A stretch of DNA of 64,000 bases from Haloplanus sp. HW8-1 (lineage in GTDB: Archaea; Halobacteriota; Halobacteria; Halobacteriales; Haloferacaceae). The number at the start of each line of letters is the position of its first letter. Within the stretch, counting starts at the first letter, position 1. Shown piece after piece: positions 1 through 64,000 of the stretch. The notes under the pieces are model-generated. The model saw only the letters and a list, made by a program, of their open reading frames with translations, was not told where the DNA came from and ran no database searches. The stretch is from assembly GCF_023703795.1 (NCBI RefSeq), contig NZ_CP098518.1, forward strand, positions 1,116,001 through 1,180,000, in the 5' to 3' direction. The position numbers and the translations under genes are program-made.

Positions 1-2225
1 ATCCATGCCTCGGAGCCACCTTTGGAGATTGGCTTGAACTGATCGAAATCATTCAGTTCCCAATGCAACCGGGCAAAACGTGTGTCGTCTCCTGTCAGTA
101 ATCCAGGAACGGCATTACAAACAGACTTCCCTTCAACATCTGCATGTTCAGCATCCAGTTTCACTGGAATATTATGGAGGTCCCTAACCGAACGAGGAAC
201 AGAGTAACAGATTGGTGTGCCTGGTATTTTTGAAAACTCAGACAATTTCACCTCAAAGTGTCGCCTGACTCCACTCTCTTGTCCTGAAATTGAATTGAGA
301 AGCTCTCTCTCCTTTGATTTTGTATCTATGTCGTGGAGTCGCAGGAACGTACCCTGTTTTGAATTTGATTTAGTATTCGTCTGGACGACAGTCCCAACAG
401 TACCGACTGTTGCGTTGTCGAGGACGCCGTAGCCAAATTCTGCTAAGAAATCAAACCCCCCTTGGTCTCCAACAAAGTCTTCTCGGAAGCCCCGGAAGGC
501 CCGTTTAAACATGAAACTCCAGGGGACTAGCATACCGACACGACCGCTCTGCTTTGATAGGCTTTCACATGCTTCAAAGAAATTGATGTAAAACTCTGCA
601 GAATAGCTATAACGGTTATTTACATAGTTCTGAACAACGTCCGGCATCCGATTCTGCGACCCATACGGCGGATTCATCAACGCCACGTCGTAGTCCTGCG
701 CCAGAATATCCAACAGACGCACGAAACTCCGCAAGTCCTGCGCCAGGAACGAGTCCCCCTCCCGATGTTGTTCCACCGCCTCCCGCAGACTGTGGAGCAC
801 CTGCCCGAGCGTATGGCTCTCCCGCGGGTCGTCGCCGAGCGTCAACTGCGTACCCCCTACCTCGGCGTCGTCCTCGAACAGGTCCCCGAGGGTGCCGCGC
901 ACGTCGAGCAAACTACCGAGCCCGTGGACTTCCTCGAAGGCGTCGAGGATGCGGTCGAGCGCCTCTTCGACCTCCGGATCGTCGCCGGCGACCTCGTCGA
1001 ACACCGCCTCGACGCCGTCGGCCTCGGCGATCGACGCGTCCGCGCAGACGATCCCGACCTCGGGGATGTTGAAGCCGTCGGCGCCCTCGGCCTCCGCACG
1101 GGTGCGGCCTTTCAAGTAGAGGTTGAACGCCGAGAGCTGACACGCACGCATGTCGAGGTCGACGCCGTAGAGGTTGTGTTCGAGGATCTTTCTAGGAATC
1201 TCCGCGCCGCTCAGGTCGGTCTCGGCGCGCCAGATTCGCTCCAAGACGTCGAACGCATAGAGGAGGAAGTGCCCGCTCCCACAGGCAGGATCGATCACGC
1301 GAAGCTCTTTCGGATGCTCGAACTCGGTCGGATCTCCCTCCTCCTCGCTCGGAACGAGGTAGGTACAGAAGTCGGCGATGTCCGGCGATTCGTCGGGCGA
1401 GAGCGGGCGGTTCTTGCGCTCCTCGGGGGCGAACGACTCCTGAGCGTCGACGACGTCCTGTAACTCACCGGTGTGTTCAAGATAGAGCTTCCCGAGCGAG
1501 TTGTCGGTGAGCATCCGGACGACCCAGTGAGGCGTGTAGAACTGGTTCGCCGGTGGGACGTCCTCAGGTTCGAGGCCCTCACGGTCGCCCTTGCGGCGCA
1601 AGTCGTCGAGCAGTTTGACGTTGTAGTATTCGTAGACCCAGCCGAGCACGTCGTCGGCCCGCCAGACTTCGTCGGGAACCGAATCGAGCTTCTCGCAGAG
1701 TTCTTCGAACGTGTCGTCGTCGGGGTCGATCAAACTGTAGGCCGACGAGCGATCGAAGAGGATCTCGATCTCTTCGGCGAGGTCGTCGCAGGCGTTGTGA
1801 TATGCTTCGAGGATGGCCTCGTCCTCCAGCAGGAACGCCTCGTGGACCAACGTCTCGGCGGCGGGCGTCAGGCCGTCGTCCTTGAAGACGGTGACCTCCT
1901 CGTCGACGAAGTCCCGCACTTCCATGCAGCGCAGTGCTGCGAGGCGATTGACGATGGTGTATCCCACGCCCGTGACGTACTGATCGAAGGCTTCAGACCA
2001 GGTTTCGCCGTCGACGGCCTCGAGTTCGATCGCCTCGACGAGTTGCTGGGTGTCCTCGTCCAGTGAGCCGACATCCCCGGGCTCGTCGTTGAGCCCTCTC
2101 TGCGTGAGTTGGAACTCGACGTTGTCCTCGACGCGCTCCCGCATCTCGGTGACGACGTCTTCGAGGTGTTCACGCTCGTCTTTGTCCAGTTGCGCCTTCC
2201 GTTGGGAGAGAGAATCACTTGCCAT
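1..2225 (-). CDS. pglX: BREX adenine-specific DNA methyltransferase PglX (partial, runs off left edge)
   Basis: Methylates adenine in a host recognition site as the self/non-self mark of the BREX phage-exclusion system. The frame is open from the ATG at 2225 to the window edge, giving about 741 visible residues and no stop. The SAM-binding motif DPACGSGHF lies near residues 312-320 and the catalytic NPPY motif of N6-adenine methylases at about 518-521, the usual spacing in PglX. It is on the same strand as the BrxA/B/C genes upstream but separated from them by about 830 bp that holds two small opposite-strand ORFs, so it may have its own promoter. PglX proteins are typically about 1,200 residues, so roughly the last third is missing here. 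Family assignment is firm; the target sequence cannot be read from sequence. Confidence 0.93.
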   Translation of the reverse strand, partial: MASDSLSQRKAQLDKDEREHLEDVVTEMRERVEDNVEFQLTQRGLNDEPGDVGSLDEDTQQLVEAIELEAVDGETWSEAFDQYVTGVGYTIVNRLAALRCMEVRDFVDEEVTVFKDDGLTPAAETLVHEAFLLEDEAILEAYHNACDDLAEEIEILFDRSSAYSLIDPDDDTFEELCEKLDSVPDEVWRADDVLGWVYEYYNVKLLDDLRRKGDREGLEPEDVPPANQFYTPHWVVRMLTDNSLGKLYLEHTGELQDVVDAQESFAPEERKNRPLSPDESPDIADFCTYLVPSEEEGDPTEFEHPKELRVIDPACGSGHFLLYAFDVLERIWRAETDLSGAEIPRKILEHNLYGVDLDMRACQLSAFNLYLKGRTRAEAEGADGFNIPEVGIVCADASIAEADGVEAVFDEVAGDDPEVEEALDRILDAFEEVHGLGSLLDVRGTLGDLFEDDAEVGGTQLTLGDDPRESHTLGQVLHSLREAVEQHREGDSFLAQDLRSFVRLLDILAQDYDVALMNPPYGSQNRMPDVVQNYVNNRYSYSAEFYINFFEACESLSKQSGRVGMLVPWSFMFKRAFRGFREDFVGDQGGFDFLAEFGYGVLDNATVGTVGTVVQTNTKSNSKQGTFLRLHDIDTKSKERELLNSISGQESGVRRHFEVKLSEFSKIPGTPICYSVPRSVRDLHNIPVKLDAEHADVEGKSVCNAVPGLLTGDDTRFARLHWELNDFDQFKPISKGGSEAW

Positions 2226-2376
2226 AGGAGGGAATGCGTATGCTATGTTCGAATCGCACGACCAGCATTAATGTTGCCGATAGTGGAAGTCCGTACCCTA
2301 TTTGTGGACGAGACTCCGACCCTCCGTTCATGTAAATCATCATCAGGATCGACTGCGTCTGTTTAGTCGATCGCTC

Positions 2377-2820
2377 ATGTCCACACCCCGGAAAAACAGC
2401 AGTGGACCAGACGTAGTGCCATTCCCAATCAAGAGTGCCTTCACAGGAGCCGTCGCCACGACTGTCCTCATACCAGCGTTCGTGAAGATATGCCGTGAGT
2501 CGAGAAGTGTACACCGGACGCTCTCTCCGGAGGGCGGTGTGTTCTCTCGGGAACTATCTACGATCTTCTTGGCTAGTGAATTGGCGTTCGCGATCCTCCC
2601 TATCGCCTCGACGGTCGGTGCGATAGGTGTCGCCCATGTCGACCTGGGCGCAACAGGAGTCGTGCTGTACCCACTCATCTCGTCGGCAGCTATCGGAATG
2701 CTCGCAGGAAGTACGGCGACGGTTGTGACCTGCATGTTGGGTGCGGTCGCGATGGTGATCGTCCGGGCATTCACATCGGCGTCGCGTCACCAACGCCGTC
2801 CGCCAATTCGAGCGCGGTGA
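2377..2820 (+). CDS. Putative small membrane protein inside the BREX locus
   Basis: No family recognised. Starting at ATG 2377 it gives about 147 residues with hydrophobic stretches near residues 21-36 and two or three in the second half, so a multi-pass membrane protein is plausible. A longer reading from 2302 has an arginine-rich, non-haloarchaeal N-terminus and was not chosen. It is antisense to the BREX genes and sits between brxC-2 with its small neighbour and pglX. The opposite strand of the same stretch is also open, so coding status is uncertain. It could be a cargo gene, a BREX accessory membrane factor, or non-coding. Confidence 0.4.
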   Translation: MSTPRKNSSGPDVVPFPIKSAFTGAVATTVLIPAFVKICRESRSVHRTLSPEGGVFSRELSTIFLASELAFAILPIASTVGAIGVAHVDLGATGVVLYPLISSAAIGMLAGSTATVVTCMLGAVAMVIVRAFTSASRHQRRPPIRAR

Positions 2821-2825
2821 TTGCG

Positions 2826-2984
2826 ATGACCGACGATGACGAGCCCAACATGTCCGCGGGCAGGCGCGAACGGGAAGCGATGTATCCCGACCAGGGGGAC
2901 GCCCTCGTTCGTATCGACTACAACAGTCTACCGGGAGACGCTCTCGAAAAGGCGGCCACCTACGAGTCCCTACGAGATCGGTAG
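2826..2984 (+). CDS. Small acidic hypothetical protein
   Basis: The 52-residue reading starts MTDDDEPNMSAGR and is acidic, as expected of a real haloarchaeal protein. It begins 6 bp after the membrane ORF at 2377-2820 and could be co-transcribed with it. Downstream, another frame carries an acidic stretch (DTDWEGNAYSNEDL) up to 3039, so the gene may be longer and frameshifted near 2980. No domain recognised. Confidence 0.35.
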   Translation: MTDDDEPNMSAGRREREAMYPDQGDALVRIDYNSLPGDALEKAATYESLRDR

Positions 2985-3057
2985 CATTCCTTCAGACACG
3001 GACTGGGAGGGGAACGCGTACTCCAACGAAGACCTGTAAGCACTCGCTCGGGCGAAC

Positions 3058-3453
3058 TCACTCCTCCAGTTCAATCGTGTGATGCGGGCTCTCTCGAAGC
3101 GTCGACAACGAGACGTACCGATCCCCCTGCACGAACGCGACTGTTCGGTTCGAGTCGTTGGCTGTCTCGTCGGGTGTGAGCACGATCGATCGCTGGAGAT
3201 CCGACGGGTCTTGATCGAGGGCCTCGGGATGGCCTCCGAGCCGGTTTTGTCGGACGGCGTTTCGGCCCGTCTCGGGTTTGAACCAGAGGGCCGTCGACCC
3301 ACGAATAGCCGCGTCCGAAACTGACGCTACGCCGGTCACTTGGTTGTCGAATGCGACGAGAAAGAGGTCAGATTCGTCGACGAGTGTCTCGAGGATGTCC
3401 TCGCCCAGACGGCTGTTGACGTGTTCGAGCACCGCGAGTAACCTCGACGTCAC
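3058..3453 (-). CDS. Unrecognised small protein in the BREX operon
   Basis: About 131 residues from a GTG at 3453. An upstream in-frame ATG at 3582 was rejected because the added 43 residues are arginine-rich and do not look translated. The protein is acidic, ends HTIELEE, and has no domain I recognise. It follows brxC-2 on the same strand with a gap of about 135 bp, and precedes pglX with an interruption of about 830 bp. Its position suggests a BREX accessory protein, or a truncated remnant of a larger one. No signal peptide or membrane segment is visible. Confidence 0.55.
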   Translation of the reverse strand: MTSRLLAVLEHVNSRLGEDILETLVDESDLFLVAFDNQVTGVASVSDAAIRGSTALWFKPETGRNAVRQNRLGGHPEALDQDPSDLQRSIVLTPDETANDSNRTVAFVQGDRYVSLSTLRESPHHTIELEE

Positions 3454-3587
3454 GCGGTTCTCCCCCCCGCGTATCCGTCGAGAAGAGCGGATTCGTCGTG
3501 CTGGCTCACGTTCACACCCGGCACCAAGTCGTTTCCTGCGAATCCCTGCCCCGGATCTATAGACAGCCACAGGAGCGGGCAAGCGAG

Positions 3588-6500
3588 TTACTCGGGACGG
3601 TTCTCGATTATTACGATGGTATCTTCGTCGAGGGAGTCCAACCGTTGGTTCACTGTGCGGACACGGTCAAGCAAGTCGTTCGCTTCCCGTAGCAGTTCTT
3701 CCGCTCGCTCTTCACCCGGCCGGTCGTCAGCGTCGACACGCCCCGTCACTGTGTGTGTGAGGTCGGCGTTCGGGAGTTCTTCCCGCAGTTCATCCGCCGT
3801 GTGCTCGAGGCGCTCCCACGTGTCTTCACCGGAAATCGGGTCTTTGGCCTCCTCGATCAGGTCTTCGACGCGAGTCGGCTTCGGTGGCGTCGACGACGTC
3901 AACGCCGCGTCGACGGACTCCCGTGTCAGGGTTTCCGGATGCTCAGAGCGGAGTTCTCCGGCGGCGTCCTCGAGCTGTGACCAGAGACTCTCGCCGTCCG
4001 ACTCGTCGAACAGTTCACGAACGGTCGCATAGGTCTCGGCTTGCTGGACAACTACGGTATCGACGACAGTACGCTCCGATAGTGGTTCGCCGTTCCACGC
4101 GGTCTCGAGTAGTGTTGTGAGGTCATCGAGGTCAACGTCGTGAAATTCGCCCGTGGCCGAATCGATAATACGACTGACGTCGTCCTCGTTCGACTGAATC
4201 CAGCGACCAAGGTCTTCACAGATTGCTTCGGAGTTGGATTCAGTGGTGGTGTCTCCCGTAATCCGCCGATACTGCGCCGACGTTTCGTCGACGCGGTGAT
4301 CCACTGCGTCCCGAAGCCGTGACTCGACCGTCGCGACACTGGGGACAGTATTGCTCTCCGCTGTCTCCCGCATACCGGAGGTCACCGACGCATTCGGATA
4401 GAGCGACGTCATCGTGTCCAGCTCGTCGCTGAACCGTTCCCAGAGCGTCGTCCCGTCCTCCTCGACGCCGAAGAGCTCACGAGCCTCCGCGAAAGTCTTC
4501 GCCTCCTCGAGTACCGTGTCGACGTCACTTCCCAAGTCGGACGTGGACAGTTCGTCACCACTGAGGGCTGGCTCGATCGTCGCCTCGAACGTATCGAGCG
4601 TTACGTCGAACTCTCTATTCGCTCCCTTCAGCGTGCGTTTGACGGTCGCACTGTTCTCGTCGACCCACTGGCCGAGTTCGGTCAGCCATTCGTCGATACC
4701 GTCGCCAGTTGGTTCGCCCTCAAGAACGGTGTCAACGAGCGTCCGTACTTTTCTCGGATCGATTATCTTCTCGAAGCGAACCGTCAGCGACGTAAGTCCG
4801 CCTTTCGTCCGAACCTGTCTACCAACCGACGTTGGGTCATTTAGATACTCAGTATTTTGTTTGAGCACGACATCCTCGTTGGAGGTCGCGAGCGTGACGA
4901 GAAGCGCTGCGATCGACTCCTGTGGCGTCCCGCGGTAGTCACCGTTCGCCGTCCGGGTCTGCTGGAGGAGCGTCTCGACGTCGACCGACTTCTGTGACTC
5001 GTACGTGTCGATGAACTCCCGACACCAGCCGGTGACTCCGATCTCGGCGCTGGTGGTATCGACGCCAAGCATCGCGGCGTCCGCGCCCGAGAGCGGCCAT
5101 TCTCCGCTGCCGCGGAAGAACTTCGCCATCGCCTTCGCGTCGTCGACTTCGACGAGCGGCCGTGAGAGCGTCTTCCGAGACGATCCGAACACGGCGTCGA
5201 CCTGATCCTGGACGACATCGTCGAGCACGCTGGAGCGTGCGCCGCGACGTTCGTGGACCGTGTACACCGATGCGTCCTCGAGGATTTCGGTAACCGAGGT
5301 TTCGAGACGGCGCTTGTCAGTCCGGTGTTCGCGCTCGAGTTCCTCGTGGGACTCGGTCTCCTCGTCTAACACCTGTCCCATCCCGATGACGTTGCGAATC
5401 CGCTCGAGCATCGTCTCGGGCACGTCGATGGTGATCAGAACGTGTTCGCCACCATCCGGGCCGTCATTTACATCCTGCCACGTCTCGACCTGCTCGGAGA
5501 TGGTATCGTGTTCGTCTGCCAGCACGCGAACGCGAAGCGCATCGTACTCCGGGGACGGCGCTCGGTCGACCGGTTCGAGGATCGAGTAGTCGTACCGCAG
5601 TGGGACGAGGCGCTCGTCGCCGACGTCGGCCTCGTGACGGCTCCCGTCGCTGCGGAAGAAGTCGTCGCTCTCGCGCAGTCGCGTCTCCAACCACGCCGAC
5701 AGCTGGTGCGGGGAAATCTTCGCGGCCTTGTCCTGCGCCCGGCTGAGGATACTTTCCTGATCCTCGGAGACGAGCGTGTACACTTCGTCGCCTTGGTCGT
5801 TCGTTTCCGTGAGGGCCTTCTGCTTGTCGACGAGCCTTTCCAGCCCCGACCCGGTTCGCTCGACGACGTCGTCGACGGACGCGGTGACGTCGTCGACCAT
5901 CAACCGTCCGAGGTTCCCCGGCGTCGAGGGGACAGCAGGCGTCTGGTTCAGGAGGTAGAGCCCCTTCGCGAGGCGCACTTCCCAGGCGTCTCCGTCACCG
6001 TCGAACGTTGGCACGAGCGTGTTGTCGATCATCTCCTGAACCCACAGCGGGAGGTACGTCGTCTCCTCGACCAGCAGGTCGAACAGGACGTCCCACGTGA
6101 CGAGCGACCCTTCCTCCTCCGACGCCCACCCGAACTTGGTGAACAGCGACCTGACCAGAACGAGCAGTGCCCGCCCCTGGATGTAATCTCGGTCCGTTGA
6201 CCGTCCCTGTGTAATGAGTTCCTGCATCACCGTTCGCAGGAGCGACAGGTCGTACTCGCGGAACGGATAGGACTCGATCGGATCCGGGTCCGCACTCGTC
6301 ACCGAGGAGTACGTATGAAGTGAGAGGTCGGGCATCGACGCCACCATCGACGCGACACGCTCTCTGCCCTCGGGATCGGATTTTTGGAGCCAGCGTTTTC
6401 GGACGATGATCTCCGTGTCCGCTCCTTCGAGTGGGACCTGTTGGTGTGTCCAGTGGTCTTCGGGCGGCTCGCCGATGAGACTCTCCCGTGTATCCGGGAG

Positions 6501-7412
6501 GGAGTACTGTCCGGTGGTGACCACGACCGGGTTGGGCCCACGCTGCAGTGCCTCCATTGTGTCCTCGAACTCACGATAGCGATGGCGACTGTCGCCGACG
6601 AAGAGCGCCACCTCGTCTAACCCGAGCAGCAATTCGGTCCGTTTGCTGCCGTCGTTGAGAGCCTCCGTTGCAGTCTCGACTCGTGAGACGAGGTCCTCGG
6701 GATCGAATTCTTCTGGATCGACATCCGCTTCTGCGGTCTCGATGGAGGCTTTCACGCCCGAACGACTGTCGAGTTCCGTACCAGACGTCTCTTCCATCGC
6801 CGGCAACGCCTCGTAGAGCCAGCTGCGGAGGGACGCCCGTTCTGCGAGCACGTCGTCGAATGTCTTCCCGTCATGCTCGAACGTTCGGAGGGCTTCCCAG
6901 ACCCCATCGTACTCCATGTCCAGTGTCCAAGCCCACTCGAGCAGCCAGTTCGGATCGGTCGGATACCCGAGTTCACGGCCGATCGCCTCGAAGATGAGGA
7001 ACGGCAGCGGGGGCTCTTTCGACGCGTCGCGGTCGAGCAGGTTGAGGAAGACCGGCTTGAGGCGGTCGAGGTGCGAGTCGGTGATAGACCGCTGAAGTTC
7101 GTCGAACCCGGGCCACTGCTCGGCCAGCCTGTCACCCAGGTAGGCGAATTCCGACTCGTCGTCGGCGAGGAGGCCGACTAGCTTCAGGAGGTGAGTCTTC
7201 CCGGAGCCGAACGTCGCGTGGATGTAGAGAAACCGTGCAGCCTCACCGGGATGTGTCTTGATCGTCTCGCCGAGTTCCGTGAGAACCCGCTCGGCACTAT
7301 CCGTTTCGTAGAACTCTCGGACGTCGGTTTCGGCCCGTTCCCGGGCGTTGACTTTCTGTACTTCTTCGAGTTGTCGAGTCGGATCGCTGTGGAAGAGGTC
7401 GTCGATAGTCAT
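3588..7412 (-). CDS. brxC: BREX P-loop ATPase BrxC, second copy
   Basis: Large AAA+-type ATPase of the BREX complex, 1,274 residues, cytoplasmic, required with PglX and PglZ for phage exclusion. Walker A is ATFGSGKTH at about residues 66-74 and Walker B LLLGLDEVALF near 263-273. The rest is acidic and helical, as usual for BrxC/PglY. Its ATG overlaps the end of brxB by 4 bp, so translation is probably coupled. It clearly differs from the other BrxC-type protein at 8026-11772 and is not a recent duplicate. A duplicated brxC is the hallmark described for the haloarchaeal BREX type (type 5). Whether the two form a hetero-oligomer is an inference. Confidence 0.9.
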   Translation of the reverse strand: MTIDDLFHSDPTRQLEEVQKVNARERAETDVREFYETDSAERVLTELGETIKTHPGEAARFLYIHATFGSGKTHLLKLVGLLADDESEFAYLGDRLAEQWPGFDELQRSITDSHLDRLKPVFLNLLDRDASKEPPLPFLIFEAIGRELGYPTDPNWLLEWAWTLDMEYDGVWEALRTFEHDGKTFDDVLAERASLRSWLYEALPAMEETSGTELDSRSGVKASIETAEADVDPEEFDPEDLVSRVETATEALNDGSKRTELLLGLDEVALFVGDSRHRYREFEDTMEALQRGPNPVVVTTGQYSLPDTRESLIGEPPEDHWTHQQVPLEGADTEIIVRKRWLQKSDPEGRERVASMVASMPDLSLHTYSSVTSADPDPIESYPFREYDLSLLRTVMQELITQGRSTDRDYIQGRALLVLVRSLFTKFGWASEEEGSLVTWDVLFDLLVEETTYLPLWVQEMIDNTLVPTFDGDGDAWEVRLAKGLYLLNQTPAVPSTPGNLGRLMVDDVTASVDDVVERTGSGLERLVDKQKALTETNDQGDEVYTLVSEDQESILSRAQDKAAKISPHQLSAWLETRLRESDDFFRSDGSRHEADVGDERLVPLRYDYSILEPVDRAPSPEYDALRVRVLADEHDTISEQVETWQDVNDGPDGGEHVLITIDVPETMLERIRNVIGMGQVLDEETESHEELEREHRTDKRRLETSVTEILEDASVYTVHERRGARSSVLDDVVQDQVDAVFGSSRKTLSRPLVEVDDAKAMAKFFRGSGEWPLSGADAAMLGVDTTSAEIGVTGWCREFIDTYESQKSVDVETLLQQTRTANGDYRGTPQESIAALLVTLATSNEDVVLKQNTEYLNDPTSVGRQVRTKGGLTSLTVRFEKIIDPRKVRTLVDTVLEGEPTGDGIDEWLTELGQWVDENSATVKRTLKGANREFDVTLDTFEATIEPALSGDELSTSDLGSDVDTVLEEAKTFAEARELFGVEEDGTTLWERFSDELDTMTSLYPNASVTSGMRETAESNTVPSVATVESRLRDAVDHRVDETSAQYRRITGDTTTESNSEAICEDLGRWIQSNEDDVSRIIDSATGEFHDVDLDDLTTLLETAWNGEPLSERTVVDTVVVQQAETYATVRELFDESDGESLWSQLEDAAGELRSEHPETLTRESVDAALTSSTPPKPTRVEDLIEEAKDPISGEDTWERLEHTADELREELPNADLTHTVTGRVDADDRPGEERAEELLREANDLLDRVRTVNQRLDSLDEDTIVIIENRPE

Positions 7413-8029
7413 TGGAGATGCACCCCCTGGATCTGGCCGTCGATCTGGTGGGCCGGGTAGTAGTGCCGCGATTCGCCACCGAAGAAACTCAATTTCCCAC
7501 CGACGACGTCTCCAGGGAACGGGATGCCGACCGTGGACTTGACGTTCCGCCGGTCGAGTTCGTCGAGCAGTTCTGACGCGCGCGTGAATGGATACAGACT
7601 GCCGAGGTTGAGCAGGAGCACCACGTGGCTCTGGGTCTCCAGTTGTTCTTCGCTGAGCGCGTGCTCGATCATCTGTTGAACGAGTTCCTCGGCGAGTTGA
7701 TCTTGCATTGTCCCCTCGATACGCTCGCCTGGCGACGTGTCGTCGTCGAGGTCGGCTAGTGAATCGCCCAGGTCGACGAGGAGTTTGTACACGTCGGTCT
7801 GGGGAAGGAGTTCGTCGAGTCGGATCGGCTGAACAGTAACAATGTCCGGAATCTCCGGTGATTCCATTCGACCAGCCGACCAGGTTTCCAGACGGTCTGC
7901 TACCCGGTGTTCGACCGCTGGCTCGACGGCAGCGATAACGAACGGATTACGAATACCGTACTGCCCCTGCGCGAACGTACTCAGTTTCTCCTTGAATTCG
8001 CGGTACGGCGACGAACTGCCGTGGCTCAT
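7409..8029 (-). CDS. brxB: BREX protein BrxB (DUF1788 family)
   Basis: A 206-residue protein of the BrxB family, a small core component of BREX whose biochemical role is not settled. The family signature LLLNLGSLYPFTRASELLDEL followed by a short strand and a P-G-D loop (GIPFPGDVVGG) is seen at about residues 136-178. It sits between the two brxC genes and overlaps each by 4 bp (8026-8029 and 7409-7412), so the three are translated as one unit. No membrane segment or catalytic motif is visible. Assignment rests on that motif, length and context. Confidence 0.85.
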   Translation of the reverse strand: MSHGSSSPYREFKEKLSTFAQGQYGIRNPFVIAAVEPAVEHRVADRLETWSAGRMESPEIPDIVTVQPIRLDELLPQTDVYKLLVDLGDSLADLDDDTSPGERIEGTMQDQLAEELVQQMIEHALSEEQLETQSHVVLLLNLGSLYPFTRASELLDELDRRNVKSTVGIPFPGDVVGGKLSFFGGESRHYYPAHQIDGQIQGVHLQ

Positions 8030-11000
8030 CGAATAATCACCCCTTCGTCCGTCTCCTCGATCTCGAGGGCTTGCTGTTCAACAAGACGCTCCAGACGACG
8101 ATTCAGTTTCTGCCGATCGTCCGGTACGATTCCGATCTGGTCGATGCCGTCGGGCGTCCGAGTGCCAACGATCGACGATAGCTCGTCGAGTCGGGACCTC
8201 ACCTCGGTCGGAGTATATTCGACCGAATCGCCGAGGGGTTCTAACTGCGCTATGTCGTCCGTTACTTCGACGACCTCGTCTGAATCTGCATCACTCGACA
8301 GCATCGTGATGGCGTTCTCGATCGTTTCGTACCACTGCTGGAGACGGCGCATCGGCGTGATGTATTCGCCCTCGAAGGCGATGTGGACGCCTGCTGGGAG
8401 ATCGGTAGCCTGGAGCACCCAGTGATGCTCTTCGATACGGTTGACCAGTTCACCCAAGCCACGTTCGTCAACGAACGCGTTCCACGACCGGTCAAACTCG
8501 GGAGCAAGGTCAGGAACTAACGCTCCGGACAGCGTACTCCACCCGTCGGTCGTCCACCACTCACCGTCGAACGACGATACCGCGGTCGAGCGAGAGACGA
8601 TGGTAGATCGAGCGTCCTCGTCAACCCAGTCGAACTGACGGTTCCCGATCGTTAGTACCGCGTCAATCCGTTGTAGCGTCGAAAGACGCCGGTTCCAGAC
8701 GTCGATTACCTCTTCGACCCACTCCTGTGTCTCGTTCGTCCGGTCGATAACGCCCTCGATACCGTCGTCCTGTGATTTGACCGTTGAGATGCGGTCATCG
8801 GCCGCCTCGATTCGCTCGGTCAGCTCGTCAGCAAACGTCTCGAGTAATTCGGCGACTTCGTCAGTTCGAACGTCCGTGTCGACGACAAGAGTGACGTCTT
8901 CACGAAGTCCGGTAAGCTTCGAGCGAATCTGCTGGTTGGCTTCCTGGAGGTGGATGAGACCATCCGCAACCGTTTCGGTCGTTCCCTTGAAACCGCCCTC
9001 TTCCAGAACATCTGCGGGCGACTTCCATTTGAGTAATGTAAGCCTCGTCGTCGAGAGGCTGTCGAGGTCGAGGACAGCCTCGTCTTCCAGCGTGCTTCCG
9101 TCTTCGTCGATAGGTAGCAGTCGTCCTTTTCGACAGAATCCCCAGATGATCGCACAGAGTGCGGGCCGTGCCTCGTCGTAGAACGGCTTCCGGTCGACGA
9201 TACCGTCGAGGACGGTATTCATATTGAGCCCCTCGTCGCGGCCTTTTAGCTGTCGACCGGTGAGAGACATGACGTTTCGCTGGATCGTCTGTTTACCTTG
9301 GCTCCCATTCTGGTTCGAGGGAACCTGAATCGTTTGCGCCCACGTGGGCAGTGGTGAATCGCCGTCGAGTTCGCGTAGCTCGCGCAGTCGACTCTCGTCG
9401 ACTTGGAGCATCATTGGGTGGAAGTCGTCGGGGAAGGCGACGTCGACCGTGGCCCGAACTGCTTTCGAAAGACCGCGGATGTCCGTCCGATCTTTGACGG
9501 TGTACGAGCCGCTCATCATCGCGCTGGTCAACTTACTGCGGACTGCATCTGCACGCTGTTCGAGGTCACGCTCAACCGCCGGTGGTGGGTCACGTGTCGC
9601 AATCGCGTCGCGAAGCGACCACCACTCGACCAGTCGTTTTCGTAGGTCTTGGAGACCATCAGTGTCTATCTCCCAGTACAGCGTGTCCTCGTCGGTTTGT
9701 CCGGAATCCGTGTCAGGCCGAACGCCCTGAATAGCGATGTCGATATCTAGTCCCCTCTCAGACAACTCACTCGTCTCGAACGTCGTTCCGTCGAGTTCGA
9801 AATGATACGAAACCGGGTACTCGTCGCCGGACTCCCCGTACGGAACTGACTCGGGAAGAGACAGGTCTTGGGTAATCCGTTCCCAGAGATGGTCGTCTAG
9901 CGTTGCGACGACGTCGTCCCAGTCCGGGTCCGCTTCGTTCTCCTCGGTATCGTCGTAGATGAGCCGCTCTTCCTGTGTTGTGAACCGATAGCGTGGTCCA
10001 CTCTCGTCTTGAGCCGGTCGGATAAACTTCCGAAGCCGATCTAGTGATTCCTCGACGCGATTGGTCGTACTGATCCAGGATTGGCCATTCAGGTCATCCA
10101 TGACGGCCACCGCGATGTTCCCCTCGTTCAGTGGGACGATTTCGTGAACGTGCTGGAGCAGGAGTACCGCCTTCGCGACGGCGAGGTCGAACTCCCGGAG
10201 CTCGCTCTGTTCGTCGTCTACCTCGTCCGCGATACCGGTCGTCTCGTCGGGCCCCTCGACGACCCGCATATCCTGTGGGAGGATTTCGCGCAACTCAGGC
10301 TCGATCAACTCGAAAAAGTCGACCAAGGAGACGATCCGGTCTTCCTCGCCATCGTCGACCCAGTCTTTCAGTAGCCCGTGCATGAGCGCAAGGATGGCCC
10401 GTGCTGTTCCCGAAAAGATGGACTTTGCCGGATCGTTCGCCTCCCGACGAAGATTGAACAGAATTTCGAGGAATAATGGCGCGTGATACGGGAGGAACGG
10501 ATAGCATTCGACGAGTTCTTCATCGTCGATCGCGTCGAGCGGCGGCTTCGTGTTCTGCTTGATCTCGTTGTAAACGAGCGACTCAGGCGGTTTCACACCG
10601 GCATCGTCGAGGATTCGGCGAACTGCGTCTTCGCCTGTTTTTGACTTTTGGAAAAGCCGTCGTTTAGCTATGTCACCGACGTGCTTACTCGGTAGCTGAT
10701 ACCGGTGTGGGAACCGGTCTTTGACGATACTGAAATCAGCGCCGTGCGCCGCGAATTTCGGCTGAACGTCTTCGATTCTCGCCTGTGCGGTTGCGACGAG
10801 CTGAATGTCACCATTCCCGATGTCGTCGACGTTCTCTGCAAGCGTCTGAAGCTCGGTGAGACGCTCGAAATCGGTCCCGATGAAGAGGCTCACTTCGTCG
10901 AGCAAAAGAAGGAGCTTGACCGGTTCGCCGAGCTCCTCTTCACGGTCTCGCCGGAGGGATTCGAGGCGGCCAACGACCTCCTCGGGGTCAATATCCGAGG

Positions 11001-11772
11001 GCTGGAGGTCAGTGTAGCCGTCCCGCGTGCCCGTTACGTCCTCGAACAGCCCCGGGAGCACTACGTCGGAGAGCGCGCTGTACTGTTGGATGTCGGTCCA
11101 GAGGTCTGCTTCCTCCCATTCGTACTGCGGCGATCTCGGGGGCACTCCCTCGACGACTGATGCCGCTTTGTCTTGCCGCTCAGACCACGCTTCGGTCGTT
11201 TGGTACCAGTCTTCGAAGTACGCGACGTCGAGTTGGGAGGACAGCCCGGTGGAGATTCCATCATCGACACCCGTGAGGATCGGGTTCCGGTGGGCATGCC
11301 GAAGAACGATCTCACTGAAACTTCGTTGCTTCTGTCCCTGGTATTTCAGCAGGTTCACCGAGACGGGAATGACGTGGTATTCGGAATGAACGCGTTCCCA
11401 ACGGCCGCGCAATTCGTTCAGGTTGCTCTCGGTCGACGTATCCGGAACGAGAGAGGTCCAGACATCGTCGTAGCAACTCCGGAGCCACTGGGTATCCATC
11501 AGGCCGTCAAGGACTGTCAGCAGATGACTCTTTCCGCTGCCGTAGTAGCCGTAGAGCCAGTAGTTCGACCCCGTGCGCATGTCCTCTGCCTCGCCGAGCA
11601 GGCGATTGACGAAGTCTTCAAAGAAGTGTTGGGAATCCTCCGTGACGTGGTAGGACCCTATAGCTTGTCGCCTGTGCCGGTTTCCCTCCGCCGACTGCTC
11701 CTCGCGGTCGATGCGTACCGATTCTTCGAAATCTTCAGACAGGTCATCGAACCAAGTTGGACCAACCATCAT
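8026..11772 (-). CDS. brxC: BREX P-loop ATPase BrxC, first copy
   Basis: A 1,248-residue ATPase of the BREX system. Walker A is GYYGSGKSH at about residues 75-83 and Walker B KLLLLLDEVSLF near 290. The N-terminal segment before the P-loop and the long acidic C-terminal half match the BrxC/PglY architecture. Its start overlaps the brxA stop by 4 bp and its stop overlaps brxB by 4 bp. The nearest in-frame start gives MMVGPTWFDDL; the second Met is equally possible. It shares little sequence with the other BrxC (3588-7412) outside the ATPase motifs, which implies an old duplication and probably distinct roles. Confidence 0.9.
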   Translation of the reverse strand: MMVGPTWFDDLSEDFEESVRIDREEQSAEGNRHRRQAIGSYHVTEDSQHFFEDFVNRLLGEAEDMRTGSNYWLYGYYGSGKSHLLTVLDGLMDTQWLRSCYDDVWTSLVPDTSTESNLNELRGRWERVHSEYHVIPVSVNLLKYQGQKQRSFSEIVLRHAHRNPILTGVDDGISTGLSSQLDVAYFEDWYQTTEAWSERQDKAASVVEGVPPRSPQYEWEEADLWTDIQQYSALSDVVLPGLFEDVTGTRDGYTDLQPSDIDPEEVVGRLESLRRDREEELGEPVKLLLLLDEVSLFIGTDFERLTELQTLAENVDDIGNGDIQLVATAQARIEDVQPKFAAHGADFSIVKDRFPHRYQLPSKHVGDIAKRRLFQKSKTGEDAVRRILDDAGVKPPESLVYNEIKQNTKPPLDAIDDEELVECYPFLPYHAPLFLEILFNLRREANDPAKSIFSGTARAILALMHGLLKDWVDDGEEDRIVSLVDFFELIEPELREILPQDMRVVEGPDETTGIADEVDDEQSELREFDLAVAKAVLLLQHVHEIVPLNEGNIAVAVMDDLNGQSWISTTNRVEESLDRLRKFIRPAQDESGPRYRFTTQEERLIYDDTEENEADPDWDDVVATLDDHLWERITQDLSLPESVPYGESGDEYPVSYHFELDGTTFETSELSERGLDIDIAIQGVRPDTDSGQTDEDTLYWEIDTDGLQDLRKRLVEWWSLRDAIATRDPPPAVERDLEQRADAVRSKLTSAMMSGSYTVKDRTDIRGLSKAVRATVDVAFPDDFHPMMLQVDESRLRELRELDGDSPLPTWAQTIQVPSNQNGSQGKQTIQRNVMSLTGRQLKGRDEGLNMNTVLDGIVDRKPFYDEARPALCAIIWGFCRKGRLLPIDEDGSTLEDEAVLDLDSLSTTRLTLLKWKSPADVLEEGGFKGTTETVADGLIHLQEANQQIRSKLTGLREDVTLVVDTDVRTDEVAELLETFADELTERIEAADDRISTVKSQDDGIEGVIDRTNETQEWVEEVIDVWNRRLSTLQRIDAVLTIGNRQFDWVDEDARSTIVSRSTAVSSFDGEWWTTDGWSTLSGALVPDLAPEFDRSWNAFVDERGLGELVNRIEEHHWVLQATDLPAGVHIAFEGEYITPMRRLQQWYETIENAITMLSSDADSDEVVEVTDDIAQLEPLGDSVEYTPTEVRSRLDELSSIVGTRTPDGIDQIGIVPDDRQKLNRRLERLVEQQALEIEETDEGVIIR

Positions 11773-12608
11773 TCAGCACCCTCTTGAGAGAGCCATGCGT
11801 ACGGTTCGTCAGTAGGTCGCAGTTGGAGGCGGCCGTGGAGTTCGACAAACTCCCAGGCGTCCGTTTTAGCCACTCTATCGCAGTGCTCTTCCCACCGATC
11901 GCTCGGCTGAAGCAGGTACTGGAGGCCGACCGGCGACTCTAGCCACTCGTCACCACCCTCCGCATACGAGTAATCCATCGCAACGAGGAGTGGTATATCT
12001 CCGAGTGATGGTGGATCACCGACGACAGTTTGCTGATCTTCGAGGACGCCGATCTCACGCATGACCGATCGGAAGCCTTCACACCAACGTTCCGTGGTGG
12101 AGTCAGCGTAGTCGAAAGCGGATCCATCGGAGTATTCAAACTGGTCAAGGACAGCAGTGAGTGCCTCGTTCGAGAAGTCAAGTGCGTCTGGAGCGTTTAC
12201 AGAAAGTCGCTGTACGTACTCGTGGACGACATAGCGGACGAGCACGTCGTCCGCGACGAGATACGGGTAGAGAACTTGTGCTTTGTCCTGCGGCGTTGAG
12301 CAGGTATCCAATACCGTAGGTAGGGCACGCGGGTTGGGAAGGCTGGCAGGAGCGTTTTTGAATCGTGATGCGAGAACACGGTAGATCTTCTGTGAACTTC
12401 CTCGTGTGCTGCGGTTAGCACGGCGTTCATCGAACCAGATCTCCTTGACCAGGTTCCAATTCCCGTGTTCGTTGTATATTTGAACGATCTCCTCGGCTCG
12501 CTCAACGAGAAGACCACACATGGTCAAGTCCATGTTTACCTCGTCCTGTGAGAATCGGTGAGAGAGCGACGGCGGTTGCGTCCCCCCGCCGTCAGGGATA
12601 GTATTCAT
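11769..12608 (-). CDS. brxA: BREX protein BrxA (DUF1819 family)
   Basis: A 279-residue protein at the head of the BREX operon. BrxA proteins are small, helical, NusB-like DNA-binding factors. The N-terminal half shows the family pattern: CGLLVERAEEIVQIY, then a W-x2-V-K-E-I-W segment, then an R-x-S-S-Q-K-I-Y-R-V-L-A-S-R helix. The start at ATG 12608 leaves a short, poorly conserved N-terminus; MDLTMCGLL at residue 26 is an alternative. It overlaps brxC-1 by 4 bp. Being first in the operon, its upstream region should carry the BREX promoter. Confidence 0.82.
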   Translation of the reverse strand: MNTIPDGGGTQPPSLSHRFSQDEVNMDLTMCGLLVERAEEIVQIYNEHGNWNLVKEIWFDERRANRSTRGSSQKIYRVLASRFKNAPASLPNPRALPTVLDTCSTPQDKAQVLYPYLVADDVLVRYVVHEYVQRLSVNAPDALDFSNEALTAVLDQFEYSDGSAFDYADSTTERWCEGFRSVMREIGVLEDQQTVVGDPPSLGDIPLLVAMDYSYAEGGDEWLESPVGLQYLLQPSDRWEEHCDRVAKTDAWEFVELHGRLQLRPTDEPYAWLSQEGAE

Positions 12609-12967
12609 ACGATCTTGAAATCAATCAACCTACTTTACTATTTGTCATCCACAGACGGGGTAGCCAGTCGGAGAACGTCCTCGCGAGTCATCTCTGAACT
12701 CACGACACCTGGTGGACTCTTCGGTGATTCGAGACTACTCACCGTTCAAAAACTGGTCGTCGTCGAATAGACCTGTTCTGTGATTCGACCGTCCGCCGTA
12801 GACGATCGGACTCAGTAACGCCCCCTCTGGTCAACACGTGGCAAGAATCATACTAATCTATCGACCGGACCGTCTCACAGAACAGTACGGACACCTGAGT
12901 GACTGGTCGGCGATACTGTGCTGACGGGAAACGTGTATGTAGCACTGCCCGAATCCGGACGGAACCG
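12609..12967. other. Intergenic region between brxA and the LOV kinase
   Basis: This 359-bp gap holds the 5' side of the BREX operon on the right and the 3' end of the kinase operon. An AT-rich stretch around 12620-12645 (aaatagtaaagtagg read on the minus strand) lies 15-35 bp upstream of brxA and is a candidate TATA region. No convincing gene, RNA or repeat is seen. Confidence 0.4.
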
Positions 12968-15157
12968 TCACCGTGATAGTTCTATTTTGACAACGTTGCC
13001 GGCTGGCGAATTCTCCTCGACTGTGATGGTACCGCCCGACCTGGCGGTGATCAATTTCACGAGCCACAACCCGAGACCGCTCCCGTGGTACAGCGGTGTT
13101 TGCTCCGCTTCGTCTACCAATAAATCTCGGTCCATCTCGGGGATGCGCGGCCCACTGTCGGCTATTTCGATACGAACCGTCTCGTCAGTCTGAGTAACGG
13201 TAACGGTGACTTCAGGCGACGGCGAATCGTTGTGGATGATCGCGTTCGTAACGAGTTCTTTGATCGCCTGTCCAAACTGTGGCATCGCCTCAACGGTTAC
13301 GTCGTCAGGGCAATCAACAGCAATTGTCGCGTCCGAGTACTCCGAACCAACACGCGAAACGACGTCCTGGAGGCGATCGCGTACCTCGATTCGGTCCTGT
13401 GTCGGGTCCTCCCGAAGCAATTCCGTTATCTGGCGTTCTTTGTCTGCCAGTCGGATCAGTCGGTCGCTCGTGTCCACGATCTCCTCGGCAGAGGCTGCAA
13501 CCTCCCCCGACGTCTCGGCGTTGATCGTCTCGGCTCGTCCTCGAACCATGTTCATATCGTTGCGGAGGTTGTGTCGTAACACCCGATCAAGAACTTCTAA
13601 CTGTCGTTGGCGCTCCTTGCGCCCTGTGACATCCTGTTGGAATCCGATGTAGTTGACGACGGTACCGGCATCGTCTCGTACGGGCGCGACTTTGAGGTGG
13701 TTCCAGAACTCCGTGCCGTCCTTGCGATAATTTTTGATCTCGATCGATATAGGTTCCTCCGAATCGATCGCCTCCCGAATTTTCGCAATCCGGTCCGGGT
13801 CGGTGTTCTCGCCCTGAAGGAATCGACAGTTCTTCCCGACTGCCTCCTCACGTGGGTAGCCCGTCAAATCTACGAACGCCTCGTTGACGTAGATCATCGG
13901 GTTGTCCTCCCGGTCCGGATCAGTGATGGTGATGCCAACGGGGGCTTCGTCAATCGCCTGCGTCCGTCGCTGTAGCGTCTCCTCTCGCTCTTTGCGTTCC
14001 GTAATGTCCTTCTGGACTGCAACGAACGAGTGAATCTCGTCACCGTCGGTGACGGGGGCGACCGTCTGCATCGCCACGTACATTTCGCCGTTCTTCCGAC
14101 GGTTGATGATCTCCTCTGCCCACACCTCCCCAGAGAGGATCGTGTTCCAGAAGTCCTCGAAATACCCATCCGGCATTGCCCCGGAGTTCAACACGTGCGG
14201 TGTCTTGCCGACGACTTCTGCCTGAGTGAATCCAGTTGTCTCCTCGAAGCCCGCGTTGACGTACTCGATTTTCCCGTCGGGATCGGTGATAAAGATCGCG
14301 TGGCCAGCGGATTCGACCGCCTGCTTGATGCGTTGAAGATCGCGTTCGCGCTCCTTGCGCTCGGTGATGTCCTGCATCGTCCCCCGAACGCGGGCCAGTT
14401 CCCCGTCTTGGTACTGGGGTTCGCCCCTCGTTCGCACCCATCGCTGGTTGCCCTCCGCATCGGTGAGTCGGACTTCGACATCGTACGGCTCATCCTCCTC
14501 GATAGCCGTCTCGAACGCATCTTCGACGATCGGTCGATCCTCGGGGTGGTAATATTGGAGGCTCAGTTCCGGAGACGGCGTCGTGTCGTCTGGGAGCGCG
14601 TGAATGCGGGACACCTCGTCGGTCCACCATCCCTCTTCGGCATCGATATCGTACTCCCAGGCGCCGACGTTCGCAATATCTTGGGCTTTCTCGAAGAGAT
14701 CGACCTGGCGTTCGAGCTCGCGCTCTCGTTCTCGCAAGGTGAGCGACTGATTCCGCAGTCGGAGCAACGCTTCGAGTCGCCAGTTGAGTTCGGTCTGCTG
14801 GATCGGCAGCGAGACGATCTCGTCGATCGTTTCCGTGACCACGTTGTCGGCGAGCTGACCGGCATCTGACTCGATGATATCCGCCCCTGACTCCGGAAGC
14901 AAGAGGAGATACGGAAGCAAAACGGGGGCCGCCGCCGCCTTCTTCTCACGGAGCGCATCGAGGTGTTCCTGGAACGCTCCTTTGTCGATGATACAGACAT
15001 CGAAGTCAGCGTCCTCGATGTCGCCCGAGAAGTCCACGGATTCGTAGGAAGGGTGATCGTCGATCCATTTTTCGAGCACCTGTCGATTGCCCGAATCCGC
15101 AATGAGGGGGAGGATCCGGTTCCGGGATCCGCGCACCGCTTTGGGAGTCATCGTCAT
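12968..15157 (-). CDS. Sensor histidine kinase with three PAS domains, the third LOV-type
   Basis: A soluble 729-residue sensor kinase with no membrane segments. After an N-terminal region of about 150 residues (receiver-like start, then a coiled coil) come PAS domains at about 155-270, 278-395 and 403-515. The third carries the LOV signature GKNCRFLQG at 441-449 with the adduct-forming Cys at 444, followed by NYRKDGTEFWNHL and YIGFQQDV, the blue-light flavin-binding pattern. The dimerisation/phosphoacceptor segment is VLRHNLRND (His about 529), and HATPase motifs ELVTNAIIHND and HGSGLGLWLV follow. Its ATG overlaps the stop of the broken kinase upstream (ATGA), placing it last in a KaiC-led operon. 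No response regulator lies alongside. Confidence 0.93.
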   Translation of the reverse strand: MTMTPKAVRGSRNRILPLIADSGNRQVLEKWIDDHPSYESVDFSGDIEDADFDVCIIDKGAFQEHLDALREKKAAAAPVLLPYLLLLPESGADIIESDAGQLADNVVTETIDEIVSLPIQQTELNWRLEALLRLRNQSLTLRERERELERQVDLFEKAQDIANVGAWEYDIDAEEGWWTDEVSRIHALPDDTTPSPELSLQYYHPEDRPIVEDAFETAIEEDEPYDVEVRLTDAEGNQRWVRTRGEPQYQDGELARVRGTMQDITERKERERDLQRIKQAVESAGHAIFITDPDGKIEYVNAGFEETTGFTQAEVVGKTPHVLNSGAMPDGYFEDFWNTILSGEVWAEEIINRRKNGEMYVAMQTVAPVTDGDEIHSFVAVQKDITERKEREETLQRRTQAIDEAPVGITITDPDREDNPMIYVNEAFVDLTGYPREEAVGKNCRFLQGENTDPDRIAKIREAIDSEEPISIEIKNYRKDGTEFWNHLKVAPVRDDAGTVVNYIGFQQDVTGRKERQRQLEVLDRVLRHNLRNDMNMVRGRAETINAETSGEVAASAEEIVDTSDRLIRLADKERQITELLREDPTQDRIEVRDRLQDVVSRVGSEYSDATIAVDCPDDVTVEAMPQFGQAIKELVTNAIIHNDSPSPEVTVTVTQTDETVRIEIADSGPRIPEMDRDLLVDEAEQTPLYHGSGLGLWLVKLITARSGGTITVEENSPAGNVVKIELSR

Positions 15158-15811
15158 CGGTATTCACCCCAGTCGGCGACTCTTTCGGGTAGTTCGACCT
15201 CGGTACTGACCCCGCCCGAGTCGCCGTCGCTGATTTGTAGTGTGCCGCCGTACTCCGCGACTGGTGTATCGACGAGAGAGACCGAGTCCCGCTACAGGAT
15301 GATCGAGTCCTTGGTCGGTTCGGTCAAGCACTGCGTTCCGCTGGTCGGATGGGGTCCCCGAGTCGTCGTGGGGCATCGTGATCCTGATCCGCCCGAGCGT
15401 ATCAAGTCGCTCCCGTAACTCTACGGTGCCGAGCGGTGTCGTCAGATCTTCATCGACAAACTGTGACACCGCCGGCTCTGTCTCAGTCCCTTCCCGACGA
15501 TCGAGTGTCTCAACACCGGTGTCGGACCCATCGGGCAACACCGGGAGCATATCGTCTGCCTTCCGCTCTCGGATCTCGGTGTCGTACTCACGGAGCGAAT
15601 GTTCCTCGAAAACACCGACATCCAGGTCGGCCTCCGAGAGAGCAACGACGGCGTCCGAGACGGTCTCGTACTTGTCTGGTCGTTGGAGTCGAATGACGTG
15701 TCCTCGTGGCTGGCCCACATGCGACGGTACCGGTACGACCCGGGCGGGTGATGTCACTGTCCCAGGCCGGCCAGCGGTTCCAAGCACCGGTGACTCAGTC
15801 TCCATCGTCAT
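15154..15811 (-). pseudogene. Broken histidine-kinase-like gene between kaiC-like and LOV kinase
   Basis: The 5' part (from 15811) reads as normal acidic haloarchaeal protein up to about residue 145, then turns into arginine-rich nonsense and stops at 15164. In another frame, 15154-15290 encodes a C-terminal tail typical of a kinase ATPase domain (VAEYGGTLQISDGDSGGVS, ending VADWGEYR) whose TGA overlaps the ATG of the LOV kinase. So the gene has lost its middle and shifted frame. The start overlaps the upstream KaiC-like gene by 17 bp, showing that it was once a coupled operon member. The original was probably a KaiC-linked sensor kinase. Overlap at both ends argues for local decay, not insertion. 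Confidence 0.75.
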
Positions 15812-17261
15812 TCCAAGTCGGTGTGCCGGTGAGAATCCCTCGGAGTTCGGGCAGCGAGTCCCCGACCTGCAGACCGTGTTCGGTGATCTCCAGTTCCCGG
15901 AGCTGGTTTTCGTACTGGCTGGTGCGCATCTTGAGGACGCCGATCACCTTCCGGAGTGAGCCCTTGTATTCGACATGGCGCAGGACGACGATGCTGTCAG
16001 CAAGATAGCTCATGCCTTGGTCGGTCGCGCGGAACTCACCGGTGATGTTGTGGACTTCGTTCGTCACTAGTCCGGTCACGCCCATGTTGCGGAGGTAGCG
16101 ACCGATCTTGACGAGGTCCCGCATCGGGTCTTCGTCGACGCCGCGTAGCGACTGCTCGAACCCGCTGGTCCCGTCGATCATCACGATTTCGGCGTCGTTG
16201 TCTTCGACTTCCGATCGGATGCGGTGGGTGAACTCGTCGATCGTGAGTTCTTCAGGGCCGATCACCTCCACGTTGAGCGTCCCCCGGTCGATCATTTCGG
16301 TCACGGGGATGTTGACGGCCTCCGCGCGCTCGAAGAGGGTGTTGTGGTCCTCTTCGAAGCTATACAGGACCGAGCGCCGGCCTCGGCCTGCGGCCTCTTT
16401 CATGAACTGGAGACCGGTCGTTGTCTTGCCGACCCCTGTCGGCCCGCTCAGAAACGTGATCGTTCCAGTGGTGAGCCCCCCCGACAACAGTGAGTCCAGT
16501 GCCGGAACACCCGAGGAGAGTTTGCTCGAAGTGTGCTCGCGCTCGTGACGGTTGGGATCGAGTCGTGGCCACACTTGCATACCATCGTCGGCTATCTGGA
16601 GCGTGTGGTGTCCGGATCGAACAGAGGAGCCACGGAACTTCGAGACGTGGATCGTTCGGCGATCCGGCCCCGCCTTGACGTTTATCACGGCATCGACGAG
16701 AAACTGCAGGTCGTCGTCGGGCATCGACGTGGCAGCCTGCGAAGTGAGCAGGACCGTCGCGCCCTCGCTTTTGAGGAAGTTGATCAGGCCGAGAATCTGC
16801 GACCGGAACTGGTGTTCGTCGGGAGCGAGATACCGGAACTCGGTGACTGGATCCACCACGACTCGATCCGGGTTGATCTCTTGGACCTCCGCGCGAATGC
16901 TCTCAACGAGCGAGGGCGTTTCCACTTCACCGGACTCAAACAGGGTGTACGTCTCCTCGCCCTGAAACTGGTCGCCAGAGGCAGAGAGGTTGAGGAACTC
17001 GATCGCATCAATAGCGAAACCGAAGTGCTGGGCAGTATCCCGAATGTAGTCCTCCGGTTCGCCAAGGTTGATGTACAGCCCGGTCTCGTCCGCATCCAGA
17101 CCAGCAGCGAGAAAGTGTAAGGAGAAAATCGACTTGCCAGAGCCGGGTTCGCCTCGCACGAGCGTTGCAGACTCGGGGAGATAGCCGCCGCCGAGGATAT
17201 CGTTCACGCCCGGAATGCCGGTCACGAGTCGCTCTCGGTCCGTATTATTCGTTTTGCTCAT
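15795..17261 (-). CDS. KaiC-like double-domain RecA/RAD55 ATPase
   Basis: About 488 residues with two RecA-type KaiC domains. The first P-loop GEPGSGKS is at about 37-44 with INLGEPE after it; the second P-loop GPTGVGKTT is near 273-281 with LYSFEEDHNTLF following, which fits the paired acidic residues of KaiC. The start at ATG 17261 (MSKTNNTDRERL) was preferred over one 39 bp upstream because the added residues are atypical. Archaeal KaiC homologues are signalling ATPases, not proven clocks; there is no KaiA or KaiB here. The gene leads an operon with two histidine-kinase genes, one broken and one LOV-bearing, suggesting that it relays or gates their signal. Confidence 0.9.
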   Translation of the reverse strand: MSKTNNTDRERLVTGIPGVNDILGGGYLPESATLVRGEPGSGKSIFSLHFLAAGLDADETGLYINLGEPEDYIRDTAQHFGFAIDAIEFLNLSASGDQFQGEETYTLFESGEVETPSLVESIRAEVQEINPDRVVVDPVTEFRYLAPDEHQFRSQILGLINFLKSEGATVLLTSQAATSMPDDDLQFLVDAVINVKAGPDRRTIHVSKFRGSSVRSGHHTLQIADDGMQVWPRLDPNRHEREHTSSKLSSGVPALDSLLSGGLTTGTITFLSGPTGVGKTTTGLQFMKEAAGRGRRSVLYSFEEDHNTLFERAEAVNIPVTEMIDRGTLNVEVIGPEELTIDEFTHRIRSEVEDNDAEIVMIDGTSGFEQSLRGVDEDPMRDLVKIGRYLRNMGVTGLVTNEVHNITGEFRATDQGMSYLADSIVVLRHVEYKGSLRKVIGVLKMRTSQYENQLRELEITEHGLQVGDSLPELRGILTGTPTWNDDGD

Positions 17262-17341
17262 GTATACCCTGGCTTTCTGGCACCATATGTCTCTTCGCAC
17301 TTGGTTCCAAGCCGTGATAGCTATGGCACATTATTTTTGTC

Positions 17342-17518
17342 CTATAATCTGGCAACGGACGTCCACCGAGCATTCAACCGGAACATTCGAGTTTTTCGAT
17401 CGAACTGGAGATACGGAAGCAAGACGAACAGGGTGAGAAGGCCAGCCAGCAGCGCGAGAGCGGTCAGTCCAACCTGCTCAAAAAAAAAATGCGCCGGCGG
17501 TTCGGGGTTACTTGCCAT
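17342..17518 (-). CDS. Small single-pass membrane protein
   Basis: A 58-residue reading from ATG 17518 with one strong hydrophobic segment (LTALALLAGLLTLFVLLPYL) after a short polar N-terminus rich in proline and phenylalanine, then a basic tail. An A9 run codes for the three phenylalanines. A longer upstream reading is serine/arginine-rich and unlikely. It lies upstream of and parallel to the KaiC-like gene. No family recognised; it could be a minor subunit or an orphan. Confidence 0.4.
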   Translation of the reverse strand: MASNPEPPAHFFFEQVGLTALALLAGLLTLFVLLPYLQFDRKTRMFRLNARWTSVARL

Positions 17519-17531
17519 CGTCCCAAAACAC

Positions 17532-17915
17532 GTGACCACGTGTGTTAGTTGCCAATATTTTGACTCAAGAGTGCGTATTGACAAATCGGGTGAATGTTGG
17601 CGACGGGACGATCCGGCGTGTCGTGTTGAACGAGGGTGTATTCGAGGAGATGCCGTGGGAAAATCCTGTGACGATTGGGTTGTTGAGTACGTAGAGCTCG
17701 TGGTCCTCGCTGGAGGGGTGCGACGGACCGCCGAGACACAGCGAGGATCAGAGCACTGGCGAGCCAACGGCGAGCGGTTGTGGTTGTCCCGAAACGCCGT
17801 GTCGAACGCCAGGAGTTCCCGACGGTATCGTGGCGGAATTCTGGCTACTCCTAATACGAATCGAGAAACACGACAGGAAACTCACGCCTCTCGTTGCCGA
17901 GTAACAGGCTCCTAA
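17532..17915 (+). CDS. Candidate cysteine-rich protein
   Basis: Reading from a GTG at 17532 gives up to 127 residues whose first 55 contain CVSC, GECW, DPAC, RGC and KSCDDW, an ordered spacing that could bind zinc. The second half is arginine/serine-rich and may not be real, so the protein, if it exists, may be truncated or frameshifted after about residue 65. No recognised family. It diverges from the small membrane ORF at 17342-17518. Confidence 0.22.
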   Translation: MTTCVSCQYFDSRVRIDKSGECWRRDDPACRVERGCIRGDAVGKSCDDWVVEYVELVVLAGGVRRTAETQRGSEHWRANGERLWLSRNAVSNARSSRRYRGGILATPNTNRETRQETHASRCRVTGS

Positions 17916-17944
17916 CAAAGTGGCCGGCTCCGAGATGGACGGCC

Positions 17945-18154
17945 ATGGTTTCACTGCGAGCCCTCGCCGTCAACGCTGTCGTCGGCCTCGTCATCCTGTT
18001 CATCGCGAACGTCGCCGGACTGGAAGTACAGATATCACTCCTCACGCTTTTGGTGTGTGCGATTTTCGGGATCCCCGGAGCGATCCTAGTACTACTGCTC
18101 GCACTGTTTGATGTCGCCTTCGTGGCCGCGGTGGTCCCGGCGCTCCCCGTGTGA
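17945..18154 (+). CDS. BofA-family small membrane protein
   Basis: A 69-residue protein from ATG 17945 with two membrane helices (NAVVGLVILFIANVAG and a longer one beginning LLTLLVCAIFGIPGA). The pattern VNAVVGL..., then ISLLTLLVCAIFGIPGA matches the BofA-like family (pro-sigma-K processing inhibitor family). In bacilli BofA inhibits an intramembrane protease; archaea lack that pathway, so the haloarchaeal role is unknown. The ATG 51 bp upstream in frame adds an unlikely extension. It appears monocistronic. Confidence 0.7.
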   Translation: MVSLRALAVNAVVGLVILFIANVAGLEVQISLLTLLVCAIFGIPGAILVLLLALFDVAFVAAVVPALPV

Positions 18155-18926
18155 GACCGGTTCGAAGGCGGACACCCACGCTTGGCGTCGAAACGGGCCG
18201 GGAGAGGTCGGGGCGTACTTCGCTGACAGTTCTCTAGGCGTTCATACGTAATCATGGCACACCCGTATCGAAACAGTCGCCTTCGCCCCGTGAACGTCTC
18301 CGTCGACGCGTGAAGGACAAGGCCAAGCGGTACGAACCGGCACACCCGTCGAAATCGGACGGGCGTAGACCGCTTTGGATATCGACGCCGTGACCCGGAG
18401 TCGGTCGCCGGCGCGATCCGGAATGGGTGGATGGACTTCCGTCTCGCCGATCGATTTCCGGGCCGTTTCACCGAACTGCCGTACGGACTACTCTACCGTC
18501 TGAAAGGGAATACGACCCGGACGACGGGGACTCTGGACCACGAACAAAAGGGCGATCGAGAGTCATTCGGGCGAGAGGAGAAGGTGAGATGTCTCCTGGG
18601 CCACCAGGCCGAGGACGAGGGTTCCGACGAGCAAGCCCGTCGTTTGAACGTCCCCGAGTAAGTCAATATTACTAGCCGACTGGACTGAAACGGATCAGCC
18701 TACTGGCCACAATCGGAGGTATGGTTTCTGCATACCGTCTGGATTGTCAGGCCGAACCGTTGCAGACCGTTGCAATCGTATTTCGCTTTCGAGCGTATCG
18801 GCACGGCCCTCTCGCCCGTATCGAGTAGGCGCTCACAAGGTAATCTATCGGCCACTGGTCCGAATGTCCTTGCGTAGATTATCGCGTCTTCTGTGTCCCC
18901 GTATTCTCCGGAACGATCCGGGGAAG
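18155..18926. other. Gene-poor stretch with a membrane-protein relic
   Basis: Nothing intact is convincing over these 772 bp. Minus-strand bases of about 18560-18695 read as a hydrophobic peptide (LLGDVQTTGLLVGTLVLGL then VAQETSHLLLSPE and a stop) that resembles the end of a membrane protein, but no start codon precedes it before an in-frame stop. It is probably a relic. Plus-strand ORFs of 76-82 codons over the same stretch are probably shadows of it. Confidence 0.4.
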
Positions 18927-19757
18927 CTACCCACTTTCGAGACTGGCCTCACGGAGGACGGCGTTGACCGCACCACCGAGCAGAACGACGATACTGGCGA
19001 AGTACAACCAGGTGACGAACAAAAGGACGGCACCGATCATCCCGTACGCTGCGTAGCGGGTGGCGTTTGCCGCGTAAAGCCGGAACCCAATCTGTAGAAG
19101 CACCCACCCGCCAGCGGCGACGGTTGCCCCCGGAAGCACCTCACGTATCGTCACGTCGACCGACGGGAGGACGTAGTATATCGACAGGAATGCGAGTACA
19201 AGGAAGGAGATCAGCAGTAGCGACCCGAGAACGTTGATAAAGAGAAAAGCGAGCGGCAGGAACGAGAGCACGACGCTGACGGCGACGACCAGTCCGATGG
19301 CGAGCGCAATTCCGGCCATCACGACGAAGCCGTTCAGAACCTGTTTGAGAAGCGACGTGTCCACGGTATCGGGGTACAACTCGTCGAACGCCTGGTCGAG
19401 GCCGCGAAAGAGCTTCAGGGCGCTCCAGGCCAACCCGAGGACCCCGATGACGGACGCAGCCCCTCTGCCGGAGGTCTCCGTGAGCGCCTGGGTCACACCG
19501 TCCTGACCCGCCGACGAAAGTGGCTGGCTGAGCCTGCCCGTCACACGGCCGGCCAGTGCTTCGCCACCGACGAACGATGCGACCGCCACGGTGAGCAGTA
19601 CCAGCGGGATGATCGAGACGAAGGCGTAGAAGGCGATACCGGCCGCCAGGTACGTGAGATTGCGGTCCACTGCGAGGGCGACGATGCTGTGGATGGTCAA
19701 GCGAGCCCGATCCAAGGGTGCGGTGACGTATGACCCGATTTTCGTACCGCTGCTCAT
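18927..19757 (-). CDS. YihY/virulence factor BrkB family membrane protein
   Basis: A 276-residue integral membrane protein with six predicted helices. The first helix pair carries the family pattern (LTYLAAGIAFYAFVSIIPL); further segments include the LAWSALKLFRGLDQAFDELY loop, the VTIREVLPGATVAAGGWVLLQ region and a C-terminal helix GAVLLFVTWLYFASIVVLLGG, all characteristic of YihY/BrkB proteins. Despite the old name the family is not RNase BN, and its substrate is unknown. It starts at ATG 19757 and stands alone; an 84-bp hairpin repeat lies 150 bp upstream. Confidence 0.88.
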   Translation of the reverse strand: MSSGTKIGSYVTAPLDRARLTIHSIVALAVDRNLTYLAAGIAFYAFVSIIPLVLLTVAVASFVGGEALAGRVTGRLSQPLSSAGQDGVTQALTETSGRGAASVIGVLGLAWSALKLFRGLDQAFDELYPDTVDTSLLKQVLNGFVVMAGIALAIGLVVAVSVVLSFLPLAFLFINVLGSLLLISFLVLAFLSIYYVLPSVDVTIREVLPGATVAAGGWVLLQIGFRLYAANATRYAAYGMIGAVLLFVTWLYFASIVVLLGGAVNAVLREASLESG

Positions 19758-19909
19758 TGTATTTTATACATACAGATACTCACCACTCCGGGCAGTTAGT
19801 TATCCGATGCGTATCTCGCAGGACGACGAACCCCGCCAGGACAGGGCTCTGAAACGCCGGAGATACCGGAAAAAACGGCGGCTTACTGCAACCCTCGTTT
19901 GACGGGGCC

Positions 19910-19993
19910 TATAGTAGCGTTTGGAACTGTTCGCACACCTGATCGCCAGACTGCGTGCGATCAGGTGTGCGATGACTTACAAAGGCTACTATA
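19910..19993 (+). repeat. 84-bp hairpin repeat (MITE/REP-like), copy 1
   Basis: The ends are inverted repeats (TATAGTAGCG left, TATAGTAGCC read inward from the right, each followed by TTTG). The core is an almost perfect palindrome, CACACCTGATCGC paired with GCGATCAGGTGTG around a loop. An inverted copy lies at 38195-38278, with 5 differences in 84 positions by my alignment. A GCC flanks each side here, a possible short target duplication. It ends 7 bp from the stop of the lipoprotein gene. No coding capacity. Confidence 0.85.
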
Positions 19994-20000
19994 GCCGAGG

Positions 20001-20531
20001 TCAGAACTGCTCGCCGTAGTGACGGCGAGCCTGTTCGGTGGTATTCCGATTACAGGGATTCTCCATGTAGGTCGGACCGATTCCGATTGTGTCGTCCTCC
20101 ATATCAGTGAGACTTCCGACCTTGACGATAGCACCGATACAGCCTGGATCTTCTCGATCGGCATAGTACGTGTTGTAGTCCTCTCGTGTGAACGTGTACT
20201 CCCAATCCTCGGTTTCCCTATCGCCATCTTCTCCGTAATGGACGGCGAGGACAGTGTACTCACCCTGTGTTTCTGGCCAGGTTGGCTCGATAACTACCCC
20301 CGGTGTCCCGTTTTCGGCGCCAACGGCTGGCAACGTGATCATCCGGTCGAGAAGATTCTCATCGTCACCCTCCCGAGTCACGAGTAAGCGGATCCTATTT
20401 GCCACAGGTGAAAAATTGACAACTTCGATCCTCCCAAGAACGGTCGTTTCAGAGCCGAGAACAGACGAGCAACCGGCAACAGAGACACTCCCAGCGGCTG
20501 CCAAGCGTCTGAGTACCTGACGACGGTTCAT
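20001..20531 (-). CDS. Putative secreted lipoprotein
   Basis: A 176-residue protein with a twin-arginine-like signal and lipobox at the N-terminus (MNRRQVLRRLAAAGSVSVAGC), so it is probably exported and lipid-anchored at the Cys of SVAGC. The mature part is acidic, rich in beta-prone sequence (TVLGRIEVVNFSP...), with a conserved-looking W-E-Y-T-F-T segment. It resembles many short haloarchaeal lipoproteins, but I assign no function. The gene ends just beside the 84-bp hairpin repeat, which may serve as or affect its terminator. Confidence 0.72.
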   Translation of the reverse strand: MNRRQVLRRLAAAGSVSVAGCSSVLGSETTVLGRIEVVNFSPVANRIRLLVTREGDDENLLDRMITLPAVGAENGTPGVVIEPTWPETQGEYTVLAVHYGEDGDRETEDWEYTFTREDYNTYYADREDPGCIGAIVKVGSLTDMEDDTIGIGPTYMENPCNRNTTEQARRHYGEQF

Positions 20532-20789
20532 CGACTATCTCCGTTTGATCGCAGACTCCGATAAGTCCTGTACATACCGAAACGTCTAGCCTCTATTGAT
20601 CACGCGCGGATGACCGGTACGGGTTGGGAATCTGCGAATTGTTACGACACCATCTCGTGATCGTGAGTGCTACGGACAGCCTGTGACAGGCCGTTTGCTT
20701 CACTGAATATTCGGAGTGGGATAGATTTCCACAGCCACCAACACGGCCTCCTGTATCATCGGCTAACGCGTTCCGAGAACGTGTATGCA

Positions 20790-21451
20790 AACTCAGACCG
20801 GCCAAGGCAGGCCGGGTCCGGAAGTGGAGAGTTGTCTCGGAGGGTAGCCGGTGCCGTAGCACTTGGAGCACTGGATGGTGTTGCCGGATCTGTCTCAGTT
20901 GTCGTTGTCGACTCGTTGTCTGCATCCTCGAAGTTGAATGGCCTCTCTTTGGAGTGATAGTGCGTAGCTACGTTGTTCAGCCGGGATTCGAACCCGTCGC
21001 AGCCGGTTACGTCTGGTGGCGTGACGACTACAAGCTACTGGACCGGATTCAGGTACCCTCGATCGAGGGGTTCGCGGTGATTGGCCTCGGAGTGATCGGG
21101 TACGAGGTGGCACAGCGAGCGGTGACACCGGTATTACCGATGAGCGGGCTGAGCCACGGCGCACATGGTGGGACGACGGTGAAGTGGCGCGCGTTGTCGG
21201 ACCACCCGGAGATCATCGCTCCGGGGGGAGTGGCCACGTTCGTCGTCGTGACACCCATAGAAGAAATCCTGTACGGAGGGATGGTCCACGATACGCTCGA
21301 ACCGGCAATCGGGTCGTTCGGCCGGGTACTGGTCGGCGGACTCCCGTTCGGTGGGATGCATCTGCTCCTTTCGGGTGGGGTCGTGTCAACCCTGTTCACG
21401 AGCATCTTCGGTGTCCTTCCGGCCGCTTGCAACGAGCGGAGGGGAACTTGA
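20790..21451 (+). pseudogene. Decayed CPBP (CAAX-protease-like) membrane protease
   Basis: The 3' part (20954-21451) encodes the CPBP signature TPIEEILYGGMVHDTLEP plus the second motif region LVGGLPFGGMHLLLSGG, the catalytic Glu/His core of intramembrane proteases of this family. Just upstream, in another frame, lies an N-terminal-like segment (GELSRRVAGAVALGALDG, then a hydrophobic VVVVDSL) that ends at a stop near 20957. The C-terminus breaks off abruptly after SIFGVLPAACNE. With a frameshift between halves and a lost tail, the gene is probably inactive. Confidence 0.65.
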
Positions 21452-21462
21452 CCGTGCAGATA

Positions 21463-21762
21463 TCAGTACGTACTGTATACGGGCCGCGACTCGAGCCACC
21501 CACTCGGGACAAACCGGACCATCCGTGTGAACTCCCTCCGCATCGACTCGCAGGAACGATCCGTCAGCAGTTCAGAGACTTCCGTGTCGGTGATCGACCG
21601 CTCCTCCGTCCGAACGACTACCCATAATCCGTGCTGAGTACAGCCCGCGTATCCAGCGCGGAGGAACCAACGACCCCCCTCGACAGCGTTCGGATGCCTT
21701 CCTGGTAGGATGAAATCGGGACCACACGACAGGACTTCGATCAGCCACAGAGGAAAATACAC
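21463..21762 (-). CDS. Hypothetical protein
   Basis: About 99 residues from ATG 21762. The stretch EGGRWFLRAGYAGCTQHGLW followed by VVVRTEERSITDTEVSELL and EFTRMVRFVPSGW looks like genuine protein, with an amphipathic helix and basic, aromatic patches. No family recognised. It fills the gap between the CPBP relic and the trkA relic and may itself be a remnant of a longer gene, as the N-terminus is short and hydrophobic. There is no obvious partner on the same strand. Confidence 0.42.
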   Translation of the reverse strand: MYFPLWLIEVLSCGPDFILPGRHPNAVEGGRWFLRAGYAGCTQHGLWVVVRTEERSITDTEVSELLTDRSCESMRREFTRMVRFVPSGWLESRPVYSTY

Positions 21763-21813
21763 TTCACCGCGCCGAGAGAATCAGCCGCCTATGTGTGACG
21801 CGGAGGATCCCCT

Positions 21814-23143
21814 ATGTACGTCGTGATCGTCGGGGCGGGCGAAGTCGGGACGGCTATCGCCGAGAGTCTCGCGGAGACCCACGACGTCGCCGTCATCGAT
21901 ATCGACGGGAGCCGCGTCGAGGCGCTGATGTACAACACCGACATCCTCGGTATCGAGGGTGACGGCACCGATCTGGACACGCTGGCGGAGGCCGACATCG
22001 AGGAAGCAGACATCCTCATTGCCAGTACTGACGACGACGAGACGAACATCGTCACCTGTAGCACCACGATGACGGTCACCGAGGCGTTCACCGTTTCCCG
22101 GGTCAAGAGCGCGAAATTTCTGCGGACGTGGCAACGGTCGAAGCGTGCGTTCGGAATCGATCATATGGTTGCGACGAATCTTTTGGCTGCCGAGACTATC
22201 GCACAAATTGCCGGCTTACCGGCGGCACGTGACGTCGAGATGTTCGTCGACGGACTCGTTCAGATGGCCGAATTCGAGATTCCGGAGTCGAGTCCCGTCG
22301 CCAACCTGACCGTCGAAGCAGCCGACCGCTACGATTCGCTCACGTTCGCCGCCGTATTACGTTGAGACACGGTGATCGTCCCTCGCGGGGAGACCGTCTT
22401 GTAACCGGGAGACGACGTGATCGTCATCGGAAGTCCCGATAGCATCCACACGTTCGCACACGAACTCGAACCGGGCACCGACGGAACACCAAACGTGCTC
22501 GTCGTCGGTGGCGGCGATATCGGCTACCACGTCGCCCGTCTCTTACAGGAACGTGGTCTGAAACCCCGTCTCGTCGAGCAGGATCAGGGCAGGGCTCGGG
22601 AACTCGCCGAATCGCTCAACGGGACCACGGTACTGGAGAGTGATGCGACGGATCGAGCATTCCTCGAACGGGAACACGTCGACGACGTCGATATCGTCAT
22701 TGCGGCACTCAACAACGACGAAAAAACCTGCTCGCCGGCCTCCTCGCCAAGCGTCTCGGTGCCGAACGAGCCGTCGCAGTCGTCGATTCGGGAGGCTACG
22801 TCGACCTGTTCGAGGAAGTCGGCATCGACGTGGCAGTCAATCCACGCGAAGCGACCGCCGAAGAGATAACCCGGTTTACCCGTGAGTACCAAGCCGAAAA
22901 CGTCGCGATCATTGAATCCGACCGCGCGGAAGTCCTCGAAATCGAGATCTCCGAAGAGAGCGTTCTCGTGGACAGACCGATCCGCGAGTCCGTCGCCGAC
23001 CTTCCGGATGGGGTGGTCATCGGAGCGATTGCCCGTGACAGGAAATTGTCATTCCCAGGGGCAACACCGTCGTCGAGCGTGGGGACCACGTGGTCGTGTT
23101 CGTCGAAATCGGCTCGCTGAAGGAGGCCAGCAGTAAACTGTAG
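21814..23143 (+). pseudogene. trkA: trkA-type potassium uptake regulator, multiply broken
   Basis: Encodes a TrkA regulator with two Rossmann NAD-binding domains (GAGEVGTAIAESL near 21835 and GGGDIGYHVARLL near 22510) and two TrkA-C domains, but cannot be read through. There are in-frame stops at 22363-22365 and 22402-22404 within the first TrkA-C domain, a frameshift at the A6 run near 22721 (frame resumes as LLAGLLAKRLG), and another near 23040 (frame resumes as EIVIPRGNTVV). Full homology runs to the TAG at 23141-23143. Four independent lesions argue for true decay. The intact trkH follows 93 bp downstream. Confidence 0.9.
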
Positions 23144-23236
23144 GATGCTCCATCGTCGCTCCCGATGAGGGGGATGGTAAGAACGGGAGATTTTTCCGGA
23201 TTCGCAGGGAGGAGGTGGCATAATGGACGGTGACCA

Positions 23237-24775
23237 GTGATGGCGGTTCGAGTCAATTGGCGACAGAGCGTCGCGTTCACGGGCACGGTCATCAAATATC
23301 TCGCCGTCACCATGCTCGTCCCGTTGGCGATCGGTCTCCTCTACCGAGAGGATATCGTCGTCTTTCTCCTCTCGATCGGCATCGCGGTCGTCATGGGCCT
23401 CGCGCTGGAACGCCTCGACGACGACCCGCAACTCGGCGCTCGCGAAGCACTGCTCTTCGTGGCGCTAGCGTGGGGAGCCGTCGCCCTCGTCGGGGCAGTG
23501 CCGTACGTCATCGCCGGGTACGGCACCGAATCGACGCTCCGCTATCCCGTCAACGCGCTGTTCGAGTCGATGTCCGGGTTCACCACCACCGGTGCGACGG
23601 TTCTCGGCGCAATCTCGCTCGAACGTCACTCCCACGCACTGTTGATGTGGCGACAGCTCACCCAGTGGCTCGGTGGCATGGGGATCATCGTGCTGATGGT
23701 GGCCATCCTCCCCGAGGCCGCAGTCAACGGCGCGCAACTGATCGAGTCGGAAGCGCCCGGCCCGGAACTCCAGAAACTGACGCCGAAAATCGCCGAGACT
23801 GCCCGGCTGCTCTGGCTGTTCTACATGGGTTTCACCGTCCTCTATGTCGCCATACTGATCGGCCTCCACTACGCGGGGATGGCCCCGAACATGGACGTCT
23901 ATAACGCCGTCGCGCACGGATTCACGACGCTGCCGACGGGCGGATTCTCCCCGCAGGCCGACAGCATCGCGGCGTTCTCGCCAGCCGTCCAGTGGGTCGT
24001 CGTTCCCTTCATGCTCATCGCGGGAATGAACTTCGCGCTGTTTTACCTGCTGGTGCAGGACGAATACGCCGAGTTCCTCCGTGATCGCGAACTCCAGGCC
24101 TATCTCGGTGCGAACGCCGGGATGATCGTCATTCTGTGGGGCTTTCTCTTCACTGGCTCGGCCCCACCCCTGGAACTCGGCGGCGTCACCGAGGGCGCCC
24201 TCGAAAACTCGCTTCGGCAAGCCACGTTCCAAGTCGCTTCGCTCCTGAACTCCACGGGATACGCGACCAGTGACTTCGCAGAGTGGGGAACGACCGCACA
24301 GGGTCTCCTGCTCTTTGCGATGTTCATCGGCGGTTCGGCCGGATCGACCGGCGGTGGCGTCAAAGTCGTCCGATGGCTGGTCGTCATCAAGGCCATTCGC
24401 CGGCAGTTGTTCACCACGGCCCATCCGAGCGCGATCAAGCCGGTTCGTCTCGGCGGCCACGTCATCGACGAGGAGGTCATCAGGGCGATCTACGGGTTCA
24501 CGCTGCTGTACCTGCTCACCTTCGGCGTGGCGACGGTGCTCATCCTGCTCGACGCGGGCCGTGTCGGCCTCGATATGACGACGCTGGAAGCGGCCAGTGC
24601 GAGTCTGGCGACGCTCGGGAACATCGGTCCAGGGTTCGGGTTTCTGGGCCCATTCGGGAGCTACCTCGACTTTCCGGCCTCCAGCAAACTGCTGATGATC
24701 TTCCTGATGTGGATCGGTCGGCTGGAGATCATCCCCGTGTTCGTGATGTTCACGGGCGCGTTCTGGAACGAGTAA
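23237..24775 (+). CDS. trkH: TrkH-family potassium transporter
   Basis: A membrane K+ uptake channel subunit of about 511 residues with four M1-P-M2 repeats. Selectivity-filter-like loops are visible: SGFTTTGATVL (first), TTLPTGGFSPQ (second), LNSTGYATSDF (third) and TLGNIGPGFGF (fourth), and a GSAGSTGGGVKVVR motif follows the third. The start is GTG 23237 or, more likely, ATG 23240. Its usual cytoplasmic gate TrkA is broken immediately upstream, so the channel may be unregulated, use another TrkA in the genome, or be on the way to loss. Sequence itself is complete. Confidence 0.93.
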   Translation: MMAVRVNWRQSVAFTGTVIKYLAVTMLVPLAIGLLYREDIVVFLLSIGIAVVMGLALERLDDDPQLGAREALLFVALAWGAVALVGAVPYVIAGYGTESTLRYPVNALFESMSGFTTTGATVLGAISLERHSHALLMWRQLTQWLGGMGIIVLMVAILPEAAVNGAQLIESEAPGPELQKLTPKIAETARLLWLFYMGFTVLYVAILIGLHYAGMAPNMDVYNAVAHGFTTLPTGGFSPQADSIAAFSPAVQWVVVPFMLIAGMNFALFYLLVQDEYAEFLRDRELQAYLGANAGMIVILWGFLFTGSAPPLELGGVTEGALENSLRQATFQVASLLNSTGYATSDFAEWGTTAQGLLLFAMFIGGSAGSTGGGVKVVRWLVVIKAIRRQLFTTAHPSAIKPVRLGGHVIDEEVIRAIYGFTLLYLLTFGVATVLILLDAGRVGLDMTTLEAASASLATLGNIGPGFGFLGPFGSYLDFPASSKLLMIFLMWIGRLEIIPVFVMFTGAFWNE

Positions 24776-24794
24776 CCGGTCTCCGTCTCCCGTA

Positions 24795-25523
24795 TCACTC
24801 CGTCTCTTCGGAGGGTTCGCGCTGCACCACGAGGACGGGGCCGAGAAACCGGTCGGCGACCTGATCGGCCGGCATCCCGAACACGAACGTCGCCAACGAA
24901 GGATCGGATTCGCCCATGACGACGACGTCGAACGCGTCGGCTGCATCGACGATCGCGTCGAGGGCCGCCTGCCCGCGCCCGACGCGCGTCTCGATCCGCG
25001 AGGCGTCCATGCCCTGGTCCTCCAGTCGGTCTGCCAGTCCATCGAGAAGTGTCGCCACGTCCTCGTCCGTTTCCGCTTCCTCCGAGACGTGGTACAGCGT
25101 CACCGACGCGTCGGTCGCTCCGAACAGCCCCGCGACGACGCGGGCGAGGCGGTCGACTCCCACGGTCCCACGGACGGCGACGAGGACGTCTTCGACCGGC
25201 CCCGTCGCGTTCGGGACGAGTGCGGCCAGACAGTCGTGCTCGGTCGTCGTCCGGTCGATCGTCTTCTGGCCGTCGTGGGTGAACACGAGTCGCCGCTCGA
25301 CGGTCGCCCCCGCCTCCTCGAACATCGCCTGGTACTCGTCGAGCCGTTCCGTGGCCCGATCCTCGAACTGCATCTGCGCCTGTCCCGGCGCCGTCTGCTC
25401 CGGAACGACGTGGTAGCCAAGCAGGACGACGTGGGCGTTCGCGAGGAGTTCGGGCACGCCCTCCGGAACCGACTCTCCTTCGAGGACGCGAAGCGGGACG
25501 AGTATGGATGGACGGTCAGTCAT
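24795..25523 (-). CDS. Double universal-stress-protein-like protein
   Basis: A 242-residue soluble protein with two UspA-like folds. The first covers about 1-110 (SILVPLRVLEGE..., AHVVLLGYHVV), and the second 115-235 (DVLVAVRGTVGVDRLARVV, VVVMGESDPSLATFVFG, GPVLVVQRE). The first half lacks the usual G-2x-G-9x-G(S/T) ATP motif. It starts just 1 bp from the stop of the upstream APC permease gene on the same strand, so it is almost certainly in one operon with it. Haloarchaea often pair APC permeases with Usp domains, probably to adjust transport. Confidence 0.85.
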   Translation of the reverse strand: MTDRPSILVPLRVLEGESVPEGVPELLANAHVVLLGYHVVPEQTAPGQAQMQFEDRATERLDEYQAMFEEAGATVERRLVFTHDGQKTIDRTTTEHDCLAALVPNATGPVEDVLVAVRGTVGVDRLARVVAGLFGATDASVTLYHVSEEAETDEDVATLLDGLADRLEDQGMDASRIETRVGRGQAALDAIVDAADAFDVVVMGESDPSLATFVFGMPADQVADRFLGPVLVVQREPSEETE

Positions 25524-25524
25524 A

Positions 25525-26955
25525 TCAGATGTCCCCTTTGAGTGTCACGCTCCCAGCGTAATAACGGTACCAGAGGTAGGAGACGAGCATCACCACGATG
25601 CCGATACCGATCGACGCGGGCTGCATGAAGGCGATCAGTCCGAAACTCGCGAGCGTCCCCACGGCCGGGACCACCGGGTAGCCCGGCACCCGGTAGCTGG
25701 GGGAGTACCACTCGGGATTCCGTCGTCGCAACACGATCAGGGCGACACACATCAGCCCGTACATGATCAGGTGGAGGAACGAGGCAACCTCCGCGAGCAG
25801 TTCGACTTGGCCGGTCGCGACGAGGACGAGGATGGGGCCACCGGCGGCGAGTAGCGCGACGTGTGGCGTCCCGTACCGGAGGTTGACCTCGCTCGCTTTG
25901 CGCGGGAGCAGTGCATCGCGGCTCAGTGCGTACACCGCTCGCGAAGCGCTGAGAATCGACGCGTTCGCACTCGAGAACGTCGCTAGCAGTCCGGCACCCA
26001 GAATCGCGACCGCACCGGGAAGCCCGAGGAACTCACGGGCCACCTCGACCATCGCCGTCTCCCCGAACTGGCCGAGCCGATCGGCTCCGAACGCGCTGGT
26101 CGCGACGAAGATTGTCACGACGTAAAAGACGGTGACGACCAGGACCGATCCGACCATCGCCAGCGGGAGATTCCGACCCGGCTGTTTGATCTCGCCCGCG
26201 ACGGTCGCGACCTGGGCGAACCCCAGATACGACGTGAACACGAGCGCCGCGGTCGTCAACACCGGAAAGTACCCTCTCGAGAAGAACTGCTCCGGAACGG
26301 TGCCTCCACCGAACACGCCCACCGCGTCGAGAACACCGTACGAGAGAAAGGCCGTGAGGACCACGAGGAGGATTCCGACCACCACGTTCTGAATCTTCGC
26401 GGTGTTCTCCGTGCCGCCGATACTCAATGCCGTCAGTGCGGCACCGAACAGCAGTCCGATCCCGATGACGGGACTGAACGGGAGCGAGACACCGAGTTCG
26501 GCGAAGACGGCGCTCGCGTAGTGGCCGAGGCCGACGAGATAGAACGCGGAGGCGAACATCAGGCCCAGCCACAGTCCCAGCCCGACGATCGCCCCGTAGG
26601 CCGTTCCCATCCCCCGCGAGATGAAGTAGTAGCCGCCACCGCTCCGGGGCATCGCCGTGGCGAGTTCCGAGGTCGGCAGCGCCACGAGCAACGCGATCAG
26701 TCCGCCGATCGCAAAGGAGAGGGTGGCGGCGAGGCCGGCGTTGTTCGCCGCCAGTCCCGGGAAGACGAAGATACCTGCACCGATCATGGTCCCGATCCCG
26801 ATCGCCAACCCGCCGACAAGCCCGATCGTCCGTTCGAGTTCGACGTCGTCGTCGTGAACGGTCGTCTCGTCGGTGACGGCTTCGGGCTCCGCGACGGGGG
26901 TTTCACCGGCGACGTTCTCGCCCGCTGACTCGACGTCGGGTGGCTGTTCGGTCAT
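25525..26955 (-). CDS. APC-family amino acid permease
   Basis: A 476-residue permease with an acidic cytosolic N-terminus of about 45 residues and about 12 membrane helices. The first helix carries the APC signature [19 protein letters not shown], and the next loop has [20 protein letters not shown], both typical of amino acid/polyamine antiporters. Substrate cannot be assigned. It heads an operon with the double Usp protein (stop and next start 1 bp apart) and is oriented toward trkH. The protein lacks the fused C-terminal Usp/TrkA domains seen in some archaeal homologues; the separate Usp gene may replace them. Confidence 0.88.
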
Positions 26956-27169
26956 ATCAGGAAGATAGTTTCAGCAGTCGGATAAAATCGCCGACGGTCG
27001 TACGGTGTTCTCCACGGGCAACACAGGGCAATGAGAGAGGGTATATACTGACCCGCCGTCGCTCCGAAGATGGTTCGGACGTATCGGGCCGTGTGGGCGG
27101 CGCACACACCGAACCGGATGGACAGGCCATTATGCCTGTAACCGAAATGGTGGTTCTAGATCCGTCTCC

Positions 27170-28423
27170 ATGGTCACATTACTCGTCGTCGCCGGCCTAC
27201 TCGTCGCCGCGTTCGTCGGGTTCACCATCGGCGGCTCCTCGACCGGCGTCGCGTTCGGGCCGGCCGTCGGGAGCAAACTCGTCAGGAAGGCAACCGCGGC
27301 AGGGCTCTTCAGCGTGTTCGTGTTCCTGGGCGCGTGGACGGTCGGTCGCAACGTCATCGTGACGATGAGCGAAGGGATCGTACCGGCCGCACAGTTCACT
27401 CCGGTGGCCGGTGTCGGCGTCCTGTTTTTCACCGGGGCGTCGCTGCTGGTCTCGAACATCTATGGCGTCCCCGCCTCGACCTCGATGACGGCCGTGGGGG
27501 CGATCGTGGGGTTGGGGCTCGCAACGGGATCGCTCAACGAGGCGCTGATGTTCACGATCGTCTCGGCGTGGATCGTCGCCCCACTCATCGGGCTCGCGAT
27601 CGGTGCGGTCATCGGGCGGTACGTCTATCCCCAACTCGAAGCCCGGCTCTCGTTCACGCGCCTCGAACGACAGTTGATCCAGGTCGACCGCTCGGGCCGT
27701 GTTCCGCGCGTCCGGTTCAACAGGAACGCGGCGCCGCGCGATCTCATCGGGTCGGTGCTGGTGTTGGGGATCGCCTGTTACATGGGGTTCAGCGCCGGCG
27801 CCTCGAACGCTGCGAACGCAGTCGCCCCGCTCGTCGGCAACCGCGCAGTCACGATCGACCAGGGCGTACTCTTGGCCGTGGCGGCCATCAGCCTCGGCGG
27901 GTTCACGATCGCCAGACGCACCCTCGAGACGGTTGGTGACGGCATCACGGACCTCCCCATTCTGGCGGCGCTCATCGTCTCCACCGTGGGTGCGACGATC
28001 ATCACCATCCTCTCGTATTTCGGCATTCCGGCGAGCCTCGCAGTGAGCACGACCTGTTGTATCATCGGCCTGGGCTGGGGGCGGGCGAGCCGCGTCGTCA
28101 CGCTCGCGGAACTCGCCACACCGCCGTCCAAGACCGAGCCGGGGCCGAAACTCACCACTGATGCCCTCGCCGCCCCGTCGACCGGGGACGACAGACCAGC
28201 GGGGCCGACCGTGGGCGACCTCGCGTCCGGAGCGGTCCCGGAAACGGCCGATCAGCACGACGACCCTCCGTCCGTCCCTCCGATCGGCGAAGAGGACATC
28301 GAGGAACTGACCGCCGAGAGCTTGTTCGACCCGGCCGCGACGAGTCGAATCGTCGTCCTCTGGATCCTCACGCCGTCGCTCTCGGTCGTGGGATCGTACC
28401 TCCTCTTTGCCCTCGTCCTGTGA
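27170..28423 (+). CDS. PiT-family inorganic phosphate/anion permease
   Basis: A 417-residue membrane protein of the PiT family. Both inverted half signatures are visible but altered: GGSSTGVAFGPAVGSKLV near the start and GASNAANAVAPLVGNRAV in the middle. A long acidic, proline-rich cytosolic loop (about 325-385) precedes the last helix. Typical substrate is phosphate, with Na+ or H+ symport; the altered first motif leaves the anion open. It is followed 160 bp downstream by a second, diverged PiT-like gene, and both precede a Usp gene on the other strand. Confidence 0.82.
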   Translation: MVTLLVVAGLLVAAFVGFTIGGSSTGVAFGPAVGSKLVRKATAAGLFSVFVFLGAWTVGRNVIVTMSEGIVPAAQFTPVAGVGVLFFTGASLLVSNIYGVPASTSMTAVGAIVGLGLATGSLNEALMFTIVSAWIVAPLIGLAIGAVIGRYVYPQLEARLSFTRLERQLIQVDRSGRVPRVRFNRNAAPRDLIGSVLVLGIACYMGFSAGASNAANAVAPLVGNRAVTIDQGVLLAVAAISLGGFTIARRTLETVGDGITDLPILAALIVSTVGATIITILSYFGIPASLAVSTTCCIIGLGWGRASRVVTLAELATPPSKTEPGPKLTTDALAAPSTGDDRPAGPTVGDLASGAVPETADQHDDPPSVPPIGEEDIEELTAESLFDPAATSRIVVLWILTPSLSVVGSYLLFALVL

Positions 28424-28586
28424 ACCGCTCGCCCCGCAGAGAGCCGCGTCGCACGGTCGATACCGAGGGCAGTGAGACGGGTCCCGACGAGCGATGCGTC
28501 TCTGCCTGTGGATTCGACGGACGAACGTTTAATGCCCACGTGGATGAAGTGGTTGCCATGGTTCTCACCTCCGCCCGTGGAGGGCG

Positions 28587-29798
28587 TTGAGCGTGGCGGG
28601 AGTCGTCTTCTGGGCGCTCGTCGTGCTGGCGACACTCACCAGCCTCGCCACGGCGTGGGCGCTCGGTGCCAACAGTAACTCCCCGCCGTTCGCACCGGCG
28701 ATCGGTGCCAACGCCATCTCGACGATGCGGGCGGCCTTCCTCATCGGCATCCTGGCTGCGCTCGGCGCACTCACCCAGGGCGGAGCGATCTCCGCGACCA
28801 TCGGAGCGGGGCTCATCGACGGTGTCCAGATCACGTCGCTGGCGGCGACGGCGGGCCTGCTGACCGCGACCGGGTTCATGGTCTTCGGCGTCTACACCGG
28901 CTATCCGGTACCGGCGGCGTTCGCGACGACCGGGGCGATGGTCGGCGTCGGACTCTCGCTGGGCGGCGACCCCGCCATCGACACCTACCGCCGTATCGCG
29001 CTCTTCTGGGCGCTCGTCCCCCCGGTCTCGGGCGGGCTCGCCTATCTCACCGCCACCCTTCTCCGACGCGACGACATTCCGGAAACCGTCGGCGTCCCGT
29101 TGCTCGCGGCGGTCGTCGGGGGTATCGTCGCCAACGTCCAACTGGGGATCCTCCCCTCGCCGCCCGACGCAACCCAGAGTTCCGTCGCGGGGTTCATCGC
29201 CCGACGGATCGAGACGCCGGGGATCGGTGGGATCGACCCGCTAGTGATCCTCGTGACGCTTTTCGCCGCCGCGGCGGGGTTCCAGTTCATCCGCCGACGA
29301 ACCCAGGCCTCGGCCGAGGTCGGGATCCGGACGTTCCTCGTGATCCTCGGGAGCGTCGTCGCGTTCTCCAGTGGCGGCAGTCAGGTCGGCCTGGCGACCG
29401 GACCGCTCGAAAACCTCTACGGGACCGAACTCGGCCTCCCAGGGATCGTCCTGCTGGCGCTCGGCGCGACCGGCATCCTCGCGGGCGCGTGGATGGGCGC
29501 GCCGAAACTGCTGCAGGCGACCTCCCGCGAGTACGCACAGTTGGGGGCCAGACGCTCGATCGCTGCACTGGTTCCCGGGTTCATCATCGCCCAACTGGCC
29601 ATCGCACTGGGGATCCCGATTTCGTTCAACAACATCATCATCTCCGGCGTCATCGGCGGCGGACTCGCCGGCGGCTCGGCGGGCGTCTCACGCCGGAAGA
29701 TCGGCGTGACCCTGGCGTTCTGGCTCATCACGCTCGTCGCCTCCATCGCGATCGGGTTCGGGCTCTACAGGGCCTTCGCCGCGGTGCTGGGCGGCTGA
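28587..29798 (+). CDS. Second PiT-like anion permease
   Basis: A membrane protein of about 403 residues related to the upstream permease. The N-terminal motif reads LGANSNSPPFAPAIGANAI; the second half has FSSGGSQVGLATGPLENLYG in place of a standard PiT signature, then a FNNIIISGVIGGGLAGGSAG segment near the end. The start is a non-ATG codon: TTG 28587, 5 bases after GGAGGG, or GTG 28593. Tandem PiT genes are seen in haloarchaea, and this one may form a paired or alternative transporter. Substrate is not certain. Confidence 0.8.
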   Translation: MSVAGVVFWALVVLATLTSLATAWALGANSNSPPFAPAIGANAISTMRAAFLIGILAALGALTQGGAISATIGAGLIDGVQITSLAATAGLLTATGFMVFGVYTGYPVPAAFATTGAMVGVGLSLGGDPAIDTYRRIALFWALVPPVSGGLAYLTATLLRRDDIPETVGVPLLAAVVGGIVANVQLGILPSPPDATQSSVAGFIARRIETPGIGGIDPLVILVTLFAAAAGFQFIRRRTQASAEVGIRTFLVILGSVVAFSSGGSQVGLATGPLENLYGTELGLPGIVLLALGATGILAGAWMGAPKLLQATSREYAQLGARRSIAALVPGFIIAQLAIALGIPISFNNIIISGVIGGGLAGGSAGVSRRKIGVTLAFWLITLVASIAIGFGLYRAFAAVLGG

Positions 29799-29808
29799 TG
29801 AGCGCCGG

Positions 29809-30240
29809 TTAGCGCACGACGGTCACGGTCACGGGGGCCTCGCCGACGACGCTCGTCGCCACGGTTCCGAGCAGCCGGCGAGCGATATCGCCTCGCTCGC
29901 CGCCGTGACCTCCCATCACGACGTGGTCGACGTCGTTGGCGGCGACGTATCCGAGGATGGCCTCGGCCGGGTCGCCGGTTTCCACCGCCGTCTCGATCGT
30001 CCGGTCGACCTCGGCTGCCCGTGCCTTCGCTCGTTCGACGACGCGGTCGGCCCGATCGCGTGCGCTCTCGCGGCGATCCTCGCCTGGTTCGAGAACCCCG
30101 CCCTCGCTCATCGCCGCGTCGATCGGTGTCACCACGTTCAGGACGGTCACCCGACAGTCGAAGTGTTCGAGCGCCTGCGCGAGTGCCTCGTCCGACAGCG
30201 GCGATCCGTCGAGCGGGACGAGGACGTGCGATGGCGCCAT
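29809..30240 (-). CDS. Universal stress protein UspA
   Basis: A 143-residue soluble UspA-fold protein. It begins HVLVPLDGSPLSDEAL and ends with an ATP-binding-type motif (GGHGGERGDIARRLLGTVA then VVGEAPVTVTVVR), in which the G-2x-G-9x-G/S pattern is close to canonical. It probably binds ATP and dimerises. The gene is convergent with the second PiT permease, 10 bp apart, and is monocistronic as far as can be seen. Confidence 0.9.
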   Translation of the reverse strand: MAPSHVLVPLDGSPLSDEALAQALEHFDCRVTVLNVVTPIDAAMSEGGVLEPGEDRRESARDRADRVVERAKARAAEVDRTIETAVETGDPAEAILGYVAANDVDHVVMGGHGGERGDIARRLLGTVATSVVGEAPVTVTVVR

Positions 30241-30353
30241 AGCACACCTTGGCCCCCATCATACATATCGACGGTGGTCCGTCGACGCGCGGGTGGCGAC
30301 GATGCGACGCCGACCGACCCCGCGACGTCGGGACACGCCAGACGCCGTCCGCA

Positions 30354-31351
30354 TCACTCGTTTTCGTCGTCCGCAGGGCCCCGTATCTCCGTCTCCTCCG
30401 AGAGGTTGAGTTCGGCAACGAGACGAGCGGTCATGACTCGGTCGACGATCGCGAGCAGTTGCCTGTCGTCGGCCGTGTAGTCCGCGAAGATGCCGAGGGG
30501 GACTTCGCCACCGTCCATCCCGCGGTGGCCGCCGCCGCTGCCGACATCGGGAAACGCGCCGTCGAGCACGTTACCGATGTGGATCCGCGAATCGGTCGAC
30601 CGGGCGGAGAGTTGGATGCCGTCCTCGACGATGCCGAATACGATCGCCGTCTCGACGCCCTCCAGTGTCGCGAGGTAGTCGGCCGCCTGGGGCAAGGCGT
30701 CACGCTCGCTCGTCCGACCGATCCCCGAGATGAGGACCGACCCCCGCACGGTCCGGTTCGTGATCGCCTCCGCGATCGCATCGACGGTCGCACCGGTGAC
30801 CGACGGGTTCGAGAGAGTCCGAAGTAACGCGTCGTCCGCGTACTCGTGGAGCCAGCCCGCAGCCTCGTACTCCTCGCTGGTCACGCCGCGGAGGAAGCCG
30901 AGCGTCTCGCGACGGATCGCGAACAGGAGGGCCGTCCCCAGGGCGGCGTCCATCTCGGTCGCTCGCGATGGTCGACGAACCGCGCCGCGATGTCGGCGCT
31001 CGGGTGGTGGTCGATCACGATGTCGACCGGGGTCCCTTCCGGGACCCGATTGTTCGCCCCCGGAACCGCGTGATCGACGAACGCGAGCAGTGACCCCTCC
31101 GCCCGGTCTTGGACGGCTGCGGGCTCGAAGGGTGTCAGGTCGATGTCGAGGAGGTTGACGAACGCCCGGTTCTGCTGGTGCGAGATGTCTCCGCTGTAGA
31201 GGATGTGGTGTTCGTCGATGCCGGCAGCTATCGCGATCCGGCCCAGCGCGAACGCGCTCGCGAGACAGTCCGGATCGGGGTTGTTGTGACAGACGATGGA
31301 GAGTTTCTCGCCGTTCGCGAGCAGTTCTTCGAGCTCCTGTGCAGGAGGCAT
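30354..31351 (-). pseudogene. DHH-family phosphoesterase with a frameshift
   Basis: The first part (31351 to about 30960) has the DHH motifs: HNNPDPDCLASAFAL, the FVDHAVPG segment and IVIDHHPSADI. It then continues in another frame as TEMDAALGTALLFAIRRETL to a normal end at 30354, including the C-terminal GGGHRGMDGGEVPLG of the DHHA1 domain. A single change near 30955-30965 (between VDHRE and TEMDAA) causes the break. The complete protein would be about 330 residues and resembles NrnA-like oligoribonuclease/pAp phosphatases. With only one lesion, a sequencing error or programmed recoding is as possible as true loss. Confidence 0.8.
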
Positions 31352-31823
31352 ACCACACTATTGTGACGAATCTTACAAGCGTCTACTGCCTGGAACGGGC
31401 CGCGAGCGTCGGCGGTCGGGGCTCGCATCGCCCATCTGACCGAACGCGTCGCCTTCGAGGAGCCGAGGTACCGGACCGTCGGACGCTGGCGCGAGCGGTC
31501 GTGGATGGACTGTCGGCGCAGCGGTGGGCATACCGGATCGAGATGACGGGGCAGTTCTGGAGCGACTCGGATCGTTCACCACGATCCGTCACGCAGTGAT
31601 GCGACTCGGCCCGGAACCCGCGGCAGTCGAAGCGGATTTCCCCCAACTCGGCGTCAATTCGACCGAGTTCGGAGAGACGTCCTTCGGCGGCGGCTGACGT
31701 CGGACGGGACGTGTGCGGGCGAAGGGACGACACGGCACACTTTGCATTCGAAAGTTCAGGACATCGATAGCCGAACCTCCGAAAGCACAACCCAACTGAA
31801 CGTGGGGCCCGTACGTACGAGTA
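31352..31823 (+). other. Intergenic stretch with a gene fragment
   Basis: Between the DHH gene and copA. Bases about 31455-31697 read as haloarchaeal-like protein in two frames: AEVPDRRTLARAVVDGLSAQ, then after a shift near 31515 GAVLERLGSFTTIRHAVMRL to a TGA at 31695-31697. This is a decayed fragment of an unrecognised gene. The last 120 bp before copA are AT-richer (ttgcattcgaaagttc near 31742) and probably hold its promoter. Confidence 0.4.
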
Positions 31824-34550
31824 ATGAGTGAGCGAACGAGCCAGATCGATATTCAGGGGATGAGTTGCGCGAACTGTTCGCAAACCATCTCCGACGCCGT
31901 CAAGTCACTCGACGGCGTCTCGGAGGCGAACGTCAACTTCGCCACCGACGAGGGATCGATCGCGTACGATCCCGAGGAGGTCTCGCTGGGCGAGATATAC
32001 GACGTGATCGGAGAAGCAGGCTACTCACCAGTGACCGAGTCGGTCACGATTGGGGTCACCGACATGTCGTGTGCGAACTGCTCTGAGACGATCCAGGACG
32101 CACTCGAACGGACACCGGGCGTCGTCGACGCAGACGCCAACTTCGCGACCGACGAAGCACAGGTGACGTACAATCCGGCCGAGGCGACCCCGGGGGAGTT
32201 CTACGACGCCATCGAAGACGCAGGCTACTCGCCCGTCCGCGAGGACGCCGAGACCGACGACGGCCCGGAGGGCGATGCCCGGGAGACTGCCCGACAGGAC
32301 GAGATCCGTCGGCAACTCCGGCTGACACTGTTCGGCGCCGTACTGTCGCTACCCCTCCTGGTGTTCATGGCCGCCCACCTACTGTCGCTCGGCCTCGTCG
32401 GAGACGAACTCTTCGGCATTCCGTCCGGCTGGGTCGCGTTCGCGCTGGCGACGCCCGTCCAGGTGGTGCTCGGCCGACCGTTCTACCGGAACTCCTACAC
32501 GGCGCTCGTCACCAACGGCCGCGCCAACATGGACGTCCTGATCGCGCTGGGCTCGACGACCGCGTACGTCTACTCCGTGGCGGTCCTGCTGGGGTTAATC
32601 GCCGGCGGGCTCTACTTCGATACGGCAGCGTTCATCCTCGTTTTCATCACGCTCGGAAACTACCTCGAGGCCCGTTCGAAGGGTCAGGCCGGCGAGGCAC
32701 TCCGGAAACTCCTCGAGATGGAGGCCGATACGGCCACCATCGTCGACGCGGATGGCAACGAGAAAGAGGTATCTCTCGACGACGTCCAGGTCGGCGACCG
32801 GATGAAGGTCCGCCCCGGCGAGCGGATCCCGACCGACGGCGTCGTCGTCGACGGCCAGTCGGCGGTCGACGAGTCGATGGTGACCGGCGAGTCCGTCCCC
32901 GTGGAGAAAGCGGCGGGCGACGAGGTGGTCGGGTCGACGATCAACGAGAACGGCGTCCTCGTCGTCGAGGCGACGAAGGTCGGGACGGACACGGCACTCC
33001 AGCAGATCGTACGGACGGTGAAAGAAGCGCAGTCCCGCCAGCCCGACATCCAGAACCTCGCGGACCGCATCTCCGCGTACTTCGTCCCCGCAGTCATCGC
33101 GAACGCCGTCCTCTGGAGCGTCGTCTGGTACCTCTTCCCTGCAACCCTCGCGGGATTCGTCGACGCGCTCCCGCTGTGGGGCCTCGTCGCCGGTGGCCCC
33201 GTCGCCGGCGGCGTCTCGGTCTTCGAGTTCGCGGTCATCGTGTTCGCCTCGTCGGTGCTGATCGCCTGTCCCTGTGCGCTGGGCTTGGCGACGCCCGCCG
33301 CGACGATGGTCGGGACGACCCTCGGTGCCCAGAACGGCGTCCTATTCAAGGGCGGTGACGTCCTCGAACGCGCCAAAGACGTCGACACCGTCGTCTTCGA
33401 CAAGACGGGGACGCTGACGAAAGGCGAGATGGAACTCACCGACGTGATCGTGTTCGATGACGACGAGCCGCCGGTCGCCGACGGTGGTGGCTCCGTTACC
33501 GATGGAGGCCAGCTGACCGTCAGCGAGCGGTTCAGCGAGGAGGACGTGCTTCGGTTCGCGGCCACCGCCGAGAGCGCCAGCGAACACCCCCTCGCCCGGG
33601 CGATCGTGGAGGGGGCCGAAGCCCGCGGCATCGACGTGACCGACCCCGACGACTTCGAGAACGTTCCCGGCCAAGGCGTCAAAGCGGCCGTCGACGCCGA
33701 GTTCGGCGGAGGTCCGTCGGACTGGCCCGACGGTGGCGTCGAGATACTGGTCGGCAACCGGACCTTCCTGCGTGAGAACGGGATCGACCCCGCGCCCGCC
33801 GAGGAGACGATGGAGCGCCTCGAACGCGAGGGCAAGACCGCGATGCTGGTCGGGGTGCGCGGCGTGGAGAGCGAGCACCGCGCGGCGAGCGATGCCCAAC
33901 CGGGATCGGCGGGCGAACTCGTGGGCGTGGTCGCGAACGCCGACACGGTCAAGGAGAGTGCGAAAGACGCCATCGACCAACTGCAGGAGCGCGGCGCCGA
34001 CGTGATGATGATCACCGGCGACAACGAGCGCACCGCCCGCGCCGTCGCCGAACGGGTCGGGATCGCCCCCGAGAACGTCCGTGCGGGAGTGCTTCCAGAG
34101 GACAAGTCGGCCGCCGTGGAAGCCATTCAGGACGGTGGTGAGCGATCCGCGTCGGACCGGCGCCTCCACGGTGGTCGAAAGGTGATGATGGTGGGCGACG
34201 GCGTCAACGACGCCCCCGCGCTCGCGGTCGCCTACGTCGGTACGGCCATCGGGTCGGGCACGGACGTCGCCATCGAGGCCGCGGACGTCACCCTGATGCG
34301 TGACGACCCGGTGGACGTCGTGAAGGCGATCCGCATCTCGGACGCGACGCTCACGAAGATCAAGCAGAACCTCGTGTGGGCGCTCGGCTACAACACGGCG
34401 ATGATCCCGCTGGCCTCGCTCGGCCTGCTCCAGCCCGTGCTCGCCGCCGGCGCGATGGCGTTCTCGTCGGTGTCGGTGCTGTCGAACAGCCTGCTGTTCC
34501 GTCGGTACACCCCCGATCACGACTACACGCTGCTCGACCGCTTCCGCTGA
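31824..34550 (+). CDS. copA: Copper-transporting P1B-type ATPase
   Basis: A 908-residue heavy-metal ATPase that exports Cu(I) across the cytoplasmic membrane. Two N-terminal HMA domains have metal-binding GMSCANC (about 12-18) and DMSCANC (about 78-84). The transmembrane CPC motif (ACPCALG) is near 481-483, the phosphorylated DKTGT near 526, the HP motif in ASEHPLA, and GDGVNDAP near 791. The actuator TGES is in [10 protein letters not shown]. Acidic, glycine-rich inserts between the P and N domains are usual in halophiles. No copper regulator or chaperone gene is adjacent. Confidence 0.96.
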
Positions 34551-34708
34551 ACGCCTCTCACTTCGACGGCATCTCCCACACGACCGACGGTGTCTCGTAC
34601 ATCGGGTGGTGACACAGTCCGCGTCGACGACTCCCTGGATGACGCGCTGACCAGCCGCTCTTTCGCGACGAGGCCGGCATCGACGTCGACGGATCCAGGG
34701 GACCGTCC

Positions 34709-34870
34709 GTGGTTGAACTCCTCTTTATCGGAATTGGAGCGATTTGTGAGGGGACCACTCTCGATACATAGACGTTTTCAGCGACACTCATCCAAACAAC
34801 ACTCGTCTCCGCTGGACTGATTCTGATTTTTGCGTTCTCTTATGCTCGATCCCGAACAACAGATGTATGA
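34709..34870 (+). pseudogene. Small membrane protein remnant
   Basis: Reading from GTG 34709 gives VVELLFIGIGAICEGTTLDT, an in-frame TAG, then TFSATLIQTTLVSAGLILIF and a basic end with a stop at 34868-34870. Both halves are hydrophobic and in one frame, so one stop mutation has probably broken a small two-helix membrane protein. The rest of the 34551-35018 interval shows nothing convincing. Confidence 0.38.
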
Positions 34871-35018
34871 CGGAATCACTCGCGGCGTCAAGACCTCCGT
34901 GGGGAGCGAGCGGAATCCGACTGTCCCATATCGAGAAGCACCTCGATCGGACTGAAAATCGAGACCGGTCGTCTCAGTGCATAGACAACGGAGTGTAGAT
35001 GAGTCCTGCCCATCCCCC

Positions 35019-36437
35019 TTATGGAGACATCACGATCTCGAACCGTGCCCCGCCATCGGGCCCATCCGTCACAGACACCGTCCACCCGTGGGCCTCCACG
35101 ATCCGTTTTGCGATGGTTAGTCCGAAGCCGGTGCCATCACTCATCAAAGAGTGGCCCGGTTCGAAAATCTCGTCACGCCTGTCTACGGGAATCCCTGACC
35201 CATCGTCTTCGACGTAGATGGTGTCTTCATCGACACGCCCAACACGAACGGTCACGTCCGTGCCACCGTGTTCGACAGCGTTTCGGAGCAGGTTCTCGAA
35301 GACGTGTTGTAACCGGTCGCGGTCGCCCTGGAAGGTCACTTCATCAGCTATCTCGAGGGTCGCCTCGTCCGTGTCTACCATTCCCCAACAGTTCCCGACG
35401 AGATCGATCAAACTGACCGACTCCGTTTCGTCTATCGTGTCACCCTGCCGGGCGAGCGTCAACGTGTCCATGACGATGGCCTCCATCCGGTCGAGCGCTT
35501 GTACGAGTGGACCGAGGTGTTCGCTTTCCGTTTGTTCATCGAGGATCGTTGCGCGGCCCTGTGCGACGTTGAGCGGATTGCGAACGTCGTGTGAGATGAC
35601 ACTTGCAAACTCGTCGAGGCGCTCGTTTTGACGACGGAGCTGTCGCGCCCGCTCAACGCGTTCGGTGACGTTTCGGGTGATTCCCACGAGACGGGATATT
35701 TCCCCGTCAGTAGTAACTGGCGCGAGGTTCGTCTGCCAGATGCGTGCTTCTTCGTCGATTTCTAGCTCCTCCTGATACGAGATCGGCTCACCAGCCTTGA
35801 CACAGCGGTGATAGTTCGCTTCCAGTTCCACTCCCCGTTCCGCACCGAACACCTCGCGTGGTGTCCGTCCACGAACCTGTTCGGTGGTGATTCCAGTCTG
35901 TCGCTCGTATGCCGGACTGAGGCGGTCGAACCGGAACGTGATGTCGCCCGACGCGTCGACGTCGATGAAGAAAATCGCGTCGTCTGCATTGTTTAGAAGG
36001 GCTTTGTACTCTCTGGCGAGTTCTTGCAGTTCGTGTTCCTGTCCTTTCCGCTCGGTGATATCCCGGCTGTTGAGTAGAATGCCGTCGATGACAGGGTCGT
36101 CGAGCCGATTCCGCATTGTTGCCTCGATCCAGCACCAGGTGCCATCGGCGTGTTTGAATCGGACTTCGACGGTCCGGGATTCGTTCGGGGTTTCCACAAC
36201 CGCCTCGACCGCGTCGGCGTTTCGCTCCCGGTCGTCAGGATGTACGTATTCGTATCCGGTACTCCCGACTATTTCCTCCGGATCGTAGCCGAGAACTCGG
36301 GTGACTGCGGGGCTTACGTACGTTATCGTTCCGTCTGTGTCGATGATCGTGGCGACATCGTTGGACTCTTCGACGAGCCTCCGATACCGCTCTGCCCGAT
36401 TCTTTCTCCGTTTTTTCGAAGTCTCAGCGTCTTCCAT
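35019..36437 (-). CDS. PAS-domain sensor histidine kinase
   Basis: A soluble 472-residue kinase with two PAS domains (about 15-130 and 135-260) and no membrane segments. The first has the HPDDR and W-x-E-A-T-M-R-N pattern, the second the sequence GITTEQVRGRTPREVFG. The phosphoacceptor is VISHDVRNPLN (His about 283), followed by the ATPase boxes (NLLRNAVEHGG, VEDDGSGIP and SDGTGFGLTIAKRIV). It is probably cytosolic and sensory, with an unknown cue. Standing alone and with no response regulator nearby, its partner cannot be inferred. Confidence 0.92.
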   Translation of the reverse strand: MEDAETSKKRRKNRAERYRRLVEESNDVATIIDTDGTITYVSPAVTRVLGYDPEEIVGSTGYEYVHPDDRERNADAVEAVVETPNESRTVEVRFKHADGTWCWIEATMRNRLDDPVIDGILLNSRDITERKGQEHELQELAREYKALLNNADDAIFFIDVDASGDITFRFDRLSPAYERQTGITTEQVRGRTPREVFGAERGVELEANYHRCVKAGEPISYQEELEIDEEARIWQTNLAPVTTDGEISRLVGITRNVTERVERARQLRRQNERLDEFASVISHDVRNPLNVAQGRATILDEQTESEHLGPLVQALDRMEAIVMDTLTLARQGDTIDETESVSLIDLVGNCWGMVDTDEATLEIADEVTFQGDRDRLQHVFENLLRNAVEHGGTDVTVRVGRVDEDTIYVEDDGSGIPVDRRDEIFEPGHSLMSDGTGFGLTIAKRIVEAHGWTVSVTDGPDGGARFEIVMSP

Positions 36438-36755
36438 TGGTGTCTCTTGGTGTGGAGGGTATAATAATGCCCAATATCAGCTATCCGGTATTCTCCACTC
36501 ACGCATCAAAACTCATAGACTGCGCGGACTGTGCCCCTCGGATGATATAGATCCGACACACCGAGGATACCTCCGGCTGAGACGCCGAAATCAAACCGCG
36601 ACGGCGACCCTCGAGACGGCCGGTTGCGACTGGTCATCTCGATACGTCCGATCGAATTCGACGGTTGGACGCCAATCGTTTTCCCCCACACTTCCCTCCA
36701 CTGAGTCGTACCGATCGCCGGGTGCGTCACCGGCCGTGTGTACAGACAGTCACGT

Positions 36756-37043
36756 ATGCCACTCGCTCAACTCCTCGAACAGTACGTCAGTCTCGGGATT
36801 CTCGTTCTCGCTGCAGGCCTGAGTATACTCAGTTTCCTCGCGTGGCGACGGGAACGTGATAGTCGTATGCGAACCGTCACACTCGGGTACGCGATGTTCG
36901 CCGCCTACGGGCTCATCGTGTTTCTCGAATACCCGTTGCTTCCGTATTTTCCGTACGCCACCCTCGAATTGCTCGAACACGGGAGTGCAATGCTCATCCT
37001 CGGTGGGCTCTTGACCTTCTTTATCACTTTGACGCGAGACTGA
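36756..37043 (+). CDS. Small three-helix membrane protein
   Basis: About 95 residues from ATG 36756 (MPLAQLLEQYV); the ATG 18 bp upstream is less likely. Three hydrophobic segments are visible (SLGILVLAAGLSILSFLAW, LGYAMFAAYGLIVFLEY and SAMLILGGLLTFFITL). It ends 3 bp before the winged-helix regulator gene, so the two are one operon. The regulator probably controls, or is controlled by, this membrane protein. No family name assigned. Confidence 0.72.
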   Translation: MPLAQLLEQYVSLGILVLAAGLSILSFLAWRRERDSRMRTVTLGYAMFAAYGLIVFLEYPLLPYFPYATLELLEHGSAMLILGGLLTFFITLTRD

Positions 37044-37046
37044 GCA

Positions 37047-37568
37047 ATGTCGGACCCGGACCTCGAACTGGCCTCTCGACGAGAAATCTACCAGCGGATA
37101 GCCGACACGCCGGGCGTTCACTTTCGCGCGCTGCTCGACGAACTCGAGTACGCCCAAGGGACGCTCCAGTACCACCTCCGGTGGCTCGCCGACGAGGAGG
37201 TCATCGAGGTCTCGGACGACGGCAAGTACACGCGATACTATCCGGCTACCGAGTTCGACGAAGTCGATCGAGTCGTGATGAACGCATTGCGACGGGAGTA
37301 CAGTCGCCGCATCCTCGCACATCTTCTTATGGACGGTCCGCTCTCGACAACCGAGCTCAGCGACCGCTTGGACAAGGCACAGTCGACAGCCTCGTGGCAC
37401 CTCTCGAAACTCGCCGAGGCCGACCTCGTCACCAAGGAGCGCGACGGCCGGAGTGTCGTCTACGAGGTCAGCGACCCTGACCGGGTCAAATACCTCTACA
37501 CGATTCACCAGCGCTCGTTCACTGACAAAGTCGTCGACCGTCTCTTGGGCCTCTGGGACAGCTACTAG
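37047..37568 (+). CDS. Two-domain winged-helix transcription regulator
   Basis: A 173-residue regulator with two winged-helix domains in tandem. The first (about 1-65) has HFRALLDELEYAQGTLQYHL and a wing YTRYYPA; the second (about 75-150) has STTELSDRLDKAQSTASWHL and a wing GRSVVYEV. This ArsR/MarR-like pairing is common in haloarchaeal regulators. It is co-directional with the small membrane protein 3 bp upstream and converges with the TSP3-protein block. The ligand is unknown. Confidence 0.85.
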   Translation: MSDPDLELASRREIYQRIADTPGVHFRALLDELEYAQGTLQYHLRWLADEEVIEVSDDGKYTRYYPATEFDEVDRVVMNALRREYSRRILAHLLMDGPLSTTELSDRLDKAQSTASWHLSKLAEADLVTKERDGRSVVYEVSDPDRVKYLYTIHQRSFTDKVVDRLLGLWDSY

Positions 37569-37589
37569 CCCGAGGTGGCGCTCGACGGA

Positions 37590-37958
37590 ATTCCCCGATT
37601 GCGGCCGCGTGAATCGTCCCGAAGACGAATCCGGCGTACGCGAACGAGTGGCCCCCACGGGCGCTGGAAGCGTTTTGCGTCAGTAAAGCCCAACACGCCA
37701 CGACGAGCATCAGCAGTGCGCCCGCGCCGGAACCTGTCCGGTGACGACGAACCACGCGACGAGGACGCCGAGCCCGGCGTGTAGCAACGTGACGATCATC
37801 GCGAACGCGGAGGGTTCGACATGGATGCGTTGGGCGGCCTCGTGGAGCACACCGAACGCCTCCGTGTTGTAGGGGATGCCTGTGAGTACGGCCAGGTACA
37901 GCAACCGGTATGTGACGCGCGCGGCACCGCGGTCAAGGAGCCAGACGAGTTGCGACAT
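37590..37958 (-). pseudogene. Membrane protein, frameshifted
   Basis: Frame 1 (37958-37710) reads MSQLVWLLDRGAARVTYRL and a hydrophobic AFAMIVTLLHAGLGVLVAWF, stopping at 37710. In the next frame the sequence continues as GAGALLMLVVACWALLTQ and FAYAGFVFGTIHAAA down to about 37590, so the original was a longer four-helix membrane protein. The break is near 37730-37740. Its ATG overlaps the TAA of the TSP3-repeat gene (TAATG), so the two were coupled. Confidence 0.5.
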
Positions 37959-38233
37959 TACGATGCTCCCGTCGTTTCGACGACATCGGGACAGCCATCC
38001 GCGTCCTGAAACCCGTTCGTCGTTTCCGGTCGTGTCGGACACTTTTCGTCGGGGTCGTTGATCGCGTCCCCATCGTAATCGGCGGGTGCCCGTCTCGTCG
38101 AAACGGTCCGATCGACGAGGTCGCTTTGCTGCTTTTCGGTCGCTTGGGTAGCACGCACGTCCCCGATCTGCAAGATGACAGGAACGGCCGCCACTATAGT
38201 AGCCTTTGTAAGTATTCGCACACCGGATCGCAC
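37958..38233 (-). CDS. TSP3-repeat (calcium-binding type) small protein, 5' end overlapped by a repeat element
   Basis: The 91-residue protein ends with a thrombospondin type-3-like acidic motif (DYDGDAINDPDEKCPTRPE followed by FQDADGCPDVVE), as in OmpA/TSP3 proteins with D-x-D-x-D calcium loops and paired Cys. A hydrophobic segment near residues 11-24 may be a signal anchor, so the acidic part may be extracellular. Its first 13 codons or so lie inside the 84-bp repeat at 38195-38278, so the current start codon was supplied by that element or the true start is lost. It is coupled to the membrane protein downstream. Confidence 0.6.
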   Translation of the reverse strand: MRSGVRILTKATIVAAVPVILQIGDVRATQATEKQQSDLVDRTVSTRRAPADYDGDAINDPDEKCPTRPETTNGFQDADGCPDVVETTGAS

Positions 38234-38278
38234 GCAGTCTGGCGATCAGGTGTGCAAACAGTTCCAAACGCTACGATA
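38195..38278 (-). repeat. 84-bp hairpin repeat, copy 2 (inverted)
   Basis: Reverse complement of the element at 19910-19993 with 5 differences in 84 positions by my alignment, including the same inner palindrome. Outer ends read TATAGTAGCC and, inward from the other side, TATCGTAGCG. It overlaps the start of the TSP3-protein ORF. No obvious target duplication on either side. Confidence 0.85.
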
Positions 38279-38309
38279 GAACGACGATAGCCACGATGGT
38301 GATTCTTGC

Positions 38310-39002
38310 TTAGGTGTCCAGGACATGCCTCTCAAACTCGTCTGTCGTATGATACACTCCCTCGTGGATAATGATCGCTTCCAGCCCCTCCCACTCCGAC
38401 GCAAGCGTCGTCGTTAGGGCGTCAACCTTCATGCAATCTCGACACGCGACGACGGTGACCGACTCGTGACGCGAGCCGAGCGACACGGTGGTCGCGTCGT
38501 AGATGTGATCCGTGCCGTTTCGCGACCGTCGGTATCCACCGGATGTTGCGACGTGCCAGTCCGTGTCCAGTATCTTCAGCGGCGTGTCGTCGCCGTATGG
38601 GCTCTCGATGGCGACCGGACCCGTAGGCGGGCACATGTCGCCACCTCCGCCGACGAACCCGCATCGACCAACACCTCCGAGTGCCTCGCTGGCCCGGTCG
38701 ACGATGTATCCTTTCGCCAGACCATTGAGGTCGAGTTCGACGTCTTCAGTGACGTGAGACCCACTGATTCGGACGGTTCCGGTATCGAACCTCGTTGGAG
38801 GTGCTTCACCGTCACCGCGCAGGAACGTTTTGGGATCCTGTTCGACGCATCCCTGATCGATATCAAACACTCCCCCGGTTCGGTCGTTGTATTCGAGTCC
38901 CCGACAGACGATACGTGCGGCGTGGTCGTTCGCTACCTTGCCTTCGCGGTTGAGGTAGCTGACGGCACTCGCCGCGTCGAAGGCGTTCAGCCGTACTTCC
39001 AT
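38310..39002 (-). CDS. apbE: ApbE-like FAD:protein FMN transferase, N-terminally short
   Basis: Transfers FMN from FAD to a Thr/Ser of target redox proteins, normally outside the membrane. The family core is visible: LNAFDAASAVSYLNREG, GGVFDIDQG, the DLNGLAKGYIVDRASEALGG motif, the glycine loop CGFVGGGGDM, and the metal-binding region near KVDALTTTLAS. The start at ATG 39002 (MEVRLNAF) gives about 230 residues, against 280-350 in the family, and sequence upstream of this Met is unrelated. The first strand and signal region seem lost, so activity is doubtful. It is co-oriented with the TSP3 block. Confidence 0.75.
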   Translation of the reverse strand: MEVRLNAFDAASAVSYLNREGKVANDHAARIVCRGLEYNDRTGGVFDIDQGCVEQDPKTFLRGDGEAPPTRFDTGTVRISGSHVTEDVELDLNGLAKGYIVDRASEALGGVGRCGFVGGGGDMCPPTGPVAIESPYGDDTPLKILDTDWHVATSGGYRRSRNGTDHIYDATTVSLGSRHESVTVVACRDCMKVDALTTTLASEWEGLEAIIIHEGVYHTTDEFERHVLDT

Positions 39003-39089
39003 CGACCAAATATTACGATTCAATCCGATGAGATGGTGTTCAGATACGGGTGAAGAGTGAAACGGTCCGGGTTTTGAGTGCCGATGCAC

Positions 39090-39962
39090 GAAGTCGCACG
39101 CTTCGGCGACAGTAGCGACCGCTTCGAGTTAGCATCTGTGGAGCGAGCCACGACTCTCGAACCGGTGATGAAGCTCAACATTAGACTTCGTTTGGCCAAA
39201 CTATCATTTTTTAATTATATATTGATTATGCATATTTTGGGCATCGATCGGGCCGCTCCACCGTACACACCCGGGTACAGAAGGCTGATCCGCAGCCGAC
39301 CGGTGGTGCCGATCAGAATTGCGTTGCGGTCGATGAGGTCGTACTTCAACCCGGCGTTGAGCAATATTGGCTGTACGACACCGTCGTTACCGACACCAAG
39401 CCTGCTTGACGTACGGTCCATTTTCGACGGACACAGCCGTCGACCGGAATATTCCTGTCTGAACGCCGCGAGCAACCTCTCGTCGACGAGCGACCTTTGG
39501 CCGTGGTTGCAGGCGGCCTGCCACCGCTTCGAACTTCGATTTCAGCATGTCACACACGAAATCGGAATGCTGCCGAACATATACTTGAAAAAGTAAAAGT
39601 ACAAAACTAACATTATTCATATATTTTTGATCACGCCGGACCGAGTACCGCTGTAAATTGGGTACAAGCGTTTGTCGTCGCATGAAATCAGCCAATCTGA
39701 TCCCGACCCCATAGAGAGCGGTAGGCCGAGAGGGGGTGTGCCGAATCCGAGTCCGGTGGCGTCTCGGACGGGATTGTGTCCCTGCGGAGTGCCGAGGATC
39801 AGGAGCCGATTTTAAACTCCTCCTTCCGAAATCGAAGTGAACGTACGGGCTGACCCTGGTATCGACGAATAGTACGGTCGCGTCCGACCGGACTGAAGCG
39901 CACGTACTCGGCGGCCCGAGAGCGGGAAAAGTCTATGTGAATGGTATACAAGAACTCGAAGT
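39090..39962. other. Low-GC gene-poor stretch
   Basis: AT-rich islands at 39196-39240 and 39590-39640 flank a minus-strand reading of about 86 codons (39215-39475: GLKYDLIDRNAILIGTTGRL and ISLLYPGVYGG) that looks protein-like but matches no family I recognise. Its upstream continuation lies in other frames, suggesting a decayed insert. A plus-strand ORF over the same bases is probably its shadow. The last 150 bp precede the AhpD-like gene. Confidence 0.35.
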
Positions 39963-40547
39963 ATGAGTGGCCGTCCAGACATCGTTCGGCCCGGCGAGGC
40001 CAACGACGAAGTGGTCAGTGATCTGCTTGCAGAAGCGAAGAGTGGGTGGTATGGTGATGCAGCGTTTTTCCGCGCGATGGCACACGTCCCGCCAGTATTC
40101 AAGCGTATCGTTGACACGTTTGAGGCGTTCGGTCAGGGAAAGCACATCGATCCGGCGCTCTTCGAACTGATGCGACTGAAGATTGCGGAGTGCCACCAGT
40201 GTGCGTACTGTGCGACGGTCCGGACGCTCGAAGTCCGCGACGAGATCGCCGACAAGGAAGACCACGTGTTCGGCACAATTGACGAGGAGGGACTGACGAG
40301 AAGGGAGTATCTCGCGGTTCGTCTCGCACAACAACTCTCGGAGGATCCCCACAGAATCACGGAGGAGCATTTCGTGGAACTTCGGGACGAATACACCGAA
40401 TCGGAAGTCATCGAGCTACTGTTGTTCGGTAGTCTCGAAGTGGGACTGGATCGTTTCTGTATTGCGCTCGAACTCCAGACGACCGGTGACGGACCCTATC
40501 CGGACGATATTTCGTATCCCCTGGGGGATGATCGGACGGAGCATTAG
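39963..40547 (+). CDS. Carboxymuconolactone decarboxylase / AhpD-like protein
   Basis: A 194-residue all-helical protein of the CMD/AhpD family. The redox motif CHQCAYC with a following region (TVRTLEVRDE) lies near residues 77-83, as in AhpD-type alkylhydroperoxidases. Three helical blocks follow, the last with ESEVIELLLFGSLEVGLDRF. Its function may be peroxide reduction or a small-molecule decarboxylation; the C-x2-C pair favours a thiol redox role. It starts at ATG 39963 and lies 180 bp before the thermosome gene, probably transcribed independently. Confidence 0.82.
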   Translation: MSGRPDIVRPGEANDEVVSDLLAEAKSGWYGDAAFFRAMAHVPPVFKRIVDTFEAFGQGKHIDPALFELMRLKIAECHQCAYCATVRTLEVRDEIADKEDHVFGTIDEEGLTRREYLAVRLAQQLSEDPHRITEEHFVELRDEYTESEVIELLLFGSLEVGLDRFCIALELQTTGDGPYPDDISYPLGDDRTEH

Positions 40548-40724
40548 TGACTGCCACCCTACCGAAGATCCAGTTCACGGACGGACGAAGCTTCCACGAC
40601 CGGTCCAGATCCGAAACGTGCGTTTGGACTGGAATTTTTCGCCGTCGGACTCCGCCGGCAGCCGATTTCTACCGACAGTAAATTTATGACTGGGCAATCT
40701 GTTGTCACAGACGACCTTCCAGCT

Positions 40725-42386
40725 ATGAGTCAAGTCAACACGATTGCCAACGTCACCGACGAGGTCGACGGTGACGAGGCTGTCGATCAAAATATCTCCG
40801 CGGGTATCGCACTCGCCGACGTGTTACGGACGACGCTCGGGCCAAACGGTCGTGATAAGATGTTGGTCGGCGATGGACAGGTCGTTCTGACGAACGACGG
40901 TGCGAGTATCGTGGATCGGATCGATATCGAGTCACCGGCCGCGAAACTCGTTTCCGAGGTTGCGCACTCGCAAGGCGGTGACATCGGGGATGGAGCAACC
41001 TCCGCGATCGTGTTGTCGGGGGCCCTTCTTCGCGAAGCGAACGAACTGCTGGAAGACGGATTCCATCCGACGACCATCGTAAACGGCTACGGGGAGGCGG
41101 CCACACGAGCCAGGAACCGGTTGCCCGAACTCGCGACGTGGGAAAACCACGACGACGAGACGCGTCGGCGGATCGTCGAGACGTCGATAACCGGACGCTG
41201 GGATGCCGAACGCACTGCCTTCTTAGCTGATCTCGCTGTTCGAGGATATCAGGCGGCGCGAAGCACCGACGGCCCGCGACTGGAGAACGTGACGATTCAC
41301 GGAATCGCAGGCGGTGGAACGGCCGATTCGAAGCTACTGGACGGACTCGTCATCGATACCGACCGATCCTCGACGTCCGTCTCCGATGTTCCAGCACCAC
41401 TCCCGCGACGTGTCGAAGACGCCAATGTCGCGGTCGTCGACGACGAACTGACTATACAGAGTCCGGAGTCGACACCGCAACTTTCCGTCGAGGATACCGA
41501 CGCACTTCGGCGACTTCAAGCGTTCGAGACAGGTGAGTACGAACGATACGTTGACACGCTCACGACCCACAATATCGACGTACTGTTCTGTCAGAAGTCG
41601 ATCGACGACCGACTCAAGGCTCTCCTGGCACAAGCCGGTATCCTCGCGTTTGAACGGACTCGGCAAGACGAAGTCCACAAACTCGAGCGTGCGACGGGTG
41701 CCTCGCCGATCATGCGACCCGGAGAACTCAACGTGGGCGCAGTCGGTCACGCTCACGTCGTCGAACGACGGACACTCGGGGCCTCGGAGTTCACCCTCGT
41801 CCGAGATTCGGCATCGACACAGGTTTCGTTGCTCCTTCGTGGCGGGACCGACCATGTCGTCGATGAAACCGAGCGGATCGTTGTCGACGCTATCGACCTG
41901 CTCGCATCGTTCGATGCTCGCGCCGGTGTGGTGCCTGGCGGCGGGGCGACCGAAGTGGCACTTGCGGCGGATCTGCGTACCTGGAGCCGCAGCATCGGTG
42001 ATCGGACACAGATCGTCGTCGACGCCGTTGCCGATGCCCTGGAGACGATCCCACGCACGCTCGCTCGGAACGCCGGACACGACCCCATCGACACGCTGTT
42101 GGAGCTTCGACATCGCCACGACGATGGGGATGCGACCGCGGGTCTCGATGTCAACACAGGAGACGTGGCGGATATGTACTCTCGTGGAATCGTCGCCCCG
42201 GTCCGTCTCAACGAGCGTTTGATCGCGAACGCGACCGAGGCCGTGACGTCCATTCTCCGGATCGACGGCATCATTCACGTCGACGAGCCGGTTCACGAGG
42301 ACGGAGACGACCACGACCATCAGCATGCCATCAGCGGTGGATTCCAGAGTGACTCACACGGTTATCCCTGGGCGATCGGGCACTGA
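40725..42386 (+). CDS. Divergent thermosome (group II chaperonin) subunit
   Basis: A 553-residue chaperonin from ATG 40725 (MSQVNTIANV); the ATG at 40686 lies in the TATA-like taaattta and is too far upstream. ATPase motifs are TTLGPNGRDKMLV, NDGAS, GDIGDGATSAIVLSG (canonical GDGTT changed to GDGAT) and the GVVPGGGATEVALA motif. The catalytic Asp of GDG is kept. The C-terminus is acidic and histidine-rich (HEDGDDHDHQHAISGG) instead of the usual GGM tail. It looks like a second, diverged CCT subunit, not the main one. It could be stress-specific or form mixed rings. Confidence 0.9.
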   Translation: MSQVNTIANVTDEVDGDEAVDQNISAGIALADVLRTTLGPNGRDKMLVGDGQVVLTNDGASIVDRIDIESPAAKLVSEVAHSQGGDIGDGATSAIVLSGALLREANELLEDGFHPTTIVNGYGEAATRARNRLPELATWENHDDETRRRIVETSITGRWDAERTAFLADLAVRGYQAARSTDGPRLENVTIHGIAGGGTADSKLLDGLVIDTDRSSTSVSDVPAPLPRRVEDANVAVVDDELTIQSPESTPQLSVEDTDALRRLQAFETGEYERYVDTLTTHNIDVLFCQKSIDDRLKALLAQAGILAFERTRQDEVHKLERATGASPIMRPGELNVGAVGHAHVVERRTLGASEFTLVRDSASTQVSLLLRGGTDHVVDETERIVVDAIDLLASFDARAGVVPGGGATEVALAADLRTWSRSIGDRTQIVVDAVADALETIPRTLARNAGHDPIDTLLELRHRHDDGDATAGLDVNTGDVADMYSRGIVAPVRLNERLIANATEAVTSILRIDGIIHVDEPVHEDGDDHDHQHAISGGFQSDSHGYPWAIGH

Positions 42387-42555
42387 GAGCTGCATCGTTC
42401 ACCCTGACGAACACGATTTTTGGCCGATGACTTCGGGCCCAGTCCTCCCACCGTTCTTGTACTCGGACAGACCGATCGCGTGTATCCACCACGGACGTTC
42501 AAGAACGGATCGATGGCTCGGCGACCGGGTGAAGAATAGATAGGCGGCCGGCCGA

Positions 42556-43812
42556 CTACGACGGCCGTGCCGCTGTCCCACGTGATTTGCTTTTGATATC
42601 TCCTAATCGGTCCGGATCGATGTCGAAGTTGAAGGCCGCTTGTGGCACGGACACCGTAACACAGGTGTTGGGTAGGTCGACAACGCCGGCCAGGCGACTC
42701 TCGACCGGGATGGTACTCAGTGAGAGGTACGCCTGTTCTCCGGTGTAGCCGAAGTTCTTCAGATAGTCGATGGCATCGAGACAGGCCCGACGCATACCGA
42801 CGTTGGCGTTCTTGTAGTGTTGTGTTCCGTCCTCGTCGACCGAGTAGCCTTCGAAGGTGATGTACTCGGAGAAGTCCGGTTCGACGTTACCGGGTTTGAA
42901 GATTGCGTGATCGAGACCGAACTTCTCCATGCCACCCTTGATCACATCGACGCGGAAGTCGATCCAGCCGGCCATCTCGATGGCGCCACAGAACGTAATC
43001 TCGCCGTCACCCTGCGAGAAGTGGATGTCGCCGGTGATGAAGTTCGCCCCGTCGACGAACACCGGGAGGTACACACGCGAACCGCGGCTGAGGTTCTTGA
43101 TGTCACAGTTCCCCGCATTTTCGCGGGGCGGAATGGTGCGAGCGGCCTCAGTTTTTGCCTCCTCGACTTCCTCGTCGTCCATCGAGCCGAGCATGACGTT
43201 CTCGGGTTCGGGTGGGAGTGCAAGGGGCGGTTCTTCCTCGCGGGTTTCGTGGTTGACCGCCGTTTCCGCGTCTGGCCCGTCGTCAATGAGTTTCTGCTCG
43301 CGCCGGTTCCATTCCTCGAGGAGTTCGTGTGACGGCGCGGTGCCGAGAATGCCCGGATGTGTGAGGCCGGCGAACTCGACGCCCGGAATGTGCCGGGACT
43401 TGGTGTACACACCGTCGAGATCCCAGATCGATTTCCGGGCTTCCGGGAAGTGGTCCGTAAGGAAGCCGCCACCGTTATCCAGTTCGAAGATCCCCGTGAA
43501 TCCCCACTCGTGATCCGGGAACGCTCCGATGTCGAGGATATCGACGACGAGTAGGTCACCAGGTTCGGCGCCCTCGACCTCTATCGGACCGCTCAGGTGA
43601 TGATTCGGTGTCAGGTCCATATCGCGGATATCGTTGGCGCTATCGTCGTTGTTAACCTGACCACCGGTCCAATCCAGACACTCGACACGGAACTTCTCTC
43701 CCGGCTGAACAGTTGAAGCGGGTGGCGTGTCCGGGTGCCAACGGTTGACGATCGGATCCGGTTGCTCTTCTGGCGGCGCATCCGTATCTACCTCGAAGAC
43801 GGTTTCTGGCAT
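42556..43812 (-). CDS. fmdA: Formamidase/acetamidase (FmdA family), copy 1
   Basis: Hydrolyses formamide or short aliphatic amides to acid and ammonia, with a Zn-dependent FmdA/AmdA beta fold. About 418 residues from ATG 43812 (MPETVFEVD), preferred over the ATG 15 bp upstream because the paralogue starts MPEVKFEVD and a TATA-like box sits at 43841-43850. Family hallmarks are ECLDWTGGQVN, the HHLSGPIEVEGAEPGDLLVV block, GGGFLTDHFPEARKSIWD, HPGILGTAPS, NAGNCDIKNLSRGSRVYLPV and HFSQGDGEITFCGAIEMAGW. It is divergent from a small unknown gene and is separated from the second formamidase by about 1.6 kb. Confidence 0.93.
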   Translation of the reverse strand: MPETVFEVDTDAPPEEQPDPIVNRWHPDTPPASTVQPGEKFRVECLDWTGGQVNNDDSANDIRDMDLTPNHHLSGPIEVEGAEPGDLLVVDILDIGAFPDHEWGFTGIFELDNGGGFLTDHFPEARKSIWDLDGVYTKSRHIPGVEFAGLTHPGILGTAPSHELLEEWNRREQKLIDDGPDAETAVNHETREEEPPLALPPEPENVMLGSMDDEEVEEAKTEAARTIPPRENAGNCDIKNLSRGSRVYLPVFVDGANFITGDIHFSQGDGEITFCGAIEMAGWIDFRVDVIKGGMEKFGLDHAIFKPGNVEPDFSEYITFEGYSVDEDGTQHYKNANVGMRRACLDAIDYLKNFGYTGEQAYLSLSTIPVESRLAGVVDLPNTCVTVSVPQAAFNFDIDPDRLGDIKSKSRGTAARPS

Positions 43813-43840
43813 GCTCCGGTCAGACAACTATGATAATCCA

Positions 43841-43850
43841 TTATATATTT
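43841..43850 (-). promoter_or_regulatory. TATA-like box of formamidase copy 1
   Basis: The plus-strand sequence ttatatattt lies about 29-38 bp upstream of the MPETVF start. That is right for a leaderless haloarchaeal transcript starting at or near that ATG, and supports the shorter start. The 96-bp divergent region also carries aatcatgatta, a near-palindrome, between this gene and the unknown gene at 43924. Confidence 0.5.
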
Positions 43851-43923
43851 TGCGACGAATAATCATGATTAACTCACCGGAGCTCCCGCAGTTTTACCAC
43901 CGGTGCGTTCGTCCCTTCGTATC

Positions 43924-44544
43924 ATGCCCGAGGAACGTTCCGACATCGAAGACGGCGTCGAACTGTATGTGAGCGCCTGGAAGTTGTTTCGTGACCAACC
44001 GTTCGACGCCAGCGGACTCGCCAAGCGGCTGATCGAACGCGACGAGTACGAACTGGTGGCTGATGAGCGGGAACCGGAGGCCTCACTCGACGAACTCGTA
44101 CATTACGGGCTACTGGAACGGACCGATTCCGGATACCGGATCGCTGTCGAACCGAATGCCGCTGCCGACGAGTTACAGGGGACCGAATCCTTGCGAACTG
44201 CGGCGGTCGACCGTCTGATTCGATCGGCACTCGTCCGAACCAGCGAGAGATCGGACTCGGGTGAGTCGCTCTCGTTCGAGGGGGAGTCGTACACAGTCGT
44301 CGAACTTTCTCCCGGAACGACGGTGGCCGATGGGATCGAGTGCGTTACCGAGGCTGTGACCGAGGACGAGAGACGAGGCGTGGCCATCACGACAGCCGGC
44401 ACGAACGCGGCTCAAGCACAGCAAATCGCCGATAGACTCACCGAACGACAGTGGGAGAAAGCAGGGACCGACGTAGTCGGGGGGGACTCGTCGGAATCGG
44501 AACTCACCTTTCGCCTGTTTCTCGATCGCTCTAGTCGCAGTTGA
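43924..44544 (+). CDS. Unknown protein in the amide cluster, possible winged-helix regulator
   Basis: About 206 residues from ATG 43924. The N-terminal half has a helical region and a segment DELVHYGLLERTDSGYRIAV resembling the recognition end of a winged helix. The second half is acidic with beta and helix (VVELSPGTTVADGIECVTEA, GVAITTAGTNAAQAQQIADRL). No family recognised. It is divergent from formamidase copy 1 with a 111-bp shared control region and points toward the AmiS-like channel. A role as cluster regulator fits its position but is only an inference. Confidence 0.65.
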   Translation: MPEERSDIEDGVELYVSAWKLFRDQPFDASGLAKRLIERDEYELVADEREPEASLDELVHYGLLERTDSGYRIAVEPNAAADELQGTESLRTAAVDRLIRSALVRTSERSDSGESLSFEGESYTVVELSPGTTVADGIECVTEAVTEDERRGVAITTAGTNAAQAQQIADRLTERQWEKAGTDVVGGDSSESELTFRLFLDRSSRS

Positions 44545-44797
44545 AAGTCAGTATCCACCCGATCGTACGCGATCTTGCCATGGAGTGGACGAACAGTTTC
44601 AAACGCGATTGCTGTGTCACCGACTCGGACAATCGTTATTGTCGAACTGCCGGCCACGGTCGCTCGCGCTCCAAGTGGAATTCGCGCTGGGACGTTCATA
44701 TCGGAAAATTATAAATATCGGATAGTCATGGTTAGATATGTGATGTCACACCAGACTACAACAGCGGTCAGTAACCGAACCGGTTGGAGGGAGACAA

Positions 44798-45322
44798 ATG
44801 CCACTGTATGAAATTCTGGGGATGGGACTCCTGTTTGTCGGAGGAGTCCTCTTCGTCAACGGACTGTGGCTTCTCGGATATGGGGGCGATCGGGACGTCG
44901 CGGTATTTAATTTCCTCACAGGGCTGATAACGTTCTTGATCGTCCTCTGGTGGGCCTTCGGCGGCGATGCGTCCGACGGTACGCCGTTCAACGCAGCGGG
45001 AACGATGTTGTTTTCGTTCACGTATCTCTGGATCGGCGCAAACGCGATCCGTGGTGTCGAAGACCAGCGTTCCTTCGGCTGGTACTGCTTTTTCGTCGCG
45101 TTGACCGCTGCACCGACTGGCTATCTGGTCTTGCTCACCGGCGATATCGGACTCACCGCACTGTGGTGGGTGTGGGCCGTACTCTGGGCTTCGTTCTTCG
45201 TTCTCCTTGGACTCCAGCGTGATGATCTCACCGTTCCAGTCGGCTGGTTCACCGCAGCAACCGGTGTCGCTACCGCCGTCGGTGGCTATCTGATGGCTTC
45301 CGGTTTCTGGCCCTGGGCATAA
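44798..45322 (+). CDS. AmiS/UreI-family amide/urea channel
   Basis: A 174-residue membrane protein with six helices. The N-terminus LGMGLLFVGGVLFVNGLWLLG and GTMLFSFTYLWIGANAIRG, GWYCFFVALTAAPTGYLVL and TALWWVWAVLWASFFVLLGLQ match the AmiS/UreI family, which passes urea, acetamide or formamide across membranes; the W/F-rich segments are typical of the selectivity constriction. A GGAGGGA motif lies just upstream of ATG 44798, so it may have a leader with ribosome binding. It is co-directional with formamidase copy 2, 75 bp downstream. It probably supplies amide substrates. Confidence 0.9.
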   Translation: MPLYEILGMGLLFVGGVLFVNGLWLLGYGGDRDVAVFNFLTGLITFLIVLWWAFGGDASDGTPFNAAGTMLFSFTYLWIGANAIRGVEDQRSFGWYCFFVALTAAPTGYLVLLTGDIGLTALWWVWAVLWASFFVLLGLQRDDLTVPVGWFTAATGVATAVGGYLMASGFWPWA

Positions 45323-45370
45323 GATAACTTATATTTCCAAATTGTTAAGTAGATATACTATGCACATTGT

Positions 45371-45391
45371 CGTGGGTGACCATCACCCACG
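45371..45391. promoter_or_regulatory. Perfect 9-bp stem hairpin just upstream of formamidase copy 2
   Basis: CGTGGGTGA, a CCA centre and TCACCCACG form a perfect inverted repeat ending 6 bp before the ATG at 45398. TATA-like ttatattt lies near 45330-45337, so the hairpin falls in the 5' leader or just after the transcription start. As DNA it could be an operator; as RNA it could block ribosome entry or act as a switch. Confidence 0.55.
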
Positions 45392-45397
45392 ATCCCA

Positions 45398-46669
45398 ATG
45401 CCCGAAGTAAAATTCGAAGTCGACGTGGACAGTCCACCCGACGAACAGCCCGGAGCCAATCCGTTCAACCGCTGGCATCCCGACATTCCCGCCGTGGTCG
45501 AAGTCGACGACGGCGAGACCGCCCGTCTCGAAGCGCTGGACTGGACCGGCGGCCAGATCACCGACAACGACGACCCGAACGAGGTTCGGGACGTCGACCT
45601 GAGCCAGGTTCACTACCTGGCCGGGCCGGTTCACGTCAACGGCGCCGAACCTGGCGACCTCCTGAAAGTCGAGTTCCTCGACATGGGACCGCTCAACGGC
45701 CGCGCCGAGTGGGGGTTCACCGGTACCTTCTCACAGCAGAACGGCGGCGGCTTCCTCACCGACCACTTCTCGAACGCCGCCAAATCTATCTGGGATGTCG
45801 ACGGCTACACGGTGTCCTCCCGACACATCCCCGACGTGCGCTACGAGGGGAAGATTCACCCCGGACTGGCAGGGTGCGCGCCCAGTCAGGAACTCCTCGA
45901 GGAGTGGAACGAACGCGAACAGGCACTCATCGACAAGTTCGAGGAGGACCCCGAATCGATCCCGAACCACCCGACCGGCGAACACGAACCCGGGGTGGCG
46001 AATCCGCCGACGCTCGAGGGCGCCCAGATGGGGGAGATGGATTCCGAGGCCGCCGAGGAAGCCGCCGAGGAGGCCGCTCGAACCGTTCCACCCCGCGAAC
46101 ACGGCGGCAACCACGACATCAAGGACCTCTCGATCGGATCGACCGTCTACTTCCCCGTCTACGTCGAGGGCGGCAAGTTCGGGGTCGGCGACTTCCACGC
46201 CTCACAGGGCGACGGCGAAGTCACCTTCTGTGGCGCCATCGAGATGCCCGGCTACGTCGACTGCAAGTTCGAAGTGGTCAAAAACGGCATGGAAGAGCAC
46301 GGCGTCACCCACCCCATCTTCGAACCGGGACACCGCGGCCCCAACTTCGAGGACTACGTCACGTTCTGTGGCTACTCGGTCACCGAGGACGGCGAACAGA
46401 AGTACATCGACTCACATACGGCCTACCGCCGGGCGTGTCTGCAGGCCATCGACTACCTGAAGAAGTTCGGGTACACGGGCCAGCAAGCCCTCCACATCCT
46501 CGGCACCGTACCCATCGAAGGCCGCCAGAGCGGCGTCGTCGACGTCCCCAACGCGTGCTCGACGCTCGCACTCCCGACCGGCGCCTTCGAGTTCGACCTC
46601 TCACCGGGCAGCCTCGGCAACGCCGAGGACCGCGGCAACCTCGTCGTCACCGACGAACCGCTCGGGTAG
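45398..46669 (+). CDS. fmdA: Formamidase/acetamidase (FmdA family), copy 2
   Basis: A 423-residue FmdA homologue, paralogous to 42556-43812 and similar along its whole length, with DWTGGQITDNDD, VHYLAGPVHVNGAEPGDLLKV, NGGGFLTDHFSNAAKSIWD, HPGLAGCAPS, GGNHDIKDLSIGSTVYFPV and HASQGDGEVTFCGAIEMPGY. It has a 17-residue acidic insert (FEEDPESIPNHPTGEHE), and its codon use is more biased to GC than copy 1, so the two may have different histories. It follows the AmiS/UreI channel, has a hairpin in its leader, and precedes the ACS-like gene. Substrate range may differ from copy 1. Confidence 0.93.
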   Translation: MPEVKFEVDVDSPPDEQPGANPFNRWHPDIPAVVEVDDGETARLEALDWTGGQITDNDDPNEVRDVDLSQVHYLAGPVHVNGAEPGDLLKVEFLDMGPLNGRAEWGFTGTFSQQNGGGFLTDHFSNAAKSIWDVDGYTVSSRHIPDVRYEGKIHPGLAGCAPSQELLEEWNEREQALIDKFEEDPESIPNHPTGEHEPGVANPPTLEGAQMGEMDSEAAEEAAEEAARTVPPREHGGNHDIKDLSIGSTVYFPVYVEGGKFGVGDFHASQGDGEVTFCGAIEMPGYVDCKFEVVKNGMEEHGVTHPIFEPGHRGPNFEDYVTFCGYSVTEDGEQKYIDSHTAYRRACLQAIDYLKKFGYTGQQALHILGTVPIEGRQSGVVDVPNACSTLALPTGAFEFDLSPGSLGNAEDRGNLVVTDEPLG

Positions 46670-46817
46670 AGCGGTAGACGGCATCTCTCTTTTTGCCACT
46701 CGAGGGACGGACAGTCCGTGAGACGCGTTCGAGAGCACGTGGGGCCGGATTATGAGGGTGTGGATATGGTCCCCAGAATAATTTTCCCACAGTAGTACGA
46801 ACGGTAGTGATATCAAC

Positions 46818-48785
46818 ATGTCCGACAAGTTTGAGACTTCGCAGGGTCGTCGGATATCTCCGCCGGAGCGATTTGTCGAGCAGGCCAATATCACCGACTC
46901 TGATATCTACGCCAGGTTTGAGGATCAGTGGCCGCACTGTTGGGGGCGGGCAACTGAGTTCCTCGACTGGGATCGTTCCTTCGACACCATCATGGAGCCC
47001 ATAGATACCCCTCCCTATACCCGGTGGTTCGTCGGGGGCGAACTCAACGCATCGAAAAACTGTGTCGACCGTCACGTCCAGGCCGGACGTGGTGACGAGC
47101 CAGCACTCCAGTGGATCGGCGAACGTGGAGTGACGAAAACGTACACCTACTCGATGCTTCAGCGTGAAGTCAACGAAGTCGCAGTGATGCTCCGTGAGAT
47201 CGGGGTGTCCGCCGGTGATCCAGTGGCGCTCTACATGCCACGCGTTCCGGAACTTCCGATCGCGATGTTGGCAGCCGCGCGTCTTGGCGCCCCGCACGTC
47301 GTCGTATTCGCGGAATATTCGGGCTCTGTTCTCGAGTCGTTCATGCGAGAGACCGGCGCACGAACCCTGGTGACTTGCGACGGCTTCTATCGGGACGGCA
47401 AAGTACGGGCGCTCAGCAGTGAAGCCCGGAAAGGAGTCGGAGAACTGCCGTGGGACGTCACGAGCGTGACACTGCCTCATATTCATGACGAAAGCCCGGA
47501 CTTCGGGCACGATTTCAGGCGCCTGCGTGAGGAGTGCCGCGGCGAAACGATAGCGCCGGTCCCCCGAGCGTCGAGCGATCCGCTATTTTACTGCTACGCC
47601 TCGGGTCCGTCCGGAGGGCCGATGGGAATGGAACACGTCGTCGGGGAATATCTCTCCTACGTGGCCTGGACGGCGGCGACGGTTCTCGACCTCAAACCAG
47701 CAGACACGTTCTGGTGTCCCGCCGGTATCGAATGGATCACCGGACATTCATACGTCATCTATGGTCCGCTCGCCCACGGAGCGACGAGCATCCTCTACGA
47801 GGGGGCACCGGCATATCCGGACAAGCATCGTCCGTGGCGAATTATCGAGAACAACGACGTCACACAGTTCTATACGACACCGACTGCCATTCGGACGTTC
47901 ATGGAGTGGGGAGGGAAGTATCCGGACGTACACGATCTCAGCTCGCTTCGACTGCTGGGTACCGTCGGCCAACGTATCGAGGCGGAGACGTGGCAGTGGT
48001 TCTATCGGAACGTCGGGGGCGAACGCTGCCCTATTGTCGATACATGGTACCAAGCCGAGACCGGTGGGATTACCGTCTCGACGATCCCTGGGGTTGGTGA
48101 GATGAAGCCCGGCTCGGTCGGTCCACCGCTACCCGGGATCGAAGCGGTGGTGGTCAATGCCGAAGGAGAGCGTGTCGATCCGGGAGAGGCAGGATATCTG
48201 GTCCTCGAGAGGCCTTGGCCGGGGATCTTCAGACCGGTAGGAGAACCGGATCATGAGGCGCGAGAGTACTGGACCGAGTTCGGAACGCCCGGAGAAGACT
48301 GGAGATACTTCACCGAAGATGGAGCGATGGCCGATCGGGACGGATACGTCACCGTCCTCGGGCGCCTCGATAACGTGATTAACATCGGTCACTACAGCAA
48401 GAACCGCGTTCACGTGAGCGAGATCGAACGAGTCATCGCCGAACTCCCCGATGTTGGAGATGTTGGAGTTGTCTGTGGCGGACACGAGATCATGGGGGAG
48501 GCCCCGTACGCATTCGTGGTCACTAACGACTCTACCGACCGAGATTTCGAGACGCGCATCGCCGAGAAGGTGGAACGTGATCTCGCCGCACAAGCCCGTC
48601 CCGAAGCGGTTTTCAGAGTTTCTGAACTCCCCCGAACCTACTCGGGCGGTATCTTGCGTCAAGTACTGGTGGATCTGGTGAACGGCGAACGACTCGGTGA
48701 TACGGATCTCCTCCGCAATCCCGACGTTTTGGACGACATTGCGGTCGAGATACGCCACCGTCTCGAAGGCGGTGAGTTACCCTGA
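46818..48785 (+). CDS. Acetyl-CoA-synthetase-like AMP-binding protein with altered catalytic motifs
   Basis: A 655-residue protein with ACS architecture (N-terminal cap, ANL core, C-terminal lid). It keeps DTWYQAETGGITVSTIPG and the FTEDGAMADRDGYVTVLGRLD region. However, the P-loop-like motif reads YASGPSGGPMGMEH (canonical SGSTGKPKG, lysine lost to Met). The lid motif reads LPRTYSGGILRQ where ACS has SGK with the adenylation lysine, so the catalytic lysine is Gly. The usual SGHRLGT segment is GHYSKNRV. It may therefore not make acetyl-CoA from acetate and may act on another substrate or bind only. It lies 148 bp after formamidase copy 2, same strand. Acetate would be the product if acetamide were hydrolysed. 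Confidence 0.85.
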   Translation: MSDKFETSQGRRISPPERFVEQANITDSDIYARFEDQWPHCWGRATEFLDWDRSFDTIMEPIDTPPYTRWFVGGELNASKNCVDRHVQAGRGDEPALQWIGERGVTKTYTYSMLQREVNEVAVMLREIGVSAGDPVALYMPRVPELPIAMLAAARLGAPHVVVFAEYSGSVLESFMRETGARTLVTCDGFYRDGKVRALSSEARKGVGELPWDVTSVTLPHIHDESPDFGHDFRRLREECRGETIAPVPRASSDPLFYCYASGPSGGPMGMEHVVGEYLSYVAWTAATVLDLKPADTFWCPAGIEWITGHSYVIYGPLAHGATSILYEGAPAYPDKHRPWRIIENNDVTQFYTTPTAIRTFMEWGGKYPDVHDLSSLRLLGTVGQRIEAETWQWFYRNVGGERCPIVDTWYQAETGGITVSTIPGVGEMKPGSVGPPLPGIEAVVVNAEGERVDPGEAGYLVLERPWPGIFRPVGEPDHEAREYWTEFGTPGEDWRYFTEDGAMADRDGYVTVLGRLDNVINIGHYSKNRVHVSEIERVIAELPDVGDVGVVCGGHEIMGEAPYAFVVTNDSTDRDFETRIAEKVERDLAAQARPEAVFRVSELPRTYSGGILRQVLVDLVNGERLGDTDLLRNPDVLDDIAVEIRHRLEGGELP

Positions 48786-48898
48786 AGGGCCACCGACGAC
48801 CCGGATTCACCGTTCGTCGAGCGCAACGACGGCGCAAGCGTCCGTTCCAACGGAAGTAGCGTCCACGTCTCGGCCGTCCCTTTCGCGTCTCCAATACG

Positions 48899-49720
48899 CT
48901 ACACCTCGAGTGTCTCCTCGGTCGCGACCTCATCGCCGACGCTTATCGTACCCCCGTAGTCGTCCTCCGGTACCTTCGTGATGAGCATAACGGTAAAGAA
49001 GTGTTCGAACGCCTCTCTCGGAGCCCAGTCCGGGAGTGTCTCCTCGCGATAGTCCGCGAACCGCTGCTCAAAGTCCTCGATGGGCTCTCCGGTGTCAGGA
49101 TCTCTCGAGGGAACGACACAGCGTGCGCAGGCTTCAGCACCCTCGAACCAAGTCCCATCGATTTCGAATCCGGAAGGATTGTCGCCGAGGAACCGGTCCT
49201 CCCAGAAAGGCGGAACGCCGCCGATTTCAATATTCGGTCGAAGGCGAATCCGTGCTCCCGCGACGGTCATGTCGTCGAACCACGATGCAACCTCCTCGAG
49301 AGTTCCAGTGCTAATGATGGAGGGACCCAGTTTCGGCCGATCGATAAACGACGGTGGTTCCCGGTGGCGCAGTTCAACCGATTCTCCGACGAATTCGCTG
49401 AACCATTCACTTGCGGTATCACGTTCGGTTTGTAGATCGAACGTGACTTCGTTCCCGCTTTCGCGCACGGTCAACGTGAGTTCGTGAGTCTCCGGATCGA
49501 AGGCTGACCGTACCTCGTGTGTGTGATCGATCTCTTTTCCGTTGAACGTTTTGCCGACTGAATCAAAACGATCCTCAATCACGTTGTTTTCGTCGGGATC
49601 CAACATCGCGTACTCCCGGTCTCCCCGAAAAGTACCGGCGTCGTTGATGCTGATGGTTTCGACTGTCATCCGATCTAATCCCTTGATCGGGTAGACCCAG
49701 AGATTCTCAATGTAGGCCAT
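48899..49720 (-). CDS. MOSC-domain protein (MOSC N-terminal beta-barrel plus MOSC)
   Basis: A 273-residue protein from ATG 49720 (MAYIENLWVYPIKGLDRM). The first half is the MOSC N-terminal beta-barrel, beginning with the characteristic YPIKGLDRM motif. The second half is the MOSC domain with RIRLRPNIEIGG, a GAEACARCVVPSRDPDTG motif containing the Mo-binding Cys, and a C-terminal VMLITKVPED strand. Related proteins include the amidoxime-reducing mARC family and YcbX. Its reading from 49837 has a spurious hydrophobic extension. It converges with the ACS-like gene, 110 bp apart. A redox role on N-oxygenated substrates is possible. Confidence 0.85.
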   Translation of the reverse strand: MAYIENLWVYPIKGLDRMTVETISINDAGTFRGDREYAMLDPDENNVIEDRFDSVGKTFNGKEIDHTHEVRSAFDPETHELTLTVRESGNEVTFDLQTERDTASEWFSEFVGESVELRHREPPSFIDRPKLGPSIISTGTLEEVASWFDDMTVAGARIRLRPNIEIGGVPPFWEDRFLGDNPSGFEIDGTWFEGAEACARCVVPSRDPDTGEPIEDFEQRFADYREETLPDWAPREAFEHFFTVMLITKVPEDDYGGTISVGDEVATEETLEV

Positions 49721-49808
49721 CAGTATGCGGTGGGTTGGATGATCTGATAAAACTTTGTCGAACCCGTTCGAGTGAGAACGACACGCGACAACCACCAGCC
49801 CAACGGTA

Positions 49809-49832
49809 GTTAACAACACATGTGGTGTTAAC
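49809..49832. promoter_or_regulatory. 24-bp near-perfect palindrome upstream of the MOSC gene
   Basis: GTTAACAACACATGTGGTGTTAAC is two GTTAAC ends and an ACATGT centre, with a single mismatched pair. It lies about 90 bp upstream of the MOSC start, in a position for an operator of the MOSC gene, or near the 3' end of something on the right. It is not a terminator: there is no T run. Confidence 0.45.
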
Positions 49833-50324
49833 TTCATCGAACGTCGACTCAGCCGTAGTTACAGATCAACCCCAACGCGACAGGTGCCGTCACTTCGGGA
49901 GACAAGAATTTTCAAACTAACGTTAATTTCGACCAATAGTCGTTTCCTCGTATTTCACACTAGAATAGATATTATATATTGATATAAAAATAAGTTTGTA
50001 ATGAATATAATCACTGAATAATTTGGCATAATACACTACTAATAGCCAAAATAATGTCCGAAAAGAACTCATATTGCAAAATACTGGGGACGTGTTACCC
50101 GAATATCACCCTGCAGTGTGTTCGTTTATCAGTTTAATATGATAGTCGGCGCAGTGAAATATGTTCGATGTAACCTCGAGGAGCACGCCGTAACCGGGCC
50201 GTTTCTATCCCCCCAGTCACGAAATTATTTTCACCTTTTGCTCACGTGTCTCGTTTTCACTTTCGAGCGGATAGCCGCAAGTAAAGTATGACGGTCTCTC
50301 CCCAACGGTTGTTTCACGATTCGG
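49833..50324. other. AT-rich intergenic stretch
   Basis: About 490 bp, far lower in GC than its surroundings between 49910 and 50060 (long runs such as gatataaaaataag). No gene, repeat or recognisable element. It may be an insertion-prone or foreign segment, or hold long control elements between the MOSC and rdfA genes. Confidence 0.5.
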
Positions 50325-50999
50325 TCACGTCTCGTGGGAATGGGAAGTAGTACAAGAACAGCGACGTTGATCGAGTAATTCCGGTAGGTAGAACGTATCA
50401 CCACAGTCCGTACATCTCATCTGAACTGAAACATCCACCTCGAGATCGCCCGTCTGAAGGTGGCCGTTCTCCACCCCGCGGTCGATCGTACTCTGGATCA
50501 CGTTTACTGCTCTCGATCTGGCACCCTGAGTGGTATTGGTTATCTGATCGAATGGGGGGAGAGATTCGTCGGGAGTCACCTCGACACAATTCTGTAAATG
50601 TGATCGGGTAGTGACGTGTGAAACGAATGCAGATTCGAGCGTCGAAACGTCAACCCCCGCGTCCGACAGTCGAGCACGCACCTCAGCACGCTTGATATCT
50701 GATGTCGAATCGTGCCGGAGAACTTCGTACACGTCTTCCGCGATCTCGTCTCCGGTCAGTGCCGCATGGAGGCTCCGGTTTTGCTCGACATCTGCATCTT
50801 CAAGGGCCCGAGCGACGATATTCTGGTTGAAATACGCTGCGATCTTGCGAAAACTATCACCGGCTCTCCGTTTGGTCGAAAGCTCCGAGAGCAACTCCAT
50901 GGAGTCAAACCGGGAAGCGGTCCGCTGAACTTTACAGCAGGGGGGGTCGTCCAATCCGTCACCGTCTTCAGGTCCAGACGTATCGGAAGCCGGCGTCAC
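50325..50999 (-). CDS. rdfA: RdfA-type rod-determining factor
   Basis: A 224-residue protein of the RdfA family, which in Haloferax volcanii is needed for rod shape. The N-terminal PPCCKVQRTASRF, then a helical block with SFRKIAAYFNQNIVARALEDA, and a C-terminal zinc-ribbon-like set (MRCTDCGDTFYLPELL, RRCSC) are the family pattern. It is probably a regulator or scaffold, not an enzyme. It is transcribed divergently from the SMC-related gene with 117 bp between starts, the same pairing as in Hfx. volcanii. The third partner there, ddfA, is not next to them. Confidence 0.85.
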   Translation of the reverse strand: MTPASDTSGPEDGDGLDDPPCCKVQRTASRFDSMELLSELSTKRRAGDSFRKIAAYFNQNIVARALEDADVEQNRSLHAALTGDEIAEDVYEVLRHDSTSDIKRAEVRARLSDAGVDVSTLESAFVSHVTTRSHLQNCVEVTPDESLPPFDQITNTTQGARSRAVNVIQSTIDRGVENGHLQTGDLEVDVSVQMRCTDCGDTFYLPELLDQRRCSCTTSHSHET

Positions 51000-51077
51000 G
51001 CTGAGTGTTTACTCGATTCTCGATAATATCGGTTGCGATCAACGGAGCGATACACGATTTCGAGTTGTTCGAATCAG

Positions 51078-51087
51078 TTTTTTTAAG
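51078..51087 (+). promoter_or_regulatory. TATA-like box of the sph gene
   Basis: A tttttttaag run 30-39 bp upstream of the ATG at 51117 sits at the spacing expected for haloarchaeal TATA boxes with a short or absent leader. No competing start codon lies between it and the ATG. The divergent rdfA promoter shares the rest of the 117-bp interval. Confidence 0.5.
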
Positions 51088-51116
51088 CCACGAACGTTCA
51101 GATATACGATGACCGA

Positions 51117-53045
51117 ATGAGCGAACCTACGAACCCGAGAGCAAACGACTCACTCGCTGCTGGGAAACTTTCGCTCTCCGTTCGAAACATTGGCGGTATT
51201 CGCGAGAAGCAGGTGACGTTCGAACCGGGTGTGACACTACTTACCGGCCCGAACGCAACCAACAGGACTTCTCTCCTCAGAGCGTTTATTGGCGGGTTGG
51301 GCGGTTCGGCTGGCGTACTACGACGTGGGGCCGATAGTGGGCATGTCGGAATCACGATCGACGACCAGGAATACACGCGTCGGTATGAACGCACGGCAGG
51401 TGGAATTCACACGACTGGCAACCCGTATACTGAAATCGAGGATGTGGTTGATCTATTCGTCTCTCTGCTCGAAGATAATCCGATTCGGCGCGCAGTCCGT
51501 TCCGGAGCGGATCTCACAGACTTGCTTCTGGCCCCTGTCGACACCGACGAACTCGAAGCGGAAATTTCATCCCTCAAATCGGAGCGGAAACGAATCGACG
51601 AACGGTTGAATTCGATCGACAGGGAGCGGAACCGTCTCCCCAAATTGGAGAATCGCCGGACTGATCTCCGAGAGGAGATTGCGGAAATCGAATCGAAGCT
51701 CGACGAGTTGCGTGACGAGACCGGGAACGTAGAATCGGTGGAGACGGAGTCGGACGAAATCGAGTCGATCCGGCGCGAGTTTGAGAAGACACAGACGGAA
51801 CTCAAAAAGACCGAATCGGAACTCGAAACCCAGCGAAGTATCCGGGAGGAATTACAATCGGATTTGGAGCAGATTCGCGAAGAACTCGCGGAACTGGAAC
51901 TGCGTAAGGGAGAACTCGAAGAGATCACACAGGATGTGGATCGCCTCCAAGAGCGAGAAACCACACTCTCATCGACGGTCAACGAGCTATCTACGATCGC
52001 CAAGCAAACCCGTGACGTATTGGCCGGAGACGAGACGGTCGTATCGGAGTTGGCGCCCGATGATACGGTGAGTGACCTGGATCCGGCAAGCCAGTCGATA
52101 GAGTGTTGGACGTGTGGAAGTCAGGTCAAGCGCCACGCAATTATGGACCAACTCGATGCAATCGAGCAACTCGCCGATAAAAAACGAGCAGAACGTCGGC
52201 AGGTCCGTACTCAGCTCGATGAGTTGGAATCCCAGCGAAACAAGATCGAACAGGGAATCGATCGTCATCAAGAATTGACCGACCGCGAGCGCGAGATCCG
52301 AGAGGGACTCGAACAGCGAACAGAGATAATCACAGAACTGGTCGATAAAGCCGAATCACTCCGTGAAAAGCTAACGGAGAAACAATCCGAGCTAGAGGCG
52401 GCGCAAACTGAGGACAGCAACGAAGAGCTCAACCTGTATGAAGAAGTGAGTGAACTCGAGTACGAACGAGGGCAACGTGAACAAGCGCTCCAAGAGGTCA
52501 ACGAGGACATAAGCGAGATTGAGTACCAACTCGGAAAGTACGAGGATCTTGAGGCTCGTCGGAACGATCTGACGGATGAGTTGAAAGCTCTCCGGTCACG
52601 GATCGAAAGGATCGAACGGACGACGGTTGAGACGTTCAATCAGCAGATAGAGGCGATCATCGATCGACTCGAGTACGAGAACATTGCACGGGTGTGGCTG
52701 GAACGACGTTCGAAGGGGAATGACACCACGTTTGATCTCCATATCGTCCGGGAAGACGAATCGGGGACGGTGTATGAGGATTCCATCGATCATCTCAGCG
52801 AAAGTGAACGAGAAGTAGTGGGAATCGTGGTCGCCCTGACTGGCTACTTGTCTCACGATATACAAGAAGAGGTGCCGATACTCCTACTGGATTCGTTAGA
52901 GGCCATCGATGCTGACCGAATTAGGGAGCTTGTCGATTGTATCAGGACTCACAGTGAATTTCTTGTCGTCGCACTCCTCGAGGAAGACGCTGCGGCGTTT
53001 CAGAATTCATATCACCGGATCGACGCTACGGAGCAACTTAGCTGA
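51117..53045 (+). CDS. Archaea-specific SMC-related protein (Sph family)
   Basis: A 642-residue ABC-type coiled-coil protein. It has an N-terminal P-loop-like GPNATNRTS, in which the usual GKS/T lysine is Arg, as is common in this haloarchaeal family; a long coiled coil (about 150-330); a central zinc-hook-like CWTCGS near 335-340; a second coiled coil (about 350-500); and a C-terminal ATPase lobe with HLSESEREVVGIVVALTG and the Walker B ILLLDSLEAID. The lysine change leaves ATP hydrolysis open. It pairs divergently with rdfA, and its Haloferax counterpart is part of the cell-shape system, so it is likely cytoskeletal or DNA-organising. Confidence 0.87.
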   Translation: MSEPTNPRANDSLAAGKLSLSVRNIGGIREKQVTFEPGVTLLTGPNATNRTSLLRAFIGGLGGSAGVLRRGADSGHVGITIDDQEYTRRYERTAGGIHTTGNPYTEIEDVVDLFVSLLEDNPIRRAVRSGADLTDLLLAPVDTDELEAEISSLKSERKRIDERLNSIDRERNRLPKLENRRTDLREEIAEIESKLDELRDETGNVESVETESDEIESIRREFEKTQTELKKTESELETQRSIREELQSDLEQIREELAELELRKGELEEITQDVDRLQERETTLSSTVNELSTIAKQTRDVLAGDETVVSELAPDDTVSDLDPASQSIECWTCGSQVKRHAIMDQLDAIEQLADKKRAERRQVRTQLDELESQRNKIEQGIDRHQELTDREREIREGLEQRTEIITELVDKAESLREKLTEKQSELEAAQTEDSNEELNLYEEVSELEYERGQREQALQEVNEDISEIEYQLGKYEDLEARRNDLTDELKALRSRIERIERTTVETFNQQIEAIIDRLEYENIARVWLERRSKGNDTTFDLHIVREDESGTVYEDSIDHLSESEREVVGIVVALTGYLSHDIQEEVPILLLDSLEAIDADRIRELVDCIRTHSEFLVVALLEEDAAAFQNSYHRIDATEQLS

Positions 53046-53149
53046 TTGTCCTCCGATCACCCACTCTGCCCCGGGCAGACGAGCGAATTAAACTGAACTG
53101 GGTCAGGTTCTGTCGTCCAAAGTGGGTGAGGGGTCGTCGTAACGACGAT

Positions 53150-53485
53150 TTAGGTGTCGCTCAGGCACTTTGGTCCCCCGTGTATATCGATGACGACCGT
53201 CGAGAATGTCATATGCGTGTCGAAAAAAGTAGCTCGTAGCGCGGCCAACCGTGTCGATATCCGTTCGCGAGCGGCTTCAATATCCGAGTAGAGCACCAGT
53301 GCGTGCTTGATGAGTCGGTGATCTTCCCTGTCTCGCGCCCGAAAGTGATCGATGAGCGTGCGGATTTCGCCGAAGGGCAGTCGCGTGTCGGCCGGTCGGG
53401 AGAGCGTCGTCTCGCCGGCCTCGACACGGCGCAGCTGACCCTGCTCGACGAGATCCTGAATTTCTGGGTCAGTGATGCCTGACAC
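53150..53485 (-). CDS. Hypothetical small protein
   Basis: A 111-residue protein, acidic and basic residues mixed, predicted helical, with AETTLSRPADTRLPFGEIRT and a long helix following (DREDHRLIKHALVLYSDI). No family recognised. It starts at ATG 53485 and lies downstream of the Mrp fragment on the same strand (60 bp), so it could have been in the Mrp operon. No signal peptide. Confidence 0.5.
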   Translation of the reverse strand: MSGITDPEIQDLVEQGQLRRVEAGETTLSRPADTRLPFGEIRTLIDHFRARDREDHRLIKHALVLYSDIEAARERISTRLAALRATFFDTHMTFSTVVIDIHGGPKCLSDT

Positions 53486-53544
53486 AGTGTTTCTCAGATA
53501 GCTATAAGTTAACTTGGCTCACAGTCGACCCCACCAGCGAACCG

Positions 53545-53820
53545 TTATGCACCATCGTCAGTAGTAGTCTGGTGGTGGTGGCGTCGCAGCACACCAACTT
53601 TGTTTGCAACCGTCGCCGCTAGGTCTCGGAATGCTTCTGCGGTCTTCGCGTCGTCCTGACGAACGATCGGCTCGCCGGCGTCGGCGCCCACACGGATCGC
53701 CGGATCCAGCGGAAGCGATCCGAGGTATGGGACATCGACCGTGTCGGCCAGAGTTCGGCCACCATCCTCGCCGAAGATTTCGTGAGCGTCTCCGCAATTA
53801 GGGCAGACAAAGCCGCTCAT
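53545..53820 (-). pseudogene. C-terminal fragment of an Mrp/NBP35-type Fe-S carrier ATPase
   Basis: The sequence ENMSGFVCPNCGDAHEIFG is the C-terminal cysteine region (Fe-S cluster binding CxxC) of Mrp/ApbC proteins, followed by GGRTLADTVDVPYLGSLPLD and the terminal helix KTAEAFRDLAATVANKVG. All of the Walker A/B part (about 250 residues) is missing. Homology begins abruptly at about 53830 and abuts the PAS domain of the opposite-strand regulator. It is a truncation by deletion or rearrangement; the remaining piece is not functional. Confidence 0.85.
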
Positions 53821-55329
53821 GTTCTCACCGACCCCGACGGGACTATCGAGTACGCAAACCCGGCCGTCGAGTCGGTCACTGGGTACGAGCGAGACGAGGT
53901 ACTGGGAGAGAATCCCCGACTCTGGCAATCGGGGAAACACGGCGACGACTTTTATGCAGAGCTCTGGGAACAAATCACGTCAGGGTCGATCTGGGAAGGT
54001 GAACTGGCGAATCGCCGGAAATCAGGGGAGCTACTGTGGATAGACGCTACGATCGCTCCGATCACCGAGGACGGAGACGCGAATCGCTACGTCGCGATCG
54101 AGCGTGACATCACCGAACGAAAGGAACGCGAAATACGCATCGAGGACCAGAACGAGCGCTTAACGGTGCTGAACAATACGAACGAAGTGCTCCGCGATAT
54201 CAACCGCGAACTCGTCGCTGCGTCGACACGCGACGAGATCGAGGACGCCGTCTGTGAACAGTTCGCCTCGTCGGAGCTCTTCGATGTGGCTTGGGTCGGT
54301 CGTCAAGGACTCGTCAGCGGTACTGTTAGCCCGCACTCGTGGGCTGGCAGCGACCTCGGATCGCTCGAAGATCATATCGAAGCACTGTCTACCGCCGATC
54401 CGACACCGGTCGAGCAGGCACTGGGGGAACAAGACCCCGTGTTTGCCGACGTCGAGGATGACCGATCGCAGACTGTCGACAAAAAACGGTGTGTCGTAGT
54501 TCCGCTTGCCTACCACGATGCGGAGTATGGCGTCCTCGGTGTAGTCACTAGCAACTCGGACGCGTTTGACCTGATCGAACGGGATGTATTCATCGAACTC
54601 GGTCAAACGATCGCAGACGCCATCAGTGCTGTCGAAAGCAAGCAAACACTCATATCAGACAGCGTAACCAAATTGGAGTTCCGGTTAACAGGAGTCGACG
54701 AGCCGCTGGCAAAGATGGCAGCACGGCTCGATCGTACGGTCACAGTCGAACACGTCGTCGACGACGGCAACGAGAATCAGATCCAGTACGTTACCGTCAC
54801 CGACTCCGAGCCGGAAGCCGTCGTCGAGTACGCGGCCGACGCCGACTTCATCGATACCGTACAGCACGTCTACACGTACGAAAACCGGGCGCTTTTCCGG
54901 CTATCGGTCGACGAACGGTCGATCGTCACGACGTTAGCGCAGTACGGGGCAAGCATCGAGTCGTTGTCGATTACTGGAACCACCGGACGACTGGTCGCAA
55001 GGGTAGCCAGTTCGAACGACATTCGAAGCGTCGTCGACGCGCTTCGGACGACCTACGACGGGCTGACGCTGGTCGCACAGCGAGAGCACGAGCGGGACGT
55101 ACAGACTGAAGCCGCCTTCCGAAAACAGCTGACAGCTGCGTTGACGGAGCGACAACGGGAGGCAGCCCGAACCGCGTACTTTTCAGGGTTCTTCGATTGG
55201 CCACGTGAGCACAGCGGGGAGGAAGTCGCGTCGATGATGGACATCTCACAGACGACGTTCACCCAGCACCTTCGGGCAGCGGAAAAGAAACTCTTCGAAG
55301 CACTGTTCGACGAGACAGTAGCCACTTAG
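53782..55329 (+). CDS. PAS-GAF-HTH_10 (Bat-type) transcription regulator, N-terminally short
   Basis: A 515-residue regulator with a PAS domain (about 10-125, LTDPDGTIEYANPAVESVTG ... ITERKERE), a GAF-like domain (about 135-290), a bacterio-opsin-activator-type N-terminal module, and a C-terminal HTH_10 domain (ALTERQREAARTAYFSGFFD, then VASMMDISQTTFTQHLRAAE). The first available start is GTG 53782, within the antisense Mrp fragment; the PAS homology begins just inside. Related Bat-like proteins usually have further N-terminal modules, so the gene is likely cut at its 5' end by the same event that truncated Mrp. It may still be active. Confidence 0.75.
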   Translation: MSVSAIRADKAAHVLTDPDGTIEYANPAVESVTGYERDEVLGENPRLWQSGKHGDDFYAELWEQITSGSIWEGELANRRKSGELLWIDATIAPITEDGDANRYVAIERDITERKEREIRIEDQNERLTVLNNTNEVLRDINRELVAASTRDEIEDAVCEQFASSELFDVAWVGRQGLVSGTVSPHSWAGSDLGSLEDHIEALSTADPTPVEQALGEQDPVFADVEDDRSQTVDKKRCVVVPLAYHDAEYGVLGVVTSNSDAFDLIERDVFIELGQTIADAISAVESKQTLISDSVTKLEFRLTGVDEPLAKMAARLDRTVTVEHVVDDGNENQIQYVTVTDSEPEAVVEYAADADFIDTVQHVYTYENRALFRLSVDERSIVTTLAQYGASIESLSITGTTGRLVARVASSNDIRSVVDALRTTYDGLTLVAQREHERDVQTEAAFRKQLTAALTERQREAARTAYFSGFFDWPREHSGEEVASMMDISQTTFTQHLRAAEKKLFEALFDETVAT

Positions 55330-55493
55330 TTGAACGAACTCCGCTTCTCTGGTTCATGCTCGCGGGCGTGCTATAGTGAGCCATCATCCTGGAACTAGGG
55401 TGGGAGACGGATACCGGGAATCTCAGACGCAGTCGATGTAAACATCCGCTGCTCTCCGGATGAATCCATTTTCGCTGCCGCGGCTATAATACG

Positions 55494-55787
55494 GTGTATC
55501 CGGTGGTCTTTCACCGTTCGACCGACGATCCAAAGCTCCTAGAGCGTGTCGTCGGGGCCGTTGTTACTCACCCCGACGACGAGGTATCCAGAAGCGGTCA
55601 CACTCGTCGCGAATAGTGGCGGCCCCAACCTCCCACTCGAAAACTCACCGAAGCGCGAACAAATCACCGATCGAACAGGACAAGTGTTACTGCGGTCGAG
55701 TTCACCGATGGCGTCGAACTCGTGTCTTCGGGAGTGGGCGAACTGTCTCGGTTACGGGCTGACGGCTGTGCGTATCTGAAACCCTGA
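55494..55787 (+). pseudogene. DsrE-family protein relic
   Basis: The pieces of a DsrE-like sulfur-relay protein are in order but in different frames: VVFHRSTDDPKLLERVV at 55500, EAVTLVANSGG and LENSPKREQITD in another frame near 55592-55670, then DGVELVSSGVGELSRLRADG with a TGA at 55785-55787. At least two frameshifts separate them, and the start codon is unclear. The rest of 55330-55493 is non-coding. It lies beside TauE/SafE, which often neighbours DsrE genes. Confidence 0.7.
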
Positions 55788-55797
55788 GCGATCGCGA

Positions 55798-56721
55798 TTA
55801 GAAGAAGAGCGTCGGGATCGTTTTCCGGAAGATATTGAGGGAAATGAGGAACAGCAGCCCGACGACAAACCGGTTGAACTTCTCCTGATCGACCTCCAGT
55901 CGTCGCAGGTACGTCCCGAGTAAGAGCCCGACGATCGTCACGACCGCGATGACCGATCCGAGCCAGAGGCGATAGGTCGTCATGAGCTCCGTAAAAAACA
56001 CCATCTGGAGAATCCGCACCGTGAAGATTGTCCCAAGCACCATGGAAAGCCCGCCGATATACCGCTCGACATCCCGTTCAAAGGTGTGGAAGTAGGCCGG
56101 CAGCAACGGGCCGAGATTGGCGGCAGCCAGCAGGAACCCCTCGAGGAAGCCAGCGACGCTGAGGCCGATCGGATGATGCGCCTCCTCGATGGTCACGAAG
56201 TTCTCCACGACCTGAAAGACCACGTACCCGAGGATAATGAGCGCGATGAGGAACGGAACGATGGGGCCCGTCCGGAACTGTGCGAGAAAGAACACACCGA
56301 GGACCGATCCAACCGTCGCGAGGGCCAATAACACCCATTCCTCGCGAACGAACTCGAGTCCGGTGTCAGTCTCGCCGATCTGGAACATGTTGATCATCCA
56401 CGGTGGGATCGCGAGGACGACCACCGCGAGCGTCGGGTCGATCACCGACGCGAAAATTGGGGTAGTGATCAGAGCATATCCAAACCCGATCATACCCTTG
56501 ACCGCCCCCGCAAGGACCGCGACGACGACGAACAGGGCGAGGAGGTTAACGGAGACGTCCGACTGAACGCCTTTCGCGATGTTCTCCACGCCGGGGAAAA
56601 AGACGACTGATCCGGCGACGACCGCGAGGGTCGCCACCATCATCACCACTTCGCGATACCGGAGATTCCGCAAATTCTTGAGGAACTGTACTGCGTTGAG
56701 GTGGGAGTGGGATGAACTCAT
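55798..56721 (-). CDS. TauE/SafE-family anion exporter
   Basis: A 307-residue membrane protein with about eight helices in two repeats. The first half has a GAVKGMIGFGYALITTPIFA motif and the second AGFLEGFLLAAANLGPLLPA, the duplicated core typical of TauE/SafE (sulfite/organosulfur exporters). A short N-terminal His-rich segment precedes it (MSSSHSHLNAVQF). Substrate could be sulfite or a related anion. It is convergent with the DsrE relic, with only 10 bp between. The neighbourhood (thioredoxin, relic trxB, DsrE) supports a sulfur/redox role. Confidence 0.88.
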   Translation of the reverse strand: MSSSHSHLNAVQFLKNLRNLRYREVVMMVATLAVVAGSVVFFPGVENIAKGVQSDVSVNLLALFVVVAVLAGAVKGMIGFGYALITTPIFASVIDPTLAVVVLAIPPWMINMFQIGETDTGLEFVREEWVLLALATVGSVLGVFFLAQFRTGPIVPFLIALIILGYVVFQVVENFVTIEEAHHPIGLSVAGFLEGFLLAAANLGPLLPAYFHTFERDVERYIGGLSMVLGTIFTVRILQMVFFTELMTTYRLWLGSVIAVVTIVGLLLGTYLRRLEVDQEKFNRFVVGLLFLISLNIFRKTIPTLFF

Positions 56722-57269
56722 ATCGGATCAAAACGCTTGTGCGACTCTGATCTGCAAAGACAGGTGATACTCCCGCACTCTTTGCCCTTTCTTCGCCGGT
56801 GATAACCGACCAAACCACAGACACCAACGAACGGGAAAAGAACGGGTACAGGCTATTTGGGCCGGATATTCGTCACGATACGGGAGAGATAGGAATCATA
56901 GATAGCGGCAAAATACGAACCACTCGCATCTCAACGACAGTAACACGCTATTTCGTCGTGATGGGGGCCATTGAACTCGCGCTCTAAGTCTTGGGCGCCA
57001 CTTACCACAGATTCCACCAAGATCAGTGGGTACACAGATGGTCTTCCAGCCTGTTCGGGTCGTTTCGTAGCTGTGTGAAAGTTTCTCTAATAGACTGACA
57101 GTACTCAAAACAGGAAGCGGCTCCGCCGGACGGGATGTCGCAGTAACGGTCGATTCGCCTGAATCCTGACACGTCTCAAGCAACTCTTTGGCGCCGTGGC
57201 GTCCATACTCCAGTGCCGGTGAACGTGATCGCCCGCCGGGTGCCATAACCTCGGACGCACACGGTTCCC
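56722..57269. other. Gene-poor stretch
   Basis: No convincing gene. A minus-strand reading with LEYGRHGAKELLETCQDSGE near 57140-57210 looks protein-like and directly continues from the trxB relic, but resembles nothing I recognise. The remainder, with several T-rich spots around 56850-56960, probably holds the TauE promoter at its left end. Confidence 0.35.
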
Positions 57270-57720
57270 CGCCGCGGTTGACGACACTGATTCGGCGAAC
57301 TTTGGGAAAGAACGCTTTTCCATTGCGCTGTCTCCACCGACGATGGGAACGTCGTCGCCGCGGTGGAACGCACCGTCACAGGCTGCACACGTCGACAGCC
57401 CGTTGCCAAGCAGTTCGTGCTCGTTTTCGGCGACGATCGACGCCCATGTGTAAATCGTGTCGCCGGTCGACGTGGAGAGCTCGCGGACCTGGCCGTCTGG
57501 AACTGCGTCCTCGATGCGGCCGTGTCGGAACTACGCACCGAACTGCTCGGCCTGCTCTTTCCCGCGTTGGACGAGGTCCATGCCGCCGACGCCGTCGGGG
57601 GCCCGAGACGGACCGCGACATCGATCGTCAGCGTGGGGCGACCGCCCGGCCGGTCGCCCGCAAGAGAGAAGGGGTCGAAATCGGCTCGTCCGGCGTAGAT
57701 CGCTACCGGGAGGTCAGCTA
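57270..57720 (-). pseudogene. trxB: Thioredoxin reductase (trxB) relic
   Basis: Several TrxB segments are present in order but broken. From the N-terminal side: VAIYAGRADFDPFSLAGDRP, GGMDLVQRGKEQAEQFGA (followed by a stop), then after further text LLGNGLSTCAACDGAFHRGD with the redox CxxC, and VPIVGGDSAMEKRSF, then loss of frame. At least two frameshifts and one stop are needed to link them, and the C-terminal FAD/NADPH parts are missing. It follows the intact thioredoxin gene on the same strand, so the trxA-trxB pair has lost its reductase. Confidence 0.82.
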
Positions 57721-57762
57721 TCCCCGAGCCGGGATGACAAGATTTCGCGTCTCATCGGTCAG

Positions 57763-58122
57763 TTACTCGGTGTACCTCTCGATCAGAGAGCGCAGTTGAT
57801 CTTCGCCCTGCACCCCGACGATTTCTTCGACCTGCTCGCCGCCGGCAAACAGAATCAGGGTCGGGACGCCCCGAACACCGTAGGCTCCAGCGAGCTGCTG
57901 GTTGGCGTCGACGTCAACCTTCACGACAGCGGCGTCGGTCTCTGCGGCGATCGTTTCAACGACCGGTTCGAGCATCTGGCACGGCCCACACCAGTCGGCA
58001 TAAAAGTCCGTGAGGACGACATCGTGTTCGGCGACGACATCGTCGAGTTGGGTGCCTCCATCGATGTGGATGGGTTCGTCCGTAGTATCGCTTCCGTCCG
58101 TGGATGCAGTATCAGTTGCCAT
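57763..58122 (-). CDS. trxA: Thioredoxin
   Basis: About 119 residues from ATG 58122, with the alternative GTG 3 bp upstream. The classical active site WCGPC is in the segment FYADWCGPCQMLEPV, followed by KVDVDANQQLAGAYGVRG and the cis-Pro loop VPTLILFAGG. The N-terminal acidic leader of about 25 residues is a haloarchaeal extension. The downstream trxB is a pseudogene, so this protein must rely on another reductase or act as a partner for something else. The upstream 160 bp hold only the HTH regulator gene's end. Confidence 0.93.
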   Translation of the reverse strand: MATDTASTDGSDTTDEPIHIDGGTQLDDVVAEHDVVLTDFYADWCGPCQMLEPVVETIAAETDAAVVKVDVDANQQLAGAYGVRGVPTLILFAGGEQVEEIVGVQGEDQLRSLIERYTE

Positions 58123-58285
58123 CACTAGCTTATAGGCGCCAGCGCTAATTAAGAGTTTTGGGACTCATATACAATACTACAAACCTCGACGAGCGGGCGA
58201 GGACACCGATGGGTTCTCGACCTCTTCGGATTAAAACTCAGTTCTCCACTGGTAAATCGGGAGACTACGTAAAAAAGATGCAGCG

Positions 58286-58705
58286 CTATCCTTCGACGGT
58301 TGGAGCCGAGGCTTCGGACTGTTCGTATTTGTCCTCGAACTCCTGGATGAGTTGGCCCATCTTCGCGTACCAGTCGTTGAGCATCCGCTGCATGTCGTCT
58401 GCGATCTGTGACGGATCCGTCGGCGAGTAGACGTGGTAGTAACCGCCCTGGTCGTAGTTGATCTGATTCTTCTCGATGAAGCCCGTCTGCAGTAGCCGCT
58501 GGACGGCCCGGTAAGCGGTGGAACGCTCCCGCTCAACGGCATCGGCGATCTCGTCGACGGTCAGTGGTTCTTCGGCCTCGACGAGTGTCCTGAAGCATTT
58601 CTTGTCGAGTTCTTTGAGACCGTGGAAGCACTCCAACAGTCCCTCACACTCCATATCTCGACGGAGTTGGTCAGACATCGAGTCCGGCATTGTTATCATC
58701 CTCAC
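58286..58705 (-). CDS. TrmB/MarR-like winged-helix regulator
   Basis: About 134-139 residues with an N-terminal helix pair (CEGLLECFHGLKELDKKCF), a winged helix with LTVDEIADAVERERSTAYRA and VQRLLQTGFIEKNQ, a wing containing GGYYHVYSPTDP, and a C-terminal dimerisation helix. ATG 58705 is the first start, but MPDSMSDQL at 58690 fits the TATA-like box at 58718-58727 better. A perfect TTGTACA...TGTACAA palindrome lies just upstream, a probable autoregulatory operator. It probably controls the thioredoxin/sulfur block to its left. Confidence 0.82.
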   Translation of the reverse strand: MRMITMPDSMSDQLRRDMECEGLLECFHGLKELDKKCFRTLVEAEEPLTVDEIADAVERERSTAYRAVQRLLQTGFIEKNQINYDQGGYYHVYSPTDPSQIADDMQRMLNDWYAKMGQLIQEFEDKYEQSEASAPTVEG

Positions 58706-58731
58706 GTAGGTACTGAGTTATTAAAAGACTT

Positions 58732-58748
58732 TTGTACAGTTTGTACAA
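58732..58748. promoter_or_regulatory. Perfect palindrome TTGTACA-GTT-TGTACAA
   Basis: Seven-base arms around a GTT centre, immediately upstream of the TATA-like ttattaaaag (58718-58727) of the HTH regulator gene. Position and symmetry suit a dimeric winged-helix protein, most simply autoregulation by activation or by blocking the BRE. Confidence 0.7.
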
Positions 58749-59263
58749 GTTCGTGATGTCCCAACTGTATCAGGACGGGAACGGCGCGCGAGTCATTCCT
58801 CGTCCATCCGTTGGAATCGATAAGGTGGCTCTTTCCCACGCCTTCAGCCGTGGGATCCCCGAGGGTTGGGATGGTAGGATTTGCAGTCTGCCCGTTCTTT
58901 CGGTGTGACCCGTCCGCTCTGTTCCAGTTTCCGTCATCGCGGTTGGACGTGGGGAGTAGCGGTTCTGCGAGATGGCTCGTGGCTATCGAACTCCAGTGCG
59001 TACGTAGCTGATTTCAGGCGTGAGCTCTCGTGCTCATGACACACCCAGTGTACGCCAGCGACCGAGAAGCACAGCCGGGCTGAGTGGAGTTTCAACCGCG
59101 TCCTTGCGAGCAATCAAATGACAAGTTCAGATTGTTTTCCTGTAGCTGTGCAAGATACGACGCGGGTATCTGGTATCGGAGTCGTCGATAGATTCGCTTT
59201 CATCGATCCCATACCTCTGCCGGTCGAGGGTCTCCGGACCGCCGACCCGCTCCCACAATCGTG
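58749..59263. other. Gene-poor stretch with a hairpin relic
   Basis: No convincing gene over 515 bp. At 58834-58855 TCCCACG and CGTGGGA pair around a CCTTCAGC loop, close to the hairpin with a CTTCAGC-type loop found near the ends of haloarchaeal IS200/IS605 elements, so an old element may have been here. The remaining plus-strand ORFs are short and not protein-like. Confidence 0.35.
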
Positions 59264-60595
59264 TCAGTCCACCACTGAATCACCCTCCCCACGTTCGTGG
59301 ACCCAGACCGTCGAAATTCGGGTCCCCTCAACGCTCGTCACCTCGACGACGTACCCATCGACCTCGACGTGATCGCCACGCTCTGGTGCACGGTTGAGTT
59401 GCTCGAGTACCAGTCCACCGATCGTTTCGACCTCTTCACTCGTGAAATCCCCCTCGATCCTGTCGTTGATCTTCGACAGCGAGACGCCCCCGTCGATGTC
59501 GTGCCCCTCGTCGCCACGCCGGCGAATCGAGGGTTCCCGCTCGTCCATATCGAACTCATCCCGAAGGTCTCCAACGAGCGCCTCGACGACGTCTTCGACC
59601 GTTGCGATCCCCTCAAATGCCCCCCACTCGTCGATAACTGCGACCATTTGTTGTTGATCTTCCCTGAACTGTTTCAGGAGATCGCTCAGTGCCATCGTCT
59701 CGGGAGCGATGACGATCTCGCGGGCGATATCGTCGACTACCTCGGCGTCCCCGGGCTCCACCTCGGCTCGTAACACGTCCTTGACGTCCACGAATCCGAT
59801 CACTTGGTCGCCGTCGTCGGCATCAAGAACGGGATAGCGGGTATGACCAGCCTCGAGGATGATCGACTGGAGGTCGGACAGCGCGGCGTCCGCCGAAACG
59901 CTCACCACGTCCGGTCGTGGAACCATGACCTCCCGCACCACGATGTCGTCGAGATCGAAGACCCGTTCGATCATCGTCACTTCCGCAACGTCGATGTCTC
60001 CTTGCTCACTGGATCGAGTCAGTACCCGGAGGAGCTCCCGTTCGCCGAGTGTCTCATCCGTTTCGGAAGCGGGGGGCACACCGAGCGCCCGCGTGAATGC
60101 GTTGGCAGCCCCGTTAAAGACGACGATACCCGGATAGAGGAGGTAATAGAAGACTTTCATCGGCGGGGCGAGGAACAGGGAGAGTCGCTCGGTCTGGGCG
60201 ATTGCGAGCGTCTTCGGTGCGAGTTCACCGAAGACGACGTGGAGGAACGTGATGACACTGAAGCCGATTGCAAACGCGACGAGATGGATGAGACCCTCCG
60301 GGAGAATCGGTTCCAGTACGGGTTCGATGAGCGCCGCCACGGCTGGTTCGCCGACCCATCCCAACCCGAGCGAGGCGATGGTGATACCGAGTTGCGTCGT
60401 CGCGAGATAGTCGTCAAGTCCCACCATCACTTCTTGGAGCGTCCCCGCGCCGGGGCGCCCCTCTTCAACAAGTTGGTCGACCGATGTCCCTCGTATCCGT
60501 ACGAAGGCGAACTCTGCAGCGACGAAAAAGCCGTTCAACACCACCAGAGCCAGTGCAAGGACGACTTGGGCCAGCGAGAGTGCGACATTTACCAT
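59264..60595 (-). CDS. CNNM/HlyC-type membrane protein with CBS pair
   Basis: A 443-residue protein with an N-terminal CNNM (DUF21) domain of about four helices (LNGFFVAAEFAFVRIRGT and TTQLGITIASLGLGWVGEPA are family motifs), a CBS pair (about 205-330, with MVPRPDVVSVSAD... HTRYPVLDADDG... WGAFEGIATVEDVVEALVGD) and a CorC/HlyC-type C-terminal domain (GGLVLEQLNRAPERGDHVEV). Related proteins transport or regulate Mg2+/Co2+; haemolysin is a historical name. The start at ATG 60595 suits the first helix. It is monocistronic, convergent with nothing intact on the left. Confidence 0.93.
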   Translation of the reverse strand: MVNVALSLAQVVLALALVVLNGFFVAAEFAFVRIRGTSVDQLVEEGRPGAGTLQEVMVGLDDYLATTQLGITIASLGLGWVGEPAVAALIEPVLEPILPEGLIHLVAFAIGFSVITFLHVVFGELAPKTLAIAQTERLSLFLAPPMKVFYYLLYPGIVVFNGAANAFTRALGVPPASETDETLGERELLRVLTRSSEQGDIDVAEVTMIERVFDLDDIVVREVMVPRPDVVSVSADAALSDLQSIILEAGHTRYPVLDADDGDQVIGFVDVKDVLRAEVEPGDAEVVDDIAREIVIAPETMALSDLLKQFREDQQQMVAVIDEWGAFEGIATVEDVVEALVGDLRDEFDMDEREPSIRRRGDEGHDIDGGVSLSKINDRIEGDFTSEEVETIGGLVLEQLNRAPERGDHVEVDGYVVEVTSVEGTRISTVWVHERGEGDSVVD

Positions 60596-60881
60596 CGGTG
60601 GGTCTGGAAGCTAGGGGTACTCGGTTGTCGTGTGTCCATACACGAGTCTCTCGTTCCATCTACTAAAATCATTTAAGACAACGCCAAAGCGAGCTGACTG
60701 TTATGTGTATCGAATCAGTCCGATATCTATCCTCACCGAGACTGCCCTGTTGAACACCCCTATTGAGGGTTCTGCGGCCCCGGCGATACCTCGATCCGGG
60801 ACTACGTGATCTTTCAGAGCGTTTCAGGAAGGCGGGAATCGGCAACGGGTATATTGACTCCTAGATAACAACTTCACTCGT

Positions 60882-61337
60882 ATGACCTCAGACCGTGTCA
60901 TCGACCTGCTCCAGAAGGCCTACGGCGACGAGATGGAGACCGTGATGAACTATCAGACGAACGCGATCGTCTTGGACGGCGTCCGGGCCGAAGAGATCAA
61001 GCAGAGTCTCCAGCAAGACATTCAGGAGGAACTGACACACGCCGGGCAACTCGGGAACCGACTCAAGCAGTTGGATGCCCGACCACCTAGTTCGGCGGAG
61101 TTTACCCCCCGACAGGACTCGTTGCGACCTCCCAAGGATTCGACCGACGTCCTCTCTGTTATCCGAGGCGTTCTCGACGCTGAAGAGGACGCTATCGAGA
61201 CGTATCGATCGCTTATTGACGCTGCCGAGGACGCCGACGATCCGGTCACCGAAGACCTCGCAGTGACGATCCTCGCCGACGAGGAAGCCCACCGAACCGA
61301 ATTCCGGGGCTTCGAAAAGGAATATCAAAACGACTGA
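60882..61337 (+). CDS. Ferritin-like diiron protein
   Basis: A 151-residue four-helix protein of the ferritin/bacterioferritin-like superfamily. The helix residues E-x6-Y (DEMETVMNYQTNAIVLDGVR), EELTHAGQLGNRL with ExxH, DAEEDAIETYRSLIDAAED and ILADEEAHRTEFRGFEKEY with a second ExxH supply the diiron ligands. It may store iron, detoxify peroxide or act like rubrerythrin without the rubredoxin part. The TATA-like gggtatattg is about 30 bp upstream of ATG 60882. Downstream lies a kinase relic. Confidence 0.85.
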   Translation: MTSDRVIDLLQKAYGDEMETVMNYQTNAIVLDGVRAEEIKQSLQQDIQEELTHAGQLGNRLKQLDARPPSSAEFTPRQDSLRPPKDSTDVLSVIRGVLDAEEDAIETYRSLIDAAEDADDPVTEDLAVTILADEEAHRTEFRGFEKEYQND

Positions 61338-61340
61338 GCC

Positions 61341-61702
61341 ATCTCGGCACAGAACCGAGACAGGAGTTGATCGAGAACGCCATCAGCCACAACGACGATC
61401 CGTCGTCGACGCTACGAATCGAGGTGGCGTCCGGAGCCGACCGACACGAGATTTGATTTCACGACGACTGCGACGGCATCCCGGACTACGAGTGGGCGGT
61501 CGTCACGGGCGAACGGGAGATCACACAACTCACCCACGGCAGCGGCCTCGGTCTCTGGTTCGTGCGCTGTGTAACCGATTCCGACGGGGGAGCGGTACGG
61601 CGGAGATGGAGCGAGGACGGCGGAACGACGGTTCGTCTTCGTCTCCGGCCGACCACCTCCGCCTCGGAGCGGATCGCTCCCCACGACGTACCGGAAGAGT
61701 GA
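61341..61702 (+). pseudogene. Histidine-kinase ATPase-domain relic
   Basis: A C-terminal kinase fragment with an N-box QELIENAISHNDDPSSTLRI and a G-box THGSGLGLWFVRCVTDSDGG, ending RIAPHDVPEE. An in-frame TGA after ADRHEI (about 61455) breaks the segment between, and the dimerisation and sensory parts are absent. It directly precedes the HalX response regulator on the same strand, so it may be the remnant of that regulator's cognate kinase, or a separate relic. Confidence 0.75.
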
Positions 61703-61739
61703 TGCGATCGACCCAACCGTTTAACCCGTCACGCGTCCG

Positions 61740-62327
61740 ATGGTCACGACGATGCCATCAGCGAAGCCGACCGTTCTCCTCGTCGACGACGAAAAGGACG
61801 TCGTCGACGTCTACGCGCTGGCGTTTGCCGAGGACTACCACGTCCGCAAAGCGTTCGGGGGTCAGGAGGCACTCGAGAAGGTAGACGACGCCGACGTGGT
61901 CCTGCTGGACCGTCGGATGCCGGGGCTATCAGGCCGTGAGGTACTCGCGAAGATTCGGGATCGGGATATCGACGTTCGAGTCGCGATGGTAACCGCCGTC
62001 GATCCCGACTTCGACATCACGGAGATGGGGTTCGACGCTTACCTGACCAAACCGGTCGGTGACGAGGAACTCCGCGAGACCGTCGACGGACTGCTCACCC
62101 TCTCGACGTACGACCAGCAGGTGCGCGAACGATTCGCCGTCGCGGAGAAACTGGCGGCGCTGGAGGCGGAGAAACCGAGCGGGGAACTCGCCGAGAGCGA
62201 AGAGTACGAGGCGTTGACGGAGCGGGCGGCGGAACTCGACGCGCGCGCCTCGGAGACGGTTGGCGAGATGGACCCAGGTGCCTTCGGGAAAGCGATTTCG
62301 GGGATCGAACACCCTGACGACGAGTAG
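61740..62327 (+). CDS. HalX-domain response regulator
   Basis: About 190 residues. The receiver domain (about 1-125) has the acidic pair VDDEKD, the phosphoacceptor VVLLDRRMPGLSG, the MVTA position and the conserved Lys in YLTKPVGD. The HalX domain follows (YDQQVRERFAVAEKLAALEA ... SEEYEALTERAAELDARASE), a haloarchaeal output module of uncertain mode. The start is at 61740 or the second Met at 61752. The kinase fragment upstream shows that its original partner is probably lost, so it may be phosphorylated by another kinase. Confidence 0.92.
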   Translation: MVTTMPSAKPTVLLVDDEKDVVDVYALAFAEDYHVRKAFGGQEALEKVDDADVVLLDRRMPGLSGREVLAKIRDRDIDVRVAMVTAVDPDFDITEMGFDAYLTKPVGDEELRETVDGLLTLSTYDQQVRERFAVAEKLAALEAEKPSGELAESEEYEALTERAAELDARASETVGEMDPGAFGKAISGIEHPDDE

Positions 62328-62354
62328 TCGAACGCCGAGCGAGGGCCGGTCGGC

Positions 62355-62711
62355 TCAGGCGTACTTCGCGACGACGTTCAGGATCTCGTCGAGTTCGTCG
62401 CCGTCGAGCGAGTAGCGGCCGTGGGCGAACACCGAGCGGAGTTCGTCCCGGTCCATCGGGAGCAGGTCCGCGATCTTGAACGCAGCAACCTCGTCGACCT
62501 GATCGAGTTCGAGCAGTTCCTCGACGAGGTTGCGGGACTCTGCCCCGTCGAGGATGGCGAAGGTGTTGGCGTGCTCGATGGCGCGTGCGAGTTCGTACCG
62601 CATCTCGCGGTCCACGTCGGCGGCCCGCTCCGCCTCGACTTCGGCGAGGAGCTCTTTGACCTCCGAGACGGTGACGAACTCCTCGTCGAGTTGCTCTTTG
62701 AAGATTGTCAT
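62355..62711 (-). CDS. rpoF: RNA polymerase subunit F (Rpb4 family)
   Basis: A 118-residue Rpb4/RpoF protein, the partner of RpoE in the polymerase stalk. It begins MTIFKEQLDEEFVTVSEVKE and shows the HRDC-like C-terminal half (ELLELDQVDEVAAFKIADLLP, DRDELRSVFAHGRYSLDGDE). It starts 7 bp after the L21e stop on the same strand, the conserved archaeal rpl21e-rpoF order. Housekeeping; no oddities. Confidence 0.95.
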   Translation of the reverse strand: MTIFKEQLDEEFVTVSEVKELLAEVEAERAADVDREMRYELARAIEHANTFAILDGAESRNLVEELLELDQVDEVAAFKIADLLPMDRDELRSVFAHGRYSLDGDELDEILNVVAKYA

Positions 62712-62718
62712 CGGGCGA

Positions 62719-63009
62719 CTACTGCTGAGCCTTCAGGTGTGCCGGACGCGCGATGATCGTCTTCTCCTTGCCGCCGTCGTTGATCTCGATCTGGAAAGCC
62801 CGGCCCTGGGTGCCGACGACGGTCCCGGTGTGGCCGTTGAAACGGGGGTGGAACCGACCCTCGGAGACGCTGGGATCGAGCGTGAGGTGGACTTTCTGAC
62901 CGACGTCGTACTCCTGAATCGCGCGCTGCGGTGGGGACGCGCCGCGGTCCCGCGGATCGTTCGAGAGCTTTCCGCGCGTCCCTTTCAGCGGACCGTTTGA
63001 ACTCGGCAT
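62719..63009 (-). CDS. rpl21e: Large ribosomal subunit protein L21e
   Basis: A 96-residue ribosomal protein. The N-terminus [19 protein letters not shown], then the SH3-like core [20 protein letters not shown] and [20 protein letters not shown], are classical L21e. It precedes rpoF by 7 bp and follows EF-1 beta by about 50 bp, in one transcription unit or a tight pair. The region upstream (63010-63040) is AT-rich and could carry its own promoter (attataaatgg near 63038). Confidence 0.96.
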
Positions 63010-63061
63010 TGTCGTGAAGATGATTACTATGGTGGCGATTATAAATGGTGCGTTCCGCGCT

Positions 63062-63328
63062 TCAGATCCGGCCGACGTTCTCGACGGAGACGCTCTCGAC
63101 GTCGTCGACGCCGGAGAACGCCTCCTCGACGGCCTCCGTCCCGCCCGCGTCGTCGGGGACGATCACGGTCGGGAGCAGCGCCACGAGCCCGAACGCGACC
63201 TCGTCGCGCTCGAACCCGTTGATCTTCGCGCCCTCCGGGAGCGACGCTTCGAGTCGCTCCTGGAGTTCGTCGAGGTCGATCTCGGGGCTCTCGGGCATCA
63301 CCTTCATTTTGGCGGCGACCTTGCCCAT
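63062..63328 (-). CDS. aef1b: Translation elongation factor EF-1 beta
   Basis: An 88-residue archaeal EF-1 beta (nucleotide exchange factor for EF-1 alpha). The N-terminus [20 protein letters not shown] and the [20 protein letters not shown] core match the family. The start at ATG 63328 gives the canonical N-terminus; the ATG 33 bp upstream lies in the preceding zinc-finger gene. It is 2 bp from the zinc-finger micro-protein stop. Confidence 0.95.
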
Positions 63329-63330
63329 CC

Positions 63331-63510
63331 CTACGGCCCCCTGAACCCGCAGTCGGGACACTCATAGAGGTTGCTCTGTTTGCGACATTTCGCACAGCGA
63401 TAGATCTGCTGCCCGCAGTCCGGGCATTTGAACGAAGCCGCGCTCATCCCGGAGATGTTGATGCCACAGGAGACACATTGGCGCTCCTGCTTTCCTTCCG
63501 TCTGACTCAT
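63331..63510 (-). CDS. Zinc-finger micro-protein upstream of EF-1 beta (HVO_2753 type)
   Basis: A 59-residue protein not easily found by length-limited gene finders. It begins [16 protein letters not shown], has four C-x2-C pairs (CVSC, CPDC, CAKC, CPDC) making two zinc fingers, and ends [11 protein letters not shown]. It ends 2 bp before EF-1 beta, the arrangement seen in Haloferax volcanii for HVO_2753, where the gene affects biofilm and swarming. It is probably RNA- or protein-binding. The start ATG is at 63510. Confidence 0.92.
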
Positions 63511-63591
63511 ACAGGGACGAACCCGCTCGCGGGTTTTAATCGTTGTCTTTCGGGTTTCGACCTGCGTTCACGTCCCGCCGGACCTCACGGC

Positions 63592-63936
63592 TCACCCAGG
63601 CGCCCTGAAGGCCTTGATCCGGAACCGTAGGACGACCGCCTCGACGGCGTCCGCATCTCCGGTCCAGGTGATCGACGTCTCCGTCAACCGGTACGCCCCG
63701 ACGGGGATCGTCCGGGTGTCCAGCGTGGCCCGCCAGTCTGGGCCCTCCACGGTCCGGTCGTCGACCCGTTCGCCACCGAGATTCTCCAGATAGCCGATCG
63801 CCTGCGAGGGCGAGAGCCCCCGAAAGCCGCGGGTGATGCGGAGGCGGCCGTCCGCCTCGGTCCGCTCGATCGGCGGAATGGCGTCGAGTGCCGCTTTCCG
63901 CTTCCGATCTGCCGGCGTCATCTGTCGTGTGGACAT
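63592..63936 (-). CDS. Conserved-looking hypothetical protein
   Basis: A 114-residue protein (MSTRQMTPADRKRKAALDAI...), with a basic N-terminus and a beta-rich second half (WRATLDTRTIPVGAYRLTET, VEAVVLRFRIKAFRAPG). It lies upstream of and parallel to the zinc-finger/EF-1 beta/L21e/RpoF group, with about 80 bp between. No family recognised and no motif for function. Its acidic C-terminal balance and clean start support real coding. Confidence 0.6.
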   Translation of the reverse strand: MSTRQMTPADRKRKAALDAIPPIERTEADGRLRITRGFRGLSPSQAIGYLENLGGERVDDRTVEGPDWRATLDTRTIPVGAYRLTETSITWTGDADAVEAVVLRFRIKAFRAPG

Positions 63937-64000
63937 GCGCCTTCACCTAAGTGTACGGACGGCATGTGACGGAATAAACAGGACAGCCGATTCTCTCGGC

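Follow-up and report, generated by a model that had tools for sequence, protein, structure and literature searches.

Known pairings of KaiC with dedicated histidine kinases

Histidine kinases that are specific to KaiC and carry a receiver-like N-terminal domain were described as a family in 2011 (PMC3164672). In Ramlibacter tataouinensis (Rta_04330/Rta_04340) kaiC is followed by the gene of such a dedicated kinase, Nt_HK, with which it was shown to be cotranscribed, and the N-terminal domain of Nt_HK, on account of its receiver-like similarity, was proposed to be the module that interacts with KaiC (PMC3164672). The locus analysed here lies in a stretch of 64,000 nucleotides of chromosome from the haloarchaeon Haloplanus sp. 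HW8-1 (contig C1, 1116001-1180000; the window) and resembles the Ramlibacter pair in the order of kaiC and then a specific histidine kinase, in the lack of kaiB and in an SY-type phosphosite pair, whereas the Ramlibacter pair has no LOV domain or other photoreceptor (PMC3164672). What characterises the Nt_HK family, namely the gene order, the receiver-like N-terminal domain and the lack of kaiB, is found at the window, the likeness between RtaNt and the pseudo-receiver (pREC) of the window kinase being one of description only. Locus tag rrnAC0131 is one that we take to denote a haloarchaeal KaiC. The family was described for bacteria, with rrnAC0131 appearing only in a mixed group (PMC3164672).

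In Haloferax volcanii cirC adjoins fixL, and expression of the cir genes depends on light conditions (PMC3941300). As in the window, a two-domain haloarchaeal KaiC there stands beside a PAS histidine kinase, but no LOV domain is reported for cirC-fixL (PMC3941300); the loci of our survey that we judge to be Haloferax-like encode pREC-PAS-histidine kinases with no LOV domain. Rhodopseudomonas and Rhodobacter possess kaiC-kaiB-PAS/HK operons, in which KaiC likewise has a PAS histidine kinase as its genetic partner; unlike the window, these operons include kaiB, and no LOV is described in the passage on them (PMC4794148).

The cyanobacterial KaiABC clock offers a further parallel, its KaiC being read or reset by the histidine kinases SasA and CikA. 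CikA is laid out as a GAF-histidine kinase with a C-terminal pseudo-receiver. Both CikA and KaiA contain pseudo-receivers, as does the window kinase, which differs from the cyanobacterial clock in that the pREC is N-terminal and part of a LOV kinase and that no KaiB or KaiB-like domain was found here. Identity of the kinase with SasA was rejected, since the model of its N-terminal part shows a receiver fold and not a KaiB-like thioredoxin fold, and identity with CikA does not hold, the pseudo-receiver being N-terminal and the sensors PAS and LOV. In the Kai clock the targets of the KaiA and CikA pseudo-receivers are KaiC or KaiB, according to a paper whose authors knew of no published functional study of archaeal pseudo-receivers (PMC12632262). 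KaiA is described as restricted to cyanobacteria, and no photoreceptor was known for the input of the Synechococcus clock (PMC5520375).

Architectures combining REC, PAS, LOV and histidine kinase domains are known among haloarchaea, as are archaeal LOV domains from Lake Diamante (PMC12202551). With these, with YtvA-like LOV domains and with the Brucella LOV-HK the LOV domain of the window shares the cysteine motif and the flavin residues; it differs from the Lake Diamante case in its setting, as that paper never mentions KaiC (PMC12202551). We found no description of a LOV kinase paired with KaiC among openly accessible papers. The initial annotation saw a new signalling arrangement at this locus; the part that appears to be new is the LOV sensor in the slot of the kinase, a kaiC gene beside a dedicated histidine kinase being known already (PMC3164672, PMC3941300, PMC4794148).

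The KaiC and LOV kinase genes of the window

The features of the locus are collected in Table 1, and the sequence facts on the LOV kinase and KaiC given here are secure. The 488-residue protein is matched by the Pfam KaiC family in two stretches (4.4e-75), aligns from end to end with KaiC (PDB 8zn5, 1.3e-59; 1u9i of S. elongatus, 1.7e-54) and holds a Walker A motif in each half, as members of the KaiC family do, which bears out its initial reading as a double-domain KaiC homologue. A GTG upstream, at 17300, is a possible alternative start. In this lineage the first catalytic glutamate of CI has become glycine (NLGEP), leaving a Gly-Glu pair with E68 kept, and the CII pair (E303, E304) is retained. 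When the protein is aligned with 12 haloarchaeal homologues, S418 and Y419 stand where S. elongatus has its phosphosites S431 and T432, and S418 is invariant and Tyr419 nearly invariant among the 13 proteins; the clock pair as such is not conserved, the serine being kept and tyrosine standing for T432. The gene is under purifying selection (dN/dS 0.10-0.16). A search of the genome for KaiB (PF07689) gave no match at E 0.001 and was positive in the S. elongatus control. As no KaiB was found, this is not a Kai clock, and the KaiABC clock was rejected as a candidate.

The last gene encodes a kinase of 729 residues that is identified as a histidine kinase by the histidine of its H-box (RHNLRND, H529) together with a HATPase domain bearing the N-box (NAIIHN), the G1 box (DSGPRI, with arginine in place of the second glycine) and the G2 box (GSGLGLW). 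The motifs on which the initial annotation rested, GKNCRFLQG with Cys444, NYRKDGTEFWNHL and GFQQDV, are all found in its translation, and domain matches place the LOV domain third among the PAS-type domains, as had been stated; NYRKDG and FWN are present in this domain as well. The description of a full LOV signature was likewise correct: all eight flavin-pocket residues checked (N443, C444, R445, Q448, R461, N476, N486 and Q507) are present, and nearly all of the 60 best PDB matches of the domain are LOV photoreceptors or LOV fusions, headed by YtvA-FixL (4gcz, 3e-41). Nor is the cysteine motif common in ordinary PAS domains, a concern raised at the outset. PAS2 of the same kinase reads GKTPHVLNS at the motif position and has no LOV cysteine, and the motif is rare, the LOV codon pattern occurring at 187 sites in 116 haloarchaeal genomes (about 1.6 per genome) against 9 in a reversed control. 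Purifying selection acts on the kinase (dN/dS 0.14-0.21) and on its LOV domain to the same degree as on the rest. No cognate response regulator is linked to the KaiC/kinase locus.

Translational coupling of the LOV kinase to kaiC, which had also been proposed, is contradicted by a gap of 637 bp between the two (kaiC stop 15795, kinase ATG 15157), occupied by a decayed gene for a pREC-histidine kinase. This remnant was identified by tblastn using intact relatives from three genomes (G003, G055 and G061), in which the middle gene is an open frame of 406-429 residues; the ORF in the window has no Pfam match. About 156 codons have been lost (about residues 190-345 of a relative of ~427 residues), the H-box region included, and frameshifts follow. 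The ATG of the remnant (15811) is overlapped by the kaiC stop and one of its frames stops 6 bp ahead of the LOV kinase ATG; any coupling between the two outer genes here would pass through a broken gene. In a close relative (G006) the middle gene is missing and kaiC overlaps the LOV kinase directly, and in Halorussus pelagicus the set of three genes is intact, with an 11-bp overlap at each junction and serine in the place of the LOV cysteine.

Table 1. Features of the KaiC and LOV kinase locus, in positions of the window
Feature	Position	Strand	Basis
Two-domain KaiC-family ATPase, 488 aa, start M at 17261	15795..17261	-	Pfam KaiC, structure matches, alignment
CI-like domain, KaiC residues 14-233	16563..17222	-	Walker A GEPGSGKS; Pfam, alignment
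CII-like domain, KaiC residues 246-482	15816..16526	-	Walker A GPTGVGKT; alignment, structure matches
Decayed pREC-histidine kinase gene (pseudo-receiver and ATPase remnant)	~15158..15811	-	tblastn with intact relatives; weak pREC match
LOV histidine kinase, pREC-PAS-PAS-LOV-HisKA-like-HATPase, 729 aa	12968..15157	-	ORF, Pfam, PDB matches
pREC, N-terminal pseudo-receiver of LOV kinase	14750..15121	-	Receiver fold in model, pLDDT 89.6
PAS domain 1, PAS_3 type, kinase residues 151-268	14354..14707	-	Pfam
PAS domain 2, kinase residues 269-392, without LOV cysteine	13982..14353	-	Pfam, sequence
LOV domain, kinase residues 399-515	13613..13963	-	Pfam, PDB matches, flavin residues
C444 codon, predicted flavin-adduct cysteine within GKNCRFLQG	13826..13828	-	Motif position
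Kinase core, kinase residues 516-729	12971..13612	-	HATPase_c 1.1e-17, motif positions

Linkage of pREC and LOV domains to KaiC among haloarchaea

Our survey covered the gene neighbourhoods of 102 haloarchaeal genes for a two-domain KaiC, and a further 29 usable KaiC loci of named organisms were fetched besides. A gene with a pREC adjoins KaiC at 100 of the 102 loci and a pREC-histidine kinase at 90; at 37 the adjacent kinase has the LOV cysteine, these loci being spread over five clades of KaiC and having the LOV domain at one of several places along the kinase. Its layouts include pREC-LOV-HK transcribed away from kaiC (18 loci), pREC-PAS-LOV-PAS-HK (8 loci), the pREC-PAS-PAS-LOV-HK of the window (3 loci besides it), pREC-LOV-PAS(1-4)-HK and more. 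A LOV-class domain is missing from roughly half of the KaiC/pREC modules, and at other KaiC loci ordinary PAS domains fill the sensor slot. Where ~0.08 LOV codon sites would be expected to adjoin KaiC under random gene order, taking ~3,400 genes per genome, 27 were found, and chance adjacency was rejected. The genomic link between LOV kinases and KaiC is genuine; it recurs, and purifying selection acts on it.

The pREC of the LOV kinase has no Pfam match. Its AlphaFold2 model, built from 22 sequences, has a receiver fold, whose best Foldseek matches are receivers of response regulators and of CpaE-type proteins. The active-site lysine before the invariant proline is missing from every row of the pREC alignment (A2) except the doubtful L095, which resembles an ordinary response regulator and is to be ignored there, and the usual acidic pair is degenerate. 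The domain is a pseudo-receiver in the published sense of a receiver fold that misses at least one of five active-site residues (PMC12632262). Of 116 genomes searched for KaiC (threshold E 1e-60) and for pREC (threshold E 1e-8), 75 have the two together and 36 have neither, 1 has KaiC alone and 4 have pREC alone (Fisher p 2.5e-24, not corrected for kinship); because such counts ignore shared ancestry, these p-values are overstated. The differing layouts of the pairs and their joint decay are free of this weakness. In eight congeneric genomes all 22 copies of pREC lie at a KaiC gene or a KaiC remnant. Over 84 pairs, KaiC distances agree much more closely with those of pREC (r 0.80) than with those of the kinase core in the same protein (r 0.57; bootstrap interval for the difference 0.17-0.30), the partial correlations being 0.68 and 0.08. 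This singles out pREC, by correlation rather than contact, as the KaiC-linked part of a kinase whose sensors are exchangeable, and makes it a concrete candidate for the contact with KaiC.

On the KaiC tree the LOV-linked genes fall into five groups that need 9 changes, gains or losses, of which 8 are forced by supported branches. The LOV tree needs 8 (7-9 over the bootstrap), and no bootstrap tree can be explained by one change; one common origin for all of the LOV domains linked to KaiC is not rejected (AU p 0.14). It is likely that KaiC-linked kinases acquired LOV repeatedly. Four flavin residues are kept in 53 LOV-class domains linked to KaiC; of these domains, 43 have the cysteine, with N476, Q507, R445 and Q448 invariant among them, and 10 have another residue in its place (seven Pro, one Ala, one His and one Phe). 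The cysteine is also retained by the LOV kinases of four close relatives (G003, G006, G055 and G076). Judged by its residues, the LOV domain of the window belongs to the predicted photo-competent majority, and it is likely to be a working blue-light sensor. Given the 10 replacements and the serine of Halorussus pelagicus, the light adduct is not essential to the module, and since these 10 domains of the 53 lack the cysteine, a flavin pocket may be more widespread among KaiC-linked kinases than photoadduct chemistry is.

A model for the KaiC-kinase pair

We propose that KaiC and the pREC-kinase form a signalling pair in which the sensor slot is exchangeable and LOV has filled it repeatedly; this is the best-supported reading of these observations. 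The unit would consist of two proteins, a KaiC ATPase and a dedicated soluble histidine kinase, and nearly every haloarchaeon with a two-domain KaiC has kept it; that the two function as a pair is very likely. The pseudo-receiver would dock on KaiC or be controlled by it. Blue light would produce an adduct between flavin and C444, which would in turn alter autophosphorylation at H529, so that the kinase could integrate blue light with the state of KaiC, in nucleotide or in phosphorylation, and then pass a phosphoryl group on to a regulator that is not linked to the locus. We take the kinase to be a reader of KaiC rather than its input, as SasA and CikA suggest by analogy. Light gating, the binding of KaiC and any timing role are what we infer; that light and the state of KaiC are combined in one kinase seems to us somewhat likely, and the recurrence of the pairing suggests a KaiC signalling module fed by several interchangeable signals, light among them. 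Counted against this model are the loss of the first catalytic glutamate of CI, the lack of a linked response regulator, the modules without LOV and the losses of the cysteine.

Signalling could also run the other way, the LOV kinase or its pREC acting on the ATPase or autophosphorylation of KaiC and a timer based on KaiC would then be set by light. Such a direction would be in keeping with the action of the cyanobacterial KaiA and CikA pseudo-receivers on KaiC or KaiB (PMC12632262), with the invariance of S418 and with the light-dependent expression of the H. volcanii cir genes (PMC3941300), but with no KaiB match in the genome, KaiA described as cyanobacteria-only (PMC5520375), tyrosine at the equivalent of T432, the CI glutamates partly lost and nothing in the sequence that fixes the direction, we think it possible though unlikely. 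Of the initial view that light input is wired to KaiC, the genomic link has stood, being recurrent, and the direction of signalling goes beyond what the sequence fixes. A light-set KaiC timer in haloarchaea is quite improbable, and we find it just as hard to credit that haloarchaea have a KaiB-less KaiC timer or state switch whose input or output kinase doubles as a blue-light photoreceptor, which, if true, would connect a photoreceptor directly to KaiC, a connection not known in the Synechococcus clock, and would have arisen independently several times.

Alternatively, the LOV-class domain could be a flavin-based redox or oxygen sensor for which light is secondary, with energy or redox state reported to or from KaiC. 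The set of seven KaiC-linked kinases with proline for cysteine in a LOV-class pocket, the scattered Ala, His, Phe, Leu and Ser replacements and the ordinary PAS domains in the same slot at other loci would all suit such a sensor, which is nonetheless rendered rather unlikely by the cysteine kept in 43 of the 53 domains and in the four close relatives. That adjacency is inherited gene order only, KaiC and the kinase being unrelated in their work, draws on the shared ancestry of most loci, whose counts are non-independent, and on the single lineage to which the KaiC clade with divergent kinases amounts. Downstream-overlapping and divergent layouts both occur, however, the two genes are present or absent together and have decayed together at several loci, and the co-divergence is specific to pREC, which leaves this explanation very improbable.

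The proposed signalling pair addresses the question of archaeal use of KaiC for timing or day-night signalling. The gene pair is kept across haloarchaea with a recognisable photoreceptor and with natural variants that lack only the light-reactive cysteine, and as a defined, conserved pair with such variants it makes the light-KaiC link directly testable using two proteins. The same genome holds a second intact pair, on contig C3, in which KaiC overlaps a pREC-PAS-LOV-PAS-HK kinase with the motif GRNCRFLQ, and a third KaiC-kinase pair, on contig C1, with the motif GRNCRMLQ.

Loss and variation in KaiC-linked and other kinases

KaiC fragments adjoin kinases bearing the N-terminal pseudo-receiver domain (pREC) at four surveyed loci (L084, L209, L210 and L211), and the KaiC/pREC-kinase pair decays repeatedly, with KaiC going first. 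At L084, in the source genome itself, the LOV-class motif is damaged too, reading GRNWGFLQG. In the window, a stretch encoding a histidine-kinase ATPase contains a TGA in frame and is likely a broken kinase gene. In seven KaiC-linked kinases (L067, L068, L070, L179, L181, L182 and L184) Pro replaces the cysteine of the LOV-class domain while the flavin residues are kept, making these proteins candidates for natural flavin sensors that would act without a photoadduct.

Features and their coordinates (C1 and C3, contigs of the source genome)
Feature	Location	Strand
BREX-type defence genes (strong PADLOC matches, all)	window 3588-12608	-
Histidine-kinase ATPase stretch, in-frame TGA	window 61358-61645	+
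L084, pREC-kinase beside KaiC fragment	C1:2566156-2568224	
L010/L011, duplicate example	C3 36221-39870 and 133673-137322	

KaiC relatives outside haloarchaea

KaiCs approximately 42-51% identical to the window KaiC, and separate from the textbook Kai genes, are found in cyanobacteria (L089, L093, L094, L096) and other bacteria (L091, L097, L099, L106), with a pREC-bearing gene, often pREC-HK (histidine kinase), nearby. Gene exchange between haloarchaea and these bacteria is possible for such KaiCs. On a Halorussus pelagicus plasmid (L242) a haloarchaeal two-domain KaiC is annotated as gvpD, probably a mislabel.

Neighbouring defence genes and the C3 repeat

Directly downstream of the LOV kinase lie BREX-type genes. 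They encode BrxA and BrxB together with a pair of distinct BrxC/PglY proteins, one of 1274 aa and one of 1248 aa, these being the families that the search covered. On C3 (200,002 bp) the kinase and KaiC matches are present twice with equal scores, the two copies always lying 97,452 bp apart; this contig is possibly a circular plasmid of approximately 97 kb assembled twice.
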